A program made the translations under genes and the position numbers. Source: Pyropia yezoensis (taxonomy: Eukaryota > Rhodophyta > Bangiophyceae > Bangiales > Bangiaceae). Taken from it: 64,000 bases of DNA. Within the stretch, counting starts at the first letter, position 1, and each line of letters opens with the position of its first letter. The notes beneath the pieces were generated by a model. The model was not told the origin of the DNA. It ran no database searches and saw nothing but the letters and a program-made list of their open reading frames with translations. Where the stretch lies: the NCBI GenBank assembly GCA_009829735.1, contig CM020618.1:9763119-9827118 (forward strand), in the 5' to 3' direction. Shown here in pieces: positions 1 to 64,000 of this stretch.

Positions 1-3000
1 CGGAGTAACCGGGGCAGGGGCAGGGAGAGGGGCAAACTTGGGGGGGGGGAGTGGCTGGAGGGGAGGGTTGGCTGTCGTTGCCACTCGCGGAGGGTGCCAG
101 GGGGGGGGTCGTCGCTGAAAGAGATGGTCCGGGGTGTTGGGGCGTGCGGGATTACGGGCCATGGCTGGGAGGGGCTCCGACCAGCGCGTTTGGACATCCA
201 CTCCTGCCAAGGAGAAGGGGGTGCCACGGCGCCTCTGTCTGCGGAGGGGCGGGCGGGCCGCCCGCGTATTTTCTTCAAGGGATGCGTGTATCTCACTGCC
301 ACGCAGCCCTCTGGCTCGCGCTAGGCCCTGTCGCAATATGAATGACCGTATTGAAACCCCAACTTAGGGGGACTACTTCTAATCCGTATCCGCCAAGTTG
401 GGAGTTCGCTTTGGTTACAGTATCTACGAGTTACGTGCAAAGTAGCCTCTCACAGCCGTTGTCCAGGCGCGCTCGTTCGACTATTTGCCTTCTGGAACTC
501 CGCCCGATTGGCTCAGAGGCGCGAAACAGATGCGAATCGAGCCTGTTCCGGGAAGGTAGCCCGCCTTGTTCCCACAGTGCTTGACCTTCTTCGACCGTCC
601 GATGGAAGATCCGTGACATAAGAGAGCCTCGAAATGTCAGATCCCGGAATATCTCGGTAACATTTCTGACACGTGTGCCACGGAGGCTCTTTTTTCCGGA
701 ATATTGATAAGTAATATGAACCTGTCTGGGCCGATCCGGCCGCTTTATCGGAAATACTTACGGGTGTGGCACGTGATCGCTCATTGCGCCGCGTGGCCAT
801 CTTTGTAGAAGTACAGTGTGCAAATGGTCGGTTTTGCTTCCACGCAGAAACGGCGGCGAAAAGGCTGGCAAGTGTCGCAAGAGGAAGCGCCGGCGCCCGC
901 CGCGGGCGCTCGAAGAGCTGCATGCGCTCTACCCCCCTGTGCCGACCCCACTAATCAGCGCGCCAGGCTCGATCGTGCTCTCCACCAACAAACCACTTTG
1001 TCCACGAACCCAAGCCCATCGGTCAACGCGTCTGCGTCTGCCGGCATGGGTATCGCCAACTGCCCTCGGAGCATGAATAAGCGACGCGGACGTTGGCGTC
1101 GACGGCGGACGCTCTTGACTCTGTGGTCCTTGATGGTGACCATAGCATCGGCCGCTGAGAGATGTACTGTACTGGGTGTGCGAGATTGGGCCGGAAGTCG
1201 GTACCAATATTCTGGATACTCGGGCTAAGTAGGCCCGACCGAAAGCCGAAATTCACCCGACCCACTGTGGTGAAATTCGTTGACAATTGAACGGAAATTC
1301 GACTTGGACTTCCGGCAAGCTAGCGCAGAGTATTGCAGCTTGTTTATTGTCTCTCGGGACTCTTGTGTCGGGGCCAGACGGATTTTCTTCGTTTGTATGC
1401 TTGACGTGAGGAGTGCTTTGATTGGTTTGTTTGAGTGTCCGTTTTCTGAGTGTTTAGAGGGTTTTGCGTGAGCATGTGAGGAGGGTTGATGAGGAGGGCC
1501 AGCAAGGAGGGGAGGCCCCACCTTGGCTGCTCAAGCAAGTAAACACCGTCTGGCTCCGACACATCTTGTTCGTGCCCTGGTGAGTTGACCCAATCACCAC
1601 ACGCAAGACGCGTGATCGGCGGTTTGAGGTGCTTGCTTCCGGTGTCGCCAGTTGGGATATCGGCAGTACTCGTCCTCCTTCCCTCACTCGGGGTTGGTGG
1701 TTGGGAGTACTGCTACACTGGGGAGAGGCGTAGTACAAGAGTGTTCGGTGTTGCGGGGGTGAGCGGATGGTCCTCCGAGAGGGACACGGGCGCGAGCCGC
1801 GCTCACTCAAACTTGACTGAGTGGGCGAGCGGAAGAGCGGCTGATCTGTGGTCCGCAGCAATACACAGCGCTGTCGTGGAGTCCGTGTTGGCAAACGAGC
1901 TCAGGCACAGAGCGTGTGCCGCCCCCTCATCCGGTAGAACGCCGGCGACCCTTCGCCGGAGCACGAGCAAACCGGGGGCCGACGCCTGCCCTTCATCTTC
2001 CACTGTCAACAAAAGGTGATGGAAGGAACTACTTCGAGATGCGCAAGTTCACTAGAAAGGCTCTTTAACTACAGCCCAGCTCACGATGTCCAATGCACGT
2101 ACCGAAAGTTTGCACGTGCCGAAGCGGGTGTTGCAATGTATGTATCAGAGGTTGTCAAGCGACCATAATTTCAGCAAGTGTAGGTCAGATGGGTGATCCA
2201 ATCATCAAGCGACCGCGTATGTGACAGTGTGAGCTCAGAGCCGCGCTTACGTTTCCCAAACTAGCCATCGAGCGTAGTTTCTCCGCTTTTTTATTTTTCA
2301 AAACAGTCGAGCGTAAAATCAAAAGGTTGATCGCGAGCGTACTACTGACCGTAGATCACTCACCCACGCCTGACTCAAGGTCGACTTCAACGTACTACAA
2401 TTACGGTATTACACTGCAGCCTCGTCGGACGACAAGTTGTCCCCGACCCCAGCGACTTCTGGACGACCGCCCAGCGGCGTAGTCCTGGGGCCCACCCCCG
2501 CCCCCGCCGCCACCGACACCGCAACCACCGCCCCCGCCGCCGCCGCGACCGGCGCCGCCGCCTCTGCCAACGCCGCTCCCTTACCGCCGCCGCCGCCAAA
2601 GCCTCTCCCCCCGCGCCCACACCGCATCGCTCCGAGACCACCGTCCCCCCCATCCTGCCTCACCTTCTCCCCCACCCGTCGCCACCACTACGATGCAGCC
2701 AAGCCCCTTACCTGATAAGGCCCCGCCGCTCACCCCCTTTCCCAGCCAACACCGCCCCCACCACCCCAATCCATGTTGCTTCCCCCCCGCCCCCGCGAGA
2801 ACAGCCACAGCAGCTGGCTCAGCAGCACCGAGACTACGCCCACGCGGGTGGCAGTCCCCTTCGATTGTGGCAGCCCCGGCCGTGCTTCAAACGGAGTGCG
2901 GAGGCAGCGGCCATGGGGGAAGCAGATACGGTAGGGGGGGGAAAAAGCATCGCGGCGCCACTGGCGGCGGGGCTGGGGTTGGAGTCGGAAGCAGCAGAGG

Positions 3001-4687
3001 GGTGAGAGAGAGGGGTCGGGGGGGGGGGGCGAATAGATCGATCATGGAAGAAAAGGGTTCCAGAGGGCGAATGCGCGCAACCCTCACCAGCTCGCGGCGT
3101 GACCAGCGCAGTGGGTCTAAATCCGTGTGCCTTGAAAACTCGAAATCGGGCTCCACGCAGCTGTTTTTCATCGGTTCAGATCGCAATCAGCTGTTCCCAA
3201 TGCGCCAAGATCGGGGCGGAATTCTTGGAGGAGCACATTTTCTTCCCCAAACGGCACCAGATGTGCCTGCTGCAGGAAAGTTCCTGCTGCCTCGCACACC
3301 GTAATGTGCGTCTCATCAGCATTTTTGCGCCTAGGAACCGGGACCCGTGCCATGCCTGACGAAAAATCTGTTCTGGGGTGGTCTTGGGAAGAGGTGTTTG
3401 CACGTGGTCTGTTGTGTGACGTTTACTGCCACAGTCAAAGAGTTCGGAACTATGATTGAAAGCAGGTTTTTTTGTGGCAGAAGACACTGTTGCAGAAATG
3501 AATGTAAAACAGTGTCGAACAGTGCATCGATGAGGCAGGCGGATGACGTTTTGACTCGCGCGTCTTGTGTTCCATAAAAAATGCAAAACACTGTTGAGAC
3601 TTTTTTCTTTCCCTGGGGATGTGACCGATTGCTACACTTTTTACATGAGGAGAACGACCATGACGAGCGCGTCTTCATAGTCGAGAAAAAGCGACAAACG
3701 ACAATATCGCCAGCTCGTAGGCTCGCCTGAGCAAACTCTCTGCGAGGAAATCTGCCTTCACAGGCCTCAGGGGCCGCGGTGTAAGGCCGCGCGTCGCTGA
3801 TTCGGGCCCCAATCATCGTTTGTAAGGCACATGGTTTTAGTCCGACTGCGCAGGGAGGTCGCGGCGCCGTTGGCGGGTGCGTACTTGTCACGATTCGAGC
3901 GCTTCGCGGATACTTGTGTATTTGAAGTAGCTACGCGCTAGACTCGACTTCAAGCGTTAAATCTTCCGGTTCATCGGCGAACAAGAAGAGCTCTCCGAGA
4001 TCGATGAACGTTCAAGCATACGGGTATATGCGCTTGAATACTACGCGCACCTACACTTGAAAAAAGTAGGCTTGAGAACCCCTGGTATGCATCTTTTCAC
4101 GTTGTGCAGCATGGATGAAGCCCAAAAAATCATTAAAGTACATACAAGTAATCATAGTTACATTATAGACTAATCAGCTGCTTTCCCGAGGGTCAGGCCA
4201 AGTCCAGTAAAAGCCAATCGATTCAATGAAAATCGATATATTGTTGACTAATCCATGGATTAATCTATGTGAGATGTAAAAAATCTTCTTTTGTTCCACC
4301 CATGTTGTGCCCTTGCCACGACTCGCCATGTTACAGGAAGAAAATTGGGATCCTTTCTGCGAGCTGACATGCCGAAACTCCCCATTTTCAGAGAATAAAA
4401 GAGGCGTACAACACAGAGACAAGCGGAGAAGGGAGAAAACGAAAAGCACGTAAATAGAGAGCTCGTCGAGCTGCTTCGAGTTCTGCCATCAAACAACAAA
4501 TTTCAAGCGCCTTAAAAAGTTAGAAGGCTAAATTAGGGGGCCTCAAGTGTCAAAGTAGTTGCTTCAGGGATGGTGGAAACTTCTTGATCTCAGCTTCTTC
4601 GAAGCGAAGACAAAGAAATGTTTATGTACAGGGGATGAACAGAGTTCACGATAACCGGGAATTTGGGGCGTACCAAATACGCACGTA
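1..4687. other. No supported gene; gene-poor segment
   Basis: I find no reading frame here with a recognisable domain or convincing codon structure. The open frames are short, overlap in several frames and follow base composition. 2,440-2,830 is a CCG/CCC-rich low-complexity tract that gives Pro/Ala frames. 3,600-4,560 is AT-richer. The only organised structure is the inverted repeat at 3,091-3,866, listed separately. A short CCCC-AACTTA-GGGG hairpin at 357-370 resembles the hairpins found at the right end of the window. Confidence 0.5.
3091..3866. repeat. Diverged inverted repeat pair, MITE-like
   Basis: About 60 bp at 3,091-3,150 reappear as reverse complement at about 3,801-3,866. Shared blocks include GCAGT, CTAAA, TGTGCCTT and AAAC in the same order; I judge the overall match at about 65-70% by eye. 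The 650 bp between the arms hold no recognisable gene. The shape fits a small non-autonomous transposon or fold-back element. I did not find target duplications. Confidence 0.4.
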
Positions 4688-7661
4688 TTACTTATTTGTT
4701 CTTCCCCAGGGCGCGCACAAAGGTAGCAGACTACCACTCTCCCCATCCTCTGCAGCAGCTGAACCAAAGAAGTCGAGGTCGTCCTCGCTCATGTTGACGC
4801 CGTCCAGGAGCTTGAGGTTCATGTGCGCAAACATTAGCTTGGCCACCTTGTCATGGGTCAACCTGTTCCGGATGAGGGAGTGGATAGACTTCTGCGTTGA
4901 GAAAGACCTCTCCACAGCGCAGGATGACGGCACTGTAGCGTAATGGACCCCAGGTTCCCGAAACCACAAACCACAAACACTCACACAGAGACCACAGTCC
5001 GAAGCCCAGGAAGGAACAGGTAAGAGCCCTTGCTGATCCACTCGCCCGCCACGATACGAGGCAAAGGTAAACAGGACAAAAGCCCGAGGGAGAAGGAACC
5101 CAAAGCACTGTTGATTTAACAAGATGGCCCCGGGGAGAAACCCAGAGCACCCCTCAAGAACCTCCCCCCCTGGCCCCGCCAGGGGCCCAGAGGGAGGCCC
5201 CCAGAGGGCGCCCCCAGCGGGCCAAGTGCCAGCAAGGCACCGGCCGCTCACCGGGCCAACACACGAAAAGCAAGCGAAATCCCCCCCACACACAAACGTC
5301 GATCCCCCAAAAAAACCCAGTGGGAAAAAGGGGAAAGACACGGAATCACGCAAGGAAAATAAAAGCGAAAAATCAAGCAAATAACCCGAAGGTCAGTATG
5401 CCCCCAACCGGGCAAGTCCTCCGCTCCGGGGGAACCAATCAGGGCACCGGGCGTGTCGCCACTGCCCCGGGCAACCGATGCAGGGATCCCAAGCCAGCGC
5501 GTGGTTCCACGTAACGCTGCCAGCCGGGTCCCAAGTCAGCCTCCCGGGTCCCAACGGTACCTGAGGGCCACAACGCCAGACACCATGTCCACGAGCGCCT
5601 TCCAAATCTCGTGCAGGGCGGGCGTAGAGCCCCCAAAAGAGACACCACTAGCCCCACAGGTCCCATGGAGAGGCTACGACAGCGCGTGCGTCCACGATGG
5701 ATCCAGGAGTGCGCGCAGCATAGGCCCCTTTTATGAACGATCCAGACATCCCAGCGTAATGCGTGAACTCCTCCCGGAGGAGCTGCATGCACTGGTCGTC
5801 CGTTTTTTTTTTTTTTAGCCCCGTCAACTGCTCGGCCGAGAGTACGTGGGGCGAGCGCAAGAAGTACACGCGGATTGCCTCGAAGGAGCGCTCAACGTGC
5901 AGTGCCGCGTCAGGCGCCTGCGGGTCAAATACCTTCGGGTCCGAAGCAGCCGCCAAGTAGTGCACGTCCGTGAGAAACGGTACTCTAACCCAACGATCGA
6001 GAGGGCCCGACACCCGCTTTTGAATTGCGCGCATACTTGCTGAAAGACTGCAGGGGAGACAGTGCCGGCCGCCCCGGCCAAGCGCAGCTTTGCCTCCATG
6101 CCGGCCGTATCGGCCTGCCGCTTGCGGGTGGCGGGAAGTACGAGTGACAGGCGCATTCCTTCACCGTCAAACAACCGCAAGTACACGCACAGGGGGTCCA
6201 GCAATTGGCACAGCGCCGCCCAGTCGCGCGCGTCGGTTGCTGACGCAGCAATGCGCAGGTAGGCCGCCTGCGACTCTCGGGCTGCCTGGTCTCGTGCCTT
6301 GACAAGACGAGGAAGCTCCGTCCCGTTGTTGCGTTCAAGAAGGCTTCGCAGCGCAGGCCGGTTTCGGGCGCAGGCGAGCACCAAATCTCGGGTATACAAA
6401 AACCTTGTTGCACAGGGTGTCATGTACGCCACCGCCGTCTGCGTTGCTCCCGCGAACTCGGACGACAGGCCTTTGTTGTAGGCCACCTTTTCCAGCGAAT
6501 ACGCAGTCAGTAGTCGTTGATGGTTCGGCACTTATGCGGATACGGTCACGGCCGTCTGCTCGACGTTCCTCAACCAGTATATCGTGCACAGATCGCCCAG
6601 CAATAAGTTTGCCACATGGGCTTGGTCATTGAGAGACACAAGCCCGGGATTGTTGGCGGTCACCAGGCGCCTCATCCCCAGGCAAGCAGCGGCGTTGTCG
6701 GAGCCCACGGCGTTGAAGTAGGTCAGGCCCCCGTAGTTCACCAGCTTCTCTTGTAGCAGCCGCGCCTGCCCCTCCGCGTCCTGGCACTGATCTCCGCAGT
6801 ACACAGAATCCAGGAGTACGGCCTTGTCGCCGATGAAGGCCATAAGGTTGACGATAGGGTGGTGTGAGACGCTTTCCCACGCATCCAGGACCAACACAGC
6901 ATTCCGCCCCTGGCACCACAGCGTCAGCATGGCCATGACCCGCTCGGCAGTCATTCCATGCATCCCGATCAGCATAGGGCCCGCCACTTGCCGTCTCGTT
7001 GGCACCTGCTTGCGCGCAACTTAGCCAGGGCACAGTGCCTGTAGCATGGTCAGAAAGTACCGGCTCTCCACCGGCAGGAAAGGCACGCGGCACGCAACAA
7101 AGAATTGCAAGATAGCCGCGTCGATAGCGGCAGCCTACTCGTTTGACACGCGGTCAAGGCCACGAAGGCGGGAGGTCGAGGAATTGTCGACAGGCGCCGC
7201 CGCACGGGGATTGCTCGATGCGCTCCCATCCGCTGCAGTACACCCGCCTGACACTCTGGAGCCCGTGCGAGAACCACCGCCGCGGGGGTGCCCAGGAAGA
7301 GGCTTGCCGTTCTGAAAGGTCGTACAAGTCTCCCAGGCCATCAGCCGCACGGCCAGTGGGCTCGTCCTGCAGCTGTACATATGAGAGGCCAGGAGAGTGC
7401 CGTCTTCGTCTTTCCCAGCTTGTCGCAGTAGTTACAGACACCCCCAACGCCCGGCTGCAGCTTAAACTCCTGCTTGATTTCAGTGGCCTTGTGGCAAGAG
7501 CTGCGCCGTGCGGCGCTTGACGGCGGCAGATCATTGGCGGCACTCCCGGCCGCTCCGCCCCCGGCAACCCCGTCGCAGTCGTCGGCGCTTGCCAAGGAGC
7601 CGGCACGTCCCGCGCCCGCAGATCCCCCGCCGCCCGGTGGCGCAGCAGGTGGGCCCGCCAT
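4688..7661 (-). pseudogene. hAT-type (DUF659) transposase relic, copy A
   Basis: This is a decayed DNA-transposon transposase. In order on the minus strand: an Ala/Gly/Pro-rich N-terminus from an ATG at 7,661; a BED-like finger near 7,440 (VCNYC); the DUF659/RNase H-like segment at 6,532-7,005 with VLVLDAWES and the conserved LLDSVYCGDQCQD; the hAT core at 5,824-6,531 (TPCATRFLY, RNRPALRSLLER); and the C-terminal dimerisation region near 4,750-4,920 (SSCAVERSFSTQ, IRNRLT). The pieces lie in different frames, and stretches around 4,945-5,640 do not match hAT, so the gene is broken or contains introns. A clear relative lies at 58,510-60,490 on the other strand. Family assignment is fairly sure; exact exon limits are not. 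Confidence 0.75.
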
Positions 7662-9016
7662 TGCACAGCCCCGAACGTGTTGCAGGAAAGGGCTGGGCAA
7701 GACGTGAGGGGGTGTGAGTGAGAGCGTCGAGAACGTGCGAAGCTGTGGCATTCAAATTGGGGGCTACTTCTATATTTGGATAAGTTTATGTTTGAGTTCA
7801 GTCGATCCTGGACCTGACTTATTATTATACTTATCAACGTTGATTAAACGCAATGAAACTAAAAAACCAAAAACGTATTGATTTAATCTAAAGATTAATC
7901 AAGTCAAGATCAAAAAGCGTTACATTTTTGCCAACCATGCGCAGACGACCAACCGGCGCCGCCACGGCAGTATTACTTCCACCGCCACAGCTGCAGTCGC
8001 CACGACCGGCTGGCACGGCGGGGCAGGCGGCCAGGGCGGTCTTTCACGTGACGGCGGTGTCGGCGGCGGCCGGCCGCGGCGAGCGCGGTGGCCAATGCCG
8101 CCACCCGCGTCGCGGACACGTTCAAGTCCGCTGCTCAGCCGGGGAGAGCGACCGCGACGGCCACATGCGCATCGTCAACGGAGCCGCTGCCGCTGCCACT
8201 GTCGTCACCACCAGGCCTCCACCACCACTACCACCCCCACCGCCACCGCCGCCGTCGCCGCTCCCCCCACCGATGCCACCCTGCAGCGGGGGGTGCCGCA
8301 GCGGCTGCGAAAGCGACGCGGCCACCGCCCCTGCCGCAATAGGCGATACCCACCTCGCCTCCCGGGCTGCCTTGCCCGCAGGCGCCATCAACGCGGGCTC
8401 GCCCCCAATTGTGAGCGCGGACAGGATTCGGGTGCTACCGTCTCTGGCGGGCGCAGGCGGAATGTCTACCCACGCGCCCTCCCCTGCCGCCCTCGCTCCC
8501 ACGGCGCCACCACCGGCACCGTCGTCCGCGACGGGACTAGTGGCGAAAGCACGTTGGGGAGGGGAGAGAGGGTAGGGCCGTGCCGCCGCCCGCGTCGCCG
8601 CAGCTGCCCCGTCCTCAACCCGTTCCCCGGAACTCGACCGCCACGCGCCCGCAGCGGGCGACAACCTGCAGCGGCAGCCGCACGCGGCTGCCCGATCTCT
8701 TCTACAGCGGCGGGCGGAGCACCCATCGTGCCCGCCGCCCCGTCGGGAGCGGGCAGGTTGGGCGGCGAGGTGCCTATCACCACCACCCGTGTGCCCGTGG
8801 TAGCCGTCTACCCACGGCCGTCGCCTCCGCCGTTGCCGACACTTCCACCGCCACCAGCGTCCCCCCTCCACTGGGTGTGGACCTGGCCGCCACCGTCGGC
8901 GTCGCCGGGGGGGGCGCCTCCTCCTGAGTGCCGGCCGCAGAGGTAGCCCACCTGTGACGGCGTTGTCTGGGCCAAGCTCACTGGCACGCAACGTGCATGG
9001 ATTTACAACCAGACCG
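7662..9016. other. AT-rich strip then GC-rich trinucleotide tract
   Basis: 7,742-7,925 is AT-rich and contains a near-perfect palindrome at 7,878-7,902 (TTGATT...AATCAA, one bulged base). 7,928-8,935 is a C/G-rich tract with imperfect CCG/CCA triplets. It keeps several frames open on both strands (Pro/Ala/Arg/Gly-rich, up to 289 codons), with no domain in any of them. I treat those frames as composition artefacts. Confidence 0.5.
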
Positions 9017-11518
9017 CTACTCTATGCCGATACCAGCCTCGCCAAGCAGTCTCACAAGCCGCCCTACGCTACCAAATGTGCGTCCAAACAAGTCGAACAA
9101 GTCACCTCGCGTGCGAATGATGGAGCGTTCCGTCCAGTCGCCGCCCTCAACGATATCGCCGGCATCGGCCAAGTCATCGTCCAGAACGTACAGGTAGCAC
9201 GAGCGCGGAAGCCAATGGTCATACTGCTCGCGACCACCAAGCATCTTGATCAGCTCAGCCTTGCGCGCGTTCAACGCGGTCAGGATGGCAGGGATGTTGC
9301 TTGCTGGAAGCGCTGAGGCCCCACGGATCTTGAGTTGCACCCAAATGACCGCTTCGCCATCGCCATCAAGGGCCTTGAAGAAAATCGCACCATCAAAGCA
9401 CGGGCAATTGGCAGGCAGCTCGTACACGGTCTTGCACCGCTCCTCATGGCCGTACGACCCGGACAGCCGCTCCGCCACGGTCTCCAGCCGGTCACCGTCA
9501 GAAGCGGCCGCACCACGCAGCTTCTTCACCTCCGTGTGCGCAACCGCCGCGTTCACCCGCTTGTCCTGTAGCAGATCGCCCTTGCCGACGTAAGCGGCAC
9601 CGCCCCCATACAGGTCGCGGAGCTTGATAGCCGAGTACTCTGGTGCATGGGAGCAACCGGCAATGGAGTGCACTTGCTCCCACCTCAAGAAGAATTGCTC
9701 CCACCGGGCGCCGATCAGCTTCTGGAGCGCTCTGTCCGTCTCAACGGCGGCAGCTTGATCGTGCTGAGAGGTGTTCTTCTTTGACACGACCTGCATGATG
9801 CTCTTAAATGGCTCCCAAAGCTCGGAAGACTCGCGACGCTCGGACACCGCTTTCGTCAGGGACGCGCACGTCAGCTCGGGTTGGAAGACCTTGTCACCGC
9901 CGGCAGTGATCAGCCCCAGAGCTCGGACGTCTCCATAGCAAAGGTCCTCCTCCTTACGCAGCCGCCCCAGCGCGTATTGCTTCTTTGCCTCCTCCTCGCG
10001 CCTCTTGTCGTCGCCGGTGGCAGCAGGCCACGTAGCGGGCCTTGTGCCAGGAGGAAGCGTAGCGGCTGCACTTGCCTCGGAACGAGATGCCTTTGGCAAG
10101 ACACGGGCGTCGGCCGCCACCTCCTGAGAAAGGATGGTGGACGACAAAACCGCGTCGCGGAAGGTTGGCGTAGTCGACCACAGGTCCTTTGGAAGCCCAT
10201 TCGCGGAGGCAGGCTGAAGAAGACCGGAGGAGCTCCTGATGTCCACAGCCTGCATGATGTCCAGGAAGTCCAGCTCCTTGGCTCGCGACAACATGATGCA
10301 GACGAAAAACGCGGAACGCCATGTAGAGCCAGCCGCCAGCGCGTAGATCTCGGCACATTCCATCAGCTTCATAGTTGCGCGCTTGGACCCGACCGACATG
10401 GTCAGGTTCTCGACGTCACGAGGGTCCCACGGCCGCTGGGACAAGGCCAGGAACATGAGGCTCACCAACAGACGGAACGGCGGGGGTTCCATCTCTTGCA
10501 CCACCAGCGCAGCTCGTCCGGACGCCGTCTGCTCCGCCAGCATCAAGCCAGCCTCCAGAGAAGTCATGATGGTGACGCCGCCGACCAGATCGGTCAAAGA
10601 TCTCGACTCGCTCCGGAGAGGGTACCTCAAGTCCATGCCGTAGGAGGCGCACACGCTCGCCCCGACCTGCGAGGTCAACACGTTGTTGATCTCGTCGACT
10701 AAGAGCACCACCTTGGATCTCGGCCCACCCCGCCTTGCCCTGCTGCGGATGAGAGCACGGACCTCACGACGCACGTCGCCCACTGAGAACCGCCCCGCAT
10801 GGAGCTCATCGTAGAACTGCATCACAAAGTGCTCAAACGCGTCAGCAGGTGCCGCACCGAAGAAGGCCATCTCACAAAACAGGATGCGCACGTAGAGCAA
10901 AAGGTAGTACCCACCGACAAAGTTGACGCACTCGAGCTCCTCGGGCAGCAGCGGGAAGGGCCCGTTGAAGGAGACGCCCAAGAAGGTGGCACCCTGCAAG
11001 ACACGGTGCCGCTCGGCCGCGATGCGAACGTACCTGGCCGCCTCGCGCAGAAACATCGTCTTGCCGCGCCCCACCGACGCCAGGAGGTACAGCAATGGAT
11101 TGCGCTTGCTGTCACTGCCTTCCCCTTTCCAGTCCGTGGTCAAGGCGAGCCTTACGACTCCTGCCCAAAACCGCTCCAGGTCGTCAGACAGGTGCGAGAC
11201 GGCGGTCAATGCAGAATCAGGAGTGGGCCGGAAAATAACGTTGTAGTCAGGCGGCGGGGTGACGCCGTCCGGGTCAGGTTGACGCAGCCGTCGCTGCGAC
11301 CGAAGAAGATCTCGACCGGGCCAGCGACGACGTCCACGCAGTGTCCACAACACTCTTTTGGCAGCGTCGGAAAAGTTCCACGGCAGGCTAGCCGCCATGG
11401 CAGGCCCAGGTCTTGACGGCCTCTCTCGCCGGGATCGCACTGCCTCCCCCTGTGGAAGCCCGATCACAGGAGACGGCCACGAGCCGGAGATCAGTCCAAG
11501 GCCGCAAATTGATGCCAT
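9017..11518 (-). CDS. Crinkler/RHS-type P-loop NTPase with nuclease domain (A)
   Basis: This intact protein has about 833 residues from the ATG at 11,518; an alternative ATG is at 11,398. It has a P-loop ATPase module with Walker A ASVGRGKT and, about 120 residues on, Walker B KVVLLVDE followed by IN. Near the C-terminus FDGAIFF and, 16 residues later, VQLKI give the D...QxK pattern of PD-(D/E)xK nucleases. This NTPase plus restriction-endonuclease-fold layout is described for Crinkler effectors of oomycetes and chytrids and for RHS proteins of trypanosomes, thought to derive from transposon-associated enzymes. I see no secretion signal or LxLFLAK-type N-terminus, so an effector role is not shown. 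A related gene lies 1.9 kb away on the same strand. Confidence 0.72.
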   Translation of the reverse strand: MASICGLGLISGSWPSPVIGLPQGEAVRSRRERPSRPGPAMAASLPWNFSDAAKRVLWTLRGRRRWPGRDLLRSQRRLRQPDPDGVTPPPDYNVIFRPTPDSALTAVSHLSDDLERFWAGVVRLALTTDWKGEGSDSKRNPLLYLLASVGRGKTMFLREAARYVRIAAERHRVLQGATFLGVSFNGPFPLLPEELECVNFVGGYYLLLYVRILFCEMAFFGAAPADAFEHFVMQFYDELHAGRFSVGDVRREVRALIRSRARRGGPRSKVVLLVDEINNVLTSQVGASVCASYGMDLRYPLRSESRSLTDLVGGVTIMTSLEAGLMLAEQTASGRAALVVQEMEPPPFRLLVSLMFLALSQRPWDPRDVENLTMSVGSKRATMKLMECAEIYALAAGSTWRSAFFVCIMLSRAKELDFLDIMQAVDIRSSSGLLQPASANGLPKDLWSTTPTFRDAVLSSTILSQEVAADARVLPKASRSEASAAATLPPGTRPATWPAATGDDKRREEEAKKQYALGRLRKEEDLCYGDVRALGLITAGGDKVFQPELTCASLTKAVSERRESSELWEPFKSIMQVVSKKNTSQHDQAAAVETDRALQKLIGARWEQFFLRWEQVHSIAGCSHAPEYSAIKLRDLYGGGAAYVGKGDLLQDKRVNAAVAHTEVKKLRGAAASDGDRLETVAERLSGSYGHEERCKTVYELPANCPCFDGAIFFKALDGDGEAVIWVQLKIRGASALPASNIPAILTALNARKAELIKMLGGREQYDHWLPRSCYLYVLDDDLADAGDIVEGGDWTERSIIRTRGDLFDLFGRTFGSVGRLVRLLGEAGIGIE

Positions 11519-12274
11519 GCCATTGGCAAACGAGGGGCAGGCAAGCCACGGAATGAAAGGGCGCCGACCAGATGATGACGGGGGTTTGTCGCCATGCTTT
11601 CTCAAGCCTCCACGTGCCGCACCCGGCGAGAAGCCCACGAAGGCGATCAATCGGGAGGGAAGAGGGGGCGCGGTTGAGTTTGAGGCCGGGGCGTCAGAAA
11701 GGGTCGCGGCGCAGGAGGAGAGCCGTGGTCGTGGCGAAGGGGGACGGGGACAAGGGAGCGCATGACCCTGTGTGATTCCAATGGCTGGCGAGGGGGGGGG
11801 GGGGGGGGGGCAAGGGCGACGTTCCGCTAGCTGCAGCTAGCGGTACGTCAGCGCTGGTTGGTGCCTTCGCCGCAACCGATGGCGGACGTCTAGCAGAGTC
11901 TATGCTCGTGGCGGAGTGGTCATGGGGGCTCCGACCCTGTATCTGAGTATCTTAAAACGCATTGTAAAAAAACGCAGTTTATTAGCGGGGGGGAGCGCTG
12001 TGCGCCACGTGGATCGTGCGCGGGGGGCGTTGGGCAGGGTTGCTTCGTTGGCTACACCCGAACCACTCCACCGTTCGGCGAATACGGCGTAACTCGAGTT
12101 TTCCGAATCCGAACGCGGTTCGGATAGACTTACAAAAAACCTTAATACGTGCCATGCCCATGCAAAGGGGGGAGATGGCGTGGTGGCCTCTGCCAAGTGG
12201 GCTTGGTTGCCGCTGTACTTTTCGTGGCGGGGGTGGCGGGGGTGGCGTTGGTAAGAAAAGGAAAGTAGGAAGCG
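11519..12274. other. Intergenic, poly-G and palindrome
   Basis: No gene is seen. A run of about 18 G at 11,792-11,810 precedes a 32-nt palindrome at 11,818-11,849 listed separately. The rest is ordinary GC-rich sequence. Confidence 0.5.
11818..11849. repeat. 32-nt palindrome with PstI/NheI-like core
   Basis: The central 20 nt (CCGCTAGCTGCAGCTAGCGG) are a perfect palindrome, and the flanking GACGT/ACGTC extend it to 32 nt with a single mismatch pair. It lies between the two NTPase-nuclease genes, upstream of the first on its coding strand. It could be a cruciform, a dyad protein site or a fold-back remnant. Sequence alone does not decide. Confidence 0.7.
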
Positions 12275-12757
12275 TTGGTAAGAAAGGGCAAGCTGGACGA
12301 AGCTCTGTCTCTACCTGGGATTGCCTTGCGAAGAGAGGTCGCGGAGGTGGGTGAAGACCACGTCCGCGTAGAAGCGACACAGTATGAGATCGCGAAACTG
12401 TTGCGGGAGCAAAAGCTGGACGAGGCGCTCTCGTTGAAGGTCGTTGAGCAAAGTATGGCCGCTTTGCTGGTGGAGGACCACGTTGATGTAGCTGCGCCGC
12501 AGTGTGAGATGGCAAGAGGTCTCCTGGAGCAAGGGAAGCCGGACGAGGCGCTGGCGCCGCCAGAGGACGTCGTGCGGAAGAAGGCGGTGGCGCGGAAAGA
12601 GGACCACGCTGATGTGGGAAAGAGAAAACGAGATATTGCAGTGGTATTGCAAGAAGGAGGGTGTTCTTATTTGCCAGGGAAAGGCTGGGGGGGACTCACA
12701 GAGACGCTTTTAGTTGATGTGACGGCAAGCGGCGGACCTCACGGTATCGTCTGCTGA
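12275..12757 (+). pseudogene. TPR (kinesin-light-chain-like) repeat fragment
   Basis: The frame contains three consecutive units of about 42 residues, each beginning KLDEAL or KPDEAL and each with an EDH-V-V segment and a final (L)LREQ/LLEQG/LQEG. This is the spacing and signature of TPR_12 / kinesin-light-chain TPR proteins, which act as protein-binding scaffolds. After the third unit (about 12,660) the similarity stops and the frame runs into unrelated sequence. There is no good start with upstream context. It looks like a captured or degraded piece of a larger TPR gene lying between the two NTPase-nuclease genes. The repeat call is sure; whether anything is expressed is unknown. Confidence 0.6.
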
Positions 12758-13386
12758 TGGCCCCTCTCACACGCACGTTCCGGTGGGCCGGCCCACAGGT
12801 CCTCTGAACGATCGCTACAATGCATGAGGCTCCTCCAAGCCCTGCGTTCAGCGACCCGGCCAAGAAGAGCACTTCTTGGCCGTGCACACAACCCCAGTAC
12901 GCATCTGGCTGATCACGGGCGCACACACAAGCGGAACGTCACCACGCCGATGGGCTCGCGCGCCCCCGTGGCACACTAGCCCGTCCGCGCAGCGAGCAAC
13001 CGCACGGCAGCTACGGAGCCACGCGGAGATACGTGGCACCAGAGCTGGGAGGCAACCATCTTGACAAACAAGCAAGAGGGGGGCGTAAGCAGGAACGACC
13101 GTGAGCGTGAAGGGCGGGGGAGGTCGGCAGGCTCGTACCCCCCGACGGGGGGGTAAGAGTTCTCGACGGCTGCCGTTGTGACGCATGTAGCTGACGAGGC
13201 CGCGTGAGACGAGAAGATGGACCGCGTCGCCCCCAGCACAAGCCCTCCTTCCCCCCTACCGCCCTCCCAGCCGCCACTGTTCGTTGGCAGCGGAAGCCGC
13301 GGCAGCCACCGGAGGCAACAGCGGTGCCGCCGGCCACCGCCGTGGGCGGATGACCAGGGCGCTACGACCGCGGGTGCGAGGCAGCG
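12758..13386. other. Intergenic, no gene seen
   Basis: Short overlapping frames only. No domain, repeat or structured element stands out. Confidence 0.5.
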
Positions 13387-15522
13387 TCAGTGCGGCGGAG
13401 CATCGTCGTGGACAACCTCAGCTTCAAACAGGGTCTTGGCGTGTTCAAGTAAGCCAAAAAGGAAAGATCCCAGGCACATGCGAAGGTCCTCCCAGCAAAT
13501 GACGATGGCCTTCTCCATAATGCGACGAGGGTGCTTCGTCTTGTCGATCTCGTAAAAAGCCCCTCGCCGACGGCGTGCAGCAATCAAGTACGCAACGCGC
13601 CCACGCACATTTCTCCATCTCGCGCCTGCCTGTTCAGCGCACGCGGCCTCCATCGCCGAGACCCACTTGTAGCTGTCCGCCCAGCTTAGCCTCGTGGTGG
13701 AGTCTTGCGACGAGAACTTGATCTGCACGCACAACATCGCAGGGGCCCCGTCCTCGCGCTCGTAGAAGACAACAGCATCCAGCGCGGCGGCACCCTGGTT
13801 CAACCTCCACACATAATCGTACATAGAGCCGGTCCCGTCGACGAGGTTGTTGACGAGGATTGACAGCGTGCTGGTGCGTACCCGGAAGCGGGGTCGTGGT
13901 GAGACGAGGAGGCGGTCGGTGATGATCGCGTCGCTGCCCGAGTGTGTCAAAGACGGGTACAATGCAGACAAGGAAATGGTCTGTTCAGACCAGGTGAGGG
14001 CCCGCGCGCTGTCAAGCGTCACAATGCACCCATGGAAAAACGACTCGCACCCATACCACGAGACGCTGCCGTCCGTCCATGTGAGCAGCTGGCGGATGCC
14101 CTTGTAGATACCATGCTCGTTGCGCGCGGGGTTGGTCTGGATAAACCGCCACAGCGCGTAGGCAGGTAACTTCGCGAGGACGTCCCTCCCGCCTGTTGCC
14201 TGCACGTGGCCCCGCAGCCGCACCTCGTCCCAGTCGACGTCCAGAAGATTTGCGTTCTGGTCCGTCAAGAGCCTGTCAAACGGAGCCCGCCGCTCCTGGA
14301 TGACGTGGGCAAAGACCACTGGCCCGTACTTCTGCTCCCATAGCCGTCCGTGCGAGAATGCCGTCCGCCTTGCAGCACGCTGTATCAAGAGGTAAATGCT
14401 GTCGGCGCCGACCGCGCCCGTCATTAGCTGCCTGGCCAGAAACGTTGCAAAACGCACGTCGTCGCCAACCAGGAAGGTGAGAGCAGCAACGCCTCGCTCC
14501 AGATCCAGCTTCCCAGCCGGTGGTGCATCTCCCAAAACCCAGTTCGCCAAAACACCTTGGCAGTTCAGGAACACCCCACGCTGCACGTTGAACTCCAGCA
14601 CTTCCTGAAAGATAGCCCTGGTAGGCAAGAGCAGGTGACAGGGGAGGTGGCGCACAGGACGCCCGGAAGCGATGTGCTCGTTCAGCATCAGGTGAGCACC
14701 CAATGATGAAAACAGGGTGTACCCCTCAACCTGGTCAGCCAGTTGGCAGATGGCAGACCGGTACTTGTCAGCAGCATGAGGTACCTCCGGTGAGAAAAAA
14801 CGCTGCACTTTGTGCAGCTCGTCCACAATGATGATCAGCGGTCTGAAGGGAGCCGAGGCACCTGCCAGACCACGTAACAAACCACGGGCAATCTTGTAAA
14901 GCGACGCCTCATTCACGAGACCCACCCGCAGCAGCATCTGACAGGAAGAGCAGAGGTTGACCCAGTTCTGGGTCGAGTGCGGGTCGTCGAGATCAGCCTG
15001 CATGAAGAAGATGATGCGAACGTATAGCGGGACGAGCAGTCCATAAGCGCTCAGCGCCTTGTCATCCCCGCTCATGGCCCATCTGCTGCTGTTGAAGTTC
15101 AACCCCACGACACAGGCTCGCGAAGCCCACTTGATGGTGGGAGCGCGCGCGTGAGGGATGTGCTGCTCCACCGCCGCCAAGGCAGCAGAGTCCCTGCAGC
15201 TCAGAAGGTACACAAACTCAGCAATCTTGCTGCACAGGCGGGACTTGCCGCTCCCCGGGAAAGACGTAAAGTACGTCATTAGCCGTCTATTGTCCGCCTC
15301 GAGGTGCAAGCCACACAGGAAACGCAGAGCTTGACACACAACGAGTGTGGTGTCGAGGTCCACCACCTCGTCCTCGGGGTGTCGCTCGAACAGTTTCACC
15401 CACGCCGGCTGCTGCCGCGGCTGGCGCCTGCCACATGACGAAACAAGAAACCACACGATAGGGCTTCGCGTGGTTACGTCGTACACGCGTGCAAACAGCG
15501 TGGAGACGTCTTCCAGGGTCAT
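13387..15522 (-). CDS. Crinkler/RHS-type P-loop NTPase with nuclease domain (B)
   Basis: Intact protein of about 711 residues from the ATG at 15,522; the frame is open further upstream without another ATG. It has Walker A FPGSGKS near residue 90, Walker B LIIIVDELHK about 140 residues later and, in the C-terminal third, LDAVVFYE followed by LCVQIKFS. This is the same NTPase plus D...QxK nuclease-like architecture as the gene at 9,017-11,518, but with little sequence identity, so the two are old paralogues or independent family members. An N-terminal CxxS/C-rich stretch in the upstream frame is probably untranslated. The family is known in pathogens as effectors and elsewhere as transposon-derived conflict proteins; function here is inference. 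Both genes being intact amid decayed transposons suggests selection or recent arrival. Confidence 0.72.
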   Translation of the reverse strand: MTLEDVSTLFARVYDVTTRSPIVWFLVSSCGRRQPRQQPAWVKLFERHPEDEVVDLDTTLVVCQALRFLCGLHLEADNRRLMTYFTSFPGSGKSRLCSKIAEFVYLLSCRDSAALAAVEQHIPHARAPTIKWASRACVVGLNFNSSRWAMSGDDKALSAYGLLVPLYVRIIFFMQADLDDPHSTQNWVNLCSSCQMLLRVGLVNEASLYKIARGLLRGLAGASAPFRPLIIIVDELHKVQRFFSPEVPHAADKYRSAICQLADQVEGYTLFSSLGAHLMLNEHIASGRPVRHLPCHLLLPTRAIFQEVLEFNVQRGVFLNCQGVLANWVLGDAPPAGKLDLERGVAALTFLVGDDVRFATFLARQLMTGAVGADSIYLLIQRAARRTAFSHGRLWEQKYGPVVFAHVIQERRAPFDRLLTDQNANLLDVDWDEVRLRGHVQATGGRDVLAKLPAYALWRFIQTNPARNEHGIYKGIRQLLTWTDGSVSWYGCESFFHGCIVTLDSARALTWSEQTISLSALYPSLTHSGSDAIITDRLLVSPRPRFRVRTSTLSILVNNLVDGTGSMYDYVWRLNQGAAALDAVVFYEREDGAPAMLCVQIKFSSQDSTTRLSWADSYKWVSAMEAACAEQAGARWRNVRGRVAYLIAARRRRGAFYEIDKTKHPRRIMEKAIVICWEDLRMCLGSFLFGLLEHAKTLFEAEVVHDDAPPH

Positions 15523-15885
15523 GGCCGTGACCTGCACAACACCGCAGCACCGGTCCCGCAACAGAAAGGGGGGGAGGAGGCAAGTGGCACTCTGAGAGCA
15601 GCCAAACACTGTGCAGGTGGAAAGAATCCCCCGGTGCACAGCACACCGCAGGCCGTCACAGGATGCAAAGCATCAGAGCGTACGGTGGGCGAAAGAGACG
15701 ACCAACGACGTGGCAACGCTAGACAACCGCAGGTGAAGGAGACGCGGAGGGAGAAGTAGGGGAGATGGCCGGCAGCAATGGGGCAGATACGGTGGCGGCC
15801 GCGGCGGGGCGTCCGCGGCTGACGTGACCGAGCCCGCCGACGCGACCGTCCCAGCCGTCACGGTCGACGCGGCAGCCGAGGAAGA
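15523..15885. other. Upstream region of NTPase-nuclease gene B
   Basis: No gene is seen. It should hold the promoter and leader of the minus-strand gene ending at 13,387, but no element can be recognised with confidence. Confidence 0.4.
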
Positions 15886-15947
15886 GGCGGGGGTGGCAGC
15901 CCAGACCGCGCCAGGCGCCAGGCGCGGTCTGGGCTGCCACCCCCGCC
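15886..15947. repeat. Perfect 27-bp-stem hairpin
   Basis: Arms 15,886-15,912 and 15,921-15,947 are exact reverse complements of 27 nt (starting GGCGGGGGTGGCAGCC), separated by the 8-nt loop AGGCGCCA. It is the longest perfect hairpin I noticed in the window. It sits between the upstream edge of the NTPase-nuclease gene B and the left end of the KDZ/Ulp1 element. It could be a fold-back scar, a small-RNA precursor or a recent template-switch product. Confidence 0.9.
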
Positions 15948-16043
15948 AGGCGCGGAGGATGCGATGAGGGTGCCGCCGTGCGCCGCGCGGTGACCCCGCT
16001 CGGCCCGGGCAAGTGCCCCAGCGCAGTGCAGTGAAACGCGCAA

Positions 16044-16168
16044 ACGCCGGGACGTCGTGGAGCATGCAAAAACATTACAAAAGCCAGCATGCCCTCACGG
16101 TGTCGTCAAGGCATCCAGCGTGCTCGGGCCGGACCGCCCCAGGGGTGCTTCAATGGACCATGCTGGAT
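16044..16168 (+). repeat. Left terminal inverted repeat of KDZ-type element
   Basis: Read as reverse complement, 16,044-16,122 matches 46,131-46,207 in order: GCTGGATGC, GGGCATGCTGG, TTTT, AATGTTTT, CATG and CGGCGT, roughly three quarters identical over about 75 bp by eye. An inner copy CATGCTGGAT at 16,159-16,168 pairs with ATCCAGCGTG at 16,113-16,122. The right end has the same hairpin arrangement (46,095-46,104 with 46,131-46,140). Confidence 0.55.
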
Positions 16169-16436
16169 TGGCACGTGCCCCGATTACAACAGTCGTGCGG
16201 CGCTCCCGCTTGGGCACTCGAGATAGACACCCACATTTCGGCAGCGTTTCGTCGGCCGCTTTCCGGTCCGCATATATTTGTCGAGGCCACATATTGGCGC
16301 CTGGCGCTTCGTACCCCTCGCCATGAGCGCGGCGGCGCAGCCGGCGCAGGCCTGCAGTGGCAGGGACGCCCCGTGGTTCTTGGCGGACCCCCACACATCC
16401 ACGGCGAGCTCAGCTACGAGCCCTCAGTTGTTGACT

Positions 16437-16610
16437 GTGAGTTCCATTGCGTTGCACTCTCATTGGCGGGCCAGGCACTCCCTGGGCCAACCGTTACTCT
16501 CCTTCTTGGTCAGCAACCTCTGCATTGCGGTAGCTGAACGGTGTGAACTAGGCCTGCGGGGTTCGCGCCTTCTCTCTCCGCGCTTGTTTTTTCATGCTGC
16601 TTGGTAAGCA
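16437..16610 (+). other. Likely spliceosomal intron in ORF1
   Basis: The donor is GTGAGT at 16,437-16,442, and the acceptor CAG at 16,608-16,610 follows a T/C-rich stretch (16,568-16,600). Removal joins an ATG-started 114-nt exon in phase to the long frame, which otherwise lacks an upstream ATG (its first is at 16,620). Confidence 0.45.
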
Positions 16611-17447
16611 GTGGCTAAGATGGAGGCAGCACGCCACTTCCCACATGACGCTGGTGCCGGCTTCGACAGTACATTCAACTCACAACCGGCACCGGCGATA
16701 CCCCTCTCCCAGCTCCTGTCTCGCTCTGCACTGCCTGGACTCTCTCAGCTGTATGACGGCGGAATCTTGCCGGGTGACGCGTCTCCGGGCGGCAACTATC
16801 CGCTTAGCCAGTTCTCCGCGGCACCGCGCGTGGGGGGTCTGCTGGGGCTGCCACTTCCGCCTCTGGGGCCCCTACCACGGCTGGCGCCTGCGGGGTCAAC
16901 TGTGCTCCCACCACTGAGCCAGTTTGAGGCCAATGGACCTGGCAGCCGAGGGCTACGGCGCCCCGGCAGCGTGGATGGTGTCGGGACGCCAGTCGGCGCT
17001 GCTGGTGCTGAGCAACCGGGAGCCAGGTCCTCAGACGGGACCCTCCTTGAGCGTGCTCCACTGCGGTCCACGCTGGCCGCGACAGCTGAGCTGCTTAGTG
17101 GTGCTGCGGCTGACGAGCCCCCTTCCGCCCTACAATTTGTTGAGGCTGCAGCCTCCCCGACGGCGAGGCTCAGCTCGGATCCTTTCCCTGTCTTGTCGCC
17201 AGTGGAGGTGTCTGCACCTTGCTCCACCCCTTCGACGGCGGCCTCTCCCGCACTACCTGCGGCATCGAAGCCGTCTGGAGGCCTGCATGCCGCCGCAACC
17301 CCCGCTGCCGCCGTCGCCGCCACCACCACTGCCGCCGCTTGTGCGCCGTCGGCAATGAAGGCGCGCCGCCCGCCCCCTGGGTCGTCCGCGTGCCCGACAC
17401 TCTCAACGCCGTACCCCAAGCTATTTGCCCAACACCCCTCCGGGTCT

Positions 17448-17455
17448 GCGGCGTC
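17448..17455 (+). repeat. 8-bp target site duplication, left
   Basis: GCGGCGTC lies directly outside the CAGG end of the hAT element and is repeated exactly at 24,698-24,705. Eight bp is the hallmark duplication length of the hAT superfamily. Confidence 0.93.
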
Positions 17456-18160
17456 CAGGCCCTGTCATAAGTAGATGATGGGTGAGTACTTTCTACAGTA
17501 TGAGTGCCAGTATACCCGTACTGGCGGCTTTTTGCAGACGCTGATACTGCACTCACTCATACTCGTGCCGGTCGCTCAGTAGGTATTTCACGAGTATTAG
17601 TTGCGCACAAGGCAGTGCCTCATACGACCCACAAGAGCGGTCTGTCGGGTGCAGCCAGTACGGTGAAAGCGCAGTTTCTGTGCGCTTCTGTTAATAAACA
17701 GGTCCGTTTATGCCTTCGAAATGGACCCACACGGTTACCGCCCGTCCCGCCGGTCTCCTGTGCGTCGCTGGCGACGGATGCGTGCGCGCACTGTTGGCGA
17801 TGGAAGCAGACACCACCGACCAAAACAGAGCAGTTGCCCGCCTCCAGGTTCAGAGGAAGGGACAGAGGTGCCGCGCTCGGTGACCGACCCCGCGTGGCAA
17901 TGTAGCGGCAAGACATTGGTTCCTTGTTGCCAGACTCGGGGTTCCTTGGGTGCCTCCCACCGCTCAGTTGGCCCACACGCGCCTGCCTACCGTCCCGTCG
18001 AGGCCTCCCTGTACTTTTCCTGTCAAACCGGTGCCTGTCGCCTTATCCACGGCAAAGGGAGGCACGGGCCCTTCCCCCCCCCCCCGCTCTCTCTTTCGTC
18101 CCGCTCACGCACTCTTCTTCCCTGCCCCCCCCATTGCCCACGCTCCGCTGAACGGGCGGC

Positions 18161-20812
18161 ATGTCGACCACGAGCACTGAGGACGATGGTATCGCCCCAG
18201 TTGGACGGGAGCTCGTAGCACTCGCCCCCACGGCTGCGGACCGCGGAGGGGGTTCCGACGAGGAGGAAGAAGGAGCGGAACCGCCCCGAGTGCGGAAGCG
18301 GCCGCTGAGCTCTGGTGCGTCGCCTGCCCCAAGTGAATTATGGAAGGCGTCGGTACTGCGCGATGAAGTCGGCATCCAGCGTGCTGTGGTGGTCAAGAGC
18401 CCACCGATATCCGTTGACCAGGGCAACCACAGCTGGACGCTGGCTGCGGACTACCGCTCAAAAAGCGTGCGTTCAAAGGTTTGGGGCCTCGTGGACGTGT
18501 ACACCAGGGCTGGCACCGACGACGTTTACGTCCTCTGCCGGGTTTGCGGGCTTGAGAATGTCACAACTTTTCTCTTCCTTAAGGACGGGGTCTCGAGCAA
18601 CGCGTCAAAGCACTTTGAATCGGCGGGCAAGGGCAGGGGCTCGGAAACCCGGCGGGGCGACCATCTGCTGGCAGCTCTCTACCTATCTAAAAATATCAAG
18701 GGCGGTCCGAGAACTCGAGAGGTGGCCAACGACGGGTCGCTCACCCAGTTCCTGCGCCCGGCTGCCCGACGGGATCACCACGTCCGGTTCGTCATGATGC
18801 TGGTAACGAGCGCGTCACCTCACGCGTTTGCCCGCCAAGAGCGCCTGCGGACCTTCCTCGCGGGGCTGCGCGTAACGTACACGTCACCAGCGCAAGCGAC
18901 GGTGCGGCACCACCTCACGGAGCTGGCGTCGGTTGTTCACGGCGCCTTGACGGGTATGCTTGCCAAGGTGAAGGAAGGCTCCTCCGGTGTGCCCTGGGGC
19001 CACATCTCCCTCGACCTGTGGACGGCGCGGCACTCCAAGGAGAGCTATGGGTCGCTCGTCATTCGCTTTACTGAGACGAGCACGTTTGCGGGCGGTGAAC
19101 GTTCTCTTGGGGTATGGAAGTGCGGCGGGAAGCACGACTTAGCAAGCATTCGAGCTTGGACCAAGAACCGGCTGGCGTACTTTGGGCTTACGATGGAAGA
19201 CATTGCGAGCTCGACTACCGATTCCGGCGCCAACGTTCGCAAGGCCATGATCGGGTTCACTGACGCGTGGGTCCCGTGTGCCGCCCATTCCTTGCACAAC
19301 GCTGTCAGGAAGGCTCTCGGGGGCCCGGGCGAGTCGGCCACCCAGCGCTCGGCACGCATGGCCAAGGGTGGCGAGGCCGCCCGTCGCCAGCTCAAGCCCT
19401 GCCCCAATGATGGGGCGCGAGAGGCACTTGCTCGCTTGCGCACCACGGTCCGGTTTTTCGAGCACTCCCCGGGCGAGGCGAAGCGCATGCGCGGAGTCGA
19501 CGCGGCGGGGGATCCCAGCTCCCGCGGGCTGGTGCAGGACGTGGCAACGCGCTGGGGCTCGACGTACGAGTCGCACTGTCGCCTGTTCACCATGTGGGAG
19601 CCGTTGACGGCGTACTTTCGATCTGCGTCGTTGACGGCGGAGCAGCGGCAGCGGCGTATCACGCGCAGTGACTGGGACAAGCTAAGGCACTTCATCGGCG
19701 TATTGACGCCGTGCTACGAGGTCACCAAGGCCGCTGAGAGCGGAACGGCCACCCTCGCGGACCTGCTCCCCCTGCTCGTCGCTTTGCGCAAGACCATGCA
19801 CTGCGACACGATGGTCGTCCCCAAGTACCCCGAGCCGCCGCTGGCGGTCGGCGCGGCCGCCATTGAGCAGTACTTGGCCGACAACCGGGACGTGGACGTG
19901 ATGGAGTTGGACGACCGCCTGTTCCCGAGCGAAGATGTGTACGTGGACACCACGCCGGGGTTTGAATGTCTGTGCCCGGAAGCTCGGACGGCCGTTCATC
20001 TTCTCCGGTCGGAGTTGGATCGGCTTTTTTTTAGCCGAAAGGACGCCACCAAGAACTGGTTGCAGAATGATGCCGTGCTAAGGGCAATGACGCTGACGCC
20101 CGGGGGATCCAGAATGCTGCGGGAGGTGGCCACGTGGCTGGGCGACCCGGACCCATCGCCGGTGGCCGAGGCTGCCGTTTTGACCACCGCCACCAGGTGG
20201 AAAGCCCCAACCTCGACAGGTGGCAACCGTCGCGCGCCCAGTGCACCGCCCACCCCTGTCACTGCGTCGCGGCACTCCGAGCAGCGAGCCGCGGCACGGT
20301 CTTCCTTGGTGCTTTGGGGTGCTGCTGTCCCTGGGCGTCAGCAAGGTGGCCGCCCTATGCACGCTGGGGATGCTGGGGACGTCCACGCGGAGCTGACGCG
20401 CTATCGCACTCTTTCCAAGAACATGTCAGCTGATGAGACCTCCACATTTTGGCGCCGGCACCGTGAACAGCTCCCCACCTTGTATTTGGTGGCCGCCTCT
20501 GCGTTTGGTGCCGTTGGATCTTCTGCCTCGTGCGAGCGCGACTTTTCGTTTGCGGGTCGGCTGGTGCGGCCTGACCGTGCGTCGCTTTCCATTTCAAGTG
20601 TGGAGATGCATTCGCTCGTGTCAGCCAACGCTGACCTGGTGTCCGAGGACACGGCTTCCGTGCCCATCCTTTCGCACGCGGCGGCGGATGAGTACAGGTG
20701 CGCAATGAACACGTTTGAGCCAACGGTAGATGATGTGGGGGACGAGGGAGGGTACTGGGAGTCGTCTGCTGATTTTGAGGAGGGCGAGGACGAGTCCTCG
20801 GTGGAAGGGTAG
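18161..20812 (+). CDS. hAT transposase (intact)
   Basis: Transposase of 883 residues that would cut and reinsert the surrounding element. From the N-terminus: an acidic/basic tail; a BED-like zinc finger (C126, C129, then H151); a catalytic RNase H-like core with SLDLWT (first Asp) and TDSGANVRKAM (second Asp region); and the C-terminal hAT dimerisation block near residues 765-830 (SSASCERDFS). The ATG at 18,161 is the first in frame and the stop at 20,810-20,812 is followed by noncoding DNA. It lies between perfect TIRs, so this is the element's own gene. The second assembly copy (30,072-32,723) has four one-base indels that break the frame; this copy has none, which argues the indels are errors. 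Confidence 0.92.
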   Translation: MSTTSTEDDGIAPVGRELVALAPTAADRGGGSDEEEEGAEPPRVRKRPLSSGASPAPSELWKASVLRDEVGIQRAVVVKSPPISVDQGNHSWTLAADYRSKSVRSKVWGLVDVYTRAGTDDVYVLCRVCGLENVTTFLFLKDGVSSNASKHFESAGKGRGSETRRGDHLLAALYLSKNIKGGPRTREVANDGSLTQFLRPAARRDHHVRFVMMLVTSASPHAFARQERLRTFLAGLRVTYTSPAQATVRHHLTELASVVHGALTGMLAKVKEGSSGVPWGHISLDLWTARHSKESYGSLVIRFTETSTFAGGERSLGVWKCGGKHDLASIRAWTKNRLAYFGLTMEDIASSTTDSGANVRKAMIGFTDAWVPCAAHSLHNAVRKALGGPGESATQRSARMAKGGEAARRQLKPCPNDGAREALARLRTTVRFFEHSPGEAKRMRGVDAAGDPSSRGLVQDVATRWGSTYESHCRLFTMWEPLTAYFRSASLTAEQRQRRITRSDWDKLRHFIGVLTPCYEVTKAAESGTATLADLLPLLVALRKTMHCDTMVVPKYPEPPLAVGAAAIEQYLADNRDVDVMELDDRLFPSEDVYVDTTPGFECLCPEARTAVHLLRSELDRLFFSRKDATKNWLQNDAVLRAMTLTPGGSRMLREVATWLGDPDPSPVAEAAVLTTATRWKAPTSTGGNRRAPSAPPTPVTASRHSEQRAAARSSLVLWGAAVPGRQQGGRPMHAGDAGDVHAELTRYRTLSKNMSADETSTFWRRHREQLPTLYLVAASAFGAVGSSASCERDFSFAGRLVRPDRASLSISSVEMHSLVSANADLVSEDTASVPILSHAAADEYRCAMNTFEPTVDDVGDEGGYWESSADFEEGEDESSVEG

Positions 20813-21769
20813 AGCAGATAGGAACCCCTCTTTTTTGTACCCGCTCTTCTATACATGCCCCTGATGCACCTCGGTGCACCTTAGTACTACGGTGAGTGCT
20901 GGTCGAAACGGGTGCGGGACACGACAATAAGTGTGTTAGACGAGCGGCCCGAGAAGAGGAGCGGCAGGTGGGATTAGGTAGGTCGGCAGACGTGCGTCAA
21001 AGGCAGTGCACCGCGCACCCCCGCAGCAGCAAGAGCGCGCCTGAGTGGTTGTCAGTGACTGGGGGTATCATGCCGGCCAGAGCTCATGCCCCCCTTCTTT
21101 TCTGCCCATCGGCCGAGCCCGTTAGCATACACACAGCCGCCGCGCCCGGCGGTCAGTGAAGAGAACATCCACACAAACGTATGGGCTACGCTCTCTGCTT
21201 GTGCGTGCCTGCCGGCCGTCTACTTTGCACCCCTAGAAAACGGAAACTGAGACGGTCGGAAAAGCGAGTCACTTCCCCATCTACTATAAGCTTGTAGTGG
21301 TCTGGGCAGCGCAGGCATGGCATGGTTCAAAACTTCCCCCTCTCGCAGTCATATAAACACAGCATGGGAGCGCCCACCCCGACTGGCGCGTCCGCGGGCT
21401 CAAACTCACACTCGCCCACACGCACCGTCTCGCCTTCGACACCCGTGCGAGCCGAGACCCCGACCAGGGCCGCGCCGCACGACGCCACGTCCGTGGCGTA
21501 AACAGGTAGAAAGAAAGACCCCGTTGCTCATTGGGTGGCCGGCGGGCGAGCATATACACTCCCCGCAAACAGAGATACCCCCACGCAGGAGCAGGCGTAC
21601 GCCACCAGAAAGCGGAACATCAAACTCCCGCACGACGACCGCGCGAGGCCGTCGCGACGGCGAGTGGGGAGGTAGACGCGGCCCAGGTGGCCCCGGGGAG
21701 CGCACAGCGGAAGGTCAACACTCCCTCATCATGCCCCCCCCCCAACCGTCCAGGGCAGGCAGGCGGCCG

Positions 21770-22300
21770 GCCACCCAAAAAAAGCACACCAACCCCAACG
21801 GCAGCGACATGCCGCCGTCCAGGAAAGAGGGGGGGGGGTGGCCGCGCCTGTAGCGGGGCCGCGCCAATGGCAGCGACATACCGCCGTCGACGGGGGAGGG
21901 GGGGCGCCACCTGCGGGGCGGCGCCGCCAACGGCGGCAACATCATGTTGCCGCCGATGGGGGGGGGGCCGCCGCCGCCGCAGGGAGCGCCGCGCCAACGC
22001 GAGCAGGGATGCCGCCGATGGGGGGGGGGTCGCCGCCACCGCCGCGCAGGCGGCCCCACCAGGAAGACAGGAAGACAGGAAGAACCACCAACGCCGCCAG
22101 CAGCAGCAACGCCGCCGCCGTCAGAGGAGGGGGGGGGGGCGCCGCCGCCAGCGGGGATGCGGCCGCCCCCAAAAAAGAACCACCAACGCCGCCAACAGCA
22201 CCAACGTCGGCGCCGTCCGGGGGGGGGTGGCGCCGCCTGCGGCAAGACGGCGGCGCCAACGGCTGAGGCGAGATGTTGCCAATAGGGGGGGGGACGCCAC
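21770..22300 (+). repeat. Imperfect minisatellite inside hAT element
   Basis: Recurring blocks 'ccaacg(g/c)c-gc', 'atgccgccg(a/t)' and runs of 8-10 G alternate at roughly 80-90 bp spacing, including two similar stretches beginning gaaccaccaacgccgcca (22,081 and about 22,178) and a three-fold ggaagacag. The assembly copies differ here mainly in G-run length. Confidence 0.6.
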
Positions 22301-22739
22301 ACGCTTTACCAGGGGCCCCCCCCGCCCAGCTGAGCAGCGAAAGGCGAACACGCCGCGCCCCGACGACGACGCGGTGCTGGTCTGTTTGGCAGTCGAGGGT
22401 GGGGCAGGCGCCCGGCAGCGCCGCGGCGGGCTGGGCACCATGGGGAAGTGCGGGCGGTGAGGAGGGGGGGCAGGGCACCACGATAGGGGAGGGGAGGGGA
22501 GTGACTGGTGGCATGGGGCCGCCGGTGAGAGCGCCTAACGACGATGGGGCGGCGGTCGGTAGCAGCGCTAGTGCATGCCGCGCCGACCCCCCCAAGAGAC
22601 GGGCAACTGGTTGCATCGGTGGCCCAACGTTGGGACGCGGGGCTTGCAGCGGCACCCCCCCCGCACTGGCGGTGGCTGCTAGCCACCTGCCGACCCCGCA
22701 CGGTCAGCTGAGCGCGAGCTGGTTCTCACGAGCTTGCAA

Positions 22740-22831
22740 GTAAGTAACGTTGGATGGATGTCAAATCAGTTGCATTTACACCAGCGGAGGGTTCTTGCTT
22801 CCTCCTTTTTTTTTTTTTTTTTTTTTCCTAG
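22740..22831 (+). other. Candidate intron with poly-T tract
   Basis: A consensus donor GTAAGT (22,740) is followed 92 bases on by a 22-T run and CCTAG. It lies 1.9 kb after the transposase stop. It could belong to a second transcript of the hAT element. Alternatively the T-run may be the reverse of a retroposed poly-A tail. Confidence 0.3.
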
Positions 22832-24089
22832 TTTCTCGCCGCCTGCACCGCACTCGCCGTCACCACACCTCCTGCTGTCGCCCCCGTCTCCAACCCCCCG
22901 TTGCTGCCCACCTTCCCACCGGCCACCCTCCCCCCCTGTCGTGCCACCGCTGCTCTGTCCCAGTGACTGCACGACAGGCCGCCCCCCCATCGCAATGACC
23001 GGGTGCATCCGTCCACCCGCCCTCTCGTCGTGGCAGCCAGAGCCGCCGGGTAGCGGAGCCGCCACATGAGCAGCACCGCCGGCACAGGGAGGTGCCACCG
23101 CCAGTGAGGAGTTGAGCAGCAAAGGAAAAAGGGCGCCACGGCAGGGGGCGACGCCAGGAAAGCCGTCCTTTGGGGAAGGCGCCGCCAGAGAGCAGGGCGC
23201 AGTCCGCCAGGAGGGGGGGGGATCCGCAGGAAAGGGCGCCAAGAGCAACACAGACCACCAGCGGCAGGCGAGGGTGCCGCCACGACAGACGCCACCGGAC
23301 CGAGGCGGCCGCCGCCGCGCGGCGAGTCGCCATAAAAAGGGGGGGCGGCGAGGAGGGGAGCAGCACGACAGGGCGGGCGGACGGCGCCAACGCGCGGAAG
23401 GCCGCGGCGAGAGCCACGCCGCCGCCGCCAGCGAGAGCGCGGCCGCCATGGCGACACGGCCGCCGCCAGTGGGCGGTGGCCGCGGGAAGGGGGAGGTGGG
23501 GGTCAAAAGAGGGCGGTCGCTCCTACCATGGGGAGGTCGCTATCGGCGAAAGGGTGGCCCTGCAGGTGAGGGCGTAGGGAAAAAAAGCGACCGCCGCACG
23601 GGAAGCCAGCGTCGTCCTGTGGGGAGCGCCGCCGACCGAGGGGGCATACAGTGCGGCGGCACAGACAAAGTGGGGTGGCTTTGGTGCGGGAAGGGCCACG
23701 GATGGCCGGTGCGTGCGACGGATGGCTGGCGCGGGCGCCCTCGTGGCTGCGGGACGGACAGTCGCAGGCACTGAGGGGGACGCCAGTGGGGGGGGCGCAA
23801 CTGGGTGGGGACTCTCACAATGAGGCGGCAGCCTGGACGAGGCGGTGCCACCTGCTTCCAGCCCTTCTACACCCCCTCGCGGCACGCCGACCCCTCAAAT
23901 TGACCAGCTCCAGGGGCCCGTCAGACGGACCCGCGTCAGCGGCCCCACTGCAGTCGCCGCCTACCGGTGGGCACCCTCCAGCGAGGCCCCCTGGGCCTGG
24001 CCAAAATACGGTGTGAGGCCACTGAGCAGGGCGCGGCGGCCGGTGCCGGTTTGCGCTCGCGCAAGGGGGTAGGTACTGTCTGGTCGGGT

Positions 24090-24270
24090 GTGGCCCTGAA
24101 GGGGGGGGCACGCAGCGCGGGGGCGGGGGGGCAATGACGGCGGGGGGGGGGGGGCGCGCAGGGCGGGGGGGGGGGGGGAAATCAAGGCGGGGGGGGGGGG
24201 GCGCGCAGGGCGGGGGGGGGGGGGCAATCAGGGCGGGGGGGGGGGGGCGCGCAGGGCGGGGGGGCGGGGA
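24090..24270 (+). repeat. G-run satellite near right end of hAT element
   Basis: Alternating short spacers GCGCGCAGGGC and (C/A)AATCA(A)GG separate G tracts of 10-14 residues, repeated about six times. The plus strand is strongly G-quadruplex-prone. The homologous region of copy 2 is about 35,998-36,172. Confidence 0.85.
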
Positions 24271-24679
24271 GTGAAGACTCGCGGGGATCGGGTCGCGGGG
24301 GGGGGCCTGCTCGCGGGGGCCCGTGGAGGGTGGCGCGCGGGGGGCGGCCCGCGCGCGGCGTGTCGGGTGGGAGCGCGGCCCGCGTGTGGGGCGGGCGAGC
24401 ACCGAAGTGGAGGGCCAATCCTTCTTCAGCATACAGTCGCGTGTCCACGTGCGCTGTGACGGCCGGCGCGCGCGGCTGACAGCAGGCCGCGCGTAATGGC
24501 CAGTCGTCAGGCGCGAGCTATAAGCAGCGATTCTATATACTCAATTTGAGAGTATATACGCGATAATCGTACCCACCCTGGTCGACGAGTACTCAATACT
24601 ACGAATCAAAAATCTATTTCACCGTACCCATAGTCGGAAATTTCAGTGCCCGTCATACTTTACGCCAGGCCGAAAACAG

Positions 24680-24705
24680 TACTTATGACAGGGCCTGGCG
24701 GCGTC
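24680..24705 (-). repeat. Right TIR and target duplication of hAT element
   Basis: 24,680-24,697 is the exact reverse complement of the left 18-bp end, and 24,698-24,705 repeats GCGGCGTC. Copy 2 has the same at 36,586-36,611. Confidence 0.93.
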
Positions 24706-25066
24706 GTCCCAGCAGCCCTCCCCGCTCGTCTGCCCCGCTCCCCCACCTCCTCCACTTGCGTTGCTGTCGGCCACGGGCTCGGCATTATCTACCGCTCTCT
24801 CCGAGCCAACCAGCTCGACGCGAGCTGCATCAGTTCCTGCCCGCGTCATCCTGCTGGCGGTGCCCATCTCCCTAGGTCCAGCCGGCCTGGGGCTGATGCA
24901 GGCTATTGCGTCTCTTGGGAGACAGCTGGTCGATGGGCATCGCGGCCCTGTTAAGCTGACGGGCTTCTACGTGGTGGTGCAGGCAAGCACGGGCATCAAG
25001 GGGGACCGCCCAAAGAACATCATTATTGACTGCCACGGTGACAAGCGCACGGTCTAAGAGAAAGAC

Positions 25067-27179
25067 ATGATCATGGCGGAGTGGCAGCAGCAGCAGCCGG
25101 TGGCAAGCAACGCTGGTGTCGCGTCTGAGCGGAAGACGCCGATCCCCCCTCCTATGAACGACGTCGCGGCTGGGATTGACACCCCGGGCGGAAATGGGGA
25201 GAGAGGCAGCGACATTGTGGACAAAATCGTCTACCCGAAGGTCACTATCCACACCCCGAAGCAGGTGCTGGCTTTACCAAGTGTCAAGAAGGGTGTCAAG
25301 ACGCTCTCCCTAAAGGACTTCGGCGCGGTTGTCGCGAGCTGCAGGCTGCGGACGTACAAGCAGATGACGTACAACCTCGTGAAGGGAATCTTCAAGAAAG
25401 CGCAGGGTGTCATCATCGGCAGGGGCACTCGCAAGGGAGATTTCGCATGGTCCTGTGTGACGCCGATGGACGTGTTAGTGAACGAATGGACTGTCGAGGG
25501 CTCCTCCCTCACCGTCGGCGGGGGGTGCTTCATCCCGCCAGACAGCGGGAATGGCGGGCAGCGCGGTGGGGTCGAAAAGAAGAGGATCGCCCTTTGCATA
25601 GCGGCACACCTCTGCCCGTTTTGGTCGGCCATCCTGCGCGGCTACTTCGCGGAGAACCCGGTGAGCCGGGTAGCACTGGCGAAGCGGTTTAGGCGAGCCG
25701 ACGACGCTTTTGCCAACGCCAGTGGAAGACGCGGCCGCAGGGCGAAGCTTCGGAAGCTGAGCCGTGCTGCAAAGAGCAACGGAGAAGGCGCTGGCGCAGG
25801 GACCGGCACGACGCATGCCCCGTCGGATGATGATTACGATGTTTACAACCGTCTTGACCACAGCGAGCTGCCCGTGACGGCCGCTTGGATTTCAGAGCTG
25901 TCAGAGGCGACCGCTTTGTACAGCCGTGGAGATCTTCTACTGTTGGATGCCTCACCGACACTCCCAAGCTCTACGGTCGTGTCTGCTTTATCCCTCCCTG
26001 CTGCCGAGTTTAAGGCCGTTCTTCAGTCCGAGGCCAAGATGCACGCCCTGCTGCCGCGTGAGCTCATCAAACGGCTCTCAGTCTTCTCGCATCCGTTGAT
26101 GAGTCCAGCGGGGCGCTGGCGCCGGAGGGGGTTCTTGTGCCAAGTTCCGCGGGTGACGCGTCGGCGAGTCGAGCCGCACCAGTGGCTGCACCAGCTGTGT
26201 CAATCTCTGTAGGTGACCACCCGATCATGCGCTGCACCAGCTCTTCTCTTACGCACATGTCGTCCGTGCTCTCTCTTAACGAGCACGTGAAGCAGTGCAA
26301 GGCATTCCACGCATGGACTGAGGCGCTGGCCGAGAGCGAGGCTAACTTTCCTTGGGAGCTTGAGTCTTGGTCGGCTCGAGGCTCCCTGTGTCCGCCGCAG
26401 CCAACCAAGTCTGGACCACCTGCGCGCCACGGCGCGTTGGCGACCCGGCGTGGCGGTTCTTCTCACGGAATGCTGGCGCTCTCGGTGAAAAGGCGGGATC
26501 CGACATGTACGGCGGCTGCACCGTAACCTTCTCGGACATCATCGTGGGAGGGCAGAGAGCCTACAAGACGAACGCCATCCTTGACGCAGCGCTGGAGGAG
26601 ATGGGCCACCACGGTGCCCTGCGCCTGATGCAGGGCTACGTCCTCTTGACCAGCCAGTCGGCGGCTTTCACGACATGCCATAACAAGCGGGTATCTGACG
26701 ACGACGCTTTTGGTAAGATCAAGGAGGTGTACGACGTTATGCCGCCAGCCCGCTTTGAGCGCTTCCTCATGATGCTCAACCTGATGGGGCACCATTGGAT
26801 CTCAGCGAAGGTCCAGACGAATGGCATCATTCGCATCTTTGACTCCTCCGCTGGCGGCTTCCGGGAGCAGAGAGACTTTGCCGTGGCAAGAGTGCTGCTG
26901 TTTGCCCGAGAGGTGGGGCGTCTGCGACGCCTGGGCAACCCGTGGGCTCCCGTCATTGACAAGTGGGAGGTGGAGTACGTTGACGCGCCTGTACAGGGTG
27001 ACGGCTACAACTGCGGGCCGTTTGCGCTGGCCCATCTGTGGTGCGCCGCGAATGGGTTGGAGCTGCAGGGCATGAACAATGTTGTTGGTGACCACCTTCG
27101 TCTCGCTATTTTATGCTCGGTGTTGGAGTGCGGGAAACTCTACGATGAGGCTCGACTCCCAGGCATGACCCCCGACTAA
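25067..27179 (+). pseudogene. Ulp1-type SUMO protease gene, frameshifted copy 1
   Basis: Same gene as 36,973-39,087. Two one-base losses relative to that copy break the frame: a G missing in the G-run near 26,069 and a T missing near 26,363. Both sit in short homopolymers. The catalytic part (26,367-27,179) is open. Because the other contig copy is intact, these are more likely sequence errors than real decay. Confidence 0.85.
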
Positions 27180-27599
27180 GGCCTTCAAGATAAAATAACG
27201 TGCGTTATTTACGTCTGCATGCTAGCTCGCACGACTGGTAACCGTGGCACGAAGTCACAGTGACCGCCTGGGCTTGAACCGGTCACGGCAATGATCCTCA
27301 TGGCCAGCGACGAAGTAGCACTGGCCAGCAAGTAAACGAGCCCTCATAGCAAACCTATCAATCATGAGTCCATCCACGGTGCTCCAGAACCAGGAGAGAA
27401 GCCAGAACTTCAAGCAGCATACGCCCAGTGCGCCGACCACCCGACACCCTACGGCCATGATGCCGCCCGACAGCGGACATGAAGGAGGGAGTGGCTGGCC
27501 CGAGCTAATGAACACCTTTGCAGCAGCCGCGCTGTCCCAAAGCAGCGCGCTCGCACGCACAATCCGATGAGAGCCGCCAAGGCAGCCAGGCAAAGACGC

Positions 27600-28110
27600 G
27601 CCGTGCCAGCCGCGCAGGAATGCGACACTCAGCCGGTACCGTGGGGTGGGGGACGAGGGGAGAGGTGAAGCGGGATTGTTGCTGGCCAGGGTGCACGATG
27701 GTGGCCGCCCGCCGCGGCAGCCGTGGTGCTACCCGCTGGAGCACAGGATGGGGGCAAGGTGGGTGCTGAAGGATGAAGTGAGGGAAGAGCGATGTGCCGG
27801 TCCGAGGACGCCCGCTGCGGGAGCCACCCCACGACGTGCTGTGGCAGCCGCGTCAAAATGTGGCGCACTGCCGGTACGGTGGGATGGGGGACGGCGGGAG
27901 AGGTGAAGGGGGATAAGTGCTGGGCAGGGTGCCCGATATTGGCCGCCCGCCGCAGAAGCCGCGCCGCGTCCCCCAGGAGCACAGGAAGTGGGCACGGCGG
28001 GTGTTAAAGGATGAAGGGGGGGAAGAGCGAGGTGCAAGTCCGAGGCCAAGAGCCACCCAGCGACGCGCCGCTGGCGCAGCGGCAACGGGGGCAGGTGCTG
28101 CAAAAGGGCG
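27600..28110 (+). repeat. Tandem repeat, period about 236 bp
   Basis: GGTACCGTGGGGTGGGGGACG at about 27,637 recurs as a close match at about 27,873. The following AGGTGAAG-GGG, GGGCAGGGTGC/GGCCAGGGTGC, GGCCGCCCGCCGC, AGCACAGGA, AAGGATGAAG and GGTCCGAGG/AGTCCGAGG blocks recur in the same order. Two full units and part of a third are present, after the Ulp1 gene. Copy 2 equivalent: about 39,508-40,016. Confidence 0.8.
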
Positions 28111-28523
28111 GCGACGCCGGACGGGCTGAAGAAACCTGCGTGCGCGAGTGGGTGGCGCTGATGTGCCACACGACAGGGCGCAGCGGTCCAGGTTGTTTCA
28201 GTGGTGTATAAGGCGCAAGCCAGCTGGGCAGACCGGGCGGCGCCCATCCAGCTGAGGATGCTGCCTACGGCCCGCACCCGGATTGGAAATCAGCCAATCG
28301 GTGGCCGTCGTTTCAAATGTCAGTAGCGCCCCTCCTGCAGAGCTTATGGACCTCCTGTCACTGGGAGGTAAACGAAGCTGTGGCATCAAAACGTACAGGC
28401 TGCTGGCCGATGAATGCGCCGTCACAAAGCGTGTGACATACCGCTCTGCTCTGCGGCGGTGGACCCCTAGGTCACTAGCGCTCGATTGCAAGGGGATGTG
28501 GGGAGTGGCCCGCGGACGTGCGT

Positions 28524-28558
28524 GATGAACATGACAATATCTTGTTATCATGTTCATC
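28524..28558. repeat. Hairpin, 11-bp stem
   Basis: GATGAACATGA and TCATGTTCATC pair around a 13-nt AT-rich loop that itself contains CAA/TTG. It lies within the KDZ/Ulp1 element between the Ulp1 and transposase genes. Copy 2: about 40,432-40,466. Confidence 0.8.
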
Positions 28559-28660
28559 CATGATGGGCAGAAGCGTCTCGGACAGGAAATCTATTATGGT
28601 GGGTAAACAGACTGGGATGCAGCTAGGGCTATGCGAGAGGAGACACAACATCCCACTGTG

Positions 28661-28860
28661 ACTGCACAATCTCCGGCGGTGGCCACTGGTGGCATCTTGA
28701 TCACATACACACTCAGCAGTCTCGCTTGCATGTCAGGTGCCACAGCGCACCTGCCACAGTAACGACACAATTGCCGAAAATGCCGGGGGTGGCCACTGGT
28801 AGCATCCTGTTCGTATACCCACTCAGCAGTCTCGTATGCCCGTCAGGTGCCACAGCGCAC
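28661..28860 (+). repeat. Direct repeat, two units of about 110 bp
   Basis: GGCCACTGGT(G/A)GCATC, CACTCAGCAGTCTCG and GTCAGGTGCCACAGCGCACC occur twice in the same order, the first unit at 28,681 and the second at 28,791. Copy 2 equivalents start near 40,589 and 40,699. Confidence 0.85.
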
Positions 28861-28967
28861 CAACCACCAGACATGAAGCCCGGAAACCCGTGGTGGGCCT
28901 CAACCGGGGACACGATCAGGCCAATGCGGCGTGGAGGAAGGGCTGTAGTCGTCGAGTGATACCTGCC

Positions 28968-29467
28968 NNNNNNNNNNNNNNNNNNNNNNNNNNNNNNNNN
29001 NNNNNNNNNNNNNNNNNNNNNNNNNNNNNNNNNNNNNNNNNNNNNNNNNNNNNNNNNNNNNNNNNNNNNNNNNNNNNNNNNNNNNNNNNNNNNNNNNNNN
29101 NNNNNNNNNNNNNNNNNNNNNNNNNNNNNNNNNNNNNNNNNNNNNNNNNNNNNNNNNNNNNNNNNNNNNNNNNNNNNNNNNNNNNNNNNNNNNNNNNNNN
29201 NNNNNNNNNNNNNNNNNNNNNNNNNNNNNNNNNNNNNNNNNNNNNNNNNNNNNNNNNNNNNNNNNNNNNNNNNNNNNNNNNNNNNNNNNNNNNNNNNNNN
29301 NNNNNNNNNNNNNNNNNNNNNNNNNNNNNNNNNNNNNNNNNNNNNNNNNNNNNNNNNNNNNNNNNNNNNNNNNNNNNNNNNNNNNNNNNNNNNNNNNNNN
29401 NNNNNNNNNNNNNNNNNNNNNNNNNNNNNNNNNNNNNNNNNNNNNNNNNNNNNNNNNNNNNNNNNNN
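28968..29467. other. Assembly gap, exactly 500 N
   Basis: A round 500-base gap of unknown sequence, flanked on both sides by the two copies of the same 11.4-kb block. A fixed 500-N filler is typical of scaffolding software and carries no length information. Confidence 0.99.
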
Positions 29468-32400
29468 CACTCATACTCGTGCCGGTCGCTCAGTAGGTAT
29501 TTCACGAGTATTAGTTGCGCACAAGGCAGTGCCTCATACGACCCACAAGAGCGGTCTGTCGGGTGCAGCCAGTACGGTGAAAGCGCAGTTTCTGTGCGCT
29601 TCTGTTAATAAACAGGTCCGTTTATGCCTTCGAAATGGACCCACACGGTTACCGCCCGTCCCGCCGGTCTCCTGTGCGTCGCTGGCGACGGATGCGTGCG
29701 CGCACTGTTGGCGATGGAAGCAGACACCACCGACCAAAACAGAGCAGTTGCCCGCCTCCAGGTTCAGAGGAAGGGACAGAGGTGCCGCGCTCCGGTGACC
29801 GACCCCCGCGTGGCAATGTAGCGGCAAGACATTGGTTCCTTGTTGCCAGACTCGGGTTCCTTGGGTGCCTCCCACCGCTCAGTTGGCCCACACGCGCCTG
29901 CCTACCGTCCGTCGAGGCCTCCCTGTACTTTTCCTGTCAAACCGGTGCCTGTCGCCTTATCCACGGCAAAGGGAGGCACGGGCCTTCCCCCCCCCCCGCT
30001 CTCTCTTTCGTCCCGCTCACGCACTCTTCTTCCCTGCCCCCCCATTGCCCACGCTCCGCTGAACGGGCGGCATGTCGACCACGAGCACTGAGGACGATGG
30101 TATCGCCCCAGTTGGACGGGAGCTCGTAGCACTCGCCCCCACGGCTGCGGACCGCGGAGGGGGTTCCGACGAGGAGGAAGAAGGAGCGGAACCGCCCCGA
30201 GTGCGGAAGCGGCCGCTGAGCTCTGGTGCGTCGCCTGCCCCAAGTGAATTATGGAAGGCGTCGGTACTGCGCGATGAAGTCGGCATCCAGCGTGCTGTGG
30301 TGGTCAAGAGCCCACCGATATCCGTTGACCAGGGCAACCACAGCTGGACGCTGGCTGCGGACTACCGCTCAAAAAGCGTGCGTTCAAAGGTTTGGGGCCT
30401 CGTGGACGTGTACACCAGGGCTGGCACCGACGACGTTTACGTCCTCTGCCGGGTTTTGCGGGCTTGAGAATGTCACAACTTTTCTCTTCCTTAAGGACGG
30501 GGTCTCGAGCAACGCGTCAAAGCACTTTGAATCGGCGGGCAAGGGCAGGGGCTCGGAAACCCGGCGGGGCGACCATCTGCTGGCAGCTCTCTACCTATCT
30601 AAAAATATCAAGGGCGGTCCGAGAACTCGAGAGGTGGCCAACGACGGGTCGCTCACCCAGTTCCTGCGCCCGGCTGCCCGACGGGATCACCACGTCCGGT
30701 TCGTCATGATGCTGGTAACGAGCGCGTCACCTCACGCGTTTGCCCGCCAAGAGCGCCTGCGGACCTTCCTCGCGGGGCTGCGCGTAACGTACACGTCACC
30801 AGCGCAAGCGACGGTGCGGCACCACCTCACGGAGCTGGCGTCGGTTGTTCACGGCGCCTTGACGGGTATGCTTGCCAAGGTGAAGGAAGGCTCCTCCGGT
30901 GTGCCCTGGGGCCACATCTCCCTCGACCTGTGGACGGCGCGGCACTCCAAGGAGAGCTATGGGTCGCTCGTCATTCGCTTTACTGAGACGAGCACGTTTG
31001 CGGGCGGTGAACGTTCTCTTGGGGTATGGAAGTGCGGCGGGAAGCACGACTTTGCAAGCATTCGAGCTTGGACCAAGAACCGGCTGGCGTACTTTGGGCT
31101 TACGATGGAAGACATTGCGAGCTCGACTACCGATTCCGGCGCCAACGTTCGCAAGGCCATGATCGGGTTCACTGACGCGTGGGTCCCGTGTGCCGCCCAT
31201 TCCTTGCACAACGCTGTCAGGAAGGCTCTCGGGGCCCGGGCGAGTCGGCCACCCAGCGCTCGGCACGCATGGCCAAGGGTGGCGAGGCCGCCCGTCGCCA
31301 GCTCAAGCCCTGCCCCAATGATGGGGCGCGAGAGGCACTTGCTCGCTTGCGCACCACGGTCCGGTTTTTCGAGCACTCCCCGGGCGAGGCGAAGCGCATG
31401 CGCGGAGTCGACGCGGCGGGGGATCCCAGCTCCCGCGGGCTGGTGCAGGACGTGGCAACGCGCTGGGGCTCGACGTACGAGTCGCACTGTCGCCTGTTCA
31501 CCATGTGGGAGCCGTTGACGGCGTACTTTCGATCTGCGTCGTTGACGGCGGAGCAGCGGCAGCGGCGTATCACGCGCAGTGACTGGGACAAGCTAAGGCA
31601 CTTCATCGGCGTATTGACGCCGTGCTACGAGGTCACCAAGGCCGCTGAGAGCGGAACGGCCACCCTCGCGGACCTGCTCCCCCTGCTCGTCGCTTTGCGC
31701 AAGACCATGCACTGCGACACGATGGTCGTCCCCAAGTACCCCGAGCCGCCGCTGGCGGTCGGCGCGGCCGCCATTGAGCAGTACTTGGCCGACAACCGGG
31801 ACGTGGACGTGATGGAGTTGGACGACCGCCTGTTCCCGAGCGAAGATGTGTACGTGGACACCACGCCGGGGTTTGAATGTCTGTGCCCGGAAGCTCGGAC
31901 GGCCGTTCATCTTCTCCGGTCGGAGTTGGATCGGCTTTTTTTTAGCCGAAAGGACGCCACCAAGAACTGGTTGCAGAATGATGCCGTGCTAAGGGCAATG
32001 ACGCTGACGCCCGGGGGATCCAGAATGCTGCGGGAGGTGGCCACGTGGCTGGGCGACCCGGACCCATCGCCGGTGGCCGAGGCTGCCGTTTTGACCACCG
32101 CCACCAGGTGGAAAGCCCCAACCTCGACAGGTGGCAACCGTCGCGCGCCCAGTGCACCGCCCACCCTGTCACTGCGTCGCGGCACTCCGAGCAGCGAGCC
32201 GCGGCACGGTCTTCCTTGGTGCTTTGGGGTGCTGCTGTCCCTGGGCGTCAGCAAGGTGGCCGCCCTATGCACGCTGGGGATGCTGGGGACGTCCACGCGG
32301 AGCTGACGCGCTATCGCACTCTTTCCAAGAACATGTCAGCTGATGAGACCTCCACATTTTGGCGCCGGCACCGTGAACAGCTCCCCACCTTGTATTTGGT

Positions 32401-35400
32401 GGCCGCCTCTGCGTTTGGTGCCGTTGGATCTTCTGCCTCGTGCGAGCGCGACTTTTCGTTTGCGGGTCGGCTGGTGCGGCCTGACCGTGCGTCGCTTTCC
32501 ATTTCAAGTGTGGAGATGCATTCGCTCGTGTCAGCCAACGCTGACCTGGTGTCCGAGGACACGGCTTCCGTGCCCATCCTTTCGCACGCGGCGGCGGAAT
32601 GAGTACAGGTGCGCAATGAACACGTTTGAGCCAACGGTAGATGATGTGGGGGACGAGGGAGGGTACTGGGAGTCGTCTGCTGATTTTGAGGAGGGCGAGG
32701 ACGAGTCCTCGGTGGAAGGGTAGAGCAGATAGGAACCCCTCTTTTTGTACCCGCTCTTCTATACATGCCCCTGATGCACCTCGGTGCACCTTAGTACTAC
32801 GGTGAGTGCTGGTCGAAACGGGTGCGGGACACGACAATAAGTGTGTTAGACGAGCGGCCCGAGAAGAGGAGCGGCAGGTGGGATTAGGTAGGTCGGCAGA
32901 CGTGCGTCAAAGGCAGTGCACCGCGCACCCCCGCAGCAGCAAGAGCGCGCCTGAGTGGTTGTCAGTGACTGGGGGTATCATGCCGGCCAGAGCTCATGCC
33001 CCCCTTCTTTCTGCCCATCGGCCGAGCCCGTTAGCATACACACAGCCGCCGCGCCCGGCGGTCAGTGAAGAGAACATCCACACAAACGTATGGGCTACGC
33101 TCTCTGCTTGTGCGTGCCTGCCGGCCGTCTACTTTGCACCCCTAGAAAACGGAAACTGAGACGGTCGGAAAGCGAGTCACTTCCCCATCTACTATAAGCT
33201 TGTAGTGGTCTGGGCAGCGCAGGCATGGCATGGTTCAAAACTTCCCCCTCTCGCAGTCATATAAACACAGCATGGGAGCGCCCACCCCGACTGGCGCGTC
33301 CGCGGGCTCAAACTCACACTCGCCCACACGCACCGTCTCGCCTTCGACACCCGTGCGAGCCGAGACCCCGACCAGGGCCGCGCCGCACGACGCCACGTCC
33401 GTGGCGTAAACAGGTAGAAAGAAAGACCCCGTTGCTCATTGGGTGGCCGGCGGGCGAGCATATACACTCCCGCAAACAGAGATACCCCCACGCAGGAGCA
33501 GGCGTACGCCACCAGAAAGCGGAACATCAAACTCCCGCACGACGACCGCGCGAGGCCGTCGCGACGGCGAGTGGGGAGGTAGACGCGGCCCAGGTGGCCC
33601 CGGGGAGCGCACAGCGGAAGGTCAACACTCCCTCATCATGCCCCCCCCCCCAACCGTCCAGGGCAGGCAGGCGGCCGGCCACCCAAAAAAAGCACACCAA
33701 CCCCAACGGCAGCGACATGCCGCCGTCCAGGAAAGAGGGGGGGGGGTGGCCGCGCCTGTAGCGGGGCCGCGCCAATGGCAGCGACATACCGCCGTCGACG
33801 GGGGAGGGGGGGCGCCACCTGCGGGGCGGCGCCGCCAACGGCGGCAACATCATGTTGCCGCCGATGGGGGGGGGGCCGCCGCCGCCGCAGGGAGCGCCGC
33901 GCCAACGCGAGCAGGGATGCCGCCGATGGGGGGGGGGTCGCCGCCACCGCCGCGCAGGCGGCCCCACCAGGAAGACAGGAAGACAGGAAGAACCACCAAC
34001 GCCGCCAGCAGCAGCAACGCCGCCGCCGTCAGAGGAGGGGGGGGGGGCGCCGCCGCCAGCGGGATGCGGCCGCCCCCAAAAAAGAACCACCAACGCCGCC
34101 AACAGCACCAACGTCGGCGCCGTCCGGGGGGGGTGGCGCCGCCTGCGGCAAGACGGCGGCGCCAACGGCTGAGGCGAGATGTTGCCAATAGGGGGGGGGA
34201 CGCCACACGCTTTACCAGGGGCCCCCCCCGCCCAGCTGAGCAGCGAAAGGCGAACACGCCGCGCCCCGACGACGACGCGGTGCTGGTCTGTTTGGCAGTC
34301 GAGGGTGGGGCAGGCGCCCGGCAGCGCCGCGGCGGGCTGGGCACCATGGGGAAGTGCGGGCGGTGAGGAGGGGGGGCAGGGCACCACGATAGGGGAGGGG
34401 AGGGGAGTGACTGGTGGCATGGGGCCGCCGGTGAGAGCGCCTAACGACGATGGGGCCGGCGGTCGGTAGCAGCGCTAGTGCATGCCGCGCCGACCCCCCC
34501 AAGAGACGGGCAACTGGTTGCATCGGTGGCCCAACGTTGGGACGCGGGGCTTGCAGCGGCACCCCCCCCGCACTGGCGGTGGCTGCTAGCCACCTGCCGA
34601 CCCCGCACGGTCAGCTGAGCGCGAGCTGGTTCTCACGAGCTTGCAAGTAAGTAACGTTGGATGGATGTCAAATCAGTTGCATTTACACCAGCGGAGGGTT
34701 CTTGCTTCCTCCTTTTTTTTTTTTTTTTTTTTTTCCTAGTTTCTCGCCGCCTGCACCGCACTCGCCGTCACCACACCTCCTGCTGTCGCCCCCGTCTCCA
34801 ACCCCCCGTTGCTGCCCACCTTCCCACCGGCCACCCTCCCCCCCTGTCGTGCCACCGCTGCTCTGTCCCAGTGACTGCACGACAGGCCGCCCCCCCATCG
34901 CAATGACCGGGTGCATCCGTCCACCCGCCCTCTCGTCGTGGCAGCCAGAGCCGCCGGGTAGCGGAGCCGCCACATGAGCAGCACCGCCGGCACAGGGAGG
35001 TGCCACCGCCAGTGAGGAGTTGAGCAGCAAAGGAAAAAGGGCGCCACGGCAGGGGGCGACGCCAGGAAAGCCGTCCTTTGGGGAAGGCGCCGCCAGAGAG
35101 CAGGGCGCAGTCCGCCAGGAGGGGGGGGGATCCGCAGGAAAGGGCGCCAAGAGCAACACAGACCACCAGCGGCAGGCGAGGGTGCCGCCACGACAGACGC
35201 CACCGGACCGAGGCGGCCGCCGCCGCGCGGCGAGTCGCCATAAAAAGGGGGGGCGGCGAGGAGGGGAGCAGCACGACAGGGCGGGCGGACGGCGCCAACG
35301 CGCGGAAGGCCGCGGCGAGAGCCACGCCGCCGCCGCCAGCGAGAGCGCGGCCGCCATGGCGACACGGCCGCCGCCAGTGGGCGGTGGCCGCGGGAAGGGG

Positions 35401-36603
35401 GAGGTGGGGGTCAAAAGAGGGCGGTCGCTCCTACCATGGGGAGGTCGCTATCGGCGAAAGGGTGGCCCTGCAGGTGAGGGCGTAGGGAAAAAAAGCGACC
35501 GCCGCACGGGAAGCCAGCGTCGTCCTGTGGGGAGCGCCGCCGACCGAGGGGGCATACAGTGCGGCGGCACAGACAAAGTGGGGTGGCTTTGGTGCGGGAA
35601 GGGCCACGGATGGCCGGTGCGTGCGACGGATGGCTGGCGCGGGCGCCCTCGTGGCTGCGGGACGGACAGTCGCAGGCACTGAGGGGGACGCCAGTGGGGG
35701 GGGCGCAACTGGGTGGGGACTCTCACAATGAGGCGGCAGCCTGGACGAGGCGGTGCCACCTGCTTCCAGCCCTTCTACACCCCCTCGCGGCACGCCGACC
35801 CCTCAAATTGACCAGCTCCAGGGGCCCGTCAGACGGACCCGCGTCAGCGGCCCCACTGCAGTCGCCGCCTACCGGTGGGCACCCTCCAGCGAGGCCCCCT
35901 GGGCCTGGCCAAAATACGGTGTGAGGCCACTGAGCAGGGCGCGGCGGCCGGTGCCGGTTTGCGCTCGCGCAAGGGGGTAGGTACTGTCTGGTCGGGTGTG
36001 GCCCTGAAGGGGGGGGCACGCAGCGCGGGGGCGGGGGGGCAATGACGGCGGGGGGGGGGGGCGCGCAGGGCGGGGGGGGGGGGGAAATCAAGGCGGGGGG
36101 GGGGGGGCGCGCAGGGCGGGGGGGGGGGGGCAATCAGGGCGGGGGGGGGGGGGCGCGCAGGGCGGGGGGGCGGGGAGTGAAGACTCGCGGGGATCGGGTC
36201 GCGGGGGGGGGCCTGCTCGCGGGGGCCCGTGGAGGGTGGCGCGCGGGGGGCGGCCCGCGCGCGGCGTGTCGGGTGGGAGCGCGGCCCGCGTGTGGGGCGG
36301 GCGAGCACCGAAGTGGAGGGCCAATCCTTCTTCAGCATACAGTCGCGTGTCCACGTGCGCTGTGACGGCCGGCGCGCGCGGCTGACAGCAGGCCGCGCGT
36401 AATGGCCAGTCGTCAGGCGCGAGCTATAAGCAGCGATTCTATATACTCAATTTGAGAGTATATACGCGATAATCGTACCCACCCTGGTCGACGAGTACTC
36501 AATACTACGAATCAAAAATCTATTTCACCGTACCCATAGTCGGAAATTTCAGTGCCCGTCATACTTTACGCCAGGCCGAAAACAGTACTTATGACAGGGC
36601 CTG
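29468..36603 (+). mobile_element. hAT element, second assembly copy, left end missing
   Basis: Same element as 17,456-24,697 without its first 98 bp, which would lie in the gap. The right TIR is at 36,586-36,603, with GCGGCGTC at 36,604-36,611. It is probably the same physical element. Confidence 0.85.
30072..32723 (+). pseudogene. hAT transposase, frameshifted second copy
   Basis: It corresponds to 18,161-20,812. Relative to the intact copy it has an extra T near 30,457, one G fewer near 31,233, one C fewer near 32,165 and an extra A near 32,599, each in a short run. One substitution turns a Leu codon into Phe (31,052). The frame changes return to the original at the C-terminus. The pattern is that of uncorrected long-read errors. 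Confidence 0.88.
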
Positions 36604-36963
36604 GCGGCGTCGTCCCAGCAGCCCTCCCCGCTCGTCTGCCCCGCTCCCCCACCTCCTCCACTTGCGTTGCTGTCGGCCACGGGCTCGGCATTATCTACCG
36701 CTCTCTCCGAGCCAACCAGCTCGACGCGAGCTGCATCAGTTCCTGCCCGCGTCATCCTGCTGGCGGTGCCCATCTCCCTAGGTCCAGCCGGCCTGGGGCT
36801 GATGCAGGCTATTGCGTCTCTTGGGAGACAGCTGGTCGATGGGCATCGCGGCCCTGTTAAGCTGACGGGCTTCTACGTGGTGGTGCAGGCAAGCACGGGC
36901 ATCAAGGGGGACCGCCCAAAGAACATCATTATTGACTGCCACGGTGACAAGCGCACGGTCTAA
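36604..36963 (+). pseudogene. ORF1 3' part, second assembly copy
   Basis: It continues ORF1 after the hAT right end and matches 24,698-25,057, including the TAA stop 9 nt before the Ulp1 ATG. Both contigs agree here, so the separation of ORF1 and Ulp1 frames is real and not a base-calling error. Confidence 0.7.
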
Positions 36964-36972
36964 GAGAAAGAC

Positions 36973-39087
36973 ATGATCATGGCGGAGTGGCAGCAGCAGC
37001 AGCCGGTGGCAAGCAACGCTGGTGTCGCGTCTGAGCGGAAGACGCCGATCCCCCCTCCTATGAACGACGTCGCGGCTGGGATTGACACCCCGGGCGGAAA
37101 TGGGGAGAGAGGCAGCGACATTGTGGACAAAATCGTCTACCCGAAGGTCACTATCCACACCCCGAAGCAGGTGCTGGCTTTACCAAGTGTCAAGAAGGGT
37201 GTCAAGACGCTCTCCCTAAAGGACTTCGGCGCGGTTGTCGCGAGCTGCAGGCTGCGGACGTACAAGCAGATGACGTACAACCTCGTGAAGGGAATCTTCA
37301 AGAAAGCGCAGGGTGTCATCATCGGCAGGGGCACTCGCAAGGGAGATTTCGCATGGTCCTGTGTGACGCCGATGGACGTGTTAGTGAACGAATGGACTGT
37401 CGAGGGCTCCTCCCTCACCGTCGGCGGGGGGTGCTTCATCCCGCCAGACAGCGGGAATGGCGGGCAGCGCGGTGGGGTCGAAAAGAAGAGGATCGCCCTT
37501 TGCATAGCGGCACACCTCTGCCCGTTTTGGTCGGCCATCCTGCGCGGCTACTTCGCGGAGAACCCGGTGAGCCGGGTAGCACTGGCGAAGCGGTTTAGGC
37601 GAGCCGACGACGCTTTTGCCAACGCCAGTGGAAGACGCGGCCGCAGGGCGAAGCTTCGGAAGCTGAGCCGTGCTGCAAAGAGCAACGGAGAAGGCGCTGG
37701 CGCAGGGACCGGCACGACGCATGCCCCGTCGGATGATGATTACGATGTTTACAACCGTCTTGACCACAGCGAGCTGCCCGTGACGGCCGCTTGGATTTCA
37801 GAGCTGTCAGAGGCGACCGCTTTGTACAGCCGTGGAGATCTTCTACTGTTGGATGCCTCACCGACACTCCCAAGCTCTACGGTCGTGTCTGCTTTATCCC
37901 TCCCTGCTGCCGAGTTTAAGGCCGTTCTTCAGTCCGAGGCCAAGATGCACGCCCTGCTGCCGCGTGAGCTCATCAAACGGGCTCTCAGTCTTCTCGCATC
38001 CGTTGATGAGTCCAGCGGGGCGCTGGCGCCGGAGGGGGTTCTTGTGCCAAGTTCCGCGGGTGACGCGTCGGCGAGTCGAGCCGCACCAGTGGCTGCACCA
38101 GCTGTGTCAATCTCTGTAGGTGACCACCCGATCATGCGCTGCACCAGCTCTTCTCTTACGCACATGTCGTCCGTGCTCTCTCTTAACGAGCACGTGAAGC
38201 AGTGCAAGGCATTCCACGCATGGACTGAGGCGCTGGCCGAGAGCGAGGCTAACTTTCCTTGGGAGCTTGAGTTCTTGGTCGGCTCGAGGCTCCCTGTGTC
38301 CGCCGCAGCCAACCAAGTCTGGACCACCTGCGCGCCACGGCGCGTTGGCGACCCGGCGTGGCGGTTCTTCTCACGGAATGCTGGCGCTCTCGGTGAAAAG
38401 GCGGGATCCGACATGTACGGCGGCTGCACCGTAACCTTCTCGGACATCATCGTGGGAGGGCAGAGAGCCTACAAGACGAACGCCATCCTTGACGCAGCGC
38501 TGGAGGAGATGGGCCACCACGGTGCCCTGCGCCTGATGCAGGGCTACGTCCTCTTGACCAGCCAGTCGGCGGCTTTCACGACATGCCATAACAAGCGGGT
38601 ATCTGACGACGACGCTTTTGGTAAGATCAAGGAGGTGTACGACGTTATGCCGCCAGCCCGCTTTGAGCGCTTCCTCATGATGCTCAACCTGATGGGGCAC
38701 CATTGGATCTCAGCGAAGGTCCAGACGAATGGCATCATTCGCATCTTTGACTCCTCCGCTGGCGGCTTCCGGGAGCAGAGAGACTTTGCCGTGGCAAGAG
38801 TGCTGCTGTTTGCCCGAGAGGTGGGGCGTCTGCGACGCCTGGGCAACCCGTGGGCTCCCGTCATTGACAAGTGGGAGGTGGAGTACGTTGACGCGCCTGT
38901 ACAGGGTGACGGCTACAACTGCGGGCCGTTTGCGCTGGCCCATCTGTGGTGCGCCGCGAATGGGTTGGAGCTGCAGGGCATGAACAATGTTGTTGGTGAC
39001 CACCTTCGTCTCGCTATTTTATGCTCGGTGTTGGAGTGCGGGAAACTCTACGATGAGGCTCGACTCCCAGGCATGACCCCCGACTAA
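36973..39087 (+). CDS. Ulp1/C48 SUMO-type cysteine protease (intact)
   Basis: Protein of 704 residues. The C-terminal 250 residues have the Ulp1 (peptidase C48) signature in order: HHW with the catalytic His, IFDSS with the Asp, and QGDGYNCGPFAL with the oxyanion Gln and nucleophile Cys. Enzymes of this family cleave SUMO or related modifiers from proteins. The N-terminal 400 residues (a basic stretch RFRRADDAF-, then Ala/Ser-rich) match no family I know. The ATG at 36,973 is 9 nt after the ORF1 stop. Cellular Ulp1 genes are not usually embedded between TIRs; Ulp1 domains are known in several DNA-transposon lineages, so I read it as element-encoded. Its role there (for instance stripping SUMO from transposase or silencing factors) is speculation. 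Confidence 0.85.
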   Translation: MIMAEWQQQQPVASNAGVASERKTPIPPPMNDVAAGIDTPGGNGERGSDIVDKIVYPKVTIHTPKQVLALPSVKKGVKTLSLKDFGAVVASCRLRTYKQMTYNLVKGIFKKAQGVIIGRGTRKGDFAWSCVTPMDVLVNEWTVEGSSLTVGGGCFIPPDSGNGGQRGGVEKKRIALCIAAHLCPFWSAILRGYFAENPVSRVALAKRFRRADDAFANASGRRGRRAKLRKLSRAAKSNGEGAGAGTGTTHAPSDDDYDVYNRLDHSELPVTAAWISELSEATALYSRGDLLLLDASPTLPSSTVVSALSLPAAEFKAVLQSEAKMHALLPRELIKRALSLLASVDESSGALAPEGVLVPSSAGDASASRAAPVAAPAVSISVGDHPIMRCTSSSLTHMSSVLSLNEHVKQCKAFHAWTEALAESEANFPWELEFLVGSRLPVSAAANQVWTTCAPRRVGDPAWRFFSRNAGALGEKAGSDMYGGCTVTFSDIIVGGQRAYKTNAILDAALEEMGHHGALRLMQGYVLLTSQSAAFTTCHNKRVSDDDAFGKIKEVYDVMPPARFERFLMMLNLMGHHWISAKVQTNGIIRIFDSSAGGFREQRDFAVARVLLFAREVGRLRRLGNPWAPVIDKWEVEYVDAPVQGDGYNCGPFALAHLWCAANGLELQGMNNVVGDHLRLAILCSVLECGKLYDEARLPGMTPD

Positions 39088-39507
39088 GGCCTTCAAGATA
39101 AAATAACGTGCGTTATTTACGTCTGCATGCTAGCTCGCACGACTGGTAACCGTGGCACGAAGTCACAGTGACCGCCTGGGCTTGAACCGGTCACGGCAAT
39201 GATCCTCATGGCCAGCGACGAAGTAGCACTGGCCAGCAAGTAAACGAGCCCTCATAGCAAACCTATCAATCATGAGTCCATCCACGGTGCTCCAGAACCA
39301 GGAGAGAAGCCAGAACTTCAAGCAGCATACGCCCAGTGCGCCGACCACCCGACACCCTACGGCCATGATGCCGCCCGACAGCGGACATGAAGGAGGGAGT
39401 GGCTGGCCCGAGCTAATGAACACCTTTGCAGCAGCCGCGCTGTCCCAAAGCAGCGCGCTCGCACGCACAATCCGATGAGAGCCGCCAAGGCAGCCAGGCA
39501 AAGACGC

Positions 39508-40770
39508 GCCGTGCCAGCCGCGCAGGAATGCGACACTCAGCCGGTACCGTGGGGTGGGGGACGAGGGGAGAGGTGAAGCGGGATTGTTGCTGGCCAGGGT
39601 GCACGATGGTGGCCGCCCGCCGCGGCAGCCGTGGTGCTACCCGCTGGAGCACAGGATGGGGGCAAGGTGGGTGCTGAAGGATGAAGTGAGGGAAGAGCGA
39701 TGTGCCGGTCCGAGGACGCCCGCTGCGGGAGCCACCCCACGACGTGCTGTGGCAGCCGCGTCAAAATGTGGCGCACTGCCGGTACGGTGGGATGGGGGAC
39801 GGCGGGAGAGGTGAAGGGGGATAAGTGCTGGGCAGGGTGCCCGATATTGGCCGCCCGCCGCAGAAGCCGCGCCGCGTCCCCCAGGAGCACAGGAAGTGGG
39901 CACGGCGGGTGTTAAAGGATGAAGGGGGGGGAAGAGCGAGGTGCAAGTCCGAGGCCAAGAGCCACCCAGCGACGCGCCGCTGGCGCAGCGGCAACGGGGG
40001 CAGGTGCTGCAAAAGGGCGGCGACGCCGGACGGGCTGAAGAACCTGCGTGCGCGAGTGGGTGGCGCTGATGTGCCACACGACAGGGCGCAGCGGTCCAGG
40101 TTGTTCAGTGGTGTATAAGGCGCAAGCCAGCTGGGCAGACCGGGCGGCGCCCATCCAGCTGAGGATGCTGCCTACGGCCCGCACCCGGATTGGAAATCAG
40201 CCAATCGGTGGCCGTCGTTTCAAATGTCAGTAGCGCCCCTCCTGCAGAGCTTATGGACCTCCTGTCACTGGGAGGTAAACGAAGCTGTGGCATCAAAACG
40301 TACAGGCTGCTGGCCGATGAATGCGCCGTCACAAAGCGTGTGACATACCGCTCTGCTCTGCGGCGGTGGACCCCTAGGTCACTAGCGCTCGATTGCAAGG
40401 GGGATGTGGGGAGTGGCCCGCGGACGTGCGTGATGAACATGACAATATCTTGTTATCATGTTCATCCATGATGGGCAGAAGCGTCTCGGACAGGAAATCT
40501 ATTATGGTGGGTAAACAGACTGGGATGCAGCTAGGGCTATGCGAGAGGAGACACAACATCCCACTGTGACTGCACAATCTCCGGCGGTGGCCACTGGTGG
40601 CATCTTGATCACATACACACTCAGCAGTCTCGCTTGCATGTCAGGTGCCACAGCGCACCTGCCACAGTAACGACACAATTGCCGAAAATGCCGGGGGTGG
40701 CCACTGGTAGCATCCTGTTCGTATACCCACTCAGCAGTCTCGTATGCCCGTCAGGTGCCACAGCGCACCA
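39508..40770 (+). repeat. Second-copy equivalents of downstream repeats
   Basis: This holds the 236-bp-period tandem (about 39,508-40,016), the 11-bp hairpin (about 40,432-40,466) and the two 110-bp units (about 40,569-40,767), matching copy 1 with a few one-base differences. Confidence 0.8.
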
Positions 40771-40874
40771 ACCACCAGACATGAAGCCCGGAAACCCGTG
40801 GTGGCCTCAACCGGGGACACGATCAGGCCAATGCGGCGGTGAGGAAGGGCTGTAGTCGTCGAGTGATACCTGCC

Positions 40875-41223
40875 CACTCCTCCCCTCTACTCATTCCCCC
40901 CTCCACCGCTTTCACATCGAGCGCACAGCACCGGGAGGTGACCTGTCGGGCAACAATTCCGATATGGATCATCAGTCCGAGGCCGCCCCTGGCCGACCGT
41001 GGCGTAGCCATCCGGCGTGCGGACGGCGACGCGGGTGGACGTAGCGGATGCGAGTTTTGAAGGTATCCCAAGCGGCTTTGCGGGCGAAGCCAGGAGGTGC
41101 TGGGGGGCTCAGTCCCCCTTCTAACAGTTCTTCTTCGTACAGTCATAGGCAGAGGTGAAGTGCATTCCTTGCGACCAACTATGAGATGGAACGTCTCTTT
41201 CTGGAGCAACTATGAATACAGTT
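40875..41223. other. 3' flank of the KDZ-like gene
   Basis: Unique sequence just after the duplicated block. No gene is seen. It would hold the 3' end of the minus-strand transposase transcript and, for the plus strand, the tail of the Ulp1 unit. Confidence 0.4.
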
Positions 41224-44200
41224 TTAATAGCTCTCATTGTCGACGTGCGTCCTGCGGTACCACTCTGGCCACTTGATCGTCGTGTGCTTGGTGACCTCGT
41301 CGCGATATATGGCAATGGCGTTGGACAGTGCCTGCTGGTATACAGTAAACGTGATGAAGGCGCTCTGCTTCATCTGTCGCAGGTGATGCTGTTGCCGTTT
41401 TGACATCGCGTTGCGCTCCTCCGACGAAGAGGTGTTGGTGCCGTCCATCGACACGTAGGAGTCAGGCGACATCGCCTTGCTACAGAGGGTGTAGTTCTTT
41501 CGCCAATGAAAGCGATCAACCCGCAAGGACACCTTCTTCGCGACAAGCGGCAGGCGCACTAGTGACGTCTTGAGCGTAGCGCATGCGAAGTCGTACACGA
41601 TGACGTCCGGGAGCGTGGCAAAGCGCTGGATTACGAACTCTATTGGCATCCTCTGGCTCTCGGACTCGTCCAGCACGACGACCCCCAGGCACTTGGGGTG
41701 GCTGCACGTGCAAAACCCGCCGAATGTCCCGCCCGTGTGGCTCTGCTGCTTGCCCATGTCGTGCTGGCAATCCGGGGCGTCCGTCTGAGCGCTCGACGCG
41801 CCGACAAAACCAGGCAGAGAGCGGAGCATTGGCAGCCCAGGTGCCCACACGCCAGTCTTCAAAAAGTCCTCACGCTCACCGACCGGGATACCATGCGCGG
41901 CAGCGTACGAAGCAGGCGTGGCGGGTGGGACGAGCCAGGTAGCCTCAAACTGCCGCGGGGTGAAGGCGTGCTCGTGATGGGCCAGCACCATGGCCTCCTT
42001 CGTGTAGTCCTCGTCGTCGCTCTCGCTGTCATCGACCGAGCCCGTGCTGTGAGTCTGCATCGAGGTGGGGCCGTCGGATGCCTGCGCGTCGTCCACAAAG
42101 TCGTCGTAGTCGCCTCGCGTCTCAATGAGGGCGAGAAGTAGCTCTGCCAGGGTATGGCGCTTGACCGGATCGGCGCAGAGCGCCGGTGACAAGTACGCCA
42201 CCGCTCCGGACAGCAGGCGCAGCTCGGTGACATCCGCGCGGTCCACCACGCCCAACAGGTTTTCAACATTGAACTCCTCGTCCAGGAGGCTGTCAAAGAC
42301 AGCTCCAACGCCTGACCAATTGTCGCGTGGAGCCCAAGCAGTGAAGGGGTCGACTGTGACGGCCCGCACAAAGTCGACTACCTTGAGGGCCGAAGAAACA
42401 GTACCAGGCGTGCCAGCATGGAGCGGCAAAAGCTGGCGTAGGCGCGCAGCACCAGTGGCCCCGCCTGTGTCCGCAAGTGCGGGCTCAAAGAAACGTTGAG
42501 CATGGGATATCAATGGGGAGGCATCGTCCCAGGGTCTGGCAGGCGGCTCGTACGGCAGCGCAGCTTCATAATCGTCATCCAGATGTTCTTCTGCTGTCTC
42601 GGCGTCGCCGCCGTCGAATCCTTCCACATCGCTGGCCCAACCGTCAATGTCACCGTCCTTTGCCTCATCAGTCGCCGGTTCGTCGGCTTGGCCCTTCTGA
42701 GACCTCGATGCCGCATCCCCCTCAATCAACCCGCCGGCTCCCCCTTCACTGACCTCTTTTGCGTCGTCGGAGATGTCGGCTGCGGTGGCGTGAACCGCAT
42801 TCATAAGAATCCGGGGCACTCGACGAAGGAGGTCGACAGGTCCACCAATGATATCCATAGCAGGAGCTCGGGCGGCCCGGCGACACATGAAGAACAGGCG
42901 CAAAAACTCGATGAGCGCGACGCGGACGCCGCCGTCCTCGACCGGGTCCCACCCACGCTCCTTCTTGCCTCCCTCGCTCAGCGCACTGCCCGAGAACGTT
43001 GCCGCGACGCCGTCGACGCGCACGTAACCATTGAGGACGATAAACGCCATCACGTTGCCGCGCATTGCCGTCAGGGTCGTGATCTTGTTTTGGGAAGATG
43101 AAGCCGTGTTGCTCATCGCGCCGCCAATTGCCTTCGCAAGCGCCCCGTCAATGACGACGTGGGCGTACACGGATGCCCGAGCAATGGGCGACACGGACAC
43201 GGACGGCCGCGAGAAAGGCCCCATAAACTTGAGCCGATAGCCGAGTTGCAATCCGTCAAAACAGATGACCGCGTAGCTCCCATCAGACCGCATGCAACGG
43301 AGACATTGTGTGACGGCTTCGGGCAGCCCCGCAATAACAAGAGACAGGTACAAGACGATGGCCTTCCGTAGCGTCGTCAAAGAGCTGAGCACCTCGGCTG
43401 CGTCAGGGTACACGTGCTCTTCGCAGAGCTCCCGGTACGCCTGACGCAGGTAGGCAGAAGAGCGCAGGGAGCACCCGTTCCGCGACAGGCTCACAAATGT
43501 CTCAAACAAGAACACCTCTGAATACGCCGTCGACGATGAAGTGAAGACAATGCCGCGGTCTTTGCCGGCGGGAATCACCGTGAAGTTGCACTGCCCGCAC
43601 TTCCACACGTAGATCATGCCCTTGGCAACCCCCTCCCCACACTCGACAAGTACCTCCCGCAGTATGAGCCTTGATCGACGGCGGACACGGCAGTACGGGC
43701 ACAGGTCAGCAGCAGGGAATAAAAGCACAATACTGGGGTCGTCGAGGGCCCGTAGAATGAAGGCGCGCTCGACCTGCGCAGCACGTGGGGGAACGATGTG
43801 CCGCGGCTGCATCGACCGTGGCGCTTGTCGCGTCCGGTCAGTCCTGGAAGGCTCAGCAGCCGCATCGCCCCGGCCCGACACGGGAGACTGCCGCCGCACA
43901 TCTGCATCATCGGGCGCGGCCGCTCCGTCAGCACCGTCAGCTCCGCCAAGTGCCTCCCCCCCCTGTGGACTCGTCCCCACAGCCCTGGTCTTCGACATCC
44001 GTCGCATTTTCCGACTCAGAATCTTGCCCCGGTGGACCTTGAGCGGCGCGCCGCGCCACGTCAATAGCCGCCGTCGCATGATATCGGCTGCCGTCCGATG
44101 TACGACAAGAGAGGCAAATCCACTTCGCGCTGCGCGTGTTACGCACGACGGCAAGTGGCCAGCTTCCACCTGGCATCCGCACGACGGACAAGGAAGGCCC

Positions 44201-44680
44201 ATACAGCACAGCGCGGCCGACCGCGCGTGAGCTTATTCGCAGCGATGCGCTCAAGATCTCGAACAGATCCGCCATCGTCACATCCAGGGCGGCTCGCACA
44301 GCATCCAACGCCTGCACCATAGGATGCTCCAAGCTGCAGGTCATACCCACACCTAGGCACGACTCGGGGGCACTGCAGGTACAGACGACTCCCTCGCTTG
44401 TCAGCTTCGCCTCGACGGCCACAGCCTGGTGGCGGCCCTCACTGTCGCGCGACCCTCCCGCCCCAAACCTGAGAAGCACGCCAACGGAGCCGCTCCGGGA
44501 CAGGTCCCACGCCTTCGTCCTCAACGCCCTATCAGTCACCTTTGACATGGAATGGCGCAGCTCGCGTACGCCATTCAGGCCTAACAGAGCAGCGTCCTCT
44601 GGATCAAACAGCTCGGTCAGGTTGAGGTACGCGCTGTTAGAGAGCAGTACCACCAGGACACTGTGTAATGATTCGCGCAC
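41224..44680 (-). CDS. KDZ/Zisupton-like transposase, one apparent frameshift
   Basis: Minus-strand gene in two abutting frames. The N-terminal part (44,680 to about 43,960) has a Cys/His cluster (VCTCS...TCSLEH) and KWICLSCRTSDG, zinc-ribbon-like CxC modules. The main frame continues to the stop at 41,224. It carries CFDGLQLGYR, then an acidic linker, VYDFACATLK with RFHWRKNYTLCS, and finally SEERN. The order D(G)...YDFAC...FHW..N..CS...EE.N is what I recall for the KDZ (Kyakuja-Dileera-Zisupton) transposase superfamily and its HMGXB3-like relatives. The frame change falls at a run of eight G (coding strand, 43,956-43,963), so an indel error is likely. The true start is unclear, as there is no ATG at 44,680. 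It is convergent with the Ulp1 gene inside the same TIRs. Confidence 0.6.
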
Positions 44681-46094
44681 TTGTAGCGAATTCCCCTTAT
44701 GACGTCCAGATCCTCCTCGAGGGTAGCCCTTCGACTACTTCCCGTCACCGTGCATACTGGCGCTGTTCAGCCCATCCGCTGCAGTCGCCAGATCCTCGAC
44801 GTCAACGAACACGACGTCCCCATCGCTAGATCGCCTTCCCTAGACGATCAGGTCCACGTGAGCAGAAGATCCAGCAGTGGCCTCATGCAGGACGTCCTTC
44901 GCTGTGGGGTACAATGCCTGCTGCTCCATGAAGCTGGTTACTGTCCGTACAGCATTGATGGAGAAGGCCGCAGAGCCGCGAGAAGAAGGCCGCAGATCCA
45001 GAGACTCGGCACCTGGCAGCAGCCACCGGATGGCCGGGTAGCTGCAGCGGAGGCGCCAGGCGTGAGGGGCACTGCCGCCAGGCTGTAGTGGACGCGGCGC
45101 CGGACAGTGGCGGTGGCGGCGCCCGGTGCCGGCGCCGTGCGACAGCAGTGGCCCCGCCGGGCGGCAGTGGTAGCCGCGCAAGGTGGCGACGGCGGTGGAA
45201 CGGAGAAGCAGCGACAGGTGGCAGCTGACAGCGGCGGAGGAAGCTCCAGGCAGAAGTGGAAGCGGCCTCAAGCGCCAGAGGATGCGACGCCGGTCAGGGG
45301 CAGCCGCGAGCGCCAGCGGAGGCGACGCCAGTCAGCCGCGATGGCAGCGAGCGGCAGCGGCGGCGGTGAGCGGTGGAAGTTGTGGAAAGGCCGGGAAAGG
45401 GCGGCAGCAAGGCAGCAGCGGCGCCGCGGCCGGCCGGCAAGGGTGCCGTCCCCAGGATCCAGCAGAGGCGGTGGCGGGTGGGAGCACCGGCGACCAGAGA
45501 CTACGGCAGTGGTATTGCCGGCGGCAGCGGCGGTGCAGGGCGGCAGCGGCGCCGACGCCGGGTGGCAGTTGCGTCGCGGCCCAGTGGCAGCGGCGCCGCC
45601 CGGTGTCAGCGGCGGTGCAGCCGGCCGGCAGCGGCGGCGGCGCCGGCCAGTTGCGGCAGGGCCACCGGCCGGCAGCGGCGGCGGCGACGGCCGGCGGTGC
45701 CGGCGCAGGCGGTAAAGAGCGGCCGCGATCGCGGGGGGTAGCAGCGCTGGATACGGACGGTGGTGGCTTCGGCGGCGAGGGGCAGAGGTGGCGCTGGTGG
45801 GTGGCAGCGGCGTGCGGCGCGGCAGCGGTGGGAGGCGGCGCGGCATCGGTGGCGGGCGGTGCGACAGCGATGGCGGGCGGCGTAGCAGCGGTGGCGGGAC
45901 GCACCAGCCAGGCCGCGGGGACCCCCCCCCTGCTGGCGGCGGGGGCAGCCGGCCGGTGACCCACGAGCGTGCCGAATAGCATATTAAGATTCAAAGTTGA
46001 GGACGAACGTTCGTAAGAGAGCCACAGCTCATAACTGTATGCATGTCCTGTGACACAGTCGCGCGACAGGCACGGCAGGGGTCTCTGACGCGGT
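44681..46094. other. GC-rich tract upstream of the KDZ-like gene
   Basis: 44,690-45,060 is ordinary and may hold a promoter or first exon. 45,060-45,960 is a G-rich imperfect triplet tract (GGCGGCAGC-type) that keeps long Gly/Ala/Arg frames open on both strands. No domain is visible. Confidence 0.45.
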
Positions 46095-46207
46095 ATCCAG
46101 CATGCCTCTGTATGGTGCCTGTGGGCGGGGCATGCTGGATGCGTTTCCAGGCCCCACGGGCATGCTGGGTTTTCAATGTTTTACCATGTACCGTCGTGCA
46201 ACGGCGT
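46095..46207 (-). repeat. Right terminal inverted repeat of KDZ-type element
   Basis: ATCCAGCATG (46,095) and CATGCTGGAT (46,131) form a hairpin. From 46,131 outward the sequence mirrors the left end at 16,122-16,044. The matching hairpin at both ends strengthens the TIR call over a chance GCATGC match. Confidence 0.55.
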
Positions 46208-48600
46208 GCACAGCCCCTGAAGGGGCCTGTGAGAGGGGGGAGGGACCGACCACAAGTGCACGCAGCGTGCATCCTTGGCACGAATATTTTCACTTGGTGC
46301 ACTCATTTTGGCACTCAGTGCACGCTGGAGCGCAGTCCAGCTCTCTATGCCGTCGGACGGTGCGCCCCCAATCAACACTCAGCTTTCATTTCGGGGCCTC
46401 CGGTTAGGGCCAATAGTAATCAAACGTTCTCATCACGCGTACCAATGGTAATCAAACGTTTGCGGAGCCGTCGGCCACGTGTAGAGTCCCCATGAAAGGT
46501 CAATCCCTGCCATATGTCGTGTCACTCTTCACCTGCCTCAGGCCTTTTTGATCGCCCCGCCGTAGTTCCTGGCGACTGACCGACTTGGCGTCGGGGAGCT
46601 CAGTGAGCTGTGCCGGGGACTTCTAGATGACGTCGCGTCACCCCACCGCCAACTGCACGGGGAGCGGTCGCCGGCTTGTCCGCGGAAGCACAACGTGGCC
46701 GTCTCGGCGTTCGACCCGCTGCCCGCCACCACCGCCGTCGGCCCCGCTGGCTGGCCGCCACTTACCCGCCGTCACCTGACCGCCCTCGCCCAGCCTACGC
46801 CATCGCCCTCACCGGCTGGCCGTCGCCCCCCAAACGCCCCCATTACCGCCTTCGTCTGGCGGTCGCCCCCCCGCGACGCCTGTGGCCGCCGCTGGTCGGT
46901 GCCCCTCCGGTGCGGTCGCCGCCGCCGCTGGCTGGCCGGCACCCCACCGCGGTTGCTGCTGCCGCCGCCGACGGACTACCACCGCCCCCGCCGAACTGCC
47001 ACCGCCTCTGCCGGCTGACCGCCGCCTCGTCACCGCCGTTACCGTCGCTGCCCTCTGGCCGCCGCCTTCCCGTTGCCAGCCCCCCCCCGCCGCCCTCACC
47101 GCAGCCGAGGGCTGGCAGCCTCCTCCCACCTGCCGCGGTCGCCGCTAGCGGCTGGCCGCCGCCCTCGCGCCACCACCGCCCCCGCTCGCAGTTTGACGTC
47201 GCTGTTCGGCCGCCACCGCCCGGCCGCCACCGCAACCGCCGCGGCCGCTGCTTGGTGGCCGCCGCCGGCTGGCCGCCGCCCCCGCCGCCGCCGGCAGGCC
47301 GCCGCCACCCCGCTGCCGCCGCTGCTGCCGCTGCCGCCACGGGCTTGTGGCCGCCACCCTCCCGTTGCAGCCGCAACCGGTTGTCGTCCGTTCCTTCCCC
47401 GCTGCCGCGGTCATCGCCGCAGCCACCGGCTCATAGCCGCCCCCCCGTCGCTACCCCCGCCACCGCCGCCGCCGGCTTGTTGCCGGCCTCGCCCTTGCCG
47501 GCTGGTCGCTTCTCCCCTGCCGCTGCCGCAGCCGCCGGTACTGCCGGATGGCATCCGCCCAACCACCGCCACCGACGCTGCCGCTGGCTACTCTCCGTCT
47601 CTCCTCCTCGCCTTCGCCGCTATCGCTGCCGCCGCCTGCTGGCGGGCCGCCAACGCCGCCAACGCCATCTTTCGTCTGCCGCTGCCCCCTCGCCGCCGCC
47701 GCCACCGCGGCGGTCACCGGCTGCTGGCCGTTCCTGCGCCGCCGCCGCGGCCAGCCGCGTTGCTCGCGGCCGCCAGCAAGTCGCCGCCCCGCCTCCCCAC
47801 CGCGGTCGCTGGATGGCCTACGCTCCCCGCAATAAACTACTATTTATGTGGGCATCCCATTGGACGTCGTGTTGTCCGTTTCTGTGGCGCTGCGACGCGC
47901 CCATGGCGTCAGCGTGTAGCAGTTTGCAACCGAGGGTGGTCCAGTACGCTCCCTAGAAGCAAGGTGCCTTTGAGAGCCTCGGTGAGGAACTTCTGGTCCT
48001 TTGCTTGTGCTTCTGACTCCACCAGCATTCCCAGCGACCCTTTTTTAGTCGTCCTGGACAGTTTTGACACTCGTGAGTGACACTTGGTATCGGTTTGTTC
48101 GGTCGTTGCTGAGGTTGTGCATAGTCGGGACATGCCATCACCGTGCTCACCCCGAGGAGCACCTGTCCGGACCATTGCTTGGAAAGTGTTTCTAGACACC
48201 AAGAAAATGCCGATGAGAACGCTTTTGTCGTCAGAACCACAAACGCATGACGAGGAAGTGCGTTTTGACGGCCGTTCGGGGCCGGCCAGCTGCAAACCTT
48301 TTACAACCGACAAGGTGGGGGGTGTTCAGCCGGTCTTGACTGTCAGGGCTGTAACCACGTGAGCCATCCACACTTCCTTCACGACTTACTCTAACACATA
48401 TACTTTCTTCAAGGCGTTTGAGTATCCTTAACTCTAGGTCTGCTCGCAAAACCAGGTTGGAAAAGCCCCTAAAATATTGTTAATACTTACGGGTCTTCCG
48501 CTCAGGAGCCGTTTATCAAAGGTTGCGCCCCCCCCCGAAATCAAACCTTCTCTAAATCGTCCGATGACATAAAGAGGCGGCCGGAGTGCACGCGTTGGCA
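46208..48600. other. Intergenic with C-rich triplet tract
   Basis: 46,690-47,840 is a C-rich imperfect CCG/CCA tract (frames up to 426 codons, Pro/Arg/Ala-rich, no domain). 47,850-48,600 is ordinary sequence; a minus-strand frame at 47,909-48,313 has mixed composition but no recognisable domain. Nothing else is supportable. Confidence 0.45.
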
Positions 48601-51600
48601 GCAGGGTAGCGACCGATGCCTTCAACCAAACCAAATTCAACCAAATATTTACGTTGAAGGCAACGATCTGAGACAGGCGGTAGGTTGAATTCAACATCCC
48701 CCTATTTATTTATATGCCATACTTAACCGAGTCACTACGGCCGTCCTGGAGCCTCGCGCCGTCCGACAGCACGGCTTCGTCCCATGCTTTCTGACGCGCC
48801 CTCCTCCCCGCGCGCTTGCCCTTCCTAATGTCCGAGGTCTTGTCATGCTTCTACTGAAGATGCTCCGCTTTCTGCTCCTCCGCCTTCCCTGCGGTCCTCT
48901 TCATTTGCCCGCGTCACGCCGAAGTCCGTGCTCACTCTTTTACTCCCCCCTCCCCCTCCTGTGCCCATCCGACTCTATTTGAGAAGCCGTACCTGAGCAA
49001 CTACTTGTGCGCTCGCAGACTACTCGACGACGCAGCCGCTCGCTACGGTCGACCTGACGGGCCTCCTGCCGCCTTCACGCTGGTGCTGTTGACGTGCTTC
49101 CTGGGGCGCCCACGGCTTTGCCTTGGCCTTCTTTTCATCCAGAACCTACGCAAGGTTGCTGGTTTAGTGGTCGCTCCAGAGCCAGCTGTCGGCGATACGC
49201 ACCAGCAGGATTCGGTTAGAGTACTCGCATAATGAGAGGGGGGGGAGGGAGAGTGGACAGAGCAACGGAGGCAATGAGTGCTCCCCTTTTCTTGTATCAG
49301 CTGCAGGGAGCTATTGCAGCACTCGGTGAGTGTACGCCGTTGTATTGTTTGCCTGAGAGAAGAGGGGGGAGACGGGGTGCACCAGCTCCCTTCCCCCTAG
49401 CAGCCCGTACGTGCACGCTGGGCACATGCTGCGCGCGTGTGTATACCGTTTACTATCCTCGTTCTCTTCTCTTTGTGCCTTCTCATGAGCACTTTGCCTG
49501 GTGAGCTTGATGCTCGCCATGCAGGCTGCTCCTGTGTCCGCACACCCCGGCAGTGCCTCGAGCCCGTTCTCCATCCGCTCCGACCGGCACCAACAAAAAC
49601 AAGGAAATTTAAGCCCGTTTGTTACCATCTTTGGTGGCCGCGCAGGCAAGATTTATTGCGTGCCCTCTTCAACAATTGTCTCGAGCGCCGCCACCGCGGC
49701 GAGCAAGTCCAGCCCGCTGTCATCGTCAATTCCAACTGCGTCAGTGTCATCCGCCTCCTCCTCATCGCCGTCACTCGGCACTGCCGTGTCCAACTGGCGA
49801 AACCGCAACCCAACAGGTAGATGGGCGAGGGAGCGTGAGTTGAAGTACACATACAGCAGCTGGTGCAGGCGCTCGTGCGTCAGTCGAGTGCGCAGCTTGC
49901 TCTGTACGTGGGCGGCGTTAGAAAAGGAGCTCTCTCCGGCAGCAAACGACAATGGCAGCTTCATGACCTTCTGCGCGATGCGGAGCAGGGCCGGTGGGTG
50001 AGTTGCCCACACTTGCCACCAGCTCAGTGGGTTGCACACCGTGCCCTCCTCCCACGTGGACTCCATCAACAATGCGCCGCCCGTCCGCGAGCGGAAGTCG
50101 GTGCACTCGCCCATGATGTCGGCCGTGGTCGGGCAGGGGTAGTCGGCCGCCAGCTTGGACTCGTCCATCTCGTTGGCCGCGGTCAGCGCGTCCCTCTTGT
50201 CGTGCGCGTTGGCAAGCATCTTGAGGAGGTCAATCGCAGCGGCGATCTCTCCGCCCGATGGCTGGCCCGCGGCGCGGAAGAAGCGGGGGTCCAGCAGGTA
50301 GGCCAGGGTACGCACCGGGCGCAGCAGGTACCTCCGCCGACTCGACAGGCAGGATAGGCAGTGGGTCCTCAGCTTCCTGCCCACCACCGTCGCGGGGAGC
50401 GTGAACGAGGCAAAGTGCTCTTCCTTTAAGAAGAAGGAGTGCATGACCAGCCCGAGACCCACTGTGTCCCGCTGGCCAACGTCAAGGGCATTGGCCACCG
50501 GCTTGAGCAGCCCAACAACCAGCGCCACCGCGTCGCAGTTGTTCTCCTCCTTGACCTGGGCCGCTGTCTCCGCTGCCGCCTTTCGCTGCGTCGCCGACGG
50601 CGACCGCAGGCACAGGGACCGGAAGCTCGTGTCCACGACCGCCTTCTCCATCGCGGCCTGGGTCTTGCACAAGCACTCGGCGGCCGTGACTTGAGACTTC
50701 CAGCGCGTCGCTCCCGGCCGCTCCAGCTGCCGCACCGCCCCGTACTCCGCCGTCTGACACCGCTCCAAGATATGCTTGGGTGTCGAGTGGTGCCGCCAAT
50801 ACTGCGTCATATTGTTGCAACAGCTTAGGCCGTTGGCCAACAGCGCGTACTTAGACAAGTCGGCCAGAAGTAAGTTGAGGGCGTGACTGGTGCAGGGTAA
50901 CACCACCAGCCATGAGTACTTGTGCAGCAGTGACATCCACACAGCCTGCGTCTTGTTCTCTGTGTCAGAGTCGAAGGCAAAGACGTTGCGCGGCCCCAGC
51001 TCCTCGATGCGCTTGATGTAAAGCGCCGACGTGTTGTCTGCCGTGTGTCTCTCCACCGCCCACACGGCCGTCTCCATGTGGGTTGGGAACGGGGTAAAGA
51101 GGACGACGTTGTTGCAGCTGTTCATGTTGGCATCTGTCCACTGGTCGCCGCCGATCACCAGGTTGCCTTGGAGCTTGCTCTGCCGCACAACAGGTTCCAC
51201 CACGGCGGCCTGGGCTGCAAACGCGTTCTTGAGAAGTCGGTTGGCCATGGAGTGCTTGGAGGGCAGCTTGTACGCCGGGTTGAGCTTGCGCCCCAATGCC
51301 TGCAAGTTGGCCCTCCCAGACACGCGGAACGGCAGCGCTTCCCTGTAGACCCACCTGGCAAACAGCTCGTCAGCCGTGTCACACTCCAGCTCCGACATCA
51401 CGTGCACGTAGCCGTCCACAGACCTCTGGCCAATCGCGACGCCGGTCGACGGTCGGTCCCCCTGGGGGGCTTCGTTGACAACCGCCGTCTCGTCCAGCTT
51501 CCGCTTCAGCAGCTGCAGGCGGTCGGTGTTGACGGACACCTTGTGCTGCTAGGACAGGAGACGATCGGCCATCTTCCTCTTGACGTCATCGGGCGCCCTG

Positions 51601-52177
51601 CAGGCTCTCGAGGGGATGTGTCGCTTCAGGTACGTCACATTGGCCGACAGCTCCTTCTTACAAAAGTTACAGACAGCACACTTGGGGTCCGAGCACACAG
51701 TGGTGAAGTCTCTCACGGGGCCAGACATGGTGACAGTAGTGGTGGAGAGTGGCCAGACGGGAAGCAGGGTGGCAGGGGAGGGGGATGCGGGGGGGGATGG
51801 TGCACAAGGCGCGTGCTCGTGCGTGTGGCGGCGAGCTCTCTGTGACGTCGGTCGGCGTGGTGCACACACGTACCGGTTGGCAGGCTGCTGTTAGGCAGCT
51901 CAGGCAGCACCTCCTCTCGCCACCTGCAGCGTCTCAGGTGCAGGGCGGGGCTCGGCGCGCGGCCAAAGTGGCGCGGCTACGCGGGCCTTGACACGGTTGG
52001 CGGGAGCATGTTTTCAAGAGTCTGACGGACATCGTCACTGTGTCGGTGTCATGACACTGTGACACAATGGTTGAGGACTCCTGATAAGTATTCAATACAA
52101 TTCAACGTTAACGATTACTTGAATTTACGTTGAAGGCTAGACCTTCTCAGATATTTGGTTGAATCTCCCAACCCTGC
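48601..52177 (-). mobile_element. Second hAT element with TIRs
   Basis: The ends are GCAGGGTAGCGA at 48,601 and, reverse complement, GCAGGGTTGGGA from 52,177. Subterminal ATTCAACCAAATATTT (48,635) is inverted at 52,149-52,164 with 15 of 16 matches. ATTTACGTTGAAGG occurs at both ends in direct orientation (48,647 and 52,123). TTGGCA flanks the element on both sides (48,595-48,600 and 52,178-52,183), a probable remnant of an 8-bp duplication. It encloses the transposase at 49,653-51,728. Confidence 0.75.
49653..51728 (-). CDS. hAT transposase with BED finger; one in-frame TAG
   Basis: From the ATG at 51,728: a BED zinc finger (CNFC...HI) in the first 60 codons, then a TAG at 51,549-51,551, then 628 further open codons in the same frame to a TAA at 49,653. 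The long part has the hAT core (SCCNNMTQYW, GATRWKSQV) and, near the C-terminus, the dimerisation block WWQVWATHPPALLRIAQK with GESSFSN. The single stop lies in a linker between the DNA-binding finger and the catalytic part. It could be a point mutation that inactivates the element, a sequencing error, or readthrough. Everything else is intact and the gene sits between TIRs. No other intact gene in the window needs TAG recoding, so an alternative code is unlikely. Confidence 0.8.
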
Positions 52178-52183
52178 TTGGCA

Positions 52184-53149
52184 CGCACCAGTGCACGGCC
52201 GCCTGGGGCTGCCAGATTGTAGCTAGCTATGCTACGGACCAATTGTACAATTGTGGGTGAGAGCAAAACCAGCAATGGCCATTTCAATAGGGCAAGATAC
52301 CAGGTGGCAAACATTGACCGAATCCTTGCTCGTCATAGGCTGTGCGTGTGCGGGACCCTCTGTCCCACATCAGGTTAAGCGATTGTATTTATCGAGTGGG
52401 CTCAACGGAGGGAGCGACGTGTTTTCCGGAGATTGGAAGGGGCCTCGCAGTTCTTGCCAACCGAGCATGGATGGCAGCAATGAAATACATACATTATAAT
52501 ATATGAATTAATTAATAAGTTAATCAATAGAATCTTTCATCGGCCATTTGAGCGTCATGAACTAATTAAACCTGAGGCAGGTACAGCCATTTACACCCAG
52601 ACACCAGGACTGGTTGTCAGCCACTCTGGCGTGATGTGAGCGTTGCGTCGGCTCCTGCGACCGTCCAAGGGCGGCAGCGGACGTGTCTGAGGCGGCGCCG
52701 TGCCGGCTGTCACGAGGAGCTTAGCAAAGGCTAGCGGAGGGGATGGCTCCGTTCCGATGCCCGCGACGCCGGGCGGAGGTGCCAGCCGGGCTTCCAGTCC
52801 GCGTTAAAGAGGTTGTTTGAGCCTAGCCACTGACACCTCCCGTCGCACCGGGACGCTCAGGTGTGTTGGGGGGGAGCATCGTGCTTAACCGCGTCGGGAA
52901 CGGGTCTTGTGAAAAAGGGGGGGGGGGGGGAGGTGGGAGAGGAGGGGGTGGGTGAAGCGCGCGTTGCTCGGGGTGCCGTGCGTGTGTGGGGGCGAGAACC
53001 CTCTCGATTGTCCTCTGTATGCCGAGAGCGTCGCCGTCGTGCGTGGTCAGCGCGGAGCACGTGTCCTTGATTGGTCCATCACGATAAAATATGTAATAAA
53101 ATGGATAAAAATGATAAAATCAAAAATTCAATGAAGTAATCTTTTGATT
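52184..53149. other. Intergenic, AT-rich patches
   Basis: No gene is seen. AT-rich strips lie at 52,495-52,570 and 53,085-53,160, and a poly-G run at 52,917-52,931. The 5' part of the decayed Ty3/Gypsy element to the right may begin here, but no LTR is recognisable. Confidence 0.45.
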
Positions 53150-56100
53150 AATTAAAGGCGGAATAGAAAATGTACAATGTTTTGCCATCCGTGCAACGGA
53201 GGACCGATGAGGCGTTGATTGTGGCGACTTCGCTCCTTCAAGGGGAGGCGTTCTCTTGGTAGCAGACGTATGCGGAAGAGTCCGACGTCACGGATTGGCC
53301 TACTCTTCGTGAAGCGCAGAGGCTGCGCTTCAACCCTTAGAACAGAGTACAGACTGCCGGCGATCTTCGGCACGAATGGAAGCAGACGACGGACGTCACG
53401 AGCTACAATGAGTCTTTCCAGTCGATTATCCTGGACATCCCCGACATGTCAATGGCGGAGAAGATCGACCGATACGTGCGGGGCCTCAAGAGCTACATCT
53501 GGTAAGCGCTGTGCCTCAAACACTACGACACGCTGGATGATGTAATGCGGAACGCCGTGAGCACGGAAGCGGCGAAGCGTGGTGTTCGTCGGGTCCCCAA
53601 CACTGAAGGTGCCGCAGCGGATTTGAACGGCTCTATCCCAATGGATATCACTGAAGTACAGATCGTCAAGCTCACGCCGGAAGAGCGAAAGCGCTGAAAG
53701 CGCGAAGGGCTGTGTCTGCGCTGCCGTGCCAAGAGTCACTTGGCCGAGGACTGTCCGAGAAGCCAAGAAAACTGAGGCCGAATGCGCGCCCTGAGACGGA
53801 CCCCGTTACCGGTCTCATTACCTCGCCTGCCTGTCACCGACCCCACTGAGACCTCCTAAGCGGCGATGAAATGGAGAATTCGACAATTATAAGAGCCTGT
53901 TGATGATGGTGCTTTGGCGAAGAATGTGTCGCTCTCACCTTTGTCAAGCACCTGAGAGTTCCCATGGGCTCCCCTCCCTTATGCTGAGCAGAACCACGTA
54001 CAACCTCATGTGAGCCCGATATCCCTCATACGTGTGCATCCAAGCCTACTACGACAACCCCAAGCTCCACAAGAGATCTTCGAACTGAGATCATGAACGC
54101 GAAGCAAGCACCTAGAAGAAATGACCGAAAGTGTCCTTTTGGACCGTCAAGGCGCCATCCTCGATGGCCTACCAGACAAGAATTCTCCCCGACCGCGGCC
54201 GGCTACCAATGGAGACCGCGCTGGTGGACGATGCCAAACCTCGCAAGAAAGGCAAGCTCCGAATATCTGAGTCGGAGAGCCAAGGCCTATTTGGCCAAGT
54301 TCCAGACCTAGTCGAGATGAGTTTCGCTCAACCCAGCATCCTTCGAACGTACCCGCAGCTTTCATGAATGTCGTCGCTCACATCTTGCGGCTTTTCATCG
54401 TCAAGTTTTTGAAGACGTACCTCAACAACATCCTCATGTAGGAGAGAAGGGCTCGGCTGGTCCGACACGTTCGACCAGTACCGGACAGATTAAGACAAAG
54501 TAAGACCTAAGTCAAGACATCCACGTGCAAGTTTGGTCGTGCTTCTGTCGATTTCTTCGGACACGTCGTCTCAGCAAGCGGCTTCGACACGGAGCGCGTC
54601 AAAACCGAGGCTATCCAGACTTGACCGAATCCATGACGTATGCGCGACGATAATTCGGGATTGTCGTCTGTTACGGTCGCCTGATCAAGGTCACTTTTGA
54701 CGGAGCTGACGAGTATAGTCGACTTCGACCGGACCTGTCGCCGCAAGGACGACTTCATTGCCCTCACAACGAGTTCCTGTACTACCGTAAGGAGCCCAAG
54801 TCTACTTGAGCACCGAAGAGTGCGTTGGCTGGATCCTGGAGCAAAATGAGTTCAAGATCGTACCATGAACGCTGTCGCTGTGCGCTCTTGCGTAGCATGA
54901 AAGTGCTGCTTTTCAAGCTGAAGCCAACACCGAGCTGCTCTCTCAGACGCTTGAAAGCGGAATCCCGATAAGCTCGGACGCAGACGAACGAGAGACTTCA
55001 AAATGGCAACGACAACCCAAGTATCTGAACAAACCCAAGCACAACAAGCAGCGCAAGAAACCCAGGCAACCCAAGGAGACTGAGTAATGAGGAACTCAAG
55101 CATCCCCAGCAACCCGAGCAACAACCATAGCAACCCAAGCAACGCAAGCATCAAGCAGCCTAAGCAAGACATGCACCTGTACCAAGCGAATCAATCCAAG
55201 TAACAAGCAACCAAAGCAACACAAGCAACCCATGCAACACAAGCAGAAAGCGGTCAAATACAATCGGTCTGCTGGAATTAGGGTCAAAAACTAAGAACGA
55301 CTTGACCACAATGGCAATCTCGCAACTTCCCAAGCTATCACCGACGACTCAAGAGCCAAGAACGACCATGCCACAATGAAACTCTCGCAACCTCACAAGC
55401 TACCCCCAAAGACACCCGAATCAAGTGCGAATGTGCTGCGATGGCACTCTCGCATCCCTTCAAGAAATCATGAAAGACCGATGAGCAAAGTGACCCTGAA
55501 GACAAGGATTTCCAACCGATCCACGACGTTACCCAGATCAATTTGAAGAAAGGTGAGCAAGCAGACCTTCGAGCCACTCACGCCGAAGACCCCGAACTGA
55601 CCGAAATCCTTACAAACCCTAATACTTCTTTCTAACGGGACGGCCCCGTCCTCATGAGGTATGCCCACGTTTGCATCCCAAGATGCCGCTTCCGTCGGGC
55701 CATCCTCCACGACCACCATGATACTCCAAGCAAGGGTCTCAAGGGAGTGGGCAGAAGAACCAAAGACCTCGTCACCAGGTTTTACTGGAAAACGACGTGG
55801 CAAAGGATCAAGGACTATATGCAGAGCTGTGACGCCTGCCAACGTTTCAAGAGCACTACCCAAGCCCCTTCAGGACTGTTGCAACGACGAGATCCTCCGA
55901 GCCGGCCATGGCAAAGTATCTCCATGGACTTCATCACGCCCCTTCCGGTGACTGCTCGCGGCCACAACGGACCGCTGGTCGTCGTGGACCGGCTCTCAAA
56001 GATGTTTAGACCGGCACCCACGGAGCCTGAGACAAGCGCAAGACGTGTCGCGCAATTGTTCCACGACAACGTCTACCGTACCTTCAGACTTCCAGTGGAC

Positions 56101-56994
56101 GTCGTCTGCGACCGAGACCGGATTTTTATATCTCAGTTTTGGCGCGGTCTACTGGACAAGATCAATGTCAAGCTTCGGCCATCCTCATCTTATCACCCCC
56201 AGAGAGACGGCCAGACCTAAGTCATGAATAAGAAGATCGAAGAAATCCTCCGATGCTTTGTGGACCACAACCAGAGCAATTGGGACATGTACCTTACGAA
56301 CGTGGAAGTCGCGTACAACCACTCCATCAACTCTGTGACAACCCACCCCCCGTTCTTCCTGACGCCCGGCTACGAGCCCAACGTCGTACCATTTGACACC
56401 CTGAGAAGCCTTAACGACAAGGTGCCCGCACTTGCAGAGTGGCTGACCGCTCTCCGAAAGGCACACAAGACCGCTGCTGACGCCATTCACAAGGCCAACG
56501 CTTATTGCTCTGAGTACGCCAACGAGTCAAGTAGGGACTGCCACATCTCTGTCGGCGACCTCGTCATGCTCAGTACAAAGAACCTCATGCCTGAGTCTTT
56601 TCAGGGGGCCAGGAAGCTCATGCCAAAATACTCCGATCCGTACAAGGCCACTGGGGCTGTAACATCTGTCACGTTTCGACTTGATCTTCCTCAAGCGGTG
56701 CTGGATCGCAAGGTTTACAAAGCCTTCCATGCTAGCTTGCTCAAGCTCTACCAAGCCGTCTCACGGTTCTGGCGATCCCCGGACCCGCCCCCTCCGATTG
56801 CTCTCGCTGACGGTTCTGAAGCGCACGAGATCAAACGCGTGCTCCAACATCGTACGCGTCGCGGTTGCTCGCAGTACTTGGTGAAGTAGAAAGGCAACCA
56901 CGACACCGAGAGCTCCTGGGTTTCCGCACGAGATCTCGATGCTCCCGAGCTTCTGGCGGCCTTCCACCCCACGACACGGGTTTAAGGGGGCGGA
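53150..56994 (+). pseudogene. Decayed Ty3/Gypsy retrotransposon with chromodomain
   Basis: Order gag-pol on the plus strand. Gag: KLTPEERKR followed by a CCHC knuckle at 53,713-53,755 (CLRCRAKSHLAEDC), with nonsense codons on both sides. Reverse transcriptase: the catalytic YxDD box survives only as YLNN at 54,418-54,438; after it FFGHVVSASGF and a stop where Trp is expected. A CAAGCAACC minisatellite (55,010-55,260) lies between RT/RNase H and integrase. Integrase, 55,654-56,220: a zinc-finger part (CDACQRFK), SMDFITPLP and VCDRDRIF, but a TAA occupies the position of the final catalytic Glu. The frame resumes at 56,224. A chromodomain (YLVK-stop-KGN) ends near 56,985. A purine-rich AAGGGGGCGGAGG then precedes TGTAAGG, a possible 3' LTR start. 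Clearly inactive. Confidence 0.85.
55010..55260 (+). repeat. CAAGCAACC-type minisatellite within the Ty3/Gypsy relic
   Basis: About 25 degenerate copies of a 9-10-bp unit related to CAAGCAACC/CAAGCAACA, between the RNase H and integrase regions. Just downstream, 55,291-55,345 and 55,361-55,412 form a further imperfect direct repeat (AAGAACGAC...CTCGCAAC...CAAGCTA). Confidence 0.85.
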
Positions 56995-58509
56995 GGTGTA
57001 AGGACTACATCATTACAGGGCAACTCCTCCTGACTCGCTCAGAACTACCCACGTACCGGCGGATTAAATCTCAGCCATCAAGCACGGTTGTCAAGATTTG
57101 CCCGTGGCCGAGCGGATTTCGGCGCCCTCTGTTGAACCTAAACATCCAAGGTTCAATTTCACGTGTCCCTGTGAAAACAGTGCACCATGACGCTGGCGGC
57201 TCTACGTTGAGGCCAGCACTGATCTCGGACACGACAACGTAGCGAGGCGGCGAGTCAATCCGGCCGACACCGAGGCGGCTTGACACCTAACGTAGAGGCC
57301 TTCATTCGGGGCCTCCATCCGAGACCTCCATCCGGGGCCTCCATCCGAGGCCTCCATCCGGGCCCTACATCCGGGGCCTCCATTTGGGGCCTCCATCCCG
57401 GGGACTCTATCCGAGAACTCCATCCAGGGCCTTCATTTGCCCCCTCCATTCGTGGCCTCTATACGAGGCTGCCATCCGGACCAATCAGAGTCCGCCATCC
57501 GCGGTTCCAGAGGGTCCCATGGCCACGCCAAGAATCCGTGCCGACGCCGGGTCCTCGGACGTCCATAGAACCCCTCTGAACAGGCCCTGTGAGAGAGGGG
57601 GTGACCGACCCCGCCGAATTCAAGGCACCTGGTACCTGACCTTTGAGGGACTACGCGGAGGGCCTTCTGAGGGACCCCCGATGGTATATGTACGGAGTGA
57701 CCGAGGGCGAGGGCAGAGGGAGGAGGGGGGCAGACCATCGACCATCGAACCCGAGACCCTGGGCGTAGGGTCGGGCGGCGTGCGTGTGCGAGTGTGCGCG
57801 AGAGTCTCCGCCGACTGACCTTACAGGCGGCCCTCCACCGCCCCCCCCGCGTCACCCCCCCCACCACCCCCACCGTCGGCACCCCCACTGCGAGTATCGG
57901 CCAGGATGTGCAGAAAATCGCAGTATACCCCACGAAACCAGACACGGGCGACCCCACACCCCTTCGCGGGATGACAAGTTCCACTGTCAATTCTTCCGGG
58001 CCAAAGGCACCCGGCACTCAGGTGCGGAGCACCTGGTGCACGGCAGGTGCTCTTGCTTTTATCTAGGAAGGCCCTGTCGAAACGTATGTAGCCATTTTAT
58101 GTATGTACGTAAAATGTATATTTTCTAGATATCATGGATACCTACATGCACGACTCAAATCACATGCGGGGCACATGGTTGGTAAAATGCATGCATTTTT
58201 TGAGTCGCCTTTGGTTGAAGCATGCTTTAATTAAATATATTTTTGAATCAATCAACGATGTGTCATTTGTTATACCTTTCTTGACATTGAACTAAATACC
58301 TCTCGACTTGTGCGCCTTCCACAATGCGCCTCCGTGAATTAGCGTGGTTGGGCGCCAACCAAGCTGTCGCCGTGCAACGTTTGAGTGCCAGTGACGTCCT
58401 CTTTGCGCGCCCTCTACCCCTCCCCCTTCCCACCGTGCCACGAGACGAGCTTCGGGGGTCTACCGTTTTCGAGTGTCGGGTCGGCTCACAATACCCGTGA
58501 AGACTTACC
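56995..58509. other. Possible 3' LTR and intergenic, with minisatellite
   Basis: TGTAAGG at 56,995 follows the polypurine-like tract of the Ty3/Gypsy relic and could start a 3' LTR. I found no 5' partner, so the LTR end is undefined. A 15-bp minisatellite lies at 57,297-57,480. The rest has no supportable gene; 58,080-58,270 is AT-rich. Confidence 0.4.
57297..57480 (+). repeat. 15-bp minisatellite, about 12 units
   Basis: Degenerate repeats of GGCCTCCATCCGGGG/GAGACCTCCATCCGG. In one plus-strand frame it reads as a repeated 5-residue pattern such as GLHPG/GASIR, but no gene context supports translation. Confidence 0.88.
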
Positions 58510-60490
58510 ATGGACGTTGACAGTGCGGCAGGATCTTCTTCCGGCGAAGGCGTACCTGACGCGTTGGAGGACGCAGAACACGTAGACGCTACGGCGGGCG
58601 CTGCGGCCGCCCGGGCGGGCGCTGCGGCAGCACGGGCGGGCGCTGCCGCAGCGGCAGATTTGGCAGGCGCTAGACGTTCCGGCACCCGCTGCCAGCAGCC
58701 GTACGAGTGGCCGAAAGGCCAGTTAGACAAAGCTGGAGATTCAGCTGGGGCCTGGCTCCGGAGCGATCTGCAACCACTGCCAGAAGGAGGTCAAAAGCAA
58801 GCAACTGAACGGCACCATTTTGGCCAAGCATCCTTACAGCTGCCGTGAGAGCCCACTAATCGTGCGGCAGATGGCCTGGGGCTCGTGTACAAGGCTGCAG
58901 AAAACGAAGCCGAGACCCGTCAACCCCCACGCAGTCCATCTTTCATCGGAGGCCGACCCTGTGCGTCTGCCTGATTGCTCCTCGGGCGGCCCTACAAGTG
59001 GTCCTTCCTTGTCAACGGTTGGGGTCAGTGGTTCTTCTCCTGGCCTCCGCTACTTCTTTGATCACGTCAGCGTCCAGCAGAATGCCGCCATTGATGATTC
59101 AATTCTTCGCTTTTTCGTGGCATGTCGGATCTCATTCCGTGTAGCGGAGAGCACTGCCTTTCTCGCCATGCTGAAGGCCTTGCGCCCGGGCTACGTAGCT
59201 CGAAAGAGAGTGCCCACGAGAAGGCAAATGGCCGGGCCGCTTCTCACCCGGCTATATGAATTATTGATGGAGCACGTTATGCGGACGCTGTCTGTTTGGT
59301 GCTCACGCCGAAAGGCGGTGTTAGTGCTCGACGGCTGGGAAAACATCCGTCACAATCACATCGTGAACCTCATGGCCATCGTTGGCGGCGTGTCTGTCTT
59401 CTTAGATTCCATGTACTGTGGTGACGCGTGCCAGGACGCAAGCGGGCAAGCGCAGCTGTGGAGGAAAAGCTGCAGTTGTACGGGGGGCTCACTATCTTCA
59501 ATGCAATCGGCTCCGACAACACCGCTCCGTGTCTTGAGATACGGCGGCTGGTGACGGCCAAGAACCCATGGTTGGTCTCCATCAATGACCAGGGTCATGT
59601 GGCCAATTAAGTGCTGGGGGATCTCTGTAATATTCCATGGGTGGCGGGCGGCATCAAGGCGGCGGCGGTGGTTTCGTCATATGTTCGCAACCATCAACGG
59701 CTACTGGCTCCGTACTCGAACGAGAAGGATTTGTACAACACGACTTTGGGTTCTGAGGCGGCGGCAAAAAAGCGAACAGCAGTGGCTTACGTGACCCCTT
59801 GTACGACAAGATTTTTGTTTAATCGGGACATGTTACTTGCTTGTGTCCGCAACCGGCCGGCATTGCGAAATCTCCTCGAGCGCGACGACGGAGCCAAGTT
59901 GCCGCGACTCGTGAAGCCTCGGGACGAAGCCGCACGAGACGCGCAGGCCACGTTTTTGCGGGTGGCCGAGTCCGCCGCCGCAGCCCGCGACTGGTCGCCG
60001 GCGTGCCGCATCATGGACCCGGTATGCGTCTACCTGCGGTTGTTCGACGGCCAGAGCAGCTGCCTGTGTCTAGTGCTGCCAGCCACTCCCCAGCTGCAAG
60101 CAGAGATGGCATCGTTGGAGGTAAACTTGCGTGGCGGTGGCGTGGCGGGCACGGCCTCGTCCGTGGTGTTCTCGCAGGTTTTCGCTGTTATGAACAAGCG
60201 CGTGGCGGGCCCCAGCGATCGCAGCGTGCGGGTGCTGTTGTTGACAGACCTGCACTACTTGGAGGGGGCACTGGACCCGAAGGTGTTTGGCGCCCAGGCG
60301 GCCAATGCGGCCGACATCTTCGAGCGGTCTTGCCGGGCGATCAGCCAGTACTGTTTGAAGTCCCCGCAGGTGTTCTCCTCTGTGCAGGTAGAGGAGCTGT
60401 CTGATTACCAGCGCATGCAGCTGCTGAAGGAGGAGTTGACTTCGTACGCTGCACTCTCTGGTACGTTCGTGCAGGGAGCGTACGTGGTGT
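58510..60490 (+). pseudogene. hAT-type (DUF659) transposase relic, copy B
   Basis: Relative of 4,688-7,661. An Ala-rich N-terminus starts at the ATG 58,510. It is followed, after a frame change near 58,735, by a BED-like finger (ICNHCQKE...KHPYSC). Next comes the DUF659 region with VLVLDGWEN and FLDSMYCGDACQD (to about 59,450), another frame change, a TAA at 59,608-59,610, then the core TPCTTRFLF and RNRPALRNLLER up to about 60,490. The dimerisation region seen in copy A is missing; similarity stops at about 60,490, where the right-hand retroelement sequence may begin. Two frameshifts, one nonsense codon and a truncation make it inactive. Confidence 0.78.
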
Positions 60491-61302
60491 GGCAAAAACC
60501 ACTTACACACACGGCACCCAAGTTGGGGCGGTGTACAAGGGCTGCCTCCCGTGTCGGGGGAACCGGAAGAAGTGCAAGTCGCACACACTCTGTCCCTGTT
60601 GTGGGGCAATCCCCCCACTGACAAACAAGAGGATGGTGTGTGGTCCAACAGTTTCTTGGTCGGGACGGGGACGCAGGGCCAAGCCCCGCTGTCCCTCCCC
60701 TTATCCCCCCAGGGTCCCCTCAGAATCTCGCCACTCAGAATCTCCCACCCCAGCACCTGCCCACCGGGCCACACGAAAATTCAAGACGATAAATGCAGAA
60801 AAAGAAAATACCCTCAAATCCAAGTTGGATTTACTACTAAGCTAACTATCCCAAACTTAGGGAATATGGACCCAAATGCAGGGGGAGGAACGGGTCAGGC
60901 TAGTGGCCTGCCGCCCCTTGCATGGCACGTGTTGCCCCCCTACCTGGGGGTCAATACTGCCACACTCCCCTCTCCTCAGTTCCGACCGACCTGGTCGGCC
61001 CTGTGAGGGGGTGCGTAGACGCACGCCTCGGCGTTTGGGGCGCGACTTGCTGTCCCCCCTTGAGTACGTAGCGCGGATGTGGAGGCGGTAACGTTGACCG
61101 CCCCTCTCCTCAAGCTTGCCCACTCGGCAGCTTGCTCTCCTCAGTTCACACTTCACCATCACCACCACCTCCCCTTCACCTTCCACTGGGCCGCCTCACG
61201 CTGGGGAGGCCACCCGTCTACCCACGATCTGAGTCCCCCTCAACTCGAGGCGGGTATCATGCCGCTGTAGCCAGGGCGGCTCTCCCCAACTTGGGGAGAG
61301 CC
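60491..61302. other. Terminal noncoding region of the right-hand Ty3/Gypsy-type element
   Basis: No gene is seen. Hairpins occur at 60,816-60,832 (AAATCC-AAGTT-GGATTT), 60,849-60,863 and 61,083-61,101. Given the minus-strand pol at 63,358-64,000, this is where its 3' LTR would lie, but without the other LTR in the window I cannot mark the ends. Confidence 0.35.
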
Positions 61303-63975
61303 ATGGCGACCCCGGGAGTGGAGACGGACTCTCTCGACGAACGTATGGAGGACACCTCCTACGGTGCGGCGCCCGCCGGGACTTCCGGCGGGGGCTCCGC
61401 GATCGCTCCGGGGGATGGGACTCCCGCGTCACCCGGCTTTGGGTTGACGGCGGGATCTCCCCCGGAGGCGGGACAAGTTGTCCGTCGTGAGGCGTTGGGG
61501 CGGTGGTTTTACCCCGCTTGGCCTCCATATGAGGAGGGGTTGACTGTTCTCCGCTGGGGCCGACTTGGCGCAGAGGTGGGTCGGGTATGGGACCGCCTAC
61601 GGGAGAAGTACCCCCGTAGGGTCGGGTTCCCTGCCGGCTTCAGGACGGACCAGTTTGCCTTCCTGGACGAGGACGAGGTCGAAGACGTGCAGCGTGCCAA
61701 GGCCATGGTGGACCGCGGGGGAACTACCCCGGGTCCCAGCGACTTGCCGACTTTTACTTGGGACGCTGTGGCAACTCGACCCCCGTACCTTCACGAGGTC
61801 GATCTGCACACTCATCACTTTGATGTGCGGATGGAGAAAGACTTCCGGCGAGGTCCCTACTTGGTGACCTCGGCTCAACTTGAGTTTCCGCAGCAGTCCG
61901 CTGCTAGTAAGGAGTAGGACTACCCCAAAAAGCCCGAGTGGTGGCCTCAAGTTGAGGTCCCCTACGGGTTCCCGGCGTTGCTGCCACGGTTGCTTGACCA
62001 CTTCGGCTCCGTCATGTTGACGGCTCGCCCTGATCACCTGGTGTGGGCCATGTTGGCCACCCAGTGGCTCCTCGAGGTCATGTCGACCTGGGTGTCTTGT
62101 GTTCAGCGGCGGGGGATGCTCTGGCATCTCCCCCTCCGGCTCCTCCAAGGTTTGGAACAGCTCACCCCTCAGCTAGTTGCTGAGGGGTGCTCATCAGGAC
62201 AACTCACTCTACTTGAGGAGATGCTCCGGCTCCATAAGTTTATCGAGTGGGAGAGCATTGAGCACAAGTTGCGCCGCCCCACTCGTGGGCCCAAGGACGA
62301 TGGCACACTTCGCCAGTTCGTGTGGGTCGCTCGTGAACTTCACGACGGCCGTGTGGTCCTACGAGAGGGGTTGGGCATCGGGGACTACCCGTATGCCCCG
62401 GGGGTGGATCGCCACACTGCGCCACCCCCGGACAAGCCCATAGTTATGGCCGTGCCCTCACATGATGATCATGTGACTCAACCCACTGCGGGGGCCCCAT
62501 GTCGGGGTCGCAGTTACACCCGGGTACCGCCACCTCGGCGTGCCCCTCCGCTTCCTCCTGTCCCCTACCAGCCGCACGGGGACATCCCGATGAGCGTGGC
62601 CGTTGAGTCGTCCACCCCGGTGTCCCCCAACTTGGGGGCCACCCTCCTGACGGTATTTCCCAAGTTGGTGTTACCGCCCACGCCTCTAACCTCAGAGATG
62701 ATGATCACCACGTTGGTGCGCACCATTTCCTGGCTGGCCGGGTCGACCGCAACCCTTCAAAGTTCCGAGACTCCTCAACTTGAGGAGCGCGTTCGTACTG
62801 CAGTGGCGACCGCGAGTTGCGAGTCGGTGGCGGAGTTTATGACAGCCGAGTTGGCTCGCATTGGGGCTATTATGCCCCAGCCAGCCCCACTTGGGCGTGG
62901 CGAACGTCGCGCGAGCCGGGCATACTCGCCTCCTCGCCGTCGTCGACGACACTCTCGGCGCTCTCCCTCCGTGTCGGAAGACGAGTTGTCTTACTCCGTC
63001 TCGGAGTCCTCTACCCCGTCAGAGTCGGAGTCGGTCTGGCGTCTGCGTCGCCAACTTGCGCGCAAGACTAAACAGAAGGGTAGCCGCGGTCGTCGCCACT
63101 TGCGCGACCGTGAGGGGCGCGACGGTTCCGACTTGGAGCCGCCGCCCACGCCGACTGGTGGGGAACGTCATCGGCGTGGGTCTCGCCGCTCGCCTCCACG
63201 TGAGGGCAAGGGCTGTGGGGTTGGAGAGTCTAGCATGCATGCCTAGTTGGCAGCTGCCCTTGATGTGAGAGTGTGAGGGTTAGGGCTGTAGTTAAAAGCC
63301 ACTCTGCGTACCACTTCGACTTGAAGCACTCTCTTCGCACTGTTGCTCGGCCTTCCCTCACGTTGAGGGAGGGCTGTTAGGGTCTATCTCATTCCGGGCA
63401 CAGTACGCCCGGACCTTCTCAGCGGGAAGGTCCTCCACATACTCCCACGTATCATCCTTGGGTTTGTAGCCAAACCAACGCACCCTCAACATGAGGCGGT
63501 CAGTGTCTTCATCCCATCCGTGGTCGATGAACTTATCGAACACGTACTCCTGCGGGCCCTGTTTGGCCGCAGGCAGTGAGGGGAGGCGCCACGCTTCCAA
63601 AGCACGCGCCCAAGCTGGGTCGCCTGCAGGCGGTGGTGCAACTTTGACCACGTCCTGTCCGTTCACTGTGCGGACCCCATCGTCACTTTCGATGGTGAAG
63701 CGCCGCCCATCAGTACGAAGGACCTGGTACGGTCCCTTCGTCTGGAATACCAGCTTACCCCCCGTTGGGGTGTGCGAGTGTACCAGCACCCAGTCACCCT
63801 GCTCGGGGACATGTTTAGCATTGCGCACCTTTTTGTCAAAGGTACGCTTGTAGCGCTTTCGTGCTTTGTCCATCTCAGCCCTGACTTTAGGGATGAGGTT
63901 TTCAAGCCTAGCGGCGAACTCCGCCTTACTCTCAGTAGGAGTAGGCGTACTGCCACCATCCTCCCTAGTTGGGAG
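60816..63975. repeat. Family of variable-stem, NASTT-loop hairpins
   Basis: Stem/loop sites (stem bp, loop): 60,816-60,832 (6, AAGTT); 61,238-61,250 (4, AACTC); 61,278-61,302 (10, AACTT); 61,471-61,483 (4, AAGTT); 61,849-61,872 (9 with one bulge, TACTT); 61,943-61,959 (6, AAGTT); 62,163-62,189 (11, TAGTT); 62,331-62,345 (5, AACTT); 62,624-62,638 (5, AACTT); 62,771-62,787 (6, AACTT); 62,844-62,856 (4, GAGTT); 62,884-62,896 (4, CACTT); 62,978-62,992 (5, GAGTT); 63,123-63,141 (7, GACTT); 63,314-63,326 (4, GACTT); 63,350-63,374 (10, ACGTT); 63,524-63,539 (5, GAACTT); 63,757-63,771 (5, CCGTT); 63,913-63,925 (4, AACTC); 63,961-63,975 (5, TAGTT). Stem sequences are unrelated; loops are nearly constant. 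Confidence 0.85.
61303..63246 (+). CDS. Additional ORF of right-hand retroelement, in-frame TAG
   Basis: The ATG at 61,303 directly follows a perfect 10-bp hairpin. The frame runs 204 codons to a TAG at 61,915-61,917 and then stays open in the same frame to the stop at 63,244-63,246, 648 codon positions in all including both stops. The first part is acidic and Gly/Pro-rich. The middle (HLVWAMLATQWLLEV, LRLLQGLEQLTPQLV) is helical-looking. The last 110 residues are Arg/Ser-rich and basic (YSPPRRRRRHSRRSPS), suggesting nucleic-acid binding. No known family. It is tail-to-tail with the minus-strand pol end. LTR retrotransposons with an extra antisense ORF between pol and the 3' LTR are known in plants, and this fits that position. 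A gag-like structural protein is possible. The TAG may be decay or readthrough. Confidence 0.5.
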
Positions 63976-64000
63976 CGACCGCCGCACGGCAATAGACCGC
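63358..64000 (-). CDS. Ty3/Gypsy pol C-terminus with chromodomain (partial)
   Basis: Minus-strand frame open from the window edge to a TGA at 63,358-63,360; the N-terminal part lies beyond 64,000. It shows the basic integrase C-terminal segment (RKRYKRTFDKKV, GDWVLVHS, GPYQVL) and, in the last 60 residues, a chromodomain (LRVRWFGYKPKDDTWE). Such chromodomains steer integration of chromovirus-type elements toward modified histones. The visible part is intact, unlike the relic at 53-57 kb, and not a close copy of it. The stop codon lies inside a 10-bp hairpin (63,350-63,374). Confidence 0.85.
   Translation of the reverse strand, partial: RSIAVRRSLPTREDGGSTPTPTESKAEFAARLENLIPKVRAEMDKARKRYKRTFDKKVRNAKHVPEQGDWVLVHSHTPTGGKLVFQTKGPYQVLRTDGRRFTIESDDGVRTVNGQDVVKVAPPPAGDPAWARALEAWRLPSLPAAKQGPQEYVFDKFIDHGWDEDTDRLMLRVRWFGYKPKDDTWEYVEDLPAEKVRAYCARNEIDPNSPPST

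Follow-up and report, generated by a model that had tools for sequence, protein, structure and literature searches.

A short region at the right-hand end of the window, the 64,000-nucleotide stretch of Pyropia yezoensis DNA that was analysed, contains many perfect hairpins with unrelated stems and similar loops, and the question is what has produced and kept them. The cluster sits inside a Ty3/gypsy retrotransposon of ~9.4 kb. With a hairpin defined as a perfect inverted repeat whose stem reaches 4 bp or more and whose loop is 5 nt, positions 60816–63975 hold 54, where dinucleotide-preserving shuffles (200 each for this 3.2-kb region and for the element, 20 for the window outside it) average 15.4 (maximum 28). 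Fifteen have a NASTT loop, exactly the number that the initial annotation had given approximately, and its estimate of well under one by chance agrees with a shuffle mean of 0.10 (maximum 1 in 200); three further hairpins carry the reverse complement, AASTN. The annotation had limited the cluster to these 3.2 kb, but it runs through the element: an 8.9-kb piece contains 31 NASTT hairpins against 0.26 expected (maximum 3), the remaining 59.5 kb of the window one against 1.4. Hairpins span the whole element, with gaps in pol at element positions 4501–5500 and 6001–6500.

An origin in chance, composition, codon usage or amino-acid repeats has next to no probability, as both kinds of shuffle abolish the counts. 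In codon-preserving shuffles (200 each, NASTT or AASTN hairpins counted) the observed and expected numbers were 5 vs 0.14 and 7 vs 0.26 for two parts of the additional antisense ORF (aORF), 2 vs 0.10 for the pol end inside the window, 8 vs 0.29 for a pol piece of the next copy and 6 vs 0.27 for gag. Hairpin centres occupy all three codon phases and the LTR holds one hairpin, further points against such an origin; nothing was found in favour of any of these four sources.

The host is an LTR retrotransposon of the chromodomain type. Besides the LTRs, pieces of copy L010 gave zf-CCHC, RVT_1, Integrase_H2C2 and rve matches above cut-off; the Chromo score in pieces of the window family was 22.7–24.3 bits, below its cut-off of 25.1, and an RNase H match was present in the related families L049 and L050 and absent from the L010 pieces searched. 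The zinc knuckle of the window family is in Gag. An LTR of 477 bp (TGTGGCA...TGCCACA; 60488–60964, minus strand), which the LTRs of other copies match from 60488, forms the left end of a tandem array of elements. The 3′ end of pol, with the weak chromodomain, occupies 63358–64000 on the minus strand and continues past the window edge; convergent with it, the aORF lies at 61132–63246 on the plus strand, its start codon uncertain. The convergent ORFs of the initial annotation are real. A TAG at 61915–61917 breaks the aORF in the window copy; of the 99 matches listed, most keep it open for 724 amino acids. Counts of background differences at the three codon positions (98/892, 64/916 and 220/889, four comparisons pooled) mean that it behaves as a protein gene. 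A profile search gave it no Pfam match, and the sole database homologue found is 94% identical; the predicted structure of the aORF homologue P0121 was unusable (mean pLDDT 40.8). In position and orientation the aORF resembles the antisense additional ORF between pol and the 3′ LTR of Grande, RIRE2 and Retand; the portion of that account available to us mentions no hairpins (PMC7264820).

Hairpins were located by a scan and have no assigned strand. The longest stems are of 11 bp (62163–62189, loop TAGTT), 10 bp (61278–61302, AACTT) and 8 bp (61372–61392, GACTT), followed by 6 bp (60816–60832, AAGTT, within the LTR; 62771–62787, AACTT) and 5 bp (62331–62345 and 62624–62638, both AACTT; 62978–62992, GAGTT; 63961–63975, TAGTT). 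Stems of 4 bp were scored at 61238–61250 and 63913–63925 (AACTC), 61471–61483 and 61945–61957 (AAGTT), 61718–61730 (AACTA), 62844–62856 (GAGTT), 62884–62896 (CACTT), 63240–63252 (TAGTT) and 63314–63326 (GACTT). Among copies, the hairpin at 61278–61302 has a stem of 8 in seven of the eight that cover it, the stem of 10 belonging to the window copy alone, and that at 61471–61483 has a stem of 6 in four of seven, the window copy included. The sequence of the hairpin at 62163–62189 recurs, within 2 mismatches, at 2184 genomic places. No match reached the Rfam gathering score in the window, and no DNA relative was confirmed in viral contigs.

What is invariant in the hairpins of the window family is the centre A[C/G]T, both outer loop bases being free. 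The near-constant NASTT loop of the initial annotation thus holds for its middle and fails for its outer bases: 55 NASTN hairpins (two in the LTR counted twice) comprise 14 AASTT, 12 with the A only, 18 with the T only and 11 with neither; loops one change away, ACGTT, ATGTT and AACAT among them, are present as well. The closing pair is mostly C-G, as had been noted (34/55). Loop lengths of 3, 5 and 7 are elevated (86, 127 and 88 vs about 41), those of 4 and 6 less so (57 and 73 vs about 42); AASTT itself forms the core of an odd palindrome, which is why the odd lengths are raised most. Loops of 1 nt are enriched in the window element and loops of 0–2 nt in L050. The loop has no clear strand orientation (A-only 12 vs T-only 18; ACT 33 vs AGT 22).

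In the hairpin-rich families perfect 6-bp Watson–Crick stems are enriched 4.3–7.6 times, those with a single internal mismatch, whatever its kind, just 1.1–2.0 times. A preference for G.U over A.C was absent from these families (sense strand, one G.U 1.36–1.83 and one A.C 1.48–1.99 times expectation), and selection on RNA of one strand was rejected on these tests. For RNA packaging signals this lack of a G.U preference is unusual, and it counts against the reading that we favour below. The broken core pairs of a first comparison, 15 A.C against 5 G.T, are not clearly in excess of the background imbalance for such changes (in old copies, 85 vs 54 among private substitutions; in the comparison of fixed differences, 9 vs 2). 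In L049 and L050 the stems end rather abruptly; those of the window element do not fully do so, since pairing just beyond them is raised (38, 40 and 34 of 105, vs a random proportion of about 0.26). When 80-nt windows were folded against shuffles, mean z on the sense and antisense strands was −1.27/−1.35 for the window family, −1.04/−0.87 for L049 and −0.96/−0.52 for L050, with L047 intermediate (−0.56/−0.30) and L048 (−0.08/−0.29) and a stretch of the window (−0.03) near zero. Both strands of the window element are equally structured, and L050 is more so on its sense strand.

The trait is restricted to one clade in the families read. The window element, L049 and L050, 47–57% identical over the reverse transcriptase (the window element 36–40% identical to the other two over an integrase piece), each carry 44–59 hairpins of at least 6 bp in 5–8 kb, spread over gag and pol and, in the case of the window family, also over the extra ORF; loop sizes in L049 and L050 are unlike those of the window family. 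Poorer by far are L047, the L048/L051/L052 family and the left Ty3 element of the window, which form another clade in the same genome. That clade has a zinc knuckle too, so a knuckle alone does not explain the trait. Hairpin density is conserved between the rich families and positions mostly are not; site-wise homology was rejected for most hairpins, and doubly changed pairs between families are weakly above control (75/162 vs 34.6%). Ty3-like elements from prokaryote genome contigs are just 27–31% identical, and four of the five served as rough controls: L059–L062 have no NASTT or AASTN hairpins, and because perfect hairpins in L061 outnumber those of its shuffles about 3-fold, Pyropia is not alone in having a modest excess.

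Comparison of copies modestly supports the view that the hairpins are constrained in the replicating lineage alone, evidence that comes from one family in one genome. Between seven young and four old copies, with columns split into fixed, shared but unfixed, and private changes, fixed changes are rare in core-loop stems (3/184 columns vs 105/1535 elsewhere, p=0.003), also at third codon positions (1/64 vs 73/471, p=0.0008). In the same copies private changes are not reduced in core-loop stems, shared but unfixed variants are similar (8/184 vs 95/1535, p=0.41) and hairpins with other loops show no reduction of fixed changes. The split was chosen after an undivided column test had proved non-significant (35/184 variable vs 341/1465, p=0.23). 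The split column test is preferred to one that pools comparisons at third positions (25/212 vs 429/1632, p=1e-6), in which the L025 branch enters several times. Among 33 young copies (two array neighbours excluded), variants found in three or more copies are depleted in stems of 6 bp or longer, whether hairpins are taken from L010 (1/378 vs 96/4371, p=0.007), L025 (2/442 vs 95/4306, p=0.007) or L020 (2/419 vs 95/4329, p=0.01); singletons are equal inside and outside these stems, and hairpins with 14–20 nt loops show no depletion. With all 35 copies the values are p=0.0009, 0.02 and 0.08 for L010, L025 and L020; for core hairpins alone they are not significant (p=0.32, 0.25 and 0.07 in 33 copies; 0.10, 0.21 and 0.10 in 35). 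Across eight homologous proteins, hairpin codons and other codons are conserved alike (0.60 vs 0.57).

The selection for nucleic-acid structure suggested by the initial annotation thus gains modest support from the avoidance of core-loop stems by fixed changes. Its constant loop with covarying stems is found between sites of one element, but compensation at one site is rare (1/213 core pair comparisons, L025 vs L053 and L054). Decay of stems without compensation, which it had set against its proposal, occurs in old copies, which keep 4–10 NASTT/AASTN hairpins where young L025 has 17, and not in the replicating lineage. The near-absence of compensatory change within the family is itself a point against the reading favoured below.

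One rival is mutagenesis by template switching, in which the clade's reverse transcriptase would fold back and use one arm as template for the other, so that perfect palindromes are created and repaired, with loop preferences set by the geometry of each enzyme. The excess of perfect over once-mismatched stems may speak for it, as do the fairly abrupt stem ends in L049 and L050 and the tracking of an RT clade, and published work, as far as the available extracts go, describes template switching as making and keeping perfect hairpins such as copying could generate here (PMC8794818) and proposes it for the coding palindromes of Nematomorpha mitochondrial genes (PMC6649704). Those palindromes, likewise perfect inverted repeats in conserved coding sequence, are unlike ours in being long (mean 43 bp) and mitochondrial, with no fixed centre mentioned in that extract (PMC6649704). 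Template switching should leave many double Watson–Crick changes, as the available part of PMC8794818 leads one to expect; they are almost absent from the window family, with none in 16 fixed pair differences, none among shared variants and single-copy cases alone (one in one comparison; one core and two other-loop in the L025/L053/L054 set). Moreover, fixed pair differences are one-sided, those of one hairpin falling on both arms, and the pairing beyond window-element stems does not suit it. The palindrome-perfecting process of the initial annotation is therefore not supported as maintenance; the data fit selection on strand-symmetric structure better, and we regard template switching as unlikely, if still a serious contender.

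Rather improbable is a general structuring of the RNA genome that shields transcripts from RNAi or decay, with loop motifs secondary. Genome-scale ordered RNA structure is known in persistent RNA viruses, and the excess local folding of the rich families, across a replicating genome and with density kept while positions mostly are not, is similar; however, the fixed A[C/G]T centre is left unexplained, G.U is not preferred on the sense strand, and the strands of the window element are equally structured, though L050 favours the sense strand. We consider quite improbable a role for the inverted repeats as duplex DNA or as cruciforms, for example in chromatin, integrase action or recombination. 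The unoriented loop, the Watson–Crick pairing without wobble preference and the enrichment of the shortest loops would fit, but stems of 4–6 bp extrude poorly, and no protein known to us recognises arms of any sequence flanking a constant centre.

We tentatively propose instead that one clade of red-algal Ty3/gypsy retrotransposons carries in these hairpins a dispersed structural code, kept by selection and most likely read by an element protein for packaging or condensing. The property preserved would be Watson–Crick symmetry legible from either strand rather than any one stem sequence, and the hairpins would be redundant, putative binding sites for the element's nucleic-acid-binding protein, possibly Gag through its zinc knuckle or the basic protein of the antisense ORF, which may package or condense element nucleic acid by the logic of viral packaging signals. 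Such signals are dispersed hairpins with RGAG loops in HBV, three of them named (PMC7612645), and, in the excerpts available, are also described from satellite tobacco necrosis virus (PMC3593212) and an enterovirus (PMC7793301). The window element likewise has several genomic hairpins with a common loop motif; it differs in its perfect stems, lack of wobble preference, about 50 sites and a reader that is putative, and it shows no clear sign of the single loop orientation of packaging signals (12 vs 18; 33 vs 22). We would put only slightly less weight on a broader reading, in which a strand-symmetric code of tens of perfect inverted repeats per element, with family-specific centre or loop geometry, has arisen anew at other sites of the same genes and been kept by selection, probably with a co-evolving, family-specific reader protein.

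A literature search, mostly of open-access papers, found no account of hairpins like these in LTR retrotransposons. If an element protein reads them, some two thousand genomic copies offer about 50 natural versions of a single recognition hairpin, and comparing these could reveal the logic by which dispersed packaging-type signals work. If they are instead made by the polymerase, they would amount to a clear record, left in nature, of reverse-transcriptase template switching. Either answer bears on how coding sequence carries a second, structural code.

The cluster of hairpins with NASTT loops (S is C or G) that the initial annotation had described exceeds chance, as 15 with a stem of at least 4 bp lie at window positions 60816–63975 against 0.10 in 200 shuffles. 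Across 8.9 kb of the element 31 were observed vs 0.26 in shuffles, and in the remaining 59.5 kb of the window 1 vs 1.4. Codon-preserving shuffles of five coding pieces of the family gave 0.10–0.29 expected vs 2–8 observed, with hairpin centres in all codon phases. The loop proposed to be near-constant is fixed only in its middle: the invariant is an A[C/G]T centre, carried by 55 hairpins with NASTN loops (including 2 LTR hairpins counted twice). Closure was mostly by C-G as described (34 of the 55), and C-NASTN-G heptamers have a stem of at least 4 bp in 34/77 cases in the element vs 0/106 in window 1–60000.

Three Ty3/gypsy units with LTRs in common (unit 8916–8919 bp) form a tandem array here, and this region lies at its left end. 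The window is C1:9763119–9827118 of a 107.5 Mb genome, and the array (window 60488–64000 and pieces L009–L011) stops at about C1:9850825. The LTR occupies window 60488–60964. The minus strand carries gag, which includes a zinc knuckle, and pol (RT, integrase and a weak chromodomain); an additional ORF, aORF (window 61132–63246), lies antisense to and convergent with pol, between it and the 3' LTR. aORF encodes 724 amino acids in most of the 99 matches listed, has an Arg/Ser-rich tail, no Pfam match and one database homologue (94% identical), and its substitutions show the third-position pattern of a real gene. One 27-nt hairpin has 2184 genomic sites at two or fewer mismatches vs 0 for the reversed pattern; the family is therefore very large.

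The element was compared with pieces of six other LTR copies from this genome (L047–L052) and the left Ty3 of the window. L049 and L050 are likewise hairpin-rich (stems of at least 6 bp, 95 vs 25.8 and 43 vs 13.9 in codon-preserving shuffles) with a geometry unlike that of the window element, stems of at least 5 bp being raised at loops of about 3–12 in L049 and 0–5 in L050; no clear centre motif was found in either. Over dinucleotide shuffles, 6-bp hairpins were 2.4–5.8-fold in the rich families, 0.8–1.3-fold in L048, L051 and L052 (one family, 97–99% identical), 2.1–2.2-fold in L047, 1.8–2.0-fold in the 5 kb containing the left Ty3 and 0.9–2.1-fold in other 5-kb stretches of the window. The contrast is thus one of degree, yet clear. 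Protein comparison joins the window element with L049 and L050 as mutual nearest relatives (47–57% over RT; 36–40% for the window element's integrase piece) and places L047, L048, L051, L052 and the left Ty3 in a second group; among the families read, hairpin richness is a clade trait. The left Ty3 (window 55654–56889), in the hairpin-poor clade, is 55–58% identical to L047, L048, L051 and L052.

We also note LTR-like sequence with a 728-amino-acid open frame adjoining two window-family copies (L015:1–2850 and L012:8690–9991). Palindromes in L015:1–2850 have 45 even vs 23 odd centres, often CA/TG, G-C closed, and the GC-rich flank L012:1–3042 contains numerous perfect inverted repeats, some from simple CCGGCG-type repeats. 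Contigs L059–L061 of an uncultured Trichormus MAG encode a Ty3-like pol, likely eukaryotic contamination of that genome.

In a protein-level alignment of pol from L049, L050 and the window element, one side had changed in 46.6% of 916 hairpin pairs vs 47.6% of 98,624 isolated complementary pairs. Hairpin pairs are thus broken as often as isolated ones, and most pol hairpins are specific to one family. Where both bases had changed, Watson-Crick pairing was retained in 75/162 vs 34.6% (p=0.003; pairs nested and counted in both directions). Conservation against eight homologous proteins was no lower for the hairpin codons of pol (0.60) than for its other codons (0.57).

Within the window family, about 2 kb of the young L025 contains 17 NASTT/AASTN hairpins, vs 8, 5, 10 and 4 in four old copies (L053, L054, L057 and L058; 84–92% identical to other copies); of the 27 in the old copies, 26 recur in L025 as judged by eye. 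Between seven young and four old copies, fixed changes were rare in core-loop stems (3/184 columns vs 105/1535 elsewhere, p=0.003; third codon positions, 1/64 vs 73/471, p=0.0008). Neither private (35/184 vs 255/1535) nor shared-but-unfixed changes (8/184 vs 95/1535) avoided these stems, and fixed changes showed no significant deficit in other-loop hairpins (3/74 vs 105/1645). The split into fixed and private changes was made after the undivided test, in which the effect was not significant over all variable columns. Among 33 young copies (two array neighbours excluded; hairpins defined on one natural copy), variants common to at least three were depleted in stems of 6 bp or more (1/378 vs 96/4371, p=0.007), as with a second (2/442 vs 95/4306, p=0.007) and a third reference copy (2/419 vs 95/4329, p=0.01); all 35 copies gave the same direction (p=0.0009, 0.02 and 0.08). 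Single-copy variants were as frequent in these stems as elsewhere, shared variants were not depleted in hairpins with 14–20 nt loops, and core hairpins alone were not significant. The constraint thus seems to act in replicating elements and not in dead copies; the undivided test, the result for core hairpins alone among young copies and the order in which the split was made speak against this reading.

An alternative is that the element's reverse transcriptase, by switching templates, copies one arm onto the other and so makes or maintains the stems. Double Watson-Crick changes should then be common, but there were none in 16 fixed pair differences and none among shared variants, and we consider this explanation doubtful. 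Perfect 6-bp Watson-Crick stems are enriched 4.3–7.6-fold in the three rich families; stems with one G.U (1.36–1.83-fold), one A.C (1.48–1.99-fold) or one other mismatch (1.10–1.56-fold) resemble one another and fall far below. In the window element the loop has no strand preference and RNA folding z-scores are down on both strands, so that, with perfect Watson-Crick stems, the preserved feature looks symmetric between the strands. That the hairpins shield element transcripts is unlikely, and action at the DNA level is more improbable still. We favour a set of hairpins that is under selection, symmetric between the strands and particular to each family. By analogy with dispersed packaging signals, these would be read by the element's own protein, and an element-encoded reader is the most likely candidate for their user.
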